In this document: positions 1-38,632 of the stretch, one piece after another
Layout: every line of letters begins with the position of its first letter
Position numbering within the stretch: position 1 is the first letter of the stretch
From: Synergistaceae bacterium
Lineage (GTDB): Bacteria; Synergistota; Synergistia; Synergistales; Aminobacteriaceae
Reading direction: 5' to 3'
Assembly: GCA_017448795.1 (NCBI GenBank)
Contig: JAFSKV010000024.1
Span: forward strand, 1 to 38,632
DNA: 38,632 bases
The notes under the pieces: model-generated
Database searches by the model: none
What the model was told of the DNA's origin: nothing
What the model saw: the letters and a program-made list of their open reading frames with translations, nothing else
Program-made: the position numbers and the translations under genes

Positions 1-22
1 CTGACGGTCATCAGGACAAAGG

Positions 23-63
23 TTGACTTTGACTTGACGTGACATGACTTGACTTGACTTGAC
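23..63. repeat. TTGAC pentanucleotide short tandem repeat
   Basis: The sequence reads as roughly eight imperfect units of TTGAC/GTGAC/ATGAC, the last four (44-63) being ATGAC followed by three perfect TTGAC units. It lies in non-coding DNA downstream of the EF-G-2 gene stop. Each unit resembles a -35 hexamer, but no convincing -10 box at proper spacing is visible on the plus strand. It could be a variable-number repeat. No gene is seen in 1-148. Confidence 0.75.
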
Positions 64-111
64 AATTATAGCGGCCATCTTGCTTTTGTCAACATCCTTT
101 CACATAAATTT

Positions 112-136
112 CCCTCCCGACTCATCATCAGGAGGG
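112..136 (-). terminator. weak hairpin after the EF-G-2 gene
   Basis: CCCTCC at 112-117 pairs with GGAGGG at 131-136 around a 13-nt loop, immediately 3' of the EF-G-2 stop on the minus strand. The sequence after it is AAATTTATG rather than a strong U-tract, so termination is only possible, not sure. Confidence 0.35.
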
Positions 137-148
137 CCTTCCGTCTCA

Positions 149-2227
149 CTACTCTTCTTCTTCCTCTTCCTTCTTGTGCGCGGCAATGACCTTCTTGGCG
201 ATGTCCCCCGGCACTTCCTCATAGTGCGAGTACTCCATCGAGAATGAACCCTCGCCCGAAGTCATCGACCGAAGATCTGTCGCGTATCTGAACATCTCCG
301 ACAGCGGAACTTGCGCCTTCACGACCTGGAGCTTCCCGTGAGCCTCCATGCCCATCACACGCCCGCGGCGGCTGTTGAAGTCCCCCATAACGTCGCCCAT
401 GAACTGGTCAGGCACAGTAACCTCAACGTCCATCACAGGCTCAAGCAATACAGGGTTAGCGTCCATGATGCCCTTGCGGAATGAGAGGCGTGTTGCGAGC
501 TTGAACGACATTTCCGAGCTGTCGACATCGTGATATGAGCCGTAGTACAACTCCGCGCTGAAATCCACGACCGGGAAGCCAGCAAGAGGCCCGGCGACCA
601 TGTACTCACGTAGCCCCTTCTCGACCGCGGGGATGAAGTTGCGTGGCACTGCGCCACCCACAACGCTGTCGATGAACTTGAAGCCCTCTCCGCGCTCCAG
701 CGGCCTGTAGCGGATGTACACGTCCCCGTACTGGCCATGTCCGCCCGACTGCTTCTTGTGCTTGCCCTGTGCTTCCGCCATCTTCCGTATCGTCTCACGG
801 TAAGGGACCTGCGGGGTCTTTGTGTCGAGGTCGACGTTGTAGCGTTCCTTCAGCTTCGCAAGCACTATGTTGATGTGCATATCTCCCATGCCTGATAGTA
901 CATTGTCGCGGGTCTCGGCGTTCTTCTCGAACGTAAGCGAGCAGTCTTCCTCAAGCACCCGTGAAATCGCAGAGCCTAGTTTGTCCTCGTCAGCGCGGGT
1001 CTTGGCGATTACTGCCACACTGTAGACAGGCTTCGGGAACTCGATTGCGGGGAATTTCCCGGAGAAACCGCCCTTTGTCGCGAGGGTATGGCCGACTCTT
1101 GCGCTCTGTAACTTGGGGATTGCCACGATGTCGCCCGCTATGACTTCCTTAACGTCCTTGCCGTCCTTGCCAGTCATGAGCTTGAAGGAGGATATGCGCT
1201 CGTCTTCTCCCTTGTCGACGTTGTAGATACTGCTGCCTTCTGACGACAGAGCCCCCGAATACACGCGGATGAATGACAGTTTTCCGACAAACGCATCGGC
1301 CATGACCTTGAAGCACAATGCCGAGAACGGCGCGTCAGTCTTGGGTTCTGCCTTAACGTCCCCAGCGTCAACAGCTCCGATGTCAACAGGAGACGGGAAA
1401 TAGTCCGCGACAAAGTCCATGAACTGGGGGACTCCAATGTTGGCGGTTGCTGACAGCGCGAACACGGGCATGATTCTTTTCGCGGCTATGGCCTTCTTGA
1501 GTGTGCGCTCAAAGTCGGCTTCTGACACTTCCTCGCCCTCAAGGTATTTCTCCATCAGCTCATCGTCCATCTCAACGGCGGCTTCAACGAGTGCTTCACG
1601 CGCGGAGGCTGCCTCGTCCGCAAGGTCAGCGGGGATTTCGCCTTCCGTGAATTTCCCGGTGCCGTCTGGCTTGTAGGTGTATGCTTTGCCCCTGAGAACG
1701 TCGACGATTCCCGTGAACTTTTCGCCCGCTCCAATCGGCAGGAACACAGGAAGAGCATTCTGTGAGAACTGGCTCTTTATGTCAGCAAGAACTTTCTCGA
1801 AGTCTGCGTTTTCCCTGTCCATCTTGGAGACCACGAACGATACGGGGGCGTTGTGATGCTCGGCGTATTCCCATGCTTTGGAGGTCTGGACTTCGATTCC
1901 GCCCACACTGCTCACGAGAATTACCGCTGTGTCTGCTACACGGATTGCCGCACTCATTTCGCCGGTGAAGTCTGCGTAGCCGGGAGCGTCGAGGACGTAG
2001 AATGTCTTTCCTTTTCGTTCGAGTGTTAGGAGTGAAGTTGAGATTGAGATGTTGCGCTTCTGTTCTTCGGACTGGAAATCGCTGACCGTGTTGCCGTTCT
2101 GGACATTGCCCATGCGCGTGATGTTGCCGTTGTCGAAAAGCATTGCTTCAGCGAGTGAGGTCTTGCCTGCTCCGCCGTGCGCGCACAGTGCGAGGCTTCG
2201 AGTGTCTTCGGGTTTACGTACCCCCAT
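149..2227 (-). CDS. elongation factor G-like GTPase (EF-G-2 type)
   Basis: A 692-residue translational GTPase with EF-G domain order: G domain (about 1-270), domains II-III, domain IV (GGHGQYGDVYIR) and domain V near the C-terminus. The P-loop is AHGGAGKTS (16-24), switch II is DAPGYADF (80-87) and the G4 motif is SKMD (134-137). Canonical EF-G has AHIDAGKTT, DTPGHVDF and NKMD. From memory, the Gly-Gly P-loop and Tyr84 in place of the catalytic His match Thermus thermophilus EF-G-2 rather than the main FusA. The protein ends in a Lys-Lys-poly-Glu tail. The ATG start follows AGGGAAGGTG. The gene stands alone, divergent from the MATE exporter. It is probably a ribosome-associated paralogue with a specialised or conditional role, and the main fusA should lie elsewhere. 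Confidence 0.9.
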   Translation of the reverse strand: MGVRKPEDTRSLALCAHGGAGKTSLAEAMLFDNGNITRMGNVQNGNTVSDFQSEEQKRNISISTSLLTLERKGKTFYVLDAPGYADFTGEMSAAIRVADTAVILVSSVGGIEVQTSKAWEYAEHHNAPVSFVVSKMDRENADFEKVLADIKSQFSQNALPVFLPIGAGEKFTGIVDVLRGKAYTYKPDGTGKFTEGEIPADLADEAASAREALVEAAVEMDDELMEKYLEGEEVSEADFERTLKKAIAAKRIMPVFALSATANIGVPQFMDFVADYFPSPVDIGAVDAGDVKAEPKTDAPFSALCFKVMADAFVGKLSFIRVYSGALSSEGSSIYNVDKGEDERISSFKLMTGKDGKDVKEVIAGDIVAIPKLQSARVGHTLATKGGFSGKFPAIEFPKPVYSVAVIAKTRADEDKLGSAISRVLEEDCSLTFEKNAETRDNVLSGMGDMHINIVLAKLKERYNVDLDTKTPQVPYRETIRKMAEAQGKHKKQSGGHGQYGDVYIRYRPLERGEGFKFIDSVVGGAVPRNFIPAVEKGLREYMVAGPLAGFPVVDFSAELYYGSYHDVDSSEMSFKLATRLSFRKGIMDANPVLLEPVMDVEVTVPDQFMGDVMGDFNSRRGRVMGMEAHGKLQVVKAQVPLSEMFRYATDLRSMTSGEGSFSMEYSHYEEVPGDIAKKVIAAHKKEEEEEE

Positions 2228-2274
2228 GATGAATGTACACCTTCCCTGTTGTGATTGTGATTGTGAATGAGCTT

Positions 2275-2280
2275 ATTATA
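2275..2280 (-). promoter_or_regulatory. -10 box of the EF-G-2 gene
   Basis: A perfect TATAAT on the minus strand lies about 48 nt upstream of the EF-G-2 start codon. No good -35 hexamer is visible at 16-18 nt. The leader that follows holds a short repeat of TCACAA units (about 2250-2266). Confidence 0.5.
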
Positions 2281-2321
2281 CAGCACAAAAATTTTCGCGG
2301 GGGTAACTGGTCAGGTCATGG

Positions 2322-2330
2322 TGCTATAAT
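2322..2330 (+). promoter_or_regulatory. extended -10 promoter of the MATE gene
   Basis: TGC-TATAAT is a perfect extended -10 element (TGnTATAAT). No -35 is needed for this class and none is obvious. A start near 2337 would give a leader of about 90 nt that includes the terminator-like hairpin at 2354-2393. Confidence 0.6.
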
Positions 2331-2353
2331 GACTCACGCTGTGCAGCAGTAAG

Positions 2354-2393
2354 AATGCGTAAGTCCGGGCAAGAAGGACAAGCGCATTTTTTT
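2354..2393 (+). terminator. leader hairpin with U-tract upstream of the MATE gene (possible attenuator)
   Basis: AATGCG (2354-2359) pairs with CGCATT (2383-2388). Inside it GTCC (2363-2366) pairs with GGAC (2376-2379) across a small internal loop. The stem runs into seven T (2387-2393). It lies between the extended -10 promoter and the ribosome binding site of the MATE gene, so it can act as a transcription attenuator of that gene. I could not match the leader to a known riboswitch class. Confidence 0.6.
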
Positions 2394-2424
2394 GTTGCCT
2401 GCAAATTTTCGGGAAGGTGATAGC

Positions 2425-3825
2425 TTGAACACTAACATATTTCTTGAGCGCGAAACAGTCGGCAAACTCATGGTGAAATACTCTGTCCCCCTCATAGTCT
2501 CACTGCTTGTAGCCGCCCTGTACAACATCGTCGACCAAATATTCATCGCCAACGCCTCATATCTCGGTTCAAACGGTAACGCCGCCAACAACGTAGTATT
2601 TCCCCTGACAGTCATAGCCCTAGCCTTCACCCTCATGATTGGGGACGGAGTATGTGCTTTCGTCAGCATGAGCCTTGGCGCGAGGAATCCATCTCAGGCC
2701 GGTAACGCTGTAGGAAGCGCGGCTCTCTTGTCGTCATCAGCCGGGCTTGTCATTGCGTGTGTGTACTGGGTATTCCGTGAGGAGCTTGTTGCGGTTTTCG
2801 GGGGGCGTGTCAATGATGAGACATTCCGGCTTGCTGTGGAATATTTCTCGTGGATAATACCGGGTATTCCGTTCTACATTTTCGGGCAGGCAATGAACCC
2901 TGTGATTTCTGCTGACGGAAGCCCCGACTATGTCATGTTCTCGACTCTCATGGGTGCGGGGATAAATATCGTCCTTGATCCCCTGTTCATATTCGGCTTT
3001 CACTGGGGGATGATGGGCGCGGCTGTTGCTACTGTTATGGGGCAGGTATTCACGGCGTTCATGTCGTTGCGCTACCTTTCACGCAAAATGAAGGCAATAA
3101 CCCTCACGCGTAACAGCTTACACTTTCACCCATCACTCATGAAACGGTATTTGCCTCTGGGGATGTGCAGCTTCATATCACAGGCAGCACTAGTTATCAG
3201 CGTGGCAAGCGTGAACATGATGATACACAAGTACGGAGCGTCTGACCCTGTATTTTCCCGGCCTGAGTACTCGCAGATACCGATGGCGGTAATCGGAATC
3301 GTGATGAAATTCTTTCAGATAGTGATTAGCGTTGTCGTTGGACTGTCGGCGAGCTGTACCCCTATAACGGCGTTCAACATGGGAGCAGGACGGCCTGACC
3401 GCGTGAAGAGCCTGTTTACCCTCCTGCTGGAATGCGAGGCTGTGCTGGGACTCGCCGCGTTTGTGGTTGTGGAGTTCTTCCCGTCATACATAGCGTCATT
3501 GTTCGGAGCGTCGGGCGAGAGCGTCTACTATGCTGACTTCACGGTGAGATGCTTCCGTACGTATTTGTGCCTGATAGTGCTTGCGTGCGTGAACAAGGCG
3601 GCGTTCATCTTCATCCAGGCGATGGGGAGACCGTGGATTTCTGCGGGGCTTTCCTCAGTGCGCGAGGTGGTATTCGGGGCGGGGCTGACTGTGATTATGC
3701 CGATGTTCATGGGGCTTGACGGGGTACTGTGGTCGATGCCCGCTAGCGATGCCCTGACGTTCCTTGTGTCGGCGTACGTTATCCGGGTGATATACGGTGA
3801 GTTAAGCGCGGCGGAAACAGCATGA
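2425..3825 (+). CDS. MATE family efflux transporter
   Basis: A 12-helix inner-membrane exporter of the MATE/NorM-DinF superfamily, expected to expel cationic drugs or metabolites in exchange for Na+ or H+. The N-terminal helix contains VPLIVSLLVAALYNIVDQIF, typical of clostridial-type MATE proteins, and the two six-helix halves are visible as repeating hydrophobic blocks. I place the start at TTG 2425 (protein NTNIFLERETVGKL...), preceded by GGGAAGGTGA at 2411-2420. An earlier in-frame TTG at 2392 falls inside the U-tract of the leader hairpin and is unlikely. The length of 466 residues is normal. The gene is convergent with yraN, with only 10 nt between the stops. Substrate unknown. Confidence 0.9.
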   Translation: MNTNIFLERETVGKLMVKYSVPLIVSLLVAALYNIVDQIFIANASYLGSNGNAANNVVFPLTVIALAFTLMIGDGVCAFVSMSLGARNPSQAGNAVGSAALLSSSAGLVIACVYWVFREELVAVFGGRVNDETFRLAVEYFSWIIPGIPFYIFGQAMNPVISADGSPDYVMFSTLMGAGINIVLDPLFIFGFHWGMMGAAVATVMGQVFTAFMSLRYLSRKMKAITLTRNSLHFHPSLMKRYLPLGMCSFISQAALVISVASVNMMIHKYGASDPVFSRPEYSQIPMAVIGIVMKFFQIVISVVVGLSASCTPITAFNMGAGRPDRVKSLFTLLLECEAVLGLAAFVVVEFFPSYIASLFGASGESVYYADFTVRCFRTYLCLIVLACVNKAAFIFIQAMGRPWISAGLSSVREVVFGAGLTVIMPMFMGLDGVLWSMPASDALTFLVSAYVIRVIYGELSAAETA

Positions 3826-3835
3826 ACACGACACC

Positions 3836-4213
3836 TTACGCCGTAATGTTCCTCACATGCTCAAGCGTCCAGTCCTCAAGGCTTCCCTTTGTGTCAATCG
3901 TTACGGCTATGAGGTCAATCCTCCAGAATCCCTCCCAGCCTATGCAGTCAACATATTCTTCTGAGGCTCTGAGAAGCGCACGCATTTTCCGGCGGTCAAC
4001 AGAGTCTATTGCGTCTTGGACATTGTTGCGTGTCCTGCACCTTACCTCGACTATCACGAGTTCTTGGGGAATGTCTTTAGGGTCAAAGGCCACGATGTCG
4101 AGCTCTCCGTATTGGTCTCTGACGTTGCGGACGAGAATCTTCCAGCCTAGTGAGACGAGATATTTTGCGGCCAGATCTTCGGCGTAACGTCCCAGCTTTT
4201 GGGAGTCGATCAC
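3836..4213 (-). CDS. yraN: UPF0102 / YraN family nuclease-fold protein
   Basis: A small protein of the YraN family, which has a restriction-endonuclease-like fold and unsettled function. The family signature is clear: LGRYAEDLAAKYLVSLGWKI, then YGELDIVAFD and VIVEVRCRTR, i.e. the E...D...E-x-(K/R) core. I choose GTG 4213 as start because its GTGA overlaps the stop of the FlhB-like gene, suggesting translational coupling. A GTG at 4261 would add 16 residues. It is the last gene of the minus-strand housekeeping run. yraN is commonly found beside rnhB, rbgA and lepB, as here. Confidence 0.88.
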   Translation of the reverse strand: MIDSQKLGRYAEDLAAKYLVSLGWKILVRNVRDQYGELDIVAFDPKDIPQELVIVEVRCRTRNNVQDAIDSVDRRKMRALLRASEEYVDCIGWEGFWRIDLIAVTIDTKGSLEDWTLEHVRNITA

Positions 4214-4497
4214 TGCATTCTTGGTGGCTGTGATGACTCTTTGTCCAGTTTGTAGACCCACGCCAGCACCCTCGCCACGACCTCGTACAGTTCCGACGGG
4301 ATTTCTTCGCCGAGCTCAAGCGAAATCAACGCCGACACTAAAGCCGCGTCCTCAACGATAGGAACATCAGCCTCAATAGCTTTCTCGACGATTTTCCGCG
4401 CAATGAAGCCCTCACCTTTTGCCACGACTTCGGGAGCGCGCATCTTCTTGCTGTCATATTTTACGGCTACTGCCTTATCTGGTTTGCTGTCTGCCAT
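4210..4497 (-). CDS. FlhB C-terminal-like cytoplasmic protein (YlqH type)
   Basis: A 95-residue soluble protein that looks like the autonomous cytoplasmic domain of FlhB/YscU export-switch proteins, as in Bacillus YlqH. Visible similarity: AVAVKYDSKKMRAPEVVAKGEGFIARKIVEKAIEADVP followed by LVSALISLELGEEIPSELYEVVARVLAWVY. The FlhB cleavage motif NPTH is not present. The upstream neighbour has a FliK-C-like domain. In Bacillus the ylqG-ylqH pair likewise follows rbgA-rnhB. No other flagellar gene is in the window, so the role is unclear: flagellar export-related, or a detached regulator. The start ATG lies 3 nt after the upstream stop. Confidence 0.85.
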   Translation of the reverse strand: MADSKPDKAVAVKYDSKKMRAPEVVAKGEGFIARKIVEKAIEADVPIVEDAALVSALISLELGEEIPSELYEVVARVLAWVYKLDKESSQPPRMQ

Positions 4498-4500
4498 GTC

Positions 4501-5610
4501 TCACACCATTATATCCAGCCCGCGTCCTGCCGCAAGCACATCCTTTGCTGTCTCAGGAGCCTTCAGCGCGATACCGATGAACGCCACAGGAATGCCAACG
4601 CCCTGAAGCTCTTTCCTGAGCTCGCGCCTTCTCTTCTCGATGAGCCTGCATGTTGACGGCTTCTCAGCATTCAGCGTAAGGTTACAGCTTTTCCCGTCGC
4701 TCTCGACAAGCCCGCCTACTTCGCCCAAGTTTGACCCTGTAATCCCGAAGCCTACCTGCCAGTACTTTTGTCCGTCATCAGAGCCTGAACGTCCAACATA
4801 GATTTTCGCGGTCATGTTCTGCTGGGACTGGCTGTCAGTGAGAGGCCAGAAGGGAGCGGCCAATAACGCCGGGTTCACGTCATTTCGCGGCGACTTCATG
4901 AGGATTGATTGAGCCTGAAGGAATTTTCCCACATCGTCAGTGCTTTCCTTCATGCTCCGTAAAATCTTGACGGGGTCATTGCCTCCCTTTGTGCGTTCCT
5001 TGAGCTCGCGGCGTATCTTGTTCCACATTTCCGTCGCTTCTGCCCCGCTCATGGTCGCATACTGTGAGAGAAGAGAAGCATTCTCAAGCGTCATAGGGAC
5101 ATCACGCGCCCAAAGCTCGATGAATGACGAAAGATTTTCCTGGCCTCCTGCCTTCCTCCAAGCGTCTTTTATCGCCGACAATACTTCACTGCTCAGAGGC
5201 AGGCCGCGTGAGAGCAACGCAGTAGCAAGCTCCCTGTCCTTTGCCGGAATCTGGGACAAGAAGGACAGTTCCCCCTGCGACAATCTCAGAACCGGGACTC
5301 CGTCAGACCCTGAAGCGTCCCAGACAGCCCGGAATCTTTCGCCCGGTATCAGCGATACAGTAGCCCTTGCGCGCAGCTCCTGGGGGACTCCGTTCACGTC
5401 AACACGCACAAGATATGTCCCGTCCTGATTCTGTGCAAGAACATTCCCTTCAACAACCTGCCCTGTCCTCACTCCTGCCAGCCGGGCCGCTATCTGTGAA
5501 GGTGTCTGAATCTGAGGCTGTGATGAGATCCTTCCCTGTCCTGTGCTTGTAGTTATGTTCTGCTGTGCCTGGTTATATCCGCTGTCTACGTTGACATTAA
5601 TCGGCGGCAT
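4501..5610 (-). CDS. FliK C-terminal-like protein (YlqG type)
   Basis: A 369-residue soluble protein without signal peptide. The first 45 residues are Gln/Ser/Thr-rich and low complexity. Residues 46-110 look like a small beta domain (TGQVVEGNVLAQNQDGTYLVRV). The last 110 residues resemble the FliK/Flg_hook C-terminal domain: WQVGFGITGSNLGEVGGLV...SCNLTLNAEKPSTCRLIEKRRREL, the L-x-P/S-xx-LG-x-V pattern followed by a basic helix. It is partnered with a FlhB-C-like protein 3 nt downstream, mirroring the FliK-FlhB interaction. The ATG is preceded by GGGGAG and overlaps the rnhB stop by 14 nt. Its exact function is unknown. Confidence 0.75.
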   Translation of the reverse strand: MPPINVNVDSGYNQAQQNITTSTGQGRISSQPQIQTPSQIAARLAGVRTGQVVEGNVLAQNQDGTYLVRVDVNGVPQELRARATVSLIPGERFRAVWDASGSDGVPVLRLSQGELSFLSQIPAKDRELATALLSRGLPLSSEVLSAIKDAWRKAGGQENLSSFIELWARDVPMTLENASLLSQYATMSGAEATEMWNKIRRELKERTKGGNDPVKILRSMKESTDDVGKFLQAQSILMKSPRNDVNPALLAAPFWPLTDSQSQQNMTAKIYVGRSGSDDGQKYWQVGFGITGSNLGEVGGLVESDGKSCNLTLNAEKPSTCRLIEKRRRELRKELQGVGIPVAFIGIALKAPETAKDVLAAGRGLDIMV

Positions 5611-6301
5611 CTGTGATTTCTCCCCTTTCCTGCAATATCTTTCGGCAGAATGTTACGCGGTGTATATCGCTCAGGCCGTTACGTCTCACCGCTTCCATGT
5701 GTGCGCGCGTGGGGTAGCCCTTGTTGCGTCCGAGACTGTAGCCTGGATATTTCGCTGACAGCCTCATCATAAGCCTGTCCCGGATGACTTTTGCTGCGAC
5801 TGATGCGGCGGAAACACACGGTATAATGTCATCAGCCTTCACAAGAACCCACTGCGGAATTTCCAGCCCCTTTATCCTCGCATTGCCGTCAACAATAACA
5901 CACTCAGCCCGGCCAGCTGTTTCTGCGACTCTTGAGACCGCTCCGTTCATGGCCAGCAATGAGGCGTTAAGCACGTTATCCCTGTCTACAGTCTCAGCAC
6001 CCGCCATATATGCCCGCCATAAAACACCGAGTCCCTTCATGGCCGTGAAAAGCTCCTCCCTTCTTTTGGGTGAAAGACGCTTAGAGTCCTTCAGCCCAAG
6101 AGAGATTAAAGAGTCTTCCTGCTCCTGAGTGAGACAAACAGCCGCCGCCACAACAGGACCCGCCAAAGCCCCCCTTCCTGCCTCGTCCGTGCCGATTATG
6201 AGCCCCCGTTCCCTGAGCCCCGCAAGAAGGGTCAAAGCCTCGCCCTTCTCACATCGCACGGGGAGTATAAGCTCGTCAAACAAAAGAAGCTGCCTCATCA
6301 T
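5597..6301 (-). CDS. rnhB: ribonuclease HII
   Basis: Removes RNA from RNA-DNA hybrids and single ribonucleotides in DNA. Diagnostic motifs are present: IIGTDEAGRGALAGPVVAAAV (catalytic Asp-Glu pair), GLKDSKRLSPKRREEL, VIVDGN (third acidic residue) and KADDIIPCVSAASVAAKVIRDR (fourth), followed by GYPTRAHMEAVRRNG. The frame is open upstream to 6412, but that part overlaps rbgA and matches nothing in the family. ATG 6301 (or ATG 6298) gives about 234 residues, a normal length, overlapping the rbgA stop by 26 nt. No strong ribosome binding site is visible, so expression is probably translationally coupled to rbgA. Confidence 0.95.
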   Translation of the reverse strand: MMRQLLLFDELILPVRCEKGEALTLLAGLRERGLIIGTDEAGRGALAGPVVAAAVCLTQEQEDSLISLGLKDSKRLSPKRREELFTAMKGLGVLWRAYMAGAETVDRDNVLNASLLAMNGAVSRVAETAGRAECVIVDGNARIKGLEIPQWVLVKADDIIPCVSAASVAAKVIRDRLMMRLSAKYPGYSLGRNKGYPTRAHMEAVRRNGLSDIHRVTFCRKILQERGEITDAAD

Positions 6302-7127
6302 CACGAAAACAGCCCGCACTGCCGTCAGCAGCCCTTTCACCGCCGGGTATCTCAAGGCAGAATCTCCCAAGCCTCCCGGAACTGAAGGCCTCGATGAATT
6401 TCCGGCCTGCAAGCTCAGTGTTCACCTTTCCGCCTGAGACAAGACAGCCCCATTTACGCCCCATAAGCTCAAGGGCTGCCTCTGGATTTCCGTCCGTATC
6501 AACAGGAAGAATCCCGGCCATGCCGCTGCGTGTCAGGAATTTCACGAGGGACAAAGCGGCGTTCTCCCATCCTCCCACAACTTCAGCCTTAGCACATCCT
6601 AGCCATGAAAGCATCATGTGAGCCCCGGGCTCTGCGTGGGGGTCTAATATTCCCGGGCTGTCTACGATGAGCATATCGCCGCTCCTGTACCAGCTCACGG
6701 ACTTTGTTACGCCCGGAATGTTGCCGACGTTTGCTGACGATTTCCCGGCAAGCATGTTCAGGAGAAGGGACTTGCCTACGTTAGGGATGCCGACAACAGC
6801 GAACCTCACTTCACGGTGCGGGGGCTTGAACTTCATGATTGCCCGGCGGATTTGCGGGAGGCCTTCGCGTTTTCGCAGGTCAGCGGCGTGTGAGAACTTG
6901 AGGGAGTCGAGCCAAAGGGATAATTTCTCCGGGTCAGCAAGATCTTTCCGGGACAATACGCGGATAACGGGCTTGATTTTCGCAAGGGATTTCATGAGGG
7001 GTGAAGATGTTGACGCGGGGGCGCGGGAGTCTCTGACTTCAACGACAACATCGAGGCGGTCAGAAAGCTCCCGGATTTTGCGCGAACCTTTGGCCATGTG
7101 GCCGGGGTACCATACTGTGCGGGGCAT
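6276..7127 (-). CDS. rbgA: ribosome biogenesis GTPase RbgA (YlqF)
   Basis: A circularly permuted GTPase that promotes late 50S subunit assembly. The family N-terminus WYPGHMAKGSRKIREL is present. Motifs run in the permuted order: G4-like VLSRKDLAD, then G1 GIPNVGKS, G2 NIPGVTKS and G3 DSPGI, and a C-terminal RNA-binding region with GCLVSGGKVN and FGR-like LGRFCLEIP. The G4 motif is SRKD instead of NKxD, so the guanine-contacting Asn is replaced by Ser. This may alter nucleotide affinity or specificity. The last ~20 residues (GGERAADGSAG...) extend beyond the usual end. The ATG lies 3 nt after the lepB stop, so the two are co-transcribed. Confidence 0.93.
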   Translation of the reverse strand: MPRTVWYPGHMAKGSRKIRELSDRLDVVVEVRDSRAPASTSSPLMKSLAKIKPVIRVLSRKDLADPEKLSLWLDSLKFSHAADLRKREGLPQIRRAIMKFKPPHREVRFAVVGIPNVGKSLLLNMLAGKSSANVGNIPGVTKSVSWYRSGDMLIVDSPGILDPHAEPGAHMMLSWLGCAKAEVVGGWENAALSLVKFLTRSGMAGILPVDTDGNPEAALELMGRKWGCLVSGGKVNTELAGRKFIEAFSSGRLGRFCLEIPGGERAADGSAGCFRDDEAASFV

Positions 7128-7130
7128 AAG

Positions 7131-7676
7131 CTATTTCGGGATTCCGATTCTGTTCAGCGGCCAATAACGGAAGAATACAGGCCCTCTCATGTCGCTAATG
7201 TCTGCGAAGCCCCAGAACCTGCTGTCCTGAGAGTTGCCCCTGTTGTCGCCGAGCATGAAATACTTGTTTTCCGGGACTGTGAACGGGACTTGAGGGAAAA
7301 CCGCGCTCTTCCTGAGAGTGTAGCGGTCATGATGCACAACATAGGGCTCTTCCGTAGGCTCTCCGTTGATGTAAACGACTCCGTTCTTTATGTCGACCGT
7401 GTCGCCGGGTACTGCTATGACTCTCTTGACGAAATCACGCTCGCGGTCAACAGGATAACGGAATACATACATTGAGCCTCTTGACGGGGGAAAAAACAAG
7501 TTCCAGAATTTCGCGACAAGAACCCTGTCATTTATCTCAAGGGTAGGTATCATTGAGCCGCTCGGAATCCAGAATGCCTGGACTATGAACGCACGTATTA
7601 TCATAGCGAGGACGAACGCCCATACTACAGTTTCGATAGCCTCGCGCCACCAAGGTTTCACTGCCTCAGCTGCCAT
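7131..7676 (-). CDS. lepB: signal peptidase I
   Basis: Membrane-anchored serine peptidase (S26) that cleaves Sec signal peptides outside the cytoplasmic membrane. An N-terminal helix (about 14-36) is followed by PSGSMIPTL with nucleophile Ser41, RDFVKRVIAVPGD with general base Lys84, and the box GDNRGNSQDSRFWG. The length of 181 residues is typical of the short Gram-positive/Synergistota form. The ATG is preceded by GAGGAG at good spacing. It heads the lepB-rbgA-rnhB subset and follows a terminator at 7755-7790, so it probably has its own promoter in 7677-7754. I see no clear -35/-10 pair there. Confidence 0.95.
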   Translation of the reverse strand: MAAEAVKPWWREAIETVVWAFVLAMIIRAFIVQAFWIPSGSMIPTLEINDRVLVAKFWNLFFPPSRGSMYVFRYPVDRERDFVKRVIAVPGDTVDIKNGVVYINGEPTEEPYVVHHDRYTLRKSAVFPQVPFTVPENKYFMLGDNRGNSQDSRFWGFADISDMRGPVFFRYWPLNRIGIPK

Positions 7677-7754
7677 GTGAATAACTCCTCTGTATGTTAA
7701 TGTGAGATTTTCAGGATAAATGATAACGCAAGAAAAGGATAGTTGCCAGTGTCC

Positions 7755-7790
7755 AAAAATCAGGGATCAGGCGGAAGAACCTAACCCCTG
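7755..7790 (-). terminator. rho-independent terminator after the RodZ-like gene
   Basis: On the minus strand CAGGGGTTAGG and CCTGATCCCTG form an 11-bp stem (two G-U pairs, loop of 8) followed by ATTTTTGG. It separates the rpe/RodZ-like transcript from lepB. Confidence 0.7.
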
Positions 7791-7809
7791 AAGATTATAT
7801 GCCGCGCTG

Positions 7810-8700
7810 TCAGTTTCTTGTTCTCCTCTGGACTGTGCTGTAAGTTCCGTCCGGGTTGTACAGGTAAGTCTCTGAGCGTTTGGCTGTAGGGTTGGCTATG
7901 CCCAAGTCTTTGCCGTTAAGGAATATCTGAGCCGCTGTAGGCCTGCCTATGACAACCCTAGCCTGAGCATTCAAATCCCAGCGCATGACCTCGCCCCGCT
8001 TCATCGTCCTCCTGAAAACGGGCTGGCTTCCTCCGAACGACACACTAAGCCACACGTCATTGACCGCGTGAATCTCAAGGTAAGGGGAAATTTCCGGCTC
8101 AGGCTCTGCTGAAACTGTCTCGTCTGACGAAACAGGGACTCCCGCGACATCCTCACTGCCCTGAAGCGTCATGTCCCCCGAAAGAAATTCGGCAGGAACA
8201 ACAGATCCGCTGCCGCCCGAAAAACTGAAGAGCTTAAGATTGCGCAGGTCTAACCCTCCGTAGCTCACGGCGTACCAGACATAAGCCCCCGTGCCTGCAA
8301 GCGCGAGTACAAGCACGAGGAACAGCCAGAAATGTGAGGCGGGCTTGAAGCCTTTGGGCATTGATGATCCGTTGCTGAGAACGCTGGCTATGTTCTTCTG
8401 CGGGCGGGTATCAGGCTGCTTCTTGTGGCCGGGCTGGGGAAGAGAAAATTTCCTGTCCAGCTGCGCCATGAAGTCATCCTGCATATCCTCCGCGTTAATC
8501 AGCTTCAGGTATGTGCGGACAAATCCCTTTATGTACACGACTTCCGGGAAATTCTTATAGTCCCCCGCCTCAATTCCGCGCAGGTACTCAGGCCGTATCT
8601 TGGTCCTGTCGAAAACAGTCTCAAGCGTCATCCCCAAAGCCTCGCGCCGTTCCGTTATCATCCGCCCAAGCTCAACAAGGGCATCATCTCTTTCCGTCAA
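7810..8700 (-). CDS. RodZ-like HTH and transmembrane protein
   Basis: Architecture of RodZ, the membrane protein linking MreB to the elongation machinery: a cytoplasmic HTH of the HTH_25 type (about 9-62, LGRMITERREALGMTLETVFDRTKI and YLRGIEAGDYKNFP), a basic linker, one transmembrane helix (about 123-145), and a periplasmic Ser/Glu/Pro-rich stretch. It ends in a DUF4115-like beta domain (WLSVSFGGSQPVFRRTMKRGE, ARVVIGRPTAAQIFLNGKDLG). The start is TTG 8700, overlapping the rpe stop by 17 nt. AAGGA lies just upstream and GGAGG further back. An ATG 13 codons inside would cut into the HTH. Identity with RodZ is by architecture; no mreB is in the window. Confidence 0.8.
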   Translation of the reverse strand: MTERDDALVELGRMITERREALGMTLETVFDRTKIRPEYLRGIEAGDYKNFPEVVYIKGFVRTYLKLINAEDMQDDFMAQLDRKFSLPQPGHKKQPDTRPQKNIASVLSNGSSMPKGFKPASHFWLFLVLVLALAGTGAYVWYAVSYGGLDLRNLKLFSFSGGSGSVVPAEFLSGDMTLQGSEDVAGVPVSSDETVSAEPEPEISPYLEIHAVNDVWLSVSFGGSQPVFRRTMKRGEVMRWDLNAQARVVIGRPTAAQIFLNGKDLGIANPTAKRSETYLYNPDGTYSTVQRRTRN

Positions 8701-9373
8701 AATCCTTCATTGCCTCCTTTATCTTCGCGCCGATTCCAGCAAGCCAAGACGCAGGGTCATCTTCACGGAAAACCGCGCTCCCCATTACAACAGCATCACA
8801 GCCCGCAAGAACCGCGCCGATTATATTACTCCCGTTTATCCCGCCGTCAATTTCAATCATGTATCCCAGTTTCCGCGCCTCCCTGAGACCGGCAAGCTCC
8901 CTCACTTTTTCCAGCGATGAGTCAATGAACTTCTGCCCGCCGAAACCAGGCGTTACGCTCATCACAAGCACAAGGTCAGCAAGCTCAAGCACTCCTTCAA
9001 TCCTGCTGATAGGCGTGGGAGGACACAGGGCAATTCCCGCCTTTATGCCCGCGTTTCTTATGGATGACAGCACAGCGTGTAGAAGGTGAGTCTCAGTCTC
9101 AGCGTGCACGGTTATGAGCGAGGCCGAGTCCGTGAAGAGGGGAAGAACGGTTTCCAGTCTGTCAGTCATAAGGTGAACGTCTATGAACGAGTCAGGATAA
9201 CGCCTCCTTAACACCCGCGAGAGCTCAGGGCCGAAAGAAAGGTTGCGCACAAAATGAGCGTCCATTATGTCGAGGTGAAGCCAGCCGTAATTGCCACCAA
9301 GCCTGTCAATCTCAGCGGCAATGTTGAGGGGGTCTGCTCCGAGAAGCGAGGGGGCTAGTATGATTTCGCGCAT
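8684..9373 (-). CDS. rpe: ribulose-phosphate 3-epimerase
   Basis: Interconverts ribulose 5-phosphate and xylulose 5-phosphate in the non-oxidative pentose phosphate pathway. TIM-barrel motifs: LAPSLLGAD at the N-terminus, WLHLDIMDAHFVRNLSFGP with metal ligands His33 and catalytic Asp35, DVHLM with His67, VMSVTPGFGGQKF, and EIDGGIN with catalytic Asp176, then AGCDAVVMGSAVF. The length of 229 residues is normal. The ATG is preceded by AGGAGG and lies 1 nt after the stop of the PASTA gene. The pairing with a PASTA protein recalls the prkC-rsgA-rpe order of Firmicutes. Confidence 0.96.
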   Translation of the reverse strand: MREIILAPSLLGADPLNIAAEIDRLGGNYGWLHLDIMDAHFVRNLSFGPELSRVLRRRYPDSFIDVHLMTDRLETVLPLFTDSASLITVHAETETHLLHAVLSSIRNAGIKAGIALCPPTPISRIEGVLELADLVLVMSVTPGFGGQKFIDSSLEKVRELAGLREARKLGYMIEIDGGINGSNIIGAVLAGCDAVVMGSAVFREDDPASWLAGIGAKIKEAMKDFDGKR

Positions 9374-9374
9374 G

Positions 9375-10604
9375 TCACTGCCTCCTTTCCTGCCACACTG
9401 ATTTTCCGCCCAAGTATATTGTTATCATGCATTCCTGTGTGTAGCTTGCTGTTGCGCTGATATTCTCGCCGCCTTTTACCTGCCTGCTCATGACGTTGCG
9501 TCTTCCGTTGGGGTCAGTGATTTCTATTCTGAGATCCATAGGCTGGCCTGTGGGCGGGACAATGTAGCGGATTCTTGCTGTCTTGTTTCCGCCTGATGAG
9601 GCAGCGGGCGTTGAGGGGGCAGCGGCTTTCTGAGGGGCGGAAGGAGCCGGGGCTTTTGCTGGTGTTCTGGTGTAGTCGTCCCCTGTGAACTCTTCTTGTT
9701 TTGAGGCAGGAGGGGCTGAAGGTGTCTTTGCTGTCTGAGACTGAGAGGGGGGAGTCTGTGTTTTGGGTGCTTGGGACTGGGGGGGCTTCTGGTCTTGTGT
9801 CTGTCCGCTGGTAACGCGTCTTGCTGTTCCGTTTGCTGTTGTTGACGAGTCAGAATTAGCGTCCATGAATCCTGCGGGTCTTCTCTGCGTGGCAAGTTTC
9901 AGAATTACTCCCTGCCCTGCGCGCAAAGTGCTTCCTGTTCCCGGGCGTGTCTCAATGGCGAGTCCTTCAGGCAGAAGAGGGCTGTATACCCTATCTACTC
10001 CCTGTACCTTTAGGCCTGCTGCTATGAGTGCGTCGCGGGCTTCCTTCTCCGTCATCCTGTTCACGTCCGGGACTGTTACGACACCGTTAGCTGATGCCCC
10101 GTCCTGAATGAGCAGGTCAATCTTGCGGCCTGACGAGACTTTTGCGGGTGCTGAAGGACTCTGGGCGATGACTTCCCCGGCCTTCACGTTGCGCTCCCGG
10201 ATTCTCACAACGTCACCGAGCGTGAAACCTTGGGACTTGATTTCGTTCTGAGCGTCAGACAGAGTCATTCCCTTAACGTCCGGGACAGAATGAAGCTCCC
10301 CTCCTTTGCTGACCTGTAACACTATTACCTGCCCGCGCCTTAGTTCTGTTCCTGCTTCCGGGGACTGAGCGAGTACTATTCCTTCCGTGAGAGTTGAGGC
10401 TGCCTGTTCAAGCTGGACGATGAGGCCGAGTCTTTCTGCTTCTGCCACTGCGTCAACCGATGACCTTCCTGTGAGCGCGGGAACTGATGACCTGTTTTCG
10501 GGCTTCATGAAGATCGTGTAGACGGCTACAGCACCTGACGCGAATACTATTGCTGACACGATGAACAGGGTGGTTAATACAATTCCTCCGTTATGCCTTC
10601 TCAT
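9375..10604 (-). CDS. membrane-anchored PASTA-domain protein without kinase domain
   Basis: N-terminal signal anchor (about 8-33), then three PASTA repeats at roughly 41-100, 104-170 and 174-240, each with the VP-x-V/L-x-G-x-(S/T)-xx-A pattern and a closing RGQ/SGR-x-I-x-L strand. A 90-residue Gln/Pro/Thr/Ser/Ala-rich linker follows, then a C-terminal beta domain of about 65 residues (ARIRYIVPPTGQPMDLRIEITDPNGRR). PASTA domains bind peptidoglycan fragments and are usually on PknB-type kinases or PBPs. Here no kinase or transpeptidase is attached. ATG 10604 is chosen (GGAGG 7 nt upstream). TTG 10610 is the alternative. It overlaps the ankyrin gene stop and ends 1 nt before rpe. It probably senses or organises the cell wall. 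Confidence 0.85.
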   Translation of the reverse strand: MRRHNGGIVLTTLFIVSAIVFASGAVAVYTIFMKPENRSSVPALTGRSSVDAVAEAERLGLIVQLEQAASTLTEGIVLAQSPEAGTELRRGQVIVLQVSKGGELHSVPDVKGMTLSDAQNEIKSQGFTLGDVVRIRERNVKAGEVIAQSPSAPAKVSSGRKIDLLIQDGASANGVVTVPDVNRMTEKEARDALIAAGLKVQGVDRVYSPLLPEGLAIETRPGTGSTLRAGQGVILKLATQRRPAGFMDANSDSSTTANGTARRVTSGQTQDQKPPQSQAPKTQTPPSQSQTAKTPSAPPASKQEEFTGDDYTRTPAKAPAPSAPQKAAAPSTPAASSGGNKTARIRYIVPPTGQPMDLRIEITDPNGRRNVMSRQVKGGENISATASYTQECMITIYLGGKSVWQERRQ

Positions 10605-11982
10605 TCTCAAGCCTCCGCAAAATTTCCGGGTCCTTCAGCTTGTCATTCTCCCTTGCGTAATCCAGGACAGATTTGCCGTCCGAGTCCTTGGCGTGAACGT
10701 CAGCACCGGCATCAACAAGAGCCCCCACAACAGCGGAGTTGTTCATCATGGCCGCGAGGATGAGGGCAGTGCGTCCTGTGTTGCTGACAGCGTCGTCCGC
10801 GCCGGACTCAATGAGTATGTTCACGACTTCGGGACTTGGGTTGTCCATTGCCGCATAAAGAAGGGGGGTCATTCCGTTTGTGTCCATAGAGTTGACGACA
10901 GCCCCGCCCTTGAGGAGAGCTGTTACGGCTTGGGGAGTGTTCCTTCTTGCCGCCGCCATGAGGGGGGTAACTCCGTCATATCTTGCCGCATTCACGTCAG
11001 CCCCGGCTTTCACGAGAACGCCAATGACTTCCGCCGAGTTGTCCAGAGCCGCCCAGAACACCGCGGTTGCCCCGTCAAATGCTTTTGCTAGGACATCAGC
11101 CCCCGCGTCTGTCAGAACCTTCACTGCTTCGGGTGTGTTCTCCCTTGCGGCCATGAAGAGGGCTGTCGAGCCGAACTCGTTGGGCGTGTTGATGTCTGAG
11201 ACACAGGCAAGCGCGCGCCGTATTGCGTCGGGTGAAGCGTCAGCGCAGAAGTCTATGAACTCAGCATCACAGCTTACCGCATGAGTCTCAAGCCGTGAAA
11301 TTACAGGGGATGATGCAAACTTGGGATTTTCGCGGGCGTAATCCAGCGCGGATTTCCCGTCATTGTCCCTTGCCTCAGTGTCGAACCCTGCATTGATTAA
11401 CGCGTCCGCAACTTGGGGAATGTTGAGCATGGCCGCTAGGATTAGGGCGGTCTTCCCGGTTTTTGTGGAAATGTCGCGTGAGCCTGCCTTGATGAGCGTG
11501 ATTGTAGCTTCAGGGTCGGAGTTGTTCATTGCGGCGTGGTGGAGGGCGGTCATCATGTTTGCGTCCTTAGCGTCAACGTCAGCCCCGGCATCGAGAAAGA
11601 TCGATATTATGCGGGGGGGATGTTTCTTCGCGGCGGCCATGAGTGAGGTAAGTCCGTCAGCCCTGGACATGTTCACGTCAGCCCCGGCATCGAGAAGCAT
11701 CGTGATTATCCTCTCGTCGCCCCGGAGGCTTGCCCACATGAGAGCGGTGTTGCCGTCATTGGTTGGTGTATTTACGGAAGCTCCCGCGTCAAGGAGAGTC
11801 TTCACGGCTTCGGGGGTATTCTCTCGTGCGGCCATAGTGAGGGCGGTGAACCCGAAATCTACGTTTTCATCCCTGTAATTCACATCAGCTCCGGCTTTCA
11901 GGGCATCGGTGATTTCGCCGGGTGTTCCTTTACTGCACAGCTCCAAAAACTTTTGTCCGATTACTTTCTTGAATGTCGCCAA
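10591..11982 (-). CDS. ankyrin-repeat protein with internal duplication
   Basis: A 463-residue soluble protein made almost wholly of ankyrin repeats (G-xTAL-x-AA...A...LL-x-AGADVN). No signal peptide is visible. Residues about 11-233 and 238-460 are two copies of one module. Both start FLELC/FIDFC, contain FTALTMAARENTPEAVKTLL versus STALFMAARENTPEAVKVLT, then GKTALILAAMLN versus GRTALILAAMMN, and close with DGKSALDYAREN versus DGKSVLDYAREN. Each module holds about six repeats. The start is TTG 11982, 18 nt after the rsmB stop, with GAGAGGG upstream. It sits between rsmB and the PASTA gene, where it would not be expected. It is probably a protein-protein interaction scaffold; partner unknown. 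Confidence 0.85.
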   Translation of the reverse strand: MATFKKVIGQKFLELCSKGTPGEITDALKAGADVNYRDENVDFGFTALTMAARENTPEAVKTLLDAGASVNTPTNDGNTALMWASLRGDERIITMLLDAGADVNMSRADGLTSLMAAAKKHPPRIISIFLDAGADVDAKDANMMTALHHAAMNNSDPEATITLIKAGSRDISTKTGKTALILAAMLNIPQVADALINAGFDTEARDNDGKSALDYARENPKFASSPVISRLETHAVSCDAEFIDFCADASPDAIRRALACVSDINTPNEFGSTALFMAARENTPEAVKVLTDAGADVLAKAFDGATAVFWAALDNSAEVIGVLVKAGADVNAARYDGVTPLMAAARRNTPQAVTALLKGGAVVNSMDTNGMTPLLYAAMDNPSPEVVNILIESGADDAVSNTGRTALILAAMMNNSAVVGALVDAGADVHAKDSDGKSVLDYARENDKLKDPEILRRLENEKA

Positions 11983-12000
11983 ATGTCTTTAACCCTCTCT

Positions 12001-13329
12001 TTATCGTTTGAGTATCAGTGAGCAATAAAAGCCGTCAAGCCACGGATTGCCCGGCATTATGTACCAGCCGTAGGGCTTCCCGCGCCGGAAAAATTCCCCG
12101 CGCCACTCCACAAGCCCGGAAACTTCCGCGCACTCAGGATGACCCGGCAGGATTTCGGCAATGACGCTCTCGTTCTCCTGCTTGAATAGCGAGCATGTTA
12201 TGTACAGGACATGACCGCCCGGTTTGCAGAGATTCACGGCGCGTTCTAGCAGCTTCTTCTGAGTGATGACGAGGGAGTCGAGTTTGTCCCACGTCAAACG
12301 CCACTTAGACTCCGGCTTTCTGTTCCATGTCCCAGAACACGAACAAGGCGCGTCAATCACCACAAATTCCGGCTCATCATCAGGCGTGAGGGATAATGCG
12401 CTGCCGGGCTTGAGGGTTGCACGTCCGCTGAGATTTAGGCGTTCGAGTTCACGGCCTGCGGATTTCAGCCTTCCTTCCGAGATTTCCCAGCACTCAATAC
12501 GTGAACCGGGGCATTCTTGGAGGATTTGCGCTGACTTCACGCCGCGACCCGAACACATGTCGAGGATTCTCGTCGGCCCGGATTTGTGGAACTTGCTGAC
12601 GATTGAGGCTGTGAGTATTGAGCCTTCTGACTGCACGGTGCAGAGTCCTTCATTGAAGCCTGGTACTTTTGCGGGAAGGACGGACTCATTGAGGCGGATT
12701 GCGGGGGATATGTCCGAGTCTGTGTGTCTCAATCCCTGAGCGTCAAGCATGGCCGCAAGCTCCTCACGTTTACCGGGCGAGGCTCTCAGGCACGAATACG
12801 AGGGAAGCCCCATCATCTCACATAGCGCGTGAAGCTCCGGGCGTGTCCACGTTCTCGACCAAGCCGGGAGAGTCCACACAGGAATCCCCGCGAACATTGC
12901 CCGGCCGTCAAGTGATGATGACTTGCAGAACTTCTCCACAGTCCCCGCGCCATTCTCGATGACCTTGTGCAAGACAGCGTTGACCAGCCCGGAATATTTT
13001 GCCGATGACTTGTCCCGCCTTAAGCATTCTACTATTCCGTTGACCAGAACGCCCCCGGAGAATCGTCTCAGCTCAAGCAGTCCTCCAGTCCCAACAAGAA
13101 CGGCCATGTTGACGAGGGGAGGGAGTTTTTCCTGCGAACGGAGATAATCCGCCGAGATTTTCTGCCACAGTTCTTTTCGCCTCATGACTATGTAGACCAG
13201 AGACGAGGCTAGCGAAATGTCCGAGGGCTTCATCTTCTCCCGGTCAGCAAGAATCCTCAGAGACTCGGATGAGAATTTGCCCTCACTTCCTGACGTTAAG
13301 ACCTTGAGGGCGGCTTCAATTCCCCGCAA
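12001..13329 (-). CDS. rsmB: 16S rRNA (cytosine-C5) methyltransferase RsmB family
   Basis: An N-terminal NusB-like helical domain (about 1-135) is followed by a Rossmann SAM-dependent methyltransferase. Motifs: ILDMCSGRGVKSAQIL (SAM-binding motif I), DAPCSCSGTWNRKPE (motif IV with the conserved Cys) and LYITCSLFKQENE (motif VI with the catalytic Cys). By family, it methylates C967 of 16S rRNA. The TTG start at 13329 is well supported: GGAGG lies 7 nt upstream inside the end of the zinc peptidase gene, whose stop is 1 nt away. The ordering rsmB - (insert) - PASTA - rpe looks like a translation and cell-wall operon. Confidence 0.92.
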   Translation of the reverse strand: MRGIEAALKVLTSGSEGKFSSESLRILADREKMKPSDISLASSLVYIVMRRKELWQKISADYLRSQEKLPPLVNMAVLVGTGGLLELRRFSGGVLVNGIVECLRRDKSSAKYSGLVNAVLHKVIENGAGTVEKFCKSSSLDGRAMFAGIPVWTLPAWSRTWTRPELHALCEMMGLPSYSCLRASPGKREELAAMLDAQGLRHTDSDISPAIRLNESVLPAKVPGFNEGLCTVQSEGSILTASIVSKFHKSGPTRILDMCSGRGVKSAQILQECPGSRIECWEISEGRLKSAGRELERLNLSGRATLKPGSALSLTPDDEPEFVVIDAPCSCSGTWNRKPESKWRLTWDKLDSLVITQKKLLERAVNLCKPGGHVLYITCSLFKQENESVIAEILPGHPECAEVSGLVEWRGEFFRRGKPYGWYIMPGNPWLDGFYCSLILKR

Positions 13330-13330
13330 A

Positions 13331-14020
13331 CTAACGCCTCCGTGAACGGCTTATGAGTATGAGCCTCACGAGCTGTAACAGGGACATTAACGCGGCGGCT
13401 ATGTACGTCCATGCGGCGGCAGTGAGAACCTTCTTTGCCCCGGACAACTCATCGGGTGAAAGAGTGTGAGTCTGCTCCAAGAGTTTCAACGCCCGCGAGC
13501 TTGCGTTAATCTCAACAGGAAGCGTAACCAGATGGAACACAAGCGCACCAGTGAAGAGCATGATGCCAATGTTCACGAGAAGGAAATTCCCCATGACCAG
13601 CCCAAGAATGAACAGGGGCATTGAGGCAGTCGAGCATATGTTGACGACGGGGACAATAGAGTTGCGGAATATGAGCGGGGAATATGACTCGTGATGCTGA
13701 ATCGCGTGGCCTACTTCATGGGCGGCGACTCCGATTGAAGCTATGCTCCTGCTGCCGTAAACGTTGTCTGACAGGTTGAGGGTCTTGTTGCGCGGGTCGT
13801 AATGGTCGGTGAGGTTTCCTGCTACGTGGTTGATGGGCATGTTCGCCATTCCGTAGAGAGTGAGCAGCATTCTTGCGACTGAGTCGGCGGTAACGTTGCC
13901 TCTTGCGGGAATCTGGCTGTATTCGCTGAAGGTTGACTGAACACGATGCTGTGCCCACATTGAGAGCAGAAGCGCGGGAATAATTACTATCATTGTAGGG
14001 TCTAAACCGTAACCTAACAT
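13331..14020 (-). CDS. membrane zinc metallopeptidase (YugP family)
   Basis: A 229-residue integral membrane protein of the Zn_peptidase_2 / YugP family. Start MLGYGLDPTMIVIIPALLLSM, zinc site HEVGHAIQHH (101-110), then SLIVPV-type helices and the family block LPVEINASSRALKLLEQ, and a C-terminal membrane helix with an Arg-rich tail. The family is predicted to act on membrane or periplasmic substrates, which are poorly known. The ATG is preceded by AGGAGG. It is the first gene of the minus-strand run and is preceded by an extended -10 and tandem 13-nt repeats. Confidence 0.9.
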   Translation of the reverse strand: MLGYGLDPTMIVIIPALLLSMWAQHRVQSTFSEYSQIPARGNVTADSVARMLLTLYGMANMPINHVAGNLTDHYDPRNKTLNLSDNVYGSRSIASIGVAAHEVGHAIQHHESYSPLIFRNSIVPVVNICSTASMPLFILGLVMGNFLLVNIGIMLFTGALVFHLVTLPVEINASSRALKLLEQTHTLSPDELSGAKKVLTAAAWTYIAAALMSLLQLVRLILISRSRRR

Positions 14021-14063
14021 GAGAGCTTCCTCCTGAGATAAATTGTTGGTGAAAATCAGAGTG

Positions 14064-14072
14064 AGTATAGCA
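14064..14072 (-). promoter_or_regulatory. extended -10 promoter of the zinc peptidase/rsmB operon
   Basis: On the minus strand TGC-TATACT forms an extended -10. It lies about 44 nt upstream of the peptidase start, and the -35 region is occupied by tandem 13-nt repeats. Confidence 0.5.
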
Positions 14073-14096
14073 CAGAGGGTTGAAGCACAGAGGGTT
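14069..14096. repeat. tandem 13-nt direct repeat in the operon promoter
   Basis: AGCACAGAGGGTT occurs at 14069-14081 and again at 14084-14096, a 15-nt period. The first copy overlaps the extended -10 and the second reaches the LysR stop codon. The direct-repeat spacing and position suit a regulator binding site, but no protein is known to bind it. Confidence 0.7.
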
Positions 14097-15018
14097 ACAG
14101 CATGGTCTTTGCGGTCTCAATGAATGCGTGTACAGCCTTGGGGGTATATTCTCTCTTGGGCAGGACGGCGTGAAAGAGTCTCGTTGTTACTGGTGAGTCG
14201 ATTCTGTAGAAGCACAGTCCGTTTTCGTCTGGGGTAATCATCCTGTCGCTGACGAAGGCCGCACCGAATTTCGCCCGCGCAAGATGGTATGACGTAGACA
14301 GCTGCGAGATCTCCAGCTTCACACGTGGCGTAATCCCGGCGTCAGCAAAAATCCTCATGGCCCGGTCGTGAAGGTTGTTCCCCTCAGACAGTATCACATA
14401 CTCAAGCTCATTCATCGCCTCAAACGGTATACACTGGCAATCGTCAGCAAGATGCTTCCCGTCAATCACATCATCAGCCGACAACGCACAAGGCAGACTC
14501 AGAGTCTCAGGACTCACAGCAAGAAGCACACAATCACAAAATGCCGGGTAATGCGTGAACTTCGCGATAATGTCATCCCTGCAAGTGAACGTAATATCAA
14601 TGAGCCTCTCCGTGAGCATGTCAGCAAGAAACGCCGAGCTTGCCTCAATGAGTTCCAGCTTGATGCCGGGATAACGCCTGCTGTATTCCGTCATGGCCGC
14701 CGGGAGAATGCATGTGTTGATGAAGTGTGAGCCGCCTATGCAGAGAGTCCCGGATTTCAGGCCGTCAATGTCCCGGATTTTCGCGCTCATGTCCTCCTCG
14801 ACAGCCATCATCCGGCCTATAGCGTCAACGTAAATCTTCCCTGCCTCCGTAAGCTCAAGGGGTCTTGCCGAGCGGTCAAACAGCGACATCCCTATTGAGG
14901 ACTCGACTCTCTTCACGGCCATGCTGAGGGCGGGCTGTGTAACGTGGAGGCTTTCAGCAGCTTTCGAGAAGCTCCCGGCCTTGTGAACCGCGTATATGTA
15001 TTCCAGTTCCTGCTCCAT
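14095..15018 (-). CDS. LysR-family transcriptional regulator
   Basis: A 308-residue LysR regulator. N-terminal winged HTH MEQELEYIYAVHKAGSFSKAAESLHVTQPALSMAVKRVESSIG (1-43), then a periplasmic-binding-protein-like effector domain starting around 90 (SGTLCIGGSHFINTCILPAAM). The open frame runs to 15183, but ATG 15018 starts the canonical LysR N-terminus and the upstream part overlaps the divergent promoter. It faces the SDR gene, so it most likely controls that gene and itself, and perhaps the hydro-lyase/transporter genes beyond. The effector is unknown but plausibly the catabolic substrate or an intermediate. Confidence 0.93.
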   Translation of the reverse strand: MEQELEYIYAVHKAGSFSKAAESLHVTQPALSMAVKRVESSIGMSLFDRSARPLELTEAGKIYVDAIGRMMAVEEDMSAKIRDIDGLKSGTLCIGGSHFINTCILPAAMTEYSRRYPGIKLELIEASSAFLADMLTERLIDITFTCRDDIIAKFTHYPAFCDCVLLAVSPETLSLPCALSADDVIDGKHLADDCQCIPFEAMNELEYVILSEGNNLHDRAMRIFADAGITPRVKLEISQLSTSYHLARAKFGAAFVSDRMITPDENGLCFYRIDSPVTTRLFHAVLPKREYTPKAVHAFIETAKTML

Positions 15019-15052
15019 GATTATTATTGAGTGCCTCGTGTGGTCTGATTTA

Positions 15053-15081
15053 TTGATTGATTCTAATACTTGGCATATAAT
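15053..15081 (+). promoter_or_regulatory. promoter of the SDR gene
   Basis: TTGATT (15053-15058), 17-nt spacer, TATAAT (15076-15081). It overlaps the LysR promoter on the other strand completely, so the two cannot easily be occupied at once. Confidence 0.75.
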
Positions 15082-15088
15082 CGTCCAA
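15060..15088 (-). promoter_or_regulatory. promoter of the LysR gene
   Basis: On the minus strand TTGGAC (15083-15088), 17-nt spacer, TAGAAT (15060-15065). It is interleaved with the SDR promoter in a 94-bp divergent intergenic region. Confidence 0.6.
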
Positions 15089-15112
15089 ACCGCAAAACAA
15101 GGAGGGGGAAAA

Positions 15113-15871
15113 ATGGAAGCCCAGTCAAGAAAGACGGTAATTATCACAGGGGGTACAACAGGAATCGGCAAGGCGACGGCCATGAAGTTCGCTGAGAATG
15201 GCTACATTGTTGTTGTTACGAGCCGTGATGCAAGAAAAGAAGCTGAGATAAGGAACGAGTTTCAGGCTGAAGGCTTGGAAGTGGATTTCCGGGTGCTTGA
15301 TGTCAGGAACGAAGAGCAAGTGAAGAAAGTAATACAAGAAACGGTAGCCAAGTACGGCAAGCTGGATGTCATGGTCAACAACTCAGGTGTCTCATTGGGC
15401 AACGCTGTGCTGGCGGAGACAGAGTCGGATGACTTGAGGCAGATGCTCGATATCAACGTGATGGGTGTCTATTACGGCATGAAGTACGCGATAATAGAGA
15501 TGCTCAAGACAAATGGCGGCTCTATCGTGAACCTGGCATCCATTGCGGGACTCAACGGGCTGTATGCGACCGCGCAATACTGCGCCTCGAAACATGCTGT
15601 AGTAGGCCTGACCAAAGGAGCGGCAATCGATTACGCGCAGAGGGGAATCCGTGTCAACGCGGTGGCACCGGGGGCAATCAAGACGGATATTCTCCAGAAT
15701 GCCATTGACGCGGGAACATATGATGTGTCAGGCATAGAAGCGATTCATCCCATGAACAGGCTGGGAAAAGCAGAAGACATAGCCAACGGGATATTCTTCC
15801 TTGCGTCCGACGAGAATGAATTTCTCACGGGAACTGTCCTGACCATTGACGGCGGATATAACGCAAGATAA
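15113..15871 (+). CDS. SDR-family NAD(P)-dependent oxidoreductase
   Basis: A 252-residue classical short-chain dehydrogenase. Cofactor motif TGGTTGIG (12-19), NNSG (89-92), catalytic Ser143 and Tyr156-x3-Lys160 (YCASK), with PGAIKT and a C-terminal DGGYNAR. The ATG at 15113 follows GGAGGGGG; the frame is open further upstream but overlaps the promoter. It probably oxidises a hydroxyl of a sugar acid or similar substrate, judging from the neighbouring UxaA-family hydro-lyase and carboxylate transporter. It has its own terminator, so it is a separate transcript from those genes. The exact substrate cannot be read from sequence. Confidence 0.93.
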   Translation: MEAQSRKTVIITGGTTGIGKATAMKFAENGYIVVVTSRDARKEAEIRNEFQAEGLEVDFRVLDVRNEEQVKKVIQETVAKYGKLDVMVNNSGVSLGNAVLAETESDDLRQMLDINVMGVYYGMKYAIIEMLKTNGGSIVNLASIAGLNGLYATAQYCASKHAVVGLTKGAAIDYAQRGIRVNAVAPGAIKTDILQNAIDAGTYDVSGIEAIHPMNRLGKAEDIANGIFFLASDENEFLTGTVLTIDGGYNAR

Positions 15872-15894
15872 TAACTGACTTCGGTTTTCGCTGG

Positions 15895-15936
15895 CCGCAG
15901 GTTTGACGGGCTTTTGACGTTAGCCTGCGGTTTTTT
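15895..15936 (+). terminator. terminator of the SDR gene
   Basis: CCGCAGG (15895-15901) pairs with CCTGCGG (15924-15930), followed by six T. It is a good rho-independent terminator 24 nt after the SDR stop. The rest of the gap to 16096 holds a possible weak promoter (TTGGAA at 16015, TAACAT at 16039) and a short CA run. Confidence 0.85.
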
Positions 15937-16096
15937 CGTACTCAGCCGCGGGCATCTTGAAGCTCCACCCTGCCACATGATAAATTTCACTGATTTACGC
16001 ATAACAAATGATAATTGGAATTTATGACGCGCCTATATTAACATAACGCCATCCACAAAGACAACACACACACACGAACGAGGGGGAATCATCCAC

Positions 16097-16414
16097 ATGA
16101 AGATCAACGCGCTCATGATAGACGAGACCGACAACGTAGTAACTTGCGTTGAGGAAGTCCCGGCAGGAAGCGGAGTGTTTTACCGCAAGGGGGACGAGGT
16201 ACTCAGCGTTACGGCCATCGATGATATTCCGTACTGCCACAAGGTCGCGCTGAAGGATTTTGCGGCGGGCGAGGATGTCATCAAGTACGGCGAGTCTCTC
16301 GGCAAAACGAACGTTGCGGTGAAGAAGGGCGGATGGCTCTGGGACGGCAACATGCGCAGCGTTCCGAGGGATTACGACAGCGAATTTGTCGGCATTGCAG
16401 GGGGGAATGAGTGA
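16097..16414 (+). CDS. UxaA-family hydro-lyase, small SAF-domain subunit
   Basis: A 105-residue SAF-domain protein equivalent to the N-terminal part of altronate/galactarate dehydratases or the small subunit of two-part members such as SuyA. Motifs include NVVTCVEEVPAG, the strand DIPYCHKVALKDFAAGEDVIKYGESLG and the end GNMRSVPRDYDSEF. It acts together with the large subunit encoded next, whose ATG overlaps its stop (TGATG). The ATG is preceded by GAGGGGGAA. The split into two genes is known in the family. The substrate is probably a hydroxy- or sugar acid; sequence alone does not say which. Confidence 0.88.
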   Translation: MKINALMIDETDNVVTCVEEVPAGSGVFYRKGDEVLSVTAIDDIPYCHKVALKDFAAGEDVIKYGESLGKTNVAVKKGGWLWDGNMRSVPRDYDSEFVGIAGGNE

Positions 16415-17574
16415 TGGAGTTCTGGGGCTATAAGCGCAAGGAAGGCCGTGCAGGAATCCGCAATCATGTGCTGATACTTCCGACGTGCGTATGCGGGAGC
16501 GAGTCAGCAAGAATCACAGCGAGCCAGGTGCGCGGGGCGGTCAACATAGTCTTCAACACTGGATGCTCTGACGTTCAGGCCAATACCGACATGAGCCAGA
16601 AAGTTTTGACCGGGTTCGCGTGCAATCCCAATGTCTACGGAGTCGTGATTATCGGGCTTGGCTGTGAGACGGTCGGACACAAGCCATTGCGTGAGAAGAT
16701 TCAGGACATGACCTCAAAGCCTGTTGTCTCGTTCGGGATTCAGGAGGAAGGCGGGACTTTGCGGACGATCGAGAAGGCAGTCCGTGCGGCTAGGGAAATC
16801 GCGAGTGATGCAGGCCGTCAGCAGAAGGAACTGTGCGACATCTCGGAGTTGTTGCTTGGGATTGAGTGCGGTGGCTCTGATGCTACGTCAGGAATCGCGA
16901 GCAACCCTGCTGTCGGTGAACTGAGTGATCTGCTGGTCGACATGGGCGCGTCAACAATGATGAGCGAATCTATTGAGTGGATTGGCGGTGAGCATGTCCT
17001 TGCGAAGAGGGCGGCGACTCCTGAGATACACAATCAGATAATCCAGGTGTGCAAGGATTACGAGGCTCATCTTTTGGCGGCGGGTCAGGATTGCCGGGCA
17101 GGTCAGCCAACTCCGGGCAACAAGGCGGGCGGTCTCTCAACGCTTGACGAAAAGAGCCTAGGCTGTATCCGCAAGGGCGGCACTCGTCCTATCGTTGAAG
17201 TACTCGAACAGGCAGCACGTCCCACGAAAAGAGGCGCGGTCGTCATGGATACTGCTGGCTTCGACATCTCGTCAATCACGTCAATGGTGGCAGGAGGGTG
17301 CAACGCTGTAATCTTCACGACAGGGCGCGGGACTCCTACAGGGAATGCTATTGTCCCGGTGCTGAAGGTTACGGCCAACGCGAGAACCTACAAGGCTATG
17401 GAGGACAATATGGACGTTGACCTGAGCGCGATTATCACGGGCGAGAAGACCTACAAGGAGATGGGGCGTGAGCTTGTTGACGTGATTCACGATGTCTGCA
17501 ACGGTAGACTCACTAAGGCAGAGGCTTACGGCTTCAGCGATATAGCGGTCGACCACGTCTGCAGGTTCGTATAG
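16414..17574 (+). CDS. UxaA-family hydro-lyase, large catalytic subunit
   Basis: A 386-residue catalytic subunit of the altronate dehydratase (UxaA) / galactarate dehydratase (GarD) / sulfolactate sulfo-lyase (SuyB) family, iron-dependent beta-elimination lyases. Family motifs: WGYKRKEGRAGIRNHVLILPTCVC, FNTGCSD, ACNPNVYGVVIIGLGCET, LLGIECGGSDATSGIASNPAVG, and the C-terminal GFDISSITSMVAGGCNAVIFTTGRGTP with conserved Cys residues. ATG 16414 overlaps the small subunit stop by one base and has GGGGGG upstream. GTG 16411 is the alternative. Together with the DAACS transporter downstream it forms a uptake-plus-dehydration unit. Substrate unassigned. Confidence 0.9.
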   Translation: MEFWGYKRKEGRAGIRNHVLILPTCVCGSESARITASQVRGAVNIVFNTGCSDVQANTDMSQKVLTGFACNPNVYGVVIIGLGCETVGHKPLREKIQDMTSKPVVSFGIQEEGGTLRTIEKAVRAAREIASDAGRQQKELCDISELLLGIECGGSDATSGIASNPAVGELSDLLVDMGASTMMSESIEWIGGEHVLAKRAATPEIHNQIIQVCKDYEAHLLAAGQDCRAGQPTPGNKAGGLSTLDEKSLGCIRKGGTRPIVEVLEQAARPTKRGAVVMDTAGFDISSITSMVAGGCNAVIFTTGRGTPTGNAIVPVLKVTANARTYKAMEDNMDVDLSAIITGEKTYKEMGRELVDVIHDVCNGRLTKAEAYGFSDIAVDHVCRFV

Positions 17575-17587
17575 GAAGGGTAATGAC

Positions 17588-17622
17588 GCTCCCCGGAAAA
17601 CTCTGGCGGGAGTCAGGGGAGC
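17588..17622 (+). other. intercistronic two-tier hairpin
   Basis: GCTCCCC (17588-17594) pairs with GGGGAGC (17616-17622). Inside, ACTC (17600-17603) pairs with GAGT (17610-17613) around TGGCGG. There is no U-tract. It lies between the hydro-lyase and transporter genes and is best read as an mRNA-stabilising or expression-setting element rather than a terminator. Confidence 0.65.
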
Positions 17623-17661
17623 AAAGTACAAATCATTCACTACAGGAGGGAATTATACACA

Positions 17662-18885
17662 ATGGGATACATATTCAAGCCGTGGCGCAACTGGAGCTTG
17701 TTCACGCGGATAATGATAGGCTTCGTTCTGGGTATAGCTGTCGGATTATTCTGGGGTCCGGGCGCAAAAGTCCTCAACCCTCTCGGTACAATCCTGACTC
17801 GTTTGCTGACAATGGTAGTCGCTCCGCTGGTATTGTGCTTGCTGGTGTGTGCGGCGGCTGATGTCGGCGACGGGAAAAAGCTCGGTCGTATGGGCGTGAA
17901 AACAGTCGTTTGCTTCCTCGTGTCAACAGCTGTGGCAATCGTCTTAGGCCTCGTAACGTCAAACATTATCGGCGTAGGTACAGGCGTAACCATTCAGCAG
18001 ACAGTGAGCAGCACGGCATCATCAGCGCAGGAAGTCTCAATGCTGGATACCCTCATCAACATTATCCCGAATAACCCGTTTGAGGCACTCGCGAAGCAGA
18101 ACTTGCTGCAGATAATATTCTTCGCGCTCATTCTGGGATTTGCACTCATGAAGATTGGCGAACCCGTGAAGCCGTTGCTGGATATTTTCCGTGCAGGACA
18201 GGAGGCAATGAAGGAGATCACGAACATTGTGCTTGAGTTCACGCCCTACGGTGTATTCGGACTGATGGCTAACGTTGTCGGCTCAAACGGCCCGGAGATT
18301 CTCATCCCCTACATCAAGGCAATCGCGGCCATGTACATAGCTGGAGCAATCTACGTTATCGTTGTTCAGGCGGGACTCATGGTCGGCGTAATCGGAAGAG
18401 TGAACCCTCTGCGTTTCCTGCGTGAGATGAAGGAGGCTATGGCGTTCGTGTTTGCTACATGCTCAAGCGTCGCAACAATCCCCCTCAACCTCAACTGCAC
18501 CAAGCGCATTGGAGTCGATGATGACACAGCTAACTTCGTGATACCGTTCGGAGCAGTGATGAACATGAACGGCACGGCAATTTACGAGGCAGTAGCAGTA
18601 GTGTTCACGGCGCAGATTTTCGCGATTGATTTATCGTTCACACAGCAGGTTATGATCATGCTTACGGCGACTCTAGCGTCAATCGGCACGGCAGGAATCC
18701 CCGGCTCAGGACTCGTAATGCTCACAATCGTACTGTCATCCGTCAATCTCCCAATGGAGGCAATCGGACTCCTCGCAGGAATTGACCGCATCCTCAACAT
18801 GGGGCGTGTCATCCCGAATATTGTGGGCGACGCGGCTTCGGCTGTCATAGTTTCGAGGACGGAAGGAACGTTCAAGGACGCGTAA
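17662..18885 (+). CDS. DAACS-family dicarboxylate/cation symporter
   Basis: A 407-residue sodium- or proton-coupled carboxylate transporter of the GltP/DctA/SstT family. It shows eight membrane helices and the two hairpins, with CSSVATIPLNLN (267-278), the unwound helix NMNGTAIYEA (301-310), TAGIPGSGLVML (343-354) and DRILNMGRVIPNIVGDAAS (375-393). Compared with the archaeal aspartate transporter, the Na-site Asp of NMDGT is Asn303 and the amino-group-binding Asp of DxxxDxxR is Asn379, while the side-chain-carboxylate Arg is kept (Arg382). This argues for a non-amino-acid, carboxylate substrate, fitting the adjacent UxaA-type lyase. ATG is preceded by AGGAGGG at a rather long 12-nt spacing. 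Confidence 0.92.
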   Translation: MGYIFKPWRNWSLFTRIMIGFVLGIAVGLFWGPGAKVLNPLGTILTRLLTMVVAPLVLCLLVCAAADVGDGKKLGRMGVKTVVCFLVSTAVAIVLGLVTSNIIGVGTGVTIQQTVSSTASSAQEVSMLDTLINIIPNNPFEALAKQNLLQIIFFALILGFALMKIGEPVKPLLDIFRAGQEAMKEITNIVLEFTPYGVFGLMANVVGSNGPEILIPYIKAIAAMYIAGAIYVIVVQAGLMVGVIGRVNPLRFLREMKEAMAFVFATCSSVATIPLNLNCTKRIGVDDDTANFVIPFGAVMNMNGTAIYEAVAVVFTAQIFAIDLSFTQQVMIMLTATLASIGTAGIPGSGLVMLTIVLSSVNLPMEAIGLLAGIDRILNMGRVIPNIVGDAASAVIVSRTEGTFKDA

Positions 18886-18909
18886 AATTTTTCAGTGAGT
18901 GAAGATTTG

Positions 18910-18947
18910 CCCTCCGTAAAATAATGCGGGGGGTATTTCTTTCTTTG
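18910..18947 (+). terminator. terminator of the transporter operon
   Basis: CCCTCCG (18910-18916) pairs with CGGGGGG (18927-18933, one G-U), followed by TATTTCTTTCTTTG. It ends the hydro-lyase/transporter transcript. Confidence 0.7.
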
Positions 18948-18985
18948 TTACCCGGCTGCCTCGTGTGAAATTTCAAGCAGGCTAG

Positions 18986-18991
18986 TATAAT
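18986..18991 (+). promoter_or_regulatory. -10 box of the esterase gene
   Basis: TATAAT lies 20 nt upstream of the esterase ATG. The -35 region (TGTGAA) matches poorly, so the promoter is only partly supported. Confidence 0.4.
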
Positions 18992-19011
18992 TTTCGCCGG
19001 AAAAATCCAAC

Positions 19012-21252
19012 ATGAAAGGATATGTTAGCTTGTTCAAGAAATTTTCATTGGCAACACTCCTCATTCTTGCGCTCAGTTCTTGCTCGTTCGCTGACGTAAG
19101 AACCCTCTCACCCCTCGCAGTCAGCGAAGACTCATCCGGCAAATTCACCGTCATACTCTCAGGAGACTTCCTCCCCTCAACCGTCAAGGCATGGGACGCT
19201 TCAGGCGATGTGATTTCACGGGACTCCCTCAGCGGTGATGCTGCTGTGTTCACGTCGAGGCCCTCGCTGGTGAAGTACGTGTACCAGTCAGCAGAAAGCG
19301 GAGACGTTACGGCAATCCTCGCGTCAGACGATGCGCAATACCTCGCCTACTGCTCAAACGGACTCTTTGTCGGCAAAGATGATGACCTAGAGGATAATGC
19401 GGACGTGATTTCGTGGCTGGGTATACCGTTCGCGAAGTCGACAGCGGGGACTCTCAGGTGGAAAGCTCCCCAAGACCCGGAGTCCAGCGATGAGACAAAG
19501 ACCGCCCAAGGCTGGGGGCATTCATGCGTTCAGGGCTACTCGTCATCCTACGAGAACTCAATAAGTCCGCAGGATGAAGACTGCCTCAACCTCAACGTCT
19601 GGAAGCGCAAAGGCTCAGTGAGCGATAAGCCCTTGCCCGTCATCGTGTACGTTTACGGAGGAGGCTTCAGCAACGGAGACCCCTCAATGACAGCCCCGGT
19701 GCTCGGAGCGTTGCAGGCGGGGGCTAACTTCGTCCACTACAACGAGGGCTTAATCTTCGTGTCAATCGCTTACCGTGTGGGAGTTCTGGGCTTCATCGAC
19801 TTTTCCGGCGTTCCTGGCGGCGAGGACTACCCTGACGCGGGGAACTTGGGACTCCTCGACTGCGCGCAGGCCGTCAAGTGGGTGCACGACAACATAGCCG
19901 CTTTCGGAGGAGACCCGGACAACATAACACTCTGCGGATTCTCGTCGGGAGCGTCGCTGATTTCGTTCCTCGTTACCATGCCTCAGGCGAACCAGTACAT
20001 ACGCCGGGCGATAATGGAGAGCGGGACGGTGTCAATGTGCAGTCCCAAGAGCTACAGCATGAACCTTGCCGCCAAACTCCTTGAGGAAACTGGAGCGTCA
20101 ACCATGTCCGAGCTTGCCGCGCTTCCTTCACGGGACATCAAGTCGGCCGCAACGAACATAGCGCAGTACCTTGCGTTTCCTGAGAGGGACGGAAAACTTA
20201 TCCCGGAGGATGACCCTTACGGCAACTTCAGCAATGCCGCGAGCGTTGACATCCTTATAGGCTCAAACGCTGACGAGGTCAGGTACTGGATATTCGGGAT
20301 GGGGAGCTTCGACTATTACGCGCAGGCCATGCCGATGGCTTACGAGGCTCTGCAGGTCAACATGCCGGAAGCAGGCAAGACTTCATCCGATATGTTCGTG
20401 GGCTACTACCTCGACAACCGTGTTGAATCTGAGGATGAGCATTCTACGTTGTGGGGGATAACGGAGTACTTCAACGATCTTCTGTTCCGCGGGCCGCTTG
20501 TGCGTGAGGCAGGGATACACGCAAGAAGTTCCGGGAGCGGCAAGACCTACATGTACTACTGGAATTACCCCGCCCAGGCAGACAACCTCGCGATGCTTCA
20601 GACTATGGCCGCGCAGATGGCAGGTTACACCGTGAGCTATGACGTTCTCCCGCTCGGAGCGTGCCACGTCGCGGAAGTCCCTTACGTTCTCGCGCACCCT
20701 CACTTCATGGCCGCCAACCCTGATATGGGGGTGGTCATAAAGACGCTCTCAATGTGGGGGAATTTCGCCAAGACAGGGAATCCTTCTGCCAATGTACTTG
20801 GACTGGACATAACATGGCCGGAATACAGCCCGGTGAACGGCACTACCCTCGTCATCAGCAGGGACGGCAGCGTGTCAGCCTCAGACTTCCTCAGCGCGTC
20901 TAACCCTCTCGGAGTGCAATACCAGCTTATCGATGGCATTCTGGATTACGGGGTGTCAGGGTGCGAAATCATCAACGGGAATTTCGAGGCACTCCCGGCA
21001 AGCGTGATAGTGCCGCAGACAAAATCAGACGACACGAAGCCCGTAACGCCTGACAACACAACACCATCAACGCCAGACAACACTAACCCCACAACACCAG
21101 GCAACACGAGCCCAACCACACCGGACGGCACGAGCCAAGACCAGACAGTTCAGACAAGGGGAGTCGGCTCATCGTCAGGAGGATGCGACTCAGGGCTTGG
21201 AGCTGTGATGATGCTCGCGGTTGTTGGACTTATGGTGAAACGCAGAAGGTAA
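19012..21252 (+). CDS. secreted type-B carboxylesterase with Synerg-CTERM-like sorting tail
   Basis: A 746-residue exported alpha/beta hydrolase. Basic N-terminus and hydrophobic segment (about 4-22), with a lipobox-like LSSC ending at Cys24 or cleavage near FA-DV. About 80 residues of unassigned beta-rich sequence follow. The carboxylesterase/lipase domain spans roughly 105-670: YGGGFSNG oxyanion region (215-222), DEDCLNLNVW signature (188-197), nucleophile Ser311 in GFSSG instead of the common GESAG, and GACHVAEVPY with the catalytic His. A Thr/Pro/Asn-rich linker (about 680-715) leads to SSSGGCDSGLGAVMMLAVVGLMVKRRR-type tail: Gly-Gly-Cys, hydrophobic segment, Arg cluster, the pattern of the Synerg-CTERM sorting signal. 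It likely acts at the cell surface or outside on ester substrates. Confidence 0.88.
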   Translation: MKGYVSLFKKFSLATLLILALSSCSFADVRTLSPLAVSEDSSGKFTVILSGDFLPSTVKAWDASGDVISRDSLSGDAAVFTSRPSLVKYVYQSAESGDVTAILASDDAQYLAYCSNGLFVGKDDDLEDNADVISWLGIPFAKSTAGTLRWKAPQDPESSDETKTAQGWGHSCVQGYSSSYENSISPQDEDCLNLNVWKRKGSVSDKPLPVIVYVYGGGFSNGDPSMTAPVLGALQAGANFVHYNEGLIFVSIAYRVGVLGFIDFSGVPGGEDYPDAGNLGLLDCAQAVKWVHDNIAAFGGDPDNITLCGFSSGASLISFLVTMPQANQYIRRAIMESGTVSMCSPKSYSMNLAAKLLEETGASTMSELAALPSRDIKSAATNIAQYLAFPERDGKLIPEDDPYGNFSNAASVDILIGSNADEVRYWIFGMGSFDYYAQAMPMAYEALQVNMPEAGKTSSDMFVGYYLDNRVESEDEHSTLWGITEYFNDLLFRGPLVREAGIHARSSGSGKTYMYYWNYPAQADNLAMLQTMAAQMAGYTVSYDVLPLGACHVAEVPYVLAHPHFMAANPDMGVVIKTLSMWGNFAKTGNPSANVLGLDITWPEYSPVNGTTLVISRDGSVSASDFLSASNPLGVQYQLIDGILDYGVSGCEIINGNFEALPASVIVPQTKSDDTKPVTPDNTTPSTPDNTNPTTPGNTSPTTPDGTSQDQTVQTRGVGSSSGGCDSGLGAVMMLAVVGLMVKRRR

Positions 21253-21267
21253 CAGAAAGATTAATTG

Positions 21268-21296
21268 CCCCCTTGAAGCTGAAGGGGGTTTTTTTT
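21268..21296 (+). terminator. strong terminator of the esterase gene
   Basis: CCCCCTT (21268-21274) pairs with AAGGGGG (21282-21288), followed by eight T. It sits between convergent genes and serves mainly the plus strand, because the minus-strand side lacks a U-tract. Confidence 0.92.
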
Positions 21297-21297
21297 G

Positions 21298-21891
21298 CTA
21301 CTGACTCCACACTCCGAGCTTGGCCTGTTTTGCTTCAGCCTCGAACTTTTTGAACAAGGCCTCGTAGCGTTTATTCGGACGGATTATCATCACTTTTGCA
21401 TACCCTCCCAGTAACAATTTCGCGTTGAACATGTTTTCCCGGATTGATGCCTCGTTGATGGTCTTGGGATTCTTCAGCCATATGTACGCAAGATGACGCT
21501 GATACCTGTCCTGCGGGTTCTGGTCATACTCAAGCCACACTCGCCGGCCGTTCAGGGACTCCTTCGTGAAGTTGCTGGCTTCCTTCCCGTAGAACTGCAC
21601 CGGCTTGTTGGGATGCACAGTTTCAGGCGTGTCTACTCCGAGCAGTCTCACGCGGCGTTCCTGACCGTCAACCTTCACAACAGCCGTATCACCGTCAACA
21701 ACCCTAGACACGACTCCAGCAACAAAATCCTGATTCCCCACGCCGTCATTCCCTGAGTCGTTCAGGAACAGCCCTTCTCCCCCAAAAAAGTACGCAAGCC
21801 CCGCTATGATGAGGATGATTATTGCCTGCTTGGGGTTCATCTTCACCAAGTCATAGAGTGAGTCGGCGGCATTCTTCTTTTTGCTTGGCAT
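21298..21891 (-). CDS. membrane-anchored thermonuclease (SNase family)
   Basis: A staphylococcal-nuclease-fold Ca-dependent nuclease of 197 residues. A basic N-terminus and one membrane helix (about 22-38) anchor it. The catalytic domain starts near 55: VVDGDTAVV (Asp66, Asp68), VRLLGVDTPET (Arg82, Glu90) and DRYQRHLAYIWL (Arg132), equivalents of the nuclease A catalytic Asp/Arg/Glu/Arg set. It ends with LGVWSQ. With the helix at the N-terminus the nuclease domain should face the periplasm or exterior. The ATG lies 1 nt after the C69 dipeptidase stop, so the two are co-expressed, possibly for nutrient scavenging. Confidence 0.92.
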   Translation of the reverse strand: MPSKKKNAADSLYDLVKMNPKQAIIILIIAGLAYFFGGEGLFLNDSGNDGVGNQDFVAGVVSRVVDGDTAVVKVDGQERRVRLLGVDTPETVHPNKPVQFYGKEASNFTKESLNGRRVWLEYDQNPQDRYQRHLAYIWLKNPKTINEASIRENMFNAKLLLGGYAKVMIIRPNKRYEALFKKFEAEAKQAKLGVWSQ

Positions 21892-21892
21892 G

Positions 21893-23650
21893 TTAGTCTC
21901 TCACTTTCACAATTACTTTTGCGGCACGTCTTGCGCCCGTCTTGTCCGTCAGCGAAATGTATAAGTCCGTCAAGCACGGCACAGCATCATTCCGCCATTC
22001 CCCGCCCGTGAACGTCAAATCCGTATGTCCCCCGGAAATCTTAATCCCGGAACACCGCGACCACTTCCCGAAATCCGCATACACAGGCCCGCATATACAC
22101 CCGTCATCCCCCATAACCTCAGCAGGAATCCTCACCGTGAAATCACGTCCCTTCACCGCCTCCGTGAGCGCCTCAGCGTCAATTATGCCGAGTTCCTTCC
22201 TCATGTCCTGAGTGAAGCGCGTTACCTCGTCAGCAAAACTCATCACAGCTCCCTCCATCATTGCGCGGGCTACGTCAGGACGGTTGCGGATGCGTAACTC
22301 AAGCTGTGAGTCCAGCGGGGCAAATTTCCGTTCCTCCCTCTCCTCAAGCTCGGCTACCTTCCTGTGAACAAGCTCCGATTTCTCCGCGTAAAGAATATCG
22401 CAGGCCGCCTTAATCTCCATCGACCTGTACCAAGCGTTGTCACGGTAATCCATATCACCCGGCTTTGTCGCGAAATGCCCGGCAAGCGCAGTGTCAGCGT
22501 CCTCATCCTCGTAGCCTTCAGGGTCAGCGAGAATGCCCAAGTACCACGCTGTATACGGTGAACAGCACGGAGAACCGAGAGCCTTGCGGATGATAATGCG
22601 GTCGGGGTTGTGGCGGATCTGGTATATAGAGCTTTCCAGCGTGTCAGCGTTGCAGACTGTCAGGGGCTTGGTGAAATGGGGCGTTCCTTCCCCGGCCATG
22701 TATGATGATGTGTCCTCGAAGTGTGTCCGCAATATACGCTTCAGCATGTCTATGTTGACCGGGTGGGCGGGCTTTATCGAGAACGGGAGCGGCTCCCATG
22801 TCTTCACGAGGAGGGGCGACAGGTCAATATCAAGCAATAACTGAAACGCTCTCACATGTCGGTGCGTGTTCTTTTCGTCAGCGTAAGAATCATCAGCCTG
22901 ATACACGCGCTTGAAGTCGAATGCTCCATCTTCCGGCTTATACCATCCCCGTTTTTCCGCGTAACTCACAAGCTCATTGTAGCCCCGTGCTTTCTTGTCT
23001 GGCTCGTGTATCGTGTAGTGATTCGGGATTACTGCGACTTCATCATCAGGGACGCGCTCAATTGCGTAGTGCTTGCCGTGAACTATCTGCATCACGAAAA
23101 TTTCTTCCTTGTCGGCAAAAGAATAGCTCCGTCCTGATGAGGCGTAACCGTATTTATCGACCAAGCGGGTAGCAATCTCTACAGCTTCCTTTGCTGTGTG
23201 TGCTGACTCTGCGACAATGCGTCTCAGTCCGTAGCCTATGCCGCCGTCAGTTAGGTCCGGGGAATCCTCGCGTGATTTTGCGCAGTTGTTCGACACTATC
23301 ACCACACCGTAGCCGTTGACGTAGGAGTCACAGAATGAAGAGCCGCCGTTTTCGGGGTCATAGTATTTTGCTTCTGCCCAGAAGAGATTTGTGCGTGTCT
23401 CAGGAAGCTCAAGCTCTGCCGCTGAAGGCTCAAAACGTATCTTAGTACCCGGATGCCTCCTGAGCTTGCCTACAAGGTGGGTCTGCATCGTGCATCTTCC
23501 TGGGGCATCCTCGTTGTGTGCTACGAGGACTTCACCTGTTGATGAAGCATTGCGCCCTACAAGCACGGTCATGCAGGCCTGGGACTCTGAGGCACGGAGA
23601 AATAATGCCAGCACCAAGACGAATATCACTGCCGGAAAAATTAGTGTCAT
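21893..23650 (-). CDS. secreted C69-family dipeptidase
   Basis: A 585-residue Ntn-hydrolase of peptidase family C69 (PepD-like). A signal peptide (1-25, cleavage after SESQA) would leave Cys26 (CMTVLVGRNASSTGEVLVAHNED) as the new N-terminal nucleophile, so export and activation are linked. Other family motifs: NGYGVVIVSNNCA, GGIGYGLRRIVAESA, EIFVMQIVHGKHYAIERVPDDEVAVIPNHY, and a C-terminal SPCCSPYTAWYLGI region. The last 100 residues form a beta-rich domain. The ATG is preceded by AGGAGAC. It is followed after 1 nt by the membrane-anchored nuclease. It probably hydrolyses dipeptides or small amides in the periplasm for amino acid supply. Confidence 0.92.
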   Translation of the reverse strand: MTLIFPAVIFVLVLALFLRASESQACMTVLVGRNASSTGEVLVAHNEDAPGRCTMQTHLVGKLRRHPGTKIRFEPSAAELELPETRTNLFWAEAKYYDPENGGSSFCDSYVNGYGVVIVSNNCAKSREDSPDLTDGGIGYGLRRIVAESAHTAKEAVEIATRLVDKYGYASSGRSYSFADKEEIFVMQIVHGKHYAIERVPDDEVAVIPNHYTIHEPDKKARGYNELVSYAEKRGWYKPEDGAFDFKRVYQADDSYADEKNTHRHVRAFQLLLDIDLSPLLVKTWEPLPFSIKPAHPVNIDMLKRILRTHFEDTSSYMAGEGTPHFTKPLTVCNADTLESSIYQIRHNPDRIIIRKALGSPCCSPYTAWYLGILADPEGYEDEDADTALAGHFATKPGDMDYRDNAWYRSMEIKAACDILYAEKSELVHRKVAELEEREERKFAPLDSQLELRIRNRPDVARAMMEGAVMSFADEVTRFTQDMRKELGIIDAEALTEAVKGRDFTVRIPAEVMGDDGCICGPVYADFGKWSRCSGIKISGGHTDLTFTGGEWRNDAVPCLTDLYISLTDKTGARRAAKVIVKVRD

Positions 23651-23708
23651 GTGGAATGTCTCCTGTGTGAAATTTTTGCGCCGTCAACTATATCACGTTT
23701 TTGTGTCA

Positions 23709-23714
23709 TATAAT
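23709..23714 (+). promoter_or_regulatory. -10 box of the TamB-like gene
   Basis: TATAAT on the plus strand lies 35 nt upstream of the TTG start, in the 99-bp divergent gap with the C69 gene. No good -35 is seen. Confidence 0.4.
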
Positions 23715-23749
23715 TACTGCAATTCCACAACAAGGGAGCGTGAAACTTA

Positions 23750-26700
23750 TTGAAGGCAGACAACGTTCTTCTGCCGGAGCTTTACCGCAGGAAAAAAAAG
23801 CCGGACAAGAAAAACAGCCGGGGCGGAAAAGGCTTCATGAAGTTCCTGCTGACTCTCCTCATAATGATAACAGTATCGGCGACTCTGTTTTCATTCGCTG
23901 ACATAGGCGGGAACATCGCGCTGAATATCGCAAAAAATTTCCTCAGCAAGAATTTCAGCATTGCACTGAACGCTGAGAGCATCACAGGCAACCCCATAAA
24001 AGGCTACACTCTCCGCAATTTCAGCCTGACAAACCAGAAAGAAAGCAGCGATATATTCTCGGCGGGCTTCCTTTCTGTGCGGGTGAGTCTTCCGGCTCTT
24101 CTCACAGGAAATCTCAGGCTTGCGGAAATATCGCTCGGCGGAATCAGCATGGACGTTGACGAGTTCACGGCGGCCGTCAGGAATCTTGAGATGCCTTCAC
24201 AGCCCCGTGAAGTGTCATCCTCATTCATGGCCGGGCCTGCTTTTGCTGACGACGGGGACAATCTCCCGGAATTGCCGCTTGAACGTTTCAGGATAACAGA
24301 CAGCCGTTTTTCATCGGGGCTTGGAGTCCTTGAAGTCCGTGAAATAAACGCTGACATTGCACGGCTTGAAGCTGACATTGACGGCGCGCTTAACGGCCTT
24401 CCCCTCAGCGGGAACATAAACATGGACAGCCTGACGGACATAAACAGGTCTGAGCTTCTTCTTGGGACTGGGAAAATCATAGCGACAGGGGGAATCGGCG
24501 GGGGCAGGCTCGACCTCCATCTGTCCGCGGAAAATTTCAGCCTCAAGGAAGCGGCTGCTCTTTACCCGTCAGCATTGAGGGCAGAGGATTTCGACGGCAA
24601 TGCAGACCTTACAGCGGCCATATCAGGGACAACGGACAATCCCCGCGTAACAGGCTCGGCAAGATGCACAGGCCCGGAGCTTTTCGGCTACCCTGTCGAG
24701 CGGGCAAGTGCTAATTTCGCATACTCAAGGCGGAGAATAACAGTCAGCAACATACAGGCAAGCGTTCTCAACATCCCGGTTCAGGGGGAGATAGCCGCTG
24801 CTTTCAGGCCGGGCGAGTCTGCTGCTGTGATGGTGAAACTTGACGGGAGCGAGGCAAGCCTTGACGGGCTGGACGAGATACTTGGCATTCCGGGACTCAG
24901 CAGGCTAAAGGGCAGAGTCTCGGTGTTCAGCGTGAACATAAGCGGCCATGTTGACGAACTAAGCGGGCTGGTCAGCTTCACTTCACCGAGAATAACATAC
25001 AGCGGGCGGGCATTCACTGACATACGCGCTCAGATGAAACTTGCTCAGAGCGATACGGCCAAAGTAGACGGGAAATTTGCCTTTGAGGGGGCATCAGGAT
25101 ACATCAGCGGGAATGTTGCCGGTTTCCTCACAGACCCGGTGATTGACCTGACGGCAAAAATTGCTGACCTCGACATAAAGCGGATCGAAAGCATGATACC
25201 TGACGCGCCGCAGTACAAGCCTTCCGGGAAAATAACAGCAAGTGTTACGGTCAAAGGCTCCCCGTCATCTTTGGACGTAACAGGCTCAGTGAACAGCCCT
25301 GAGTTTTCGGCAATGGGGCATACCATAACCCACCCCGCGGTGGAATTTTCCTTCACGGGAAAGACTCTGACGCTCACCAGAACAGAAGGCACGCTCAGCG
25401 GTATACCTGTCAGCATAACCGGGACAATATCGCCCGTCCCGTCAGAAGCCCCCCGTCTCAACATCAACGCCACGGTCACAATGACACCTGAAGCAGTGAG
25501 AGCATATCTGCCGGCCATAGGAAGCAGCGACATAACAGGAACAGTGAACGCGGGAATAAAAATCTCAGGGGACTCGGACAACCCTTCAGTGAGTCTTCTG
25601 GCAACATCGCCTAGCCTGCGTGTTATGGACATGATTTCTGCGGAAGGCCTAGAACTCACTACTGCGCTTGACGGGGATCTGTCGGCACTGGACAAGATAA
25701 GCGTCAACATCACAGCCAAGTCCATAAAGGCAATGGGGCTGTCTTTCACAGGAGCGAGCGCAGGACTGAGTAGGGACGGGGACAAAATCACGCTTGAAGG
25801 CTTCAGCGCAAGGAGCGGGGAAGGAATGATAACAGGTGTTGGGACGGCTTCACTTTCCGGGGATTTGCCGCTTGACTTCAGCTTCATGTTCACGGATCTG
25901 GCTCTTGAATCTCTGGCGGAGGCATCATCAAGCCTTGATACTGAGGGCAAACTTTCAGGGACGCTCAAAATCTCGGGGGACAGCAAAGACCCGGAAATCT
26001 CACTTACGGCCTTTGTGCCTGTAATGAAGGCGGCGGGTGTTGAGCTTAGAGGCCTCGCGGCGGAAATTTCCGGGAAAATGAGCGGCCTTGTCCTGAAGAA
26101 ATTACGCGCAAAAGCAGGGGCAGGTGATATTTCCGTCTCAGGAAACTTCCGGCTTATGCCCTCCCTGAAATACAGCCTCGCCCTATTCGGCAGCAGGATA
26201 GACACAGCGGACCTTATGCGGAATTACCCGGCCATGAGCGGGAAAATCTCAGGGAATGCCGGGCTTATGTTCAGCGTTTCGGGGGATGTCAAAGACTCTT
26301 ACGGCGAAGGCTCATTTACGGCGCGGGAAATTACAGCGTTCGGCCTGAATTTGACGGACGTTAACATGCCGCTGTCATACTCTGGCGGAGTTTTCTCGTC
26401 AGCAGGAGGAAAGGCTAGGCTCTACGGCGGCACAGTCAGCAACACCTTCACATTGAGCGCGGACACAATGAGCTTCACGGACGACATAGAAGCAGCCAGC
26501 TTTGATGTCAACGGCATAATTCAGGGAATATCGGGCGGAATGGAAGGCAGGATTTCCGGGACGGGCAGGCTTGTTTTCCACGCTGAAGGCTCGGCAAAAG
26601 ACGGCTTGTCTTACAGGGGCTGGGGGGATTTCTCGGCTGAAAACGGGGAGCTTGCAGGCCTGAAATGGCTCAGGGTTTTCACAGGAACGGACAGCCTGAG

Positions 26701-27295
26701 ATATTCAAGCGTCAATGCCCCTCTCATGCTCCAGACAGGCAGGCTCATCATAAAGGCAGATGCGGCTGTGAACGCTTTGCCTGATGAGAGCGTGTACAAG
26801 TACCTGAAGCTAACTCAGGACGGGACTGTAACATTCGGCGGGAAGGACACAATGATTGACTTCATGACAGAAAGCAGCGTCAACTTCCAGCTTCTTGGCT
26901 CCGCGTGGGAGAGGGCAAAGGGAGGAATTGAAGCCCTGATGAAAGGAAGCGCGCCCGGATTTCAGGAGAATGTGAGGGCGTTTCTCTTCGGGATTTCAGC
27001 GGGGGCAGGCAAGGCATCATCAAGCGGGGATTTCAGGACTGTAACGCTCAGGGTTCACGGCAAAACAGGCAGCCTTTCATTCTCAGACCTGAACATAGAG
27101 ATACCGCCGGAAGCAAGGAAGCCATCCGTGCCCCAAATTCAGCCCAAGCCCAAGCCTCAGACAAGGAAGCCCTCCGTCAGCACACCGAGAAAGAAGGCCG
27201 ATAACAAGCCAAGAGAATCCGAAGCCAAGAAAGTCCTGAAGATTGACGAGTCCAACGAAAACAGGATACTGCGCATATACGGCACGGAAAAATAG
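23750..27295 (+). CDS. TamB/AsmA-like envelope protein
   Basis: A 1181-residue protein with a basic cytoplasmic N-terminus, one signal-anchor helix (about 28-48), and more than 1000 residues of repetitive beta-strand sequence. Recurrent elements such as SLGGISMDV, GNINMDSL, GTISPVPSEAPRLNINATVTM and SGDSDNPSVSLLA are typical of AsmA/TamB beta-groove repeats. The C-terminal part (FSFSDLNIEIPPEA) is followed by a Pro/Lys-rich tail. By family, such proteins bridge inner and outer membranes and move phospholipids or help outer-membrane protein assembly, implying a diderm cell. The start is TTG 23750, with AGGGAG 13 nt upstream. No partner TamA/BamA gene is in the window. Expression likely continues into the M50 protease 22 nt downstream. 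Confidence 0.8.
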   Translation: MKADNVLLPELYRRKKKPDKKNSRGGKGFMKFLLTLLIMITVSATLFSFADIGGNIALNIAKNFLSKNFSIALNAESITGNPIKGYTLRNFSLTNQKESSDIFSAGFLSVRVSLPALLTGNLRLAEISLGGISMDVDEFTAAVRNLEMPSQPREVSSSFMAGPAFADDGDNLPELPLERFRITDSRFSSGLGVLEVREINADIARLEADIDGALNGLPLSGNINMDSLTDINRSELLLGTGKIIATGGIGGGRLDLHLSAENFSLKEAAALYPSALRAEDFDGNADLTAAISGTTDNPRVTGSARCTGPELFGYPVERASANFAYSRRRITVSNIQASVLNIPVQGEIAAAFRPGESAAVMVKLDGSEASLDGLDEILGIPGLSRLKGRVSVFSVNISGHVDELSGLVSFTSPRITYSGRAFTDIRAQMKLAQSDTAKVDGKFAFEGASGYISGNVAGFLTDPVIDLTAKIADLDIKRIESMIPDAPQYKPSGKITASVTVKGSPSSLDVTGSVNSPEFSAMGHTITHPAVEFSFTGKTLTLTRTEGTLSGIPVSITGTISPVPSEAPRLNINATVTMTPEAVRAYLPAIGSSDITGTVNAGIKISGDSDNPSVSLLATSPSLRVMDMISAEGLELTTALDGDLSALDKISVNITAKSIKAMGLSFTGASAGLSRDGDKITLEGFSARSGEGMITGVGTASLSGDLPLDFSFMFTDLALESLAEASSSLDTEGKLSGTLKISGDSKDPEISLTAFVPVMKAAGVELRGLAAEISGKMSGLVLKKLRAKAGAGDISVSGNFRLMPSLKYSLALFGSRIDTADLMRNYPAMSGKISGNAGLMFSVSGDVKDSYGEGSFTAREITAFGLNLTDVNMPLSYSGGVFSSAGGKARLYGGTVSNTFTLSADTMSFTDDIEAASFDVNGIIQGISGGMEGRISGTGRLVFHAEGSAKDGLSYRGWGDFSAENGELAGLKWLRVFTGTDSLRYSSVNAPLMLQTGRLIIKADAAVNALPDESVYKYLKLTQDGTVTFGGKDTMIDFMTESSVNFQLLGSAWERAKGGIEALMKGSAPGFQENVRAFLFGISAGAGKASSSGDFRTVTLRVHGKTGSLSFSDLNIEIPPEARKPSVPQIQPKPKPQTRKPSVSTPRKKADNKPRESEAKKVLKIDESNENRILRIYGTEK

Positions 27296-27317
27296 CCTCA
27301 AGGAAGGATGTTAATGA

Positions 27318-27932
27318 ATGAGATTACTGCATGACCCTGTGAAATTATTGCTGACTATACCCGCGCTTCTGTGGGCGTTGTCGTTCCATGAATTTTGCCA
27401 CGGCCTAGCCGCCCGGCTTGTTGGGGACCGCACTGCTGAACGTTACGGGAGGCTTACGCTGAATCCTCTTGCGCATTTCGACATTGTTGGGACATTGATG
27501 CTTCTCTTTTTGGGATTCGGCTGGGCGAAACCTGTTCCGATAAACACGAGATATTTCCGTCATCCTAGAAGGGATCTGATTATCGTATCGCTTGCAGGAG
27601 TGGCGGGCAACATGCTGACGGCAATATTGACCGTGTTATTCCTGAGATTCTGCGGTGAATGGTGGTGGAATCTGACGGGGCGCGCGGGCTGGACTATAGC
27701 CGAGCAGATGCTGTATATCAACATGGGGCTTGCGGCGTTCAACCTGATACCTATACCGCCGCTTGATGGGTCTCGTGTGCTTGAAGCGTTCATGCCGTAT
27801 AAGTACATGGAATATTATTACTGGCTTGAGCGTTACGGGATGATAATACTTCTTGTGCTGCTGTTCACGGGGGTGATTGATGTGATATTCGGGCCGATAA
27901 TCCGGGTCTTGTGGTATTTGCTGCCGTACTGA
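27318..27932 (+). CDS. site-2-protease-type M50 membrane metallopeptidase
   Basis: A 204-residue multi-pass membrane protein of the M50B family. Zinc motif HEFCH (24-28) in the first helix, RLTLNPLAHFDIVGTLML, the conserved LAGVAGNML, and the third zinc ligand in NLIPIPPLDGSRVL (Asp150). Five or six membrane helices, no PDZ domain and short length place it with the small YwhC/FpvI-type site-2 proteases rather than RseP. Substrate unknown; probably a membrane-bound regulator or remnant signal peptides. The ATG at 27318 follows AAGGAAGG and the gene lies 22 nt after the TamB-like gene, most likely the same transcript. Confidence 0.92.
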   Translation: MRLLHDPVKLLLTIPALLWALSFHEFCHGLAARLVGDRTAERYGRLTLNPLAHFDIVGTLMLLFLGFGWAKPVPINTRYFRHPRRDLIIVSLAGVAGNMLTAILTVLFLRFCGEWWWNLTGRAGWTIAEQMLYINMGLAAFNLIPIPPLDGSRVLEAFMPYKYMEYYYWLERYGMIILLVLLFTGVIDVIFGPIIRVLWYLLPY

Positions 27933-27973
27933 GTGCGTGTTAGGCTTCGGGCGGAGGACTGGAAATCTGAACA

Positions 27974-27982
27974 TGATATAAT
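27974..27982 (+). promoter_or_regulatory. extended -10 promoter of the GT10 gene
   Basis: TGA-TATAAT is a perfect extended -10, 39 nt upstream of the GT10 start. No -35 is recognised. Confidence 0.55.
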
Positions 27983-28021
27983 CGCCGGGATTTTCACGCA
28001 AAGGAGACTTTCCAGGCAATC

Positions 28022-29140
28022 ATGGCTGAAAGCAATCACAATTCCGCCCCGCTAATCAGGCTGGCTCTGGAAGATGATATTATCGGCAATGACTTGGCAT
28101 CAGCCCTTCACACGCTCCGCCTAGACAAAACAGACTTGGCGGACAGATTTATTCTTGACAGTGAACACCCTGACTTCATCATTTTTTCCGACCACTGCAT
28201 GATATATCAGGAACAGTGCAGGAGACTCAGGGATTATCTTCACTCAAGCAAGGATGCAATCATGATACTGAACTCGTTTGAGTGCATTGACCCGGATTTA
28301 AACGTGTTCGATTACGCCTTAGTATGGAACTCTGACCTGAAATGCGGAGACAGAATAGCGCGCAATATCCCGTACATCTATGACATCCAGTCTGATGACA
28401 CATTCAAGAATGACCTGACACACGGGCAGGCCTGCCGGATTCTTGAGAGCCGCCCAAAATTCTGCAATTTCATGTACTCCCATTCATCCGAACCTAGGGA
28501 CTCATTCTTCCGCCTCCTCTCACAGTACAAGAAAGCTGACTCGCTGGGACGGTGGATGAACAACACAGGCATTCAGTCAACAAGGTACGTATCAGACTGG
28601 TACGGCCTCAGCATCGGACTCAAGCGCGGCTACAAGTTCAGCATAGCGATGGAGAACGCGGCATACAAAGGCTACACGACCGAAAAAATAATCAGCTCCC
28701 TTCAGGCTCATAACGTCCCGATATACTGGGGAGACCCTGACGTTTCAAGCCTCATCAACCCCAAAGCCTTCATCAACTGCGGCGATTATGATTCTTTTGA
28801 TGATGTTGTGGAACGGGTGAAAGAGATCGACAATGACGACGGTTTATGGCTCGATATGGTGACTCAGCCGTGGCAGACTCAGGAGCAGTACACGCGCACT
28901 CTTGAAATTGCTGACGAATACAGCCGGTTCTTGCAAAACATATTTTCTCAGGACATAAGGAAGGCAAGAAGAAGGCCGGCGGGTTACTGGGGGGATTATT
29001 GCAGGAAAACTTTCACGGGCTATGCGGGGTCAATGCCTGGTTTACTCACGAGGCTTTGCCGCAGGATGAAGCTGTTTGCGGCCTTAAGGATGCCCGAATC
29101 GCTGCGCATCATGACAAAGAGGCTCTTTCACATGGACTGA
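28022..29140 (+). CDS. GT10-family (fucosyltransferase-like) glycosyltransferase
   Basis: A 372-residue soluble glycosyltransferase. The GT10 signature is at 205-240: KFSIAMENAAYKGYTTEK, then VPIYWGDPDV, followed by NPKAFINCGDYDSFDDVV, matching the nucleotide-sugar binding motif of alpha-1,3-fucosyltransferases. The N-terminal half, GDP-acceptor side in the family, is poorly conserved. The C-terminus is basic (RKARRRPAGYW, RLCRRMKLFAALRM), suggesting peripheral membrane contact. The ATG is preceded by AAGGAG at a long 15-nt spacing. It stands alone: no other glycan synthesis gene is adjacent. It probably decorates LPS or a surface glycan. The donor may be GDP-fucose but is not proven. Confidence 0.85.
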   Translation: MAESNHNSAPLIRLALEDDIIGNDLASALHTLRLDKTDLADRFILDSEHPDFIIFSDHCMIYQEQCRRLRDYLHSSKDAIMILNSFECIDPDLNVFDYALVWNSDLKCGDRIARNIPYIYDIQSDDTFKNDLTHGQACRILESRPKFCNFMYSHSSEPRDSFFRLLSQYKKADSLGRWMNNTGIQSTRYVSDWYGLSIGLKRGYKFSIAMENAAYKGYTTEKIISSLQAHNVPIYWGDPDVSSLINPKAFINCGDYDSFDDVVERVKEIDNDDGLWLDMVTQPWQTQEQYTRTLEIADEYSRFLQNIFSQDIRKARRRPAGYWGDYCRKTFTGYAGSMPGLLTRLCRRMKLFAALRMPESLRIMTKRLFHMD

Positions 29141-29150
29141 GGCAGAAACA

Positions 29151-29183
29151 AAGCCCCTTCCCGCAAAATTCAGGAGGGGGCTT
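29151..29183 (-). terminator. terminator between the convergent GT10 and NuoL-like genes
   Basis: An 11-bp stem (29151-29161 with 29173-29183, one G-U) around an 11-nt loop. The minus-strand side runs into TTTGTTTC, so it mainly terminates the NuoL-like gene; it may also slow plus-strand transcription. Confidence 0.65.
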
Positions 29184-29187
29184 CAGA

Positions 29188-30657
29188 CTATATTATCCCC
29201 TGGGAAATCCGGGTGAAGTACGCTATCAGCGGCTCAGAGTACAGCCCGTAAAGGAACGCACCAACCGCCAAAATCCCAAGAGGCACGAGCATCTCATAGC
29301 CCGGATCTTTCACGCCCTTGTTGGCTGTCTTGAAGTCGAAATTCTGCCCCGGCATGATGAATATGCTGAATATCGAGAATATGTACAGCACCGTCAGCAC
29401 CGCCGATATTGCCAGCATAGCGACCCCTGCATGTCCGATTGAGACCGCCGCCGATGCCGTGCCTAGCTGCCACTTCCCCATGAACCCGGCACTAGGAGGA
29501 AGCCCGCACAATGCCAGCCCCGACACCAATAACGCCAGCGACGTTTTCGGCATTCCAAGACCAAGCCCCCGCATGTCGAACAGGTATTCCCGCTCAGTCT
29601 GGCACAAGACCGCCCCCGCGCAGAAGAACAGGTTGATCTTCATGACCGCGTGAGCCCCCATGTGCGTCAATGCGCCCGTCAGACCCTCAGGTGTCAGCAG
29701 GAGGACTCCCAGCAGGATGTACGAGAGCTGGCTTATCGTCGAGTATGCGAACCGCCGCTTGAGGTGCTGTGTAGCGAGCGCCATTGATGACCCGTACACT
29801 ATAGTAACGCACACCATCGTGAACGCCGCGTATTGCGCCCACGTCCCAGCCAGCACCTCAGGCTCGAAGACATACCAAGTCAGGCGAATCACAGCAAAGA
29901 CTCCCGCTTTCACCACAGCGACGGCATGAAGGAGGGCAGTAACTGGAGTCGGTGCTACTGACGCTGACGGAAGCCACCCGTGGAACGGGAACACCGCCGC
30001 TTTCACCCCGAATCCCAAGAACCCCAAGAACCACGCAGCGAGGAACAGGTTATCCGGCTTGTTCGGCCAGATTCCGAAAGTCCCGCCCATCCTGAAGGAC
30101 TCGCCGCCTCCTTGGGACATAGCATAGGTCAGGGCAATGAACGCGCAGGCCGCCCCAGCAACTGAGTACGTGAGGTATTTGCGCCCGGCATATCTCGCAC
30201 GGCCGTCCATCTCGTGCATGACCAGAGGAAGAGTCGTGAGCGTCATAATCTCGTAGAACAGGTACAGCGTGAGCAGGTCGGACGACAAAGCAATTCCGGC
30301 GACAACACCATACGTCAGCACGAACCATCCGAAGAATGAAGTTTCCCGGTGCTCGCGGCTCATGTACTCGAAGGCGTAAAGGGTCGTCAGCGGCCACATC
30401 ACAGCAATCAATACAGCGAAGACAATTCCGAGTCCGTCAAGCCTCAGTGAGAAGCCTGCTCTTTCTGACAGGCGGAAGAGGGTTAGTGCGTTTGCGGGGG
30501 GGTATATGACGAGGAGGAGTATTGCCAGAGTGTTGAGGATGACGCAGGACTCGATGAAGATGTTGCGCTGTTTCCGGCCGGGAAAGTTCAGCGTTGTGAT
30601 GAGGAGGGCGGATATTGCCGGGATGATTATCGGGAGAAGGAGCAGTTTTTCGTTCAT
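29188..30657 (-). CDS. NuoL/MrpD-type proton-translocating antiporter subunit
   Basis: A 489-residue polytopic protein of the Proton_antipo_M family, shared by NuoL/M/N, MrpA/D and hydrogenase membrane subunits. Helix motifs typical of the channel: SSDLLTLYLFYEIMTLTTLPLV with the conserved Glu, FGVKAAVFPFHGWLPSASVAPTPVTALLHAVAVVKAG with the conserved Lys and His, and RRFAYSTISQLSYILLG. The start is ATG 30657 with AGGGTGA upstream; GTG 30666 is possible. No other complex I or Mrp gene is nearby, so it is an orphan copy. It might work with a remote complex or alone as a cation/proton antiporter. Confidence 0.88.
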   Translation of the reverse strand: MNEKLLLLPIIIPAISALLITTLNFPGRKQRNIFIESCVILNTLAILLLVIYPPANALTLFRLSERAGFSLRLDGLGIVFAVLIAVMWPLTTLYAFEYMSREHRETSFFGWFVLTYGVVAGIALSSDLLTLYLFYEIMTLTTLPLVMHEMDGRARYAGRKYLTYSVAGAACAFIALTYAMSQGGGESFRMGGTFGIWPNKPDNLFLAAWFLGFLGFGVKAAVFPFHGWLPSASVAPTPVTALLHAVAVVKAGVFAVIRLTWYVFEPEVLAGTWAQYAAFTMVCVTIVYGSSMALATQHLKRRFAYSTISQLSYILLGVLLLTPEGLTGALTHMGAHAVMKINLFFCAGAVLCQTEREYLFDMRGLGLGMPKTSLALLVSGLALCGLPPSAGFMGKWQLGTASAAVSIGHAGVAMLAISAVLTVLYIFSIFSIFIMPGQNFDFKTANKGVKDPGYEMLVPLGILAVGAFLYGLYSEPLIAYFTRISQGII

Positions 30658-30698
30658 ACAGTTCACCCTTGCGTGTAAAATTTTTGTGGAATGACCGC

Positions 30699-30704
30699 AT
30701 TATA
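30699..30704 (-). promoter_or_regulatory. -10 box of the NuoL-like gene
   Basis: TATAAT on the minus strand, 41 nt upstream of the ATG and inside the gap after the aldo-keto reductase stop. No matching -35 is found. Confidence 0.4.
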
Positions 30705-30713
30705 CACGACCAA

Positions 30714-31544
30714 TCACAATTTCACGCGCTCACGGTCAGGATGCTCGCCGCTCCACCCAAGGGGGGGCATGTTCTCCAGTCTCATCATGTCCCGGTCATC
30801 AATCGCGAACTCAAGGCAGGCCATGTTCTCGCGGAGTCTCTCAGGGCTAGAGGCTTTTGGCAGGGGCATAACTCCTTCCTGCACACAGAATCCCAAGCAC
30901 ACCTGACCCGGCGTAACATGATATTTCCCGGCAAGCTCCCGTATCAGCTCATCATCAAGCACCCGCCCTCTTCCGAGCGGACTCCATGCCTGAACCTGAA
31001 TCCCTTTGCGCCTGTAATATTCCAGCGCGAAGGCCTGAGCATGTCCCGGATGAAACTCAAGCTGTGCGACCTGCGGCTTCACCCGGCAGTGTGAAAGTAT
31101 GTTCTCTGTGTGGTAAGGAAGAAAATTGCTGAGGCCTAACGCTCGTATCTTCCCCTGCGAGTATAAATCTTCCATTGCCCGCCATGTCTCAAGGTCAAGG
31201 GCTTTCCAGTCCTCAAGCTCAAGATTTGGACGCGGCCAGTGTATCATAAGGACATCGGCATAATCCGTCCTGAGATTCTCAAGCGTCCGTGAAAATGACA
31301 TCATTGCCCCGTCATATCCCATGTCTGACTTCCATATTTTCGACGCAATGAAGACTTCCTCACGCTTAACGCCCGTTTGCTCCAGAGCCTGCGGAATGTC
31401 GCCCTCGTTACCGTAATATGACGCTGTGTCAAAGTATCTGTAGCCTTCTTCCAGAGCCATAGCCAGCGATCCAGGCTCTGACTTGTACATACCGAAGCCT
31501 ATAGCCGGGATCGTGAGGCCGTTGTTCAGAGTCAATGTGCGCAA
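30714..31544 (-). CDS. aldo/keto reductase
   Basis: A 276-residue NADPH-dependent (alpha/beta)8 reductase. Catalytic tetrad Asp39, Tyr44, Lys69 and His102 in YRYFDTASYYGNE, FIASKIW and MIHWP. Later blocks are ALGLSNF, QLEFHPGHAQ, WSPLGRG and a C-terminal PLPKASSPERL for cofactor binding. The open frame extends to 31649, but TTG 31544 is a better start: AGGGAGGA lies 7 nt upstream and the protein then begins RTLTLNNGLTIPAIGFGMY as the family does. It belongs to the AKR3/AKR5 type 2,5-diketo-gluconate reductase-like group. Substrate unknown; general carbonyl detoxification is likely. Confidence 0.92.
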   Translation of the reverse strand: MRTLTLNNGLTIPAIGFGMYKSEPGSLAMALEEGYRYFDTASYYGNEGDIPQALEQTGVKREEVFIASKIWKSDMGYDGAMMSFSRTLENLRTDYADVLMIHWPRPNLELEDWKALDLETWRAMEDLYSQGKIRALGLSNFLPYHTENILSHCRVKPQVAQLEFHPGHAQAFALEYYRRKGIQVQAWSPLGRGRVLDDELIRELAGKYHVTPGQVCLGFCVQEGVMPLPKASSPERLRENMACLEFAIDDRDMMRLENMPPLGWSGEHPDRERVKL

Positions 31545-31642
31545 AAAGATTCCTCCCTGTGAAATTTTTTGTGAGGCCTCATGTTTAGCACACTTGCAGA
31601 AATTTTTTGAGGGGAAAATTAGGGAATTTTTAAAGCGGGGAT

Positions 31643-31776
31643 TTGACAAACAGAAAAAAAGGCGTAAAATTCCGGCTCAAATCAATTCAGATACATATTG
31701 CGAATGTAGACAATATCTTTTCGGACTAACCTTTCAGAGAATGCAACAGCCGGGAGAGATCGCAAATCCCCCGGCT
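31643..31776 (+). ncRNA. candidate small RNA behind an orphan promoter
   Basis: TTGACA (31643-31648), 16-nt spacer and TAAAAT (31665-31670) form the best consensus promoter in the window, yet no gene follows on the plus strand. About 70 nt downstream of the expected start lies the strong hairpin 31748-31776. Between them ATATTG and CAATAT form a small stem around CGAATGTAGA. A transcript of about 100-110 nt, antisense to the 3' region of the YqeY message, is possible. No RNA family was recognised. Confidence 0.4.
31748..31776. terminator. hairpin downstream of yqeY (bidirectional)
   Basis: AGCCGGGAGA (31748-31757) and TCCCCCGGCT (31767-31776) form a 10-bp stem with one G-U. It lies 19 nt past the YqeY stop on the minus strand and also closes the candidate plus-strand RNA. 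Neither side has a strong U-tract. Confidence 0.5.
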
Positions 31777-31795
31777 TGAAACCCTCCCCTTTCAC

Positions 31796-32245
31796 TCACT
31801 TGTTCAGGCAAGCGGTTACTCTCTCTTTCACGCGTGCGCCGTCAGCCTGGCCTTTTGCTTTCGACATAACAGCCTTCATCAGCCTGCCCATGTCTTTGGG
31901 CGACGACAAGCCGAGTTCCTTTGCTGACTGTGAGATTATCGCGTCAATCTCATCATCACCGAGCTGTTTGGGCAGATACGGCTCAAGTATCCCGATTTCT
32001 GCAAGCTCAGACTCCGCCCGGTCATTTGCTCCTCCGGCCCTGTACTGTTCGGCGGCATCTTTTCTCTGCTTGATTAGGCGGCGGATTACTGTGTGAACGT
32101 CATCGTCGGTGATTTCGGCTCCTCTGCCTTTGTCGGCCTGCAATTTCTGGAGCTCGGACTTGAGCATTCTCAGAGCTGAGAGCTTGGGTTCTTCGCGCGA
32201 CTTCATGGCCTGTGTGAGGTCATGGGCTATATCCTGTGTAAGCAT
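31796..32245 (-). CDS. yqeY: GatB/YqeY domain protein
   Basis: A 149-residue all-helical protein with the GatB/YqeY tail domain found on amidotransferases and on stand-alone YqeY. Visible family blocks: MKSREEPKLSALRMLKSELQ, KQRKDAAEQYRAGGANDRAESELAEIGILEPYLPKQLGDDEI and a C-terminal MGRLMKAVMSKAKGQADGARVKERV. It probably binds tRNA; the precise role is unsettled. The ATG follows GGGAGGAA. It lies 61 nt after rpsU with a terminator between, a common arrangement (rpsU-yqeY). Confidence 0.93.
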   Translation of the reverse strand: MLTQDIAHDLTQAMKSREEPKLSALRMLKSELQKLQADKGRGAEITDDDVHTVIRRLIKQRKDAAEQYRAGGANDRAESELAEIGILEPYLPKQLGDDEIDAIISQSAKELGLSSPKDMGRLMKAVMSKAKGQADGARVKERVTACLNK

Positions 32246-32265
32246 GAATATTCCTCCCTAGTAAC

Positions 32266-32292
32266 AAAAACGGGAGCATCTTTCAGCCCCCG
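32266..32292 (-). terminator. terminator or attenuator between rpsU and yqeY
   Basis: On the minus strand CGGGGGC and GCTCCCG form a 7-bp stem (one G-U) around TGAAAGAT, followed by TTTTTG. It likely makes bS21 more abundant than YqeY, with part of the transcripts reading through. Confidence 0.75.
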
Positions 32293-32306
32293 CAAACGGT
32301 TCTTGT

Positions 32307-32504
32307 TTAGCCTATGTTCCTTCTGCGCATTGACTTTCTTTTACGGGCGGCCTCGGCGCGTTTGATTTTCTTTGCGTCGCTGGGCTTCTCGTAATGTTCG
32401 CGCTTTCTGGCTTCTCTGAGCGTTCCGACTTTGGCGACCTCACGTCTGAATCTCTTGAGGGTATCCTCGATCTGCTCGCCTTCCTTGCGTACTACGGTAG
32501 TCAT
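32307..32504 (-). CDS. rpsU: 30S ribosomal protein bS21
   Basis: A 65-residue basic protein with the bS21 signature: [22 protein letters not shown], then [17 protein letters not shown] and a C-terminal Arg/Lys-rich end [12 protein letters not shown]. It binds the 30S platform near the anti-Shine-Dalgarno helix and supports initiation. The ATG is preceded by GGGAGGGAAG. It follows the HIT gene by 45 nt and precedes yqeY. Confidence 0.97.
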
Positions 32505-32549
32505 GATATACTTCCCTCCCTTCGGGGTATCTTACAGCATGGGACTCAG

Positions 32550-32888
32550 CTAGCCCGGAGGCCAGCCGAGATTGCGTCCTGCCAGCAGGTGCAGGTGAAG
32601 GTGAGGTACTGACTGCCCGCCCTGTTCTCCCGTGTTGATGACCATACGGTAACCGTCTGCCTCAAGTCCTAAGTTACGGGCAATCTTCACTGCGCTGTCC
32701 ATCAGGCTGCTCCACACTGAGGAGTCTTCTACAGCCGCTGAGGAGGGTATATGCTTCTTTGGGATGACCAGTATGTGAACGGGTGCCTGCGGATTAACAT
32801 CACGGAATGCCGCAACGTTATCATCCTCATAGACGAATGCTGACGGTATCTCTCCGCCTGCTATCTTGCAGAAAATACAATCGCTCAT
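32550..32888 (-). CDS. HIT-family nucleotide-binding protein (HINT type)
   Basis: A 112-residue HIT protein. N-terminal zinc-like MSDCIFCKIAGGEIPS, then VHILVIPKKHI and the triad HLHLHLLAG (His96, His98, His100) followed by LGWPPG, as in HINT purine nucleoside phosphoramidases. The frame is open to 32918, but ATG 32888 starts the canonical N-terminus and has GAGGAGG upstream. It is the first gene of a HIT-rpsU-yqeY transcript. It probably hydrolyses AMP-lysine or adenylated intermediates. Confidence 0.95.
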   Translation of the reverse strand: MSDCIFCKIAGGEIPSAFVYEDDNVAAFRDVNPQAPVHILVIPKKHIPSSAAVEDSSVWSSLMDSAVKIARNLGLEADGYRMVINTGEQGGQSVPHLHLHLLAGRNLGWPPG

Positions 32889-32922
32889 GAAATTTTTTTG
32901 CCTCCTCTGGAATGACATGTAG

Positions 32923-32951
32923 ATTTTATACCAGATTGATACAGTTCACAA
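32923..32951 (-). promoter_or_regulatory. promoter of the HIT-rpsU-yqeY operon
   Basis: On the minus strand TTGTGA (32946-32951), 17-nt spacer, TAAAAT (32923-32928), 35 nt upstream of the HIT start. A TATAAA overlaps the -10. Confidence 0.65.
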
Positions 32952-32978
32952 TAAGATATATACTTACCTTTCCGCATA

Positions 32979-34094
32979 TCACCTGCCGCCTTTCTTCCTG
33001 TTGCACGGCCTGCACAGCACTTGGCAGTTATCCGGCACTGTCTTTCCTCCTTTGCTCCACGGGGTGATATGGTCGGCCTCCATCTCCTCAAGCCCGAAAA
33101 CTTTTCCGCACACAGCGCACTTATGCCCCTGCCTCTCGTACGCGCTGATCTTGTCCCTGTCAGGAAATTTCCGCAGGCTCAAGTGCCGTTCGTCCCCGTC
33201 AAGAATGTACTCATAAATCCCCTGCTTGTTCTTCACTTCATCGTCGGCAAGCAGCGCGCTTATTCTAGCCTCAAGCTCCGAAGGGTTAAGATCTTTGCGT
33301 CCGCCGTAAACATGGTACAGTTTCCCCCAGTCTATACCCTGCATGAGCTTCCTGCGCTTCTCCGGGAAAGTGAACATCACCCAGTCTATGACACTCCTGA
33401 AATAGAGCCACATTTCCCCGCAGTCCTTATCGTGCTGGTGAGCAGACATGTATCTTTCCACGAGGGATTTACGGTTTCCCCTCATCCCGTCATGAAATGC
33501 CGCCCAGTATATTGCGGTCTCAAGGTAGTCTTGGCGTTCCGGCCTTCCCTTGAGGTAATCTGCCGCTTCTCTTTCTGCCGGGCATCCCCTCTTGCTGAAT
33601 TTCAGCCTCGCTTCTGTTACCCAAGGCCCGGAAAAAAGCGCGTTGTTCCTTTCCTGCTCTGTCAGCTTTTCGCCGGCAATGTTTATCGTTTCGAACCAGT
33701 CCAGTTTTTCGCGGTCAGTGCCCTCACAGATGTATATCATGAGCCTGTAGCCTAGTACCTGCCCGCGTTCCTCGCCCGTCAGGTTGAAGTAGCTCAGTCC
33801 GTCAAGATTAACCCGGCCTTCAAGGTAGTTGCATATGCTGATGGTTCGTTGCTGTCCGTCGAGCATCTCGAAGCCTCCCGCCGAGTTTCTCACCCAGTAC
33901 ATGACGTTGAGGGGGAAATTGTGCCTCAAGGAGTGTATGACTTTTGCCTGCTGCTCGTCGGTGTAGATGAACTCGCGCTGAAATTCCGGGCGTATGCTGA
34001 GTCTTCCGCCGTAACCGTAGACTCCTCCTTCTCCTTCGTCGCGGTAACCTTCATGTATCTCACTGACTGTGATTTCGTGCGGCTCAATCTTCAT
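32979..34094 (-). CDS. DUF262-HNH endonuclease-like protein
   Basis: A 371-residue soluble protein with an N-terminal DUF262 (ParB/sulfiredoxin-like) domain and a C-terminal HNH nuclease. DUF262 marks: IRPEFQREFIYTDEQQAKVIHSLRHNFPLN and the nucleotide-binding/hydrolysis motif LDGQQRT (78-84). The HNH module fills the last 48 residues: CAVC (326-329), ADHITPWSKGG (Asp341-His342), DNCQVLC and CRPCN, i.e. four Cys for zinc, the His-Asn-His-like core and Asn356. DUF262-nuclease fusions are known in modification-dependent or restriction systems (GmrSD, BrxU have DUF1524 instead of this HNH). The ATG has GGAGGA 7 nt upstream and follows the methyltransferase gene by 94 nt. It is the presumed effector of that pair. 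Confidence 0.88.
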   Translation of the reverse strand: MKIEPHEITVSEIHEGYRDEGEGGVYGYGGRLSIRPEFQREFIYTDEQQAKVIHSLRHNFPLNVMYWVRNSAGGFEMLDGQQRTISICNYLEGRVNLDGLSYFNLTGEERGQVLGYRLMIYICEGTDREKLDWFETINIAGEKLTEQERNNALFSGPWVTEARLKFSKRGCPAEREAADYLKGRPERQDYLETAIYWAAFHDGMRGNRKSLVERYMSAHQHDKDCGEMWLYFRSVIDWVMFTFPEKRRKLMQGIDWGKLYHVYGGRKDLNPSELEARISALLADDEVKNKQGIYEYILDGDERHLSLRKFPDRDKISAYERQGHKCAVCGKVFGLEEMEADHITPWSKGGKTVPDNCQVLCRPCNRKKGGR

Positions 34095-34188
34095 GGCATG
34101 TCCTCCGTGTCTTTGCGTCTGATCAGGATTCTCGCGTACATTTTCCGGCCTCTCAGGTAAGCCCTTTCACCGTTGGCCGCCGGGTGTC
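34091..34188 (-). other. orphan second C-terminal tail of an EcoRI-family methyltransferase
   Basis: Between the methyltransferase stop and the DUF262 start, one frame reads GERAYLRGRKMYARILIRR and a few more residues, ending in TGA at 34093-34091 that overlaps the DUF262 ATG as ATGA. YARILIRR here (34138-34115) repeats the tail at 34220-34197, which is encoded in another frame. Six of the eight codons differ synonymously. No start codon precedes it, and a TAA separates it from the G-tract in this frame. It looks like the 3' end of a methyltransferase gene, either a switchable tail or a remnant. Confidence 0.6.
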
Positions 34189-35232
34189 TCAGGCCGCCGC
34201 CGTATTAGGATTCGGGCGTATGGGTACGTAGTTTTGCCCCCCCCCCCCTACGTCATTATACGTATAGACAAGGTCCTTGCCGTCGCTGCCTTTCCTGAAC
34301 GCTACAATCTCGAACTGTTCAGGATTATAACGCTGAAGGAAGGTAATCGGGACTCCCATAACGCCGTCATAGTCGCAGGGAATATCATCAACCCGGCTGA
34401 CTTCTATTGCGTCGTAGTTGTCATACTTGGGATATTTTGCCGGGTCATAGCGGCGGTAAAGGAAAATTTTTTCCCGGCGTTTCTTGATTTCCAGGTTGGT
34501 GAACCAGCAGCAGTTGCGGAATTTCACGAGGCCTGTCTCATGGTTGTAGTCCTTGTACTTGGAGGGGTCTTCGGCTGACGGGATGGAGAAGCGTGCGTTC
34601 CCTCCCATGAAGCCGTAGCCGAACCACATACGGTTTTGCATGAACAGCGGGAATATGTCTTTGTAGGTTACAGCGTTGATGTTGCCGACTATCACGAACT
34701 TCTTGTTGTACCTCATGAGGAGGGCTATGTATTCCCGGAGAAGAGAGAAGGGAGGGTTTGTCACCACAACGTCAGCATCTTCCAGCAGCTCCACACACTC
34801 CGGGCTTCGGAAATCTCCGTCCCCTTTCAGTTTGCGCAAAGCACCCGGAATATTCTTCATCGCCCAGATTGCGTCGTTCATGTCCGTCCTGCCGTCGCCG
34901 TTGAAGTCCCGGAGTTCCGTCAATGTCGCGCAGTAAGGAGTCCTCATTGGTGCAGGGGTGTCTTCCTCGAACAGCGAGATCTGCTGCTGGGCTATGGGAC
35001 TCCCGGCGTAACATGTGGCTGTGAGTTTGGCGAGTCTCAAGGGCAGGTGAAACCGTGTCGCGAAGTACTCGAAAAATTTGCTCTCGAAGGGGTCATCACA
35101 GTTGCACAAAATCTTTTTGCCGTAAAAGTGTTCCCAGTAGTAGCCGAGCTCGCGCTCAATGTCCCCGGTCTGCGTGTAAAATTCATCCTGCTGAGTCCTG
35201 GCCGCCGCCTGTAACGCTCTGTTCTTCGCCAT
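34189..35232 (-). CDS. EcoRI-family adenine-specific DNA methyltransferase, with G12 tract near the 3' end
   Basis: A 347-residue predicted N6-adenine methyltransferase of the EcoRI methylase family. Motifs: ILCNCDDPFESKFFEYF (41-57), GDGDFRSPECVELL (137-150), VVVTNPPFSLLREY (catalytic NPPF 159-162), KKFVIVGNINAVTYKDIFPLF, and ITFLQRYNPEQFEIVAFRKGSDGKDL. Residues 109-120 (DFNGDGRTDMND) fit the EF-hand/dockerin calcium loop pattern perfectly. ATG 35232 follows GGAAAGGTG; the frame is open to 35280. At 34237-34248 the coding strand has 12 consecutive G (Gly329-332). The 15 residues after it (QNYVPIRPNPNTAAA) lack the YARILIRR-type tail that the 11-G frame would give. So the gene as read may be the altered or OFF phase. 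It is the presumed partner of DUF262-HNH. Confidence 0.88.
   Translation of the reverse strand: MAKNRALQAAARTQQDEFYTQTGDIERELGYYWEHFYGKKILCNCDDPFESKFFEYFATRFHLPLRLAKLTATCYAGSPIAQQQISLFEEDTPAPMRTPYCATLTELRDFNGDGRTDMNDAIWAMKNIPGALRKLKGDGDFRSPECVELLEDADVVVTNPPFSLLREYIALLMRYNKKFVIVGNINAVTYKDIFPLFMQNRMWFGYGFMGGNARFSIPSAEDPSKYKDYNHETGLVKFRNCCWFTNLEIKKRREKIFLYRRYDPAKYPKYDNYDAIEVSRVDDIPCDYDGVMGVPITFLQRYNPEQFEIVAFRKGSDGKDLVYTYNDVGGGGQNYVPIRPNPNTAAA
34237..34248 (-). repeat. 12-base G homopolymer in the methyltransferase gene
   Basis: An uninterrupted run of 12 C on the plus strand (12 G in the gene), by far the longest homopolymer in the window. Such tracts inside coding sequence change length by slipped-strand mispairing and switch reading frame. 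It could also hide a sequencing miscount. Confidence 0.9.
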
Positions 35233-35265
35233 AAAACAACACCTTTCCCCCGAAAATTTCTGCTG

Positions 35266-35273
35266 ATTATAAT
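35266..35273. promoter_or_regulatory. shared divergent -10 region of uvrB and the methyltransferase
   Basis: ATTATAAT contains TATAAT on both strands (35268-35273 plus, 35266-35271 minus), 34 nt before the methyltransferase ATG and 24 nt before the uvrB ATG. Neither strand has a clear -35. The two genes likely compete for polymerase here. Confidence 0.5.
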
Positions 35274-35297
35274 ATCCCAAAGAAAGGAGAATCTCAC

Positions 35298-37286
35298 ATG
35301 AAGACGCAAAAACATTTCATCCTATATTCCCAGTGGCCGCCGGCAGGAGACCAGCCCCAAGCAATCGACGCACTGACTCAAAGCATCATGGCCGGAAACC
35401 GCTTCCAGACCCTCAAGGGCGTAACAGGCAGCGGAAAGACTTTCACAGTCGCAAACGTAATCGCAAACCTTAACCGCCCCGCCCTCATCCTCGCGCACAA
35501 CAAGACACTTGCCGCCCAGCTCTACAGCGAGTTCAAGGCATTCTTCCCCGAAAACGCCGTAAGATATTTCGTCAGCTACTACGACTACTACCAGCCCGAA
35601 GCCTACATCCCCCAGTCAGACACGTACATAGAGAAGGACGCTTCAGTCAACGAACGCATAGAAAGACTCAGGCTCTCAGCAACTAAGGCACTGATTGAGC
35701 GTCATGACGTTATCGTTGTGGCTAGCGTCTCATGCCTTTACGGACTCGGAATGAAGGAGGCCTACGAGTCGGCGATAATCTCATTCAGCGTCGGCGACAG
35801 GATAGACGAGCGGGAATTTCTGGCGCGTCTTGTCGGGAATTACTATGAGCGTACTGACTACACGCCAGAGCCGGGCAAGTTCAGGGTACGGGGTGATACT
35901 GTCGAGATTTTCCCGGCCTATGAGGAGGATATATGCATAAGGGTAACTTTCTTTGACGACGAAATAGAGCGCATAGACATCACTCACCCGCTTACCGGCC
36001 ATGTGTTGGAGACCGTGAAAGAAGCCAGCGTTTTCCCTGCACAGCACTATGTTACGCAGACGGACGCAATCACGAACGCAGTCCCTGAGATTCAGGCGGA
36101 ATTGTCGCGTGTTGAGATGGAATTTACGGCGCGTGGGAAGCTCGTTGAGGCCCAGCGGATAAAGATGCGGACGCTTTACGATATAGAGATGCTGACGGAG
36201 GCGGGGTACTGTTCGGGAATCGAGAATTATTCTGTCTACCTTGACGGGCGGAATCACGGTCAGCCGCCGGGAACATTGATTGACTTTTTCCCGGAAGATT
36301 TCCTTGTTGTTGTCGACGAGTCTCACATAACGCTGCCGCAGGTCCGGGCCATGTACAACGGCGACCATGCCCGCAAGAATGTCCTAGTCGAAAACGGTTT
36401 CAGGCTTCCTTCATGCATGGACAACAGGCCGCTTCAATGGCACGAGTTCGAGTCGAGGATGAGGCAGGCAATCTTTGTGTCAGCGACTCCGGGGGACTAT
36501 GAGCTTCGTTCATCCAGCGTAACAGCAGAGCAGATTATCCGTCCTACCGGGATTCCTGACCCTGAAGTTGAAGTACTCCCGGCGAAAACTCAGGTTGACG
36601 ACCTCATAGACAAGCTCAGGGAGAACATGAAGGCAGGGGGGCGTTCACTTGTTCTGACTCTGACGAAGAAGGCCTCCGAGGATCTGGCCGATTATCTCAG
36701 GGAGCTGAAGTTCCGGGTCAAGTACATACATTCGGAGCTTAACACGTTTGAGCGGGCTGAATTAATCCGGGACTTGAGGGCGGGGAAAATTGATGTCCTT
36801 GTGGGGATTAACCTTCTGCGCGAGGGAATGGACCTGCCGGAAGTTACTCTTGTTGCGATTCTTGATGCTGACCGTGAAGGCTTCCTGCGTTCTTACAGGT
36901 CATTGATTCAGGTCATGGGACGTGCGGCTAGGAACGTCAGCAGCCGTGTCATCCTTTACGCCGACAACGTAACCGACAGCATCACTCAGGCCGTCAGCGA
37001 AACAATGTCGCGCCGTAAACGTCAGACAGACTTCAACCGCGAGAACGGAATTACCCCCCAGAGCATCATGAAGACGGTGAAGGACTTATTGCCGCCTGAG
37101 CTTTCTTCAGCTTACGGGGACGGGGGGCATCAAGGGGCTTCACGGACACCGGGCAAATCCAGGAGTGTCGGGAAAATGAGCGTGTCCGAGCTTGAGCGCG
37201 AGATGTGGGACGCTGTCGACAAGCTGGACTTTGAGCGGGCAGCTATGCTTCGTGATATTATCTCGGAAAAAGAGAAGGGGGAATAA
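35298..37286 (+). CDS. uvrB: excinuclease ABC subunit B
   Basis: The damage-verifying helicase-like subunit of nucleotide excision repair, 662 residues. Walker A GVTGSGKT (41-48), beta-hairpin YYDYYQPEAYIPQSDTYIEK starting near 94, Walker B DESH, the motif FVSATPGDYE, helicase motifs INLLREGMDLPEV and QVMGRAARN, and the C-terminal UVR (UvrC-interacting) motif LEREMWDAVDKLDFERAAMLRD. Complete. The ATG is preceded by AAAGGAGA at 35281-35288. The short leader suggests a simple promoter (TATAAT at 35268). No LexA-like box was recognised. The chrA-type genes follow after 2 nt and may be co-transcribed. Confidence 0.97.
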   Translation: MKTQKHFILYSQWPPAGDQPQAIDALTQSIMAGNRFQTLKGVTGSGKTFTVANVIANLNRPALILAHNKTLAAQLYSEFKAFFPENAVRYFVSYYDYYQPEAYIPQSDTYIEKDASVNERIERLRLSATKALIERHDVIVVASVSCLYGLGMKEAYESAIISFSVGDRIDEREFLARLVGNYYERTDYTPEPGKFRVRGDTVEIFPAYEEDICIRVTFFDDEIERIDITHPLTGHVLETVKEASVFPAQHYVTQTDAITNAVPEIQAELSRVEMEFTARGKLVEAQRIKMRTLYDIEMLTEAGYCSGIENYSVYLDGRNHGQPPGTLIDFFPEDFLVVVDESHITLPQVRAMYNGDHARKNVLVENGFRLPSCMDNRPLQWHEFESRMRQAIFVSATPGDYELRSSSVTAEQIIRPTGIPDPEVEVLPAKTQVDDLIDKLRENMKAGGRSLVLTLTKKASEDLADYLRELKFRVKYIHSELNTFERAELIRDLRAGKIDVLVGINLLREGMDLPEVTLVAILDADREGFLRSYRSLIQVMGRAARNVSSRVILYADNVTDSITQAVSETMSRRKRQTDFNRENGITPQSIMKTVKDLLPPELSSAYGDGGHQGASRTPGKSRSVGKMSVSELEREMWDAVDKLDFERAAMLRDIISEKEKGE

Positions 37287-37288
37287 TC

Positions 37289-37840
37289 ATGCTGCTGAAA
37301 CTCTACATGCAGTTCCTGAGATTCGGTGCGTTCACGTTCGGCGGGGGCTGGAGCATAGTAGCACAGATGAAGGAAATCTACGTGAACCGCGACAAGGTCA
37401 TAACGGATGAAGAACTCCTCGACATAACCAGCATAGGCCGTTCGCTTCCCGGGACAATGATAGGCAACATAGCAATGTTCTTCGGCCACAGGATGGCGGG
37501 ATTCTTGGGGGGGCTGGCGTGTATGTTCGGGATGATTACAGTACCGATGATAGTCCTGATAATGATAACGACATTCTACACGGCTTTCCAGAATAATTTG
37601 TGGGTAGCGTCGGCAATGCGAGGGGTAAGGACAGCAGTAGCACCCGTGATACTTTATGCGCTTATGGGGATGGTTCGGAGCGCGTTCAAGTTCCCGCCGT
37701 GTTATGTTATTGCCGCCGGGATGTTCGTGCTGTATTTCTTCCTGAAGGTCAGCCCGATAACCCTTGTCATAATCGGGGCAATATTGGGGCTTGCTGTGTG
37801 CGAGTACTACGAGAGGAGGAGTCATGATGCTGCTGCTTGA
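37289..37840 (+). CDS. ChrA-type transporter, first half
   Basis: A 183-residue short-chain CHR protein, one half of a chromate/anion transporter. Features: LYMQFLRFGAFTFGGGWSIVAQM at the N-terminus (the FGG motif), EELLDITSIGRSLPGTMIGNIAMFFGH (P-G motif) and four to five following membrane helices. The partner half is encoded next with a small overlap, the usual arrangement of split ChrA pairs. Many such pairs are of uncertain substrate and not linked to chromate. ATG 37289 lies 2 nt after the uvrB stop with AAGGGGGA upstream. Confidence 0.9.
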   Translation: MLLKLYMQFLRFGAFTFGGGWSIVAQMKEIYVNRDKVITDEELLDITSIGRSLPGTMIGNIAMFFGHRMAGFLGGLACMFGMITVPMIVLIMITTFYTAFQNNLWVASAMRGVRTAVAPVILYALMGMVRSAFKFPPCYVIAAGMFVLYFFLKVSPITLVIIGAILGLAVCEYYERRSHDAAA

Positions 37841-38369
37841 ACTTTTCTGGAGCTTCGTGAAGATAGGGTATACGAGTTTCGGGGGGCTGTCGATGATTCC
37901 GCTGATTTCGGCTGAAATGATCTCTCACGGCTGGATGACCGCTTCGGAAGTCTCGGACATTGTGGCAATTGCGGAGATGACTCCCGGGCCGCTCGGTCTG
38001 AACTGCGCGACGTTTGCGGGGATGAGGGCGGCGGGAATCTTGGGTGCTTTTGTGGCGAACATGGGGGCATTGAGTCCGACATACACATTGTGCGCGGTTG
38101 CGGCGGTATTCTTCGACCATTTCCGGGACAACAAGAGGCTTGGGCAGATCATGACGGGGGTACGTCCTGCGTGTGTTGGGATGGTTGCGGGCGTGGTGAT
38201 TGATCTTGCTCTGGTGAACTACATGGAGGCGGGGGAGTTTCATGTTCCGTCGGCACTGCTTGGGGTTGTGGATTTGGTGCTGCTGATGAAGTTCAGGCTG
38301 TCGATACCTGTTGTGCTGATGTTGAGCGCGGTTGCTGGGGTGGTAATGTTCGGGATAATGGGGCTGTAA
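37824..38369 (+). CDS. ChrA-type transporter, second half
   Basis: The partner of the preceding gene: 181 residues, N-terminus LLLELFWSFVKIGYTSFGGLSMIPLI with FGG motif, then SDIVAIAEMTPGPLGLNCATFAGMRAAG (the TPGP motif) and further membrane helices. ATG 37824 or the adjoining ATG 37827 follows GAGGAGGA; the gene overlaps the first half by about 17 nt, so both halves are probably made together and pair as a heterodimer. The frame is open to 37791, but that part overlaps the first half and is not family-like. Confidence 0.9.
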   Translation: MMLLLELFWSFVKIGYTSFGGLSMIPLISAEMISHGWMTASEVSDIVAIAEMTPGPLGLNCATFAGMRAAGILGAFVANMGALSPTYTLCAVAAVFFDHFRDNKRLGQIMTGVRPACVGMVAGVVIDLALVNYMEAGEFHVPSALLGVVDLVLLMKFRLSIPVVLMLSAVAGVVMFGIMGL

Positions 38370-38377
38370 TCTCGGTG

Positions 38378-38392
38378 AATTGTCAGACAATT
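38378..38392. promoter_or_regulatory. perfect inverted repeat downstream of the ChrA-type genes
   Basis: AATTGTC-A-GACAATT is a perfect 7-bp inverted repeat with a 1-nt centre. It is symmetric like an operator, and sits 9 nt past the stop. It may be too short-looped to be a terminator. Binding protein unknown. Confidence 0.45.
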
Positions 38393-38423
38393 AGTGTCGC
38401 GCGAAGGTCAAATATTTTCCGGG

Positions 38424-38467
38424 TCATAAACTTTGCTGTAATGGAAGTTTGTGATTCGGATTTTTTT
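38424..38467 (+). terminator. probable terminator of the uvrB/ChrA transcript
   Basis: TCATAAACTT (38424-38433) and AAGTTTGTGA (38445-38454, one G-U) form a 10-bp AT-rich stem. A run of seven T follows at 38461-38467. The stem is weak. The rest of 38370-38632 holds no gene; GC is lower than in the neighbours. Confidence 0.4.
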
Positions 38468-38588
38468 GTGGCCTGACCAAAGCAATTTTTGGGGCGGGAA
38501 AACGGCGATTCTTTGGCAGATTGTCGCAGTAGGTTGATTTTGCGCTTTCCAGTGATTGCAACATTTTATGAGTTAGTGGGGTAAAACA

Positions 38589-38617
38589 TTGCGTAATTCC
38601 TGCAAGCGTGATAAAAT
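38589..38617 (+). promoter_or_regulatory. promoter for a gene beyond the right edge
   Basis: TTGCGT (38589-38594), 17-nt spacer, TAAAAT (38612-38617), with TGA in front of the -10 (extended -10). It points off the window. Confidence 0.6.
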
Positions 38618-38632
38618 CCCCGATGTAGTAAA

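Follow-up and report, generated by a model that had tools for sequence, protein, structure and literature searches.

Introduction

Phase-variable methyltransferases have mostly been described as ON/OFF switches or as systems with recombining specificity subunits. The Type III mod phasevarions are of the former kind, being turned ON and OFF by repeats, and Type I hsdS is of the latter, varying by recombination; in such systems a methyltransferase or a specificity is switched at random, and the nuclease follows the specificity subunit. In the Helicobacter pylori Type IIG enzymes JHP1272 (Hpy99XIV) and HP1353-HP1354 (HpyAXVI), a frameshift changes the specificity from GGWTAA to GGWCNA (Krebs et al., 2013; PMC3936762), and C-terminal phase variation, with a poly-G tract near the 3' end of the gene, has been described in Helicobacter canadensis (Snyder et al., 2010; PMC2823697).

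The DNA analyzed here (the window) is a 38,632-nt stretch of contig JAFSKV010000024.1 from a Synergistaceae bacterium (assembly GCA_017448795.1), and it carries a methyltransferase gene, M, with likenesses to each of these systems. As in the H. pylori enzymes, homopolymer slippage late in the gene would alter a C-terminal segment; however, those enzymes are fused single chains to which a domain is added, whereas here M (PF13651) and the restriction endonuclease R (DUF262-HNH) are separate and the M tail is replaced. Here, too, up to three frames and many repeat types are involved, and the change of specificity is predicted, whereas in H. pylori it was measured. As in H. canadensis, a poly-G tract near the 3' end would alter the C-terminus without stopping expression, but the alternative ends in H. 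canadensis are short ones whose value is not known, while the alternative ends found here have a common family motif and signs of selection in their own frames. In contrast to mod and hsdS, slippage would here select among overlapping, out-of-frame, putative recognition tails. M is of the same family as M.EcoRI, and its 11-G tail is of the EcoRI tail type; the EcoRI endonuclease, however, is a separate and independently specific enzyme, whereas the R considered here is a DUF262-HNH protein and the M tail would be switchable. A search of openly readable full texts, which include few subscription journals and preprints, found no published description of a DUF262-HNH/EcoRI-type M system. As far as the open literature shows, the new elements are the enzyme family, a tail that is exchanged rather than a domain that is added, the two or three overlapping frames ending in the motif, and the use of several repeat types.

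Results

The methyltransferase gene and its G tract

As assembled, M occupies 34189-35232 on the minus strand, and its conserved body (34249-35232) contains the catalytic motif VTNPPF and the anchor CDYDGVMGVPITFLQRYNPEQFEIV. The original prediction, made from the letters alone, had called it an EcoRI-family methyltransferase, and a match to PF13651 (EcoRI_methylase; E = 2.3e-125; 418.9 bits against a cutoff of 26.4; profile positions 2-305 of 345) bears this out for what we describe as an EcoRI-family N6-adenine methyltransferase; the protein also matched PADLOC MTase_II PDLC03297 (E = 5e-109). The Pfam profile does not separate the alternative frames, the match ending at position 305 of 345, before the tail, in each of them. 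Membership of the gene in PF13651 is not in doubt; judged by its sequence, the 12-G product is incomplete, lacking the terminal Y-x-R-x-x-I. No homologue of M with a solved structure was found by sequence search, and Foldseek on the M model gave no match with E < 0.001. VIA-align matched the model to generic SAM-dependent methyltransferase folds over about residues 8-303 (Z up to 11.2; 9.6 for M.TaqI), an alignment that does not cover the tail.

The run of 12 C on the plus strand at 34237-34248 reads as G12 in the coding strand and, in the ORF that begins with ATG at 35232, forms four GGG codons at residues 329-332, as had been predicted. All other homopolymers of the window are shorter (longest further C run, 6; longest G run, 7), and a first-order model leads one to expect only 0.004 runs of at least 12 G/C per window and 0.26 per 2.54-Mb genome. 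The genome assembly (2.54 Mb in 86 contigs) has 31 separate tracts of at least nine G, and among the 30 tracts compared in length at least 15 are 12-14 long; tracts of at least ten G are present in 42 of the genus's 43 genomes, with a maximum of 58 per genome. The tract in M therefore has an above-chance length, lies within a coding frame and alters the product through its length, which are the sequence marks of a candidate for repeat-mediated phase variation. By eye, the translations of the genome's tract genes (G000 contigs C1-C85, loci L009-L038) are mostly of surface, lipoprotein or glycan type and include reductase-, epimerase-, glycosyltransferase-, acyltransferase- and lipoprotein-like proteins. 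Many of these genes are out of frame as assembled, and across the genome the G tracts would amount to a large phase-variable repertoire in this rumen Synergistaceae genus. An Rfam search of the window gave no match.

Retranslation with 10, 11, 12, and 13 G reproduced every frame outcome that had been predicted. The assembled 12 G give a 347-aa protein ending GGGGQNYVPIRPNPNTAAA, the tail of which (QNYVPIRPNPNTAAA; 34189-34236, minus strand) lacks the near-invariant C-terminal family motif. With 11 G the protein has 354 aa and ends GGGGKTTYPYARILIRRRPETPGGQR (also written YPYARILIRRRPETPGGQR), and the motif is restored as YPYARILIRR; this tail 1 (KTTYPYARILIRRRPETPGGQR), which 8 or 14 G would also bring into frame, spans 34167-34236 on the minus strand, with YARILIRR at 34220-34198. 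With 10 or 13 G the products (341 and 342 aa) end in AKLRTHTPES (34205-34236, minus strand), followed by TAA at 34207-34205. Thus the repeat lies late in the gene and every frame yields a product, computed from the sequence, of 341-354 aa, as in C-terminal phase variation. Tail 1 is of the EcoRI type (FRKG..DGKDL ... PYxRILIRR). Same-genus locus L058 has this type of tail, as does L234, an E. coli plasmid M whose neighbor is a true EcoRI endonuclease; it also occurs in the M of an H. pylori prophage, for which an EcoRI endonuclease is annotated as the neighbor.

Behind the TAA, the 10/13-G frame continues into the remnant of a second tail (YGGGLRHPAANGERAYLRGRKMYARILIRRKDTEDMP; 34091-34204, minus strand), whose copy of YARILIRR(K) at 34138-34116, 82 nt downstream of the first, was missing from the original prediction. 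Because its TGA stop overlaps the start codon of R (ATGA), the sequence suggests that this second tail is the older native end. The 82-nt spacing equals that between tails in the homologous loci L149/L170 (82) and L119/L121 (83). With one intact tail and a second interrupted by TAA, the copy in the window is a reduced form, and for this copy alone ON/OFF may describe the switching as well as tail switching does.

The restriction endonuclease and the gene pair

Directly downstream of M lies R (32979-34094, minus strand), an intact 371-aa protein with GmrSD_N (DUF262) and HNH domains (PF03235, E = 5e-16; PF01844, E = 2e-14) and a match to PADLOC REase_II PDLC03418 (E = 1e-111). Since the adjacent genes match both PDLC03418 and MTase_II PDLC03297, the pair is a Type II restriction-modification system by PADLOC. 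It does not have the form of a GmrSD Type IV enzyme: GmrSD_N is present, but the C-terminus carries HNH (PF01844), and DUF1524 (GmrSD_C) gave no match in R at E 0.01. Neither is it a single-polypeptide Type IIG enzyme, M and R being separate genes. The arrangement is common in the family, a DUF262-HNH R lying directly downstream in 118 of 161 homologous M loci. By eye, the pair is flanked by a UvrB-like gene (35298-37286, plus strand) and a HIT-like gene (32550-32918, minus strand). Elsewhere in the genome there is an M paralogue of 78% identity (L060; G000:C1:44227-45180), which has another, non-repeat tail, GCTESEGKGFSNGLWDASSGVAQPLINGRRIYKRLFIRK, and near which no R was found within about 1.5 kb, as well as a degraded fragment of another M copy (G000:C79:28702-28910).

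Repeats at the equivalent site in homologues

Homologues bear repeats at the site equivalent to the window tract. The homologue set comprised about 155 sequences with a readable C-terminus, and statements at the level of the family come largely from metagenome-assembled records. Wherever a homologue has a repeat, the repeat sits where the window tract does; the taxa concerned are Synergistota, Bacteroidales, Clostridia and phage or prophage contigs. Poly-G occurs in L119 and L121 (G10 and G12; Bacteroidales), in L149 and L170 (G9 and G10; records labelled Porphyromonadaceae and Pseudoflavonifractor), interrupted in L159 (G7AG3), and as a G6 remnant in L164. Other units take its place in L123 ((AAGAG)7), L131 ((CAGA)22), L115 ((ACAG)19, at a contig end), L088 ((GA)6), L238 ((AG)10), and L239 (IMGVR_UViG_2875199372_000002; (CA)21 at 4107-4148), the last a phage- or prophage-borne M with three complete alternative tails. 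L239 would be a good experimental case if its source is a cultured isolate. In L065/L158, from goat rumen and of the same genus as the window, (GAGCA)4 lies slightly upstream of the site; two complete duplicated end modules follow in two frames, and the third runs into a stop. R comes about 780 nt downstream, after a small ORF that by eye looks HicB-like.

Among 152 homologues, the M bodies (135.6 kb) contained no repeats of such size, and the 300 nt after the anchor contained 10, eight of them inside the variable segment. A pattern search for a G tract followed by the tail motif found only the window in 188 Synergistota, and in 393 genomes from the order of G189 it found only L121 itself and one other match. 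Among viral sequences there were 14 matches, of which only L207 (at a contig end) resembles an M tail; L207 was left out of the analysis. Since almost no further cases were found in the 188 Synergistota and 393 further genomes, the poly-G architecture appears to be rare.

Alternative frames and selection

Members of the family end in a hypervariable insert, with an entropy of 2-3 bits compared with 0.3-2.5 in the body, and a closing strand with a near-invariant Y-x-R-x-x-I, a conservation taken from the alignment made here and forming no formal criterion of PF13651. An AlphaFold2 model, from an alignment with four rows from annotated records left out, has the insert unstructured (pLDDT < 50) and gives the last part of the tail, final strand included, a pLDDT of about 70-83.

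In seven loci (L119, L121, L123, L149, L159, L170, and L239) each of the three frames after the repeat stays open up to a terminal motif, and in four others (L238, L088, L131, and L158) two frames do so. The three-tail loci share ancestry within L119/L121/L123 and within L149/L159/L170, so that they do not represent seven independent origins; L239 is an independent three-tail set. In a Markov simulation, one motif-ending open frame arose in at most 0.8% of cases and two or more in none of 4000, whereas a single such frame is present in 139 of the 155 homologues and two or more in nine, and all nine of the latter have a repeat or its remnant. The spacing between tails is constant, at 82/83 nt and then 79/80 nt, and the loci differ in which tail is in frame as assembled: the long tail in L119, L123, and L159, the middle tail in L121 and L149, and the short tail in L170; these lengths come from loci of different species and do not describe one population.

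In six loci, most pairwise differences around the motif lie at third codon positions as counted in the frame of the tail concerned. Counts by codon position were [2,0,12] for the middle tail (L121/L123), and [0,1,8] (L159/L123) and [5,3,15] (L119/L149) for the long tail; the short tail offers few sites, and its signal is less clear between the two locus groups. These comparisons come from two related locus groups and are not fifteen independent tests. Because the third-position bias follows three different frames, the simplest reading of these sequences is that all three tails are translated and selectively retained in the relatives. A chance origin of the alternative frames was ruled out by the simulation together with the codon-position bias.

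Tail swapping and its link to R

Across 103 M-R pairs, sequence identity of the M body correlated with that of R (0.77), while the correlation of R with the tail was 0.17, and 0.05 given the body. L175 and L173 are 98% identical in the M body and 98% identical in R and have unrelated tails, and four records labelled Clostridia (L128, L135, L173, and L175) have near-identical M bodies, R proteins 94-98% identical and four different, unrelated tails. In these four, tails have been swapped in nature without any repeat. In a classical Type II pair, changing M alone would lead the cell to cut its own DNA. Since tails swap here at constant body and R, the tail appears to be a DNA recognition segment, a reading drawn from hypervariability, swapping and analogy, and the specificity of the DUF262-HNH R is probably set by M. 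That M-R pairs of near identity can bear unrelated tails speaks indirectly against an R that recognizes its target independently of M, and the intact R of the window, adjoining an M assembled without the terminal motif, fits an R that takes its target from M.

Discussion

We consider it likely, from the sequence comparisons, that the tract is a slipped-strand selector of the C-terminal, putatively recognition, tail of M, and that R follows M. Gain or loss of a single G would swap the tail while expression continues. The swappable recognition segment would lie between the PEQFEI anchor and the terminal Y-x-R-x-x-I strand, and as R would draw its specificity from M, the tail could change without suicide. 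Relatives in which two or all three frames lead to complete tails would be able to switch specificity two or three ways. For the window copy, a complete EcoRI-like tail would be made only at 11 G (length mod 3 = 2); the tails at 12 G and at 10 or 13 G, lacking the motif, are predicted to be inactive or altered, the older second tail lying behind the TAA. Slippage at the tract within this population is inferred from its sequence. The original claim that the gene is phase variable thus stands as far as a credible slippage switch goes, given the 31 tracts of the genome, the tracts of at least ten G in nearly all genomes of its genus and repeats at the site in unrelated taxa. A plain ON/OFF switch appears too simple, for a tract at the 3' end would swap the C-terminus without stopping expression, and relatives have two or three complete tails in selected frames.

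A plain ON/OFF switch, in which 11 G gives active M, other lengths are inactive and alternative tails have no role in this species, is possible, though we find it doubtful. The near-invariant motif does occur in only one of the three window frames, the second tail is blocked, and most other tracts of the genome resemble ON/OFF switches. However, such a switch would account neither for relatives whose tails are complete and under selection in two or three frames nor for a second motif copy retained in the window at an equal 82-nt spacing. The alternative tails might instead alter stability, M-R docking or regulation and leave DNA specificity unchanged, an idea that agrees with the disorder of the tail in the AlphaFold2 model and with a constant motif strand beside a variable insert. 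We think it unlikely, since tails of extreme diversity that are swapped at near-constant body and R behave like recognition cassettes, and since FRKG..PYFRILI tails belong to the M that adjoins a true EcoRI endonuclease and likewise to the H. pylori prophage M.

It is very improbable that the tract is an artifact of sequencing or assembly, or a G run without meaning in a gene under decay. The assembly is a draft in 86 contigs, homopolymers are error-prone and tail 2 is interrupted, but tract lengths in the genome are far from chance, nearly all genomes of the genus have such tracts, the relatives' repeats at the equivalent site are of other unit types that are not prone to that error, and both R and the M body are intact. 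Selection of the tail by slippage remains our preferred reading for the window. Its wider form is that EcoRI-type M and DUF262-HNH R make up a class in which M alone sets specificity and slippage picks among two or three recognition tails in overlapping frames, heritably and reversibly switching both methylation and restriction; to this we would give an even chance.

In a family whose prototype is a textbook enzyme, it appears that one repeat decides which of as many as three recognition tails, overlapping in three frames, is used. If this is true, the bacterium would have a one-step, reversible change of restriction specificity against phages, with self-cutting avoided because R follows M, and the family would offer naturally swappable recognition tails for methyltransferase engineering. 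EcoRI-family methyltransferases that are recorded in databases as "frameshifted" may then be switches rather than pseudogenes.
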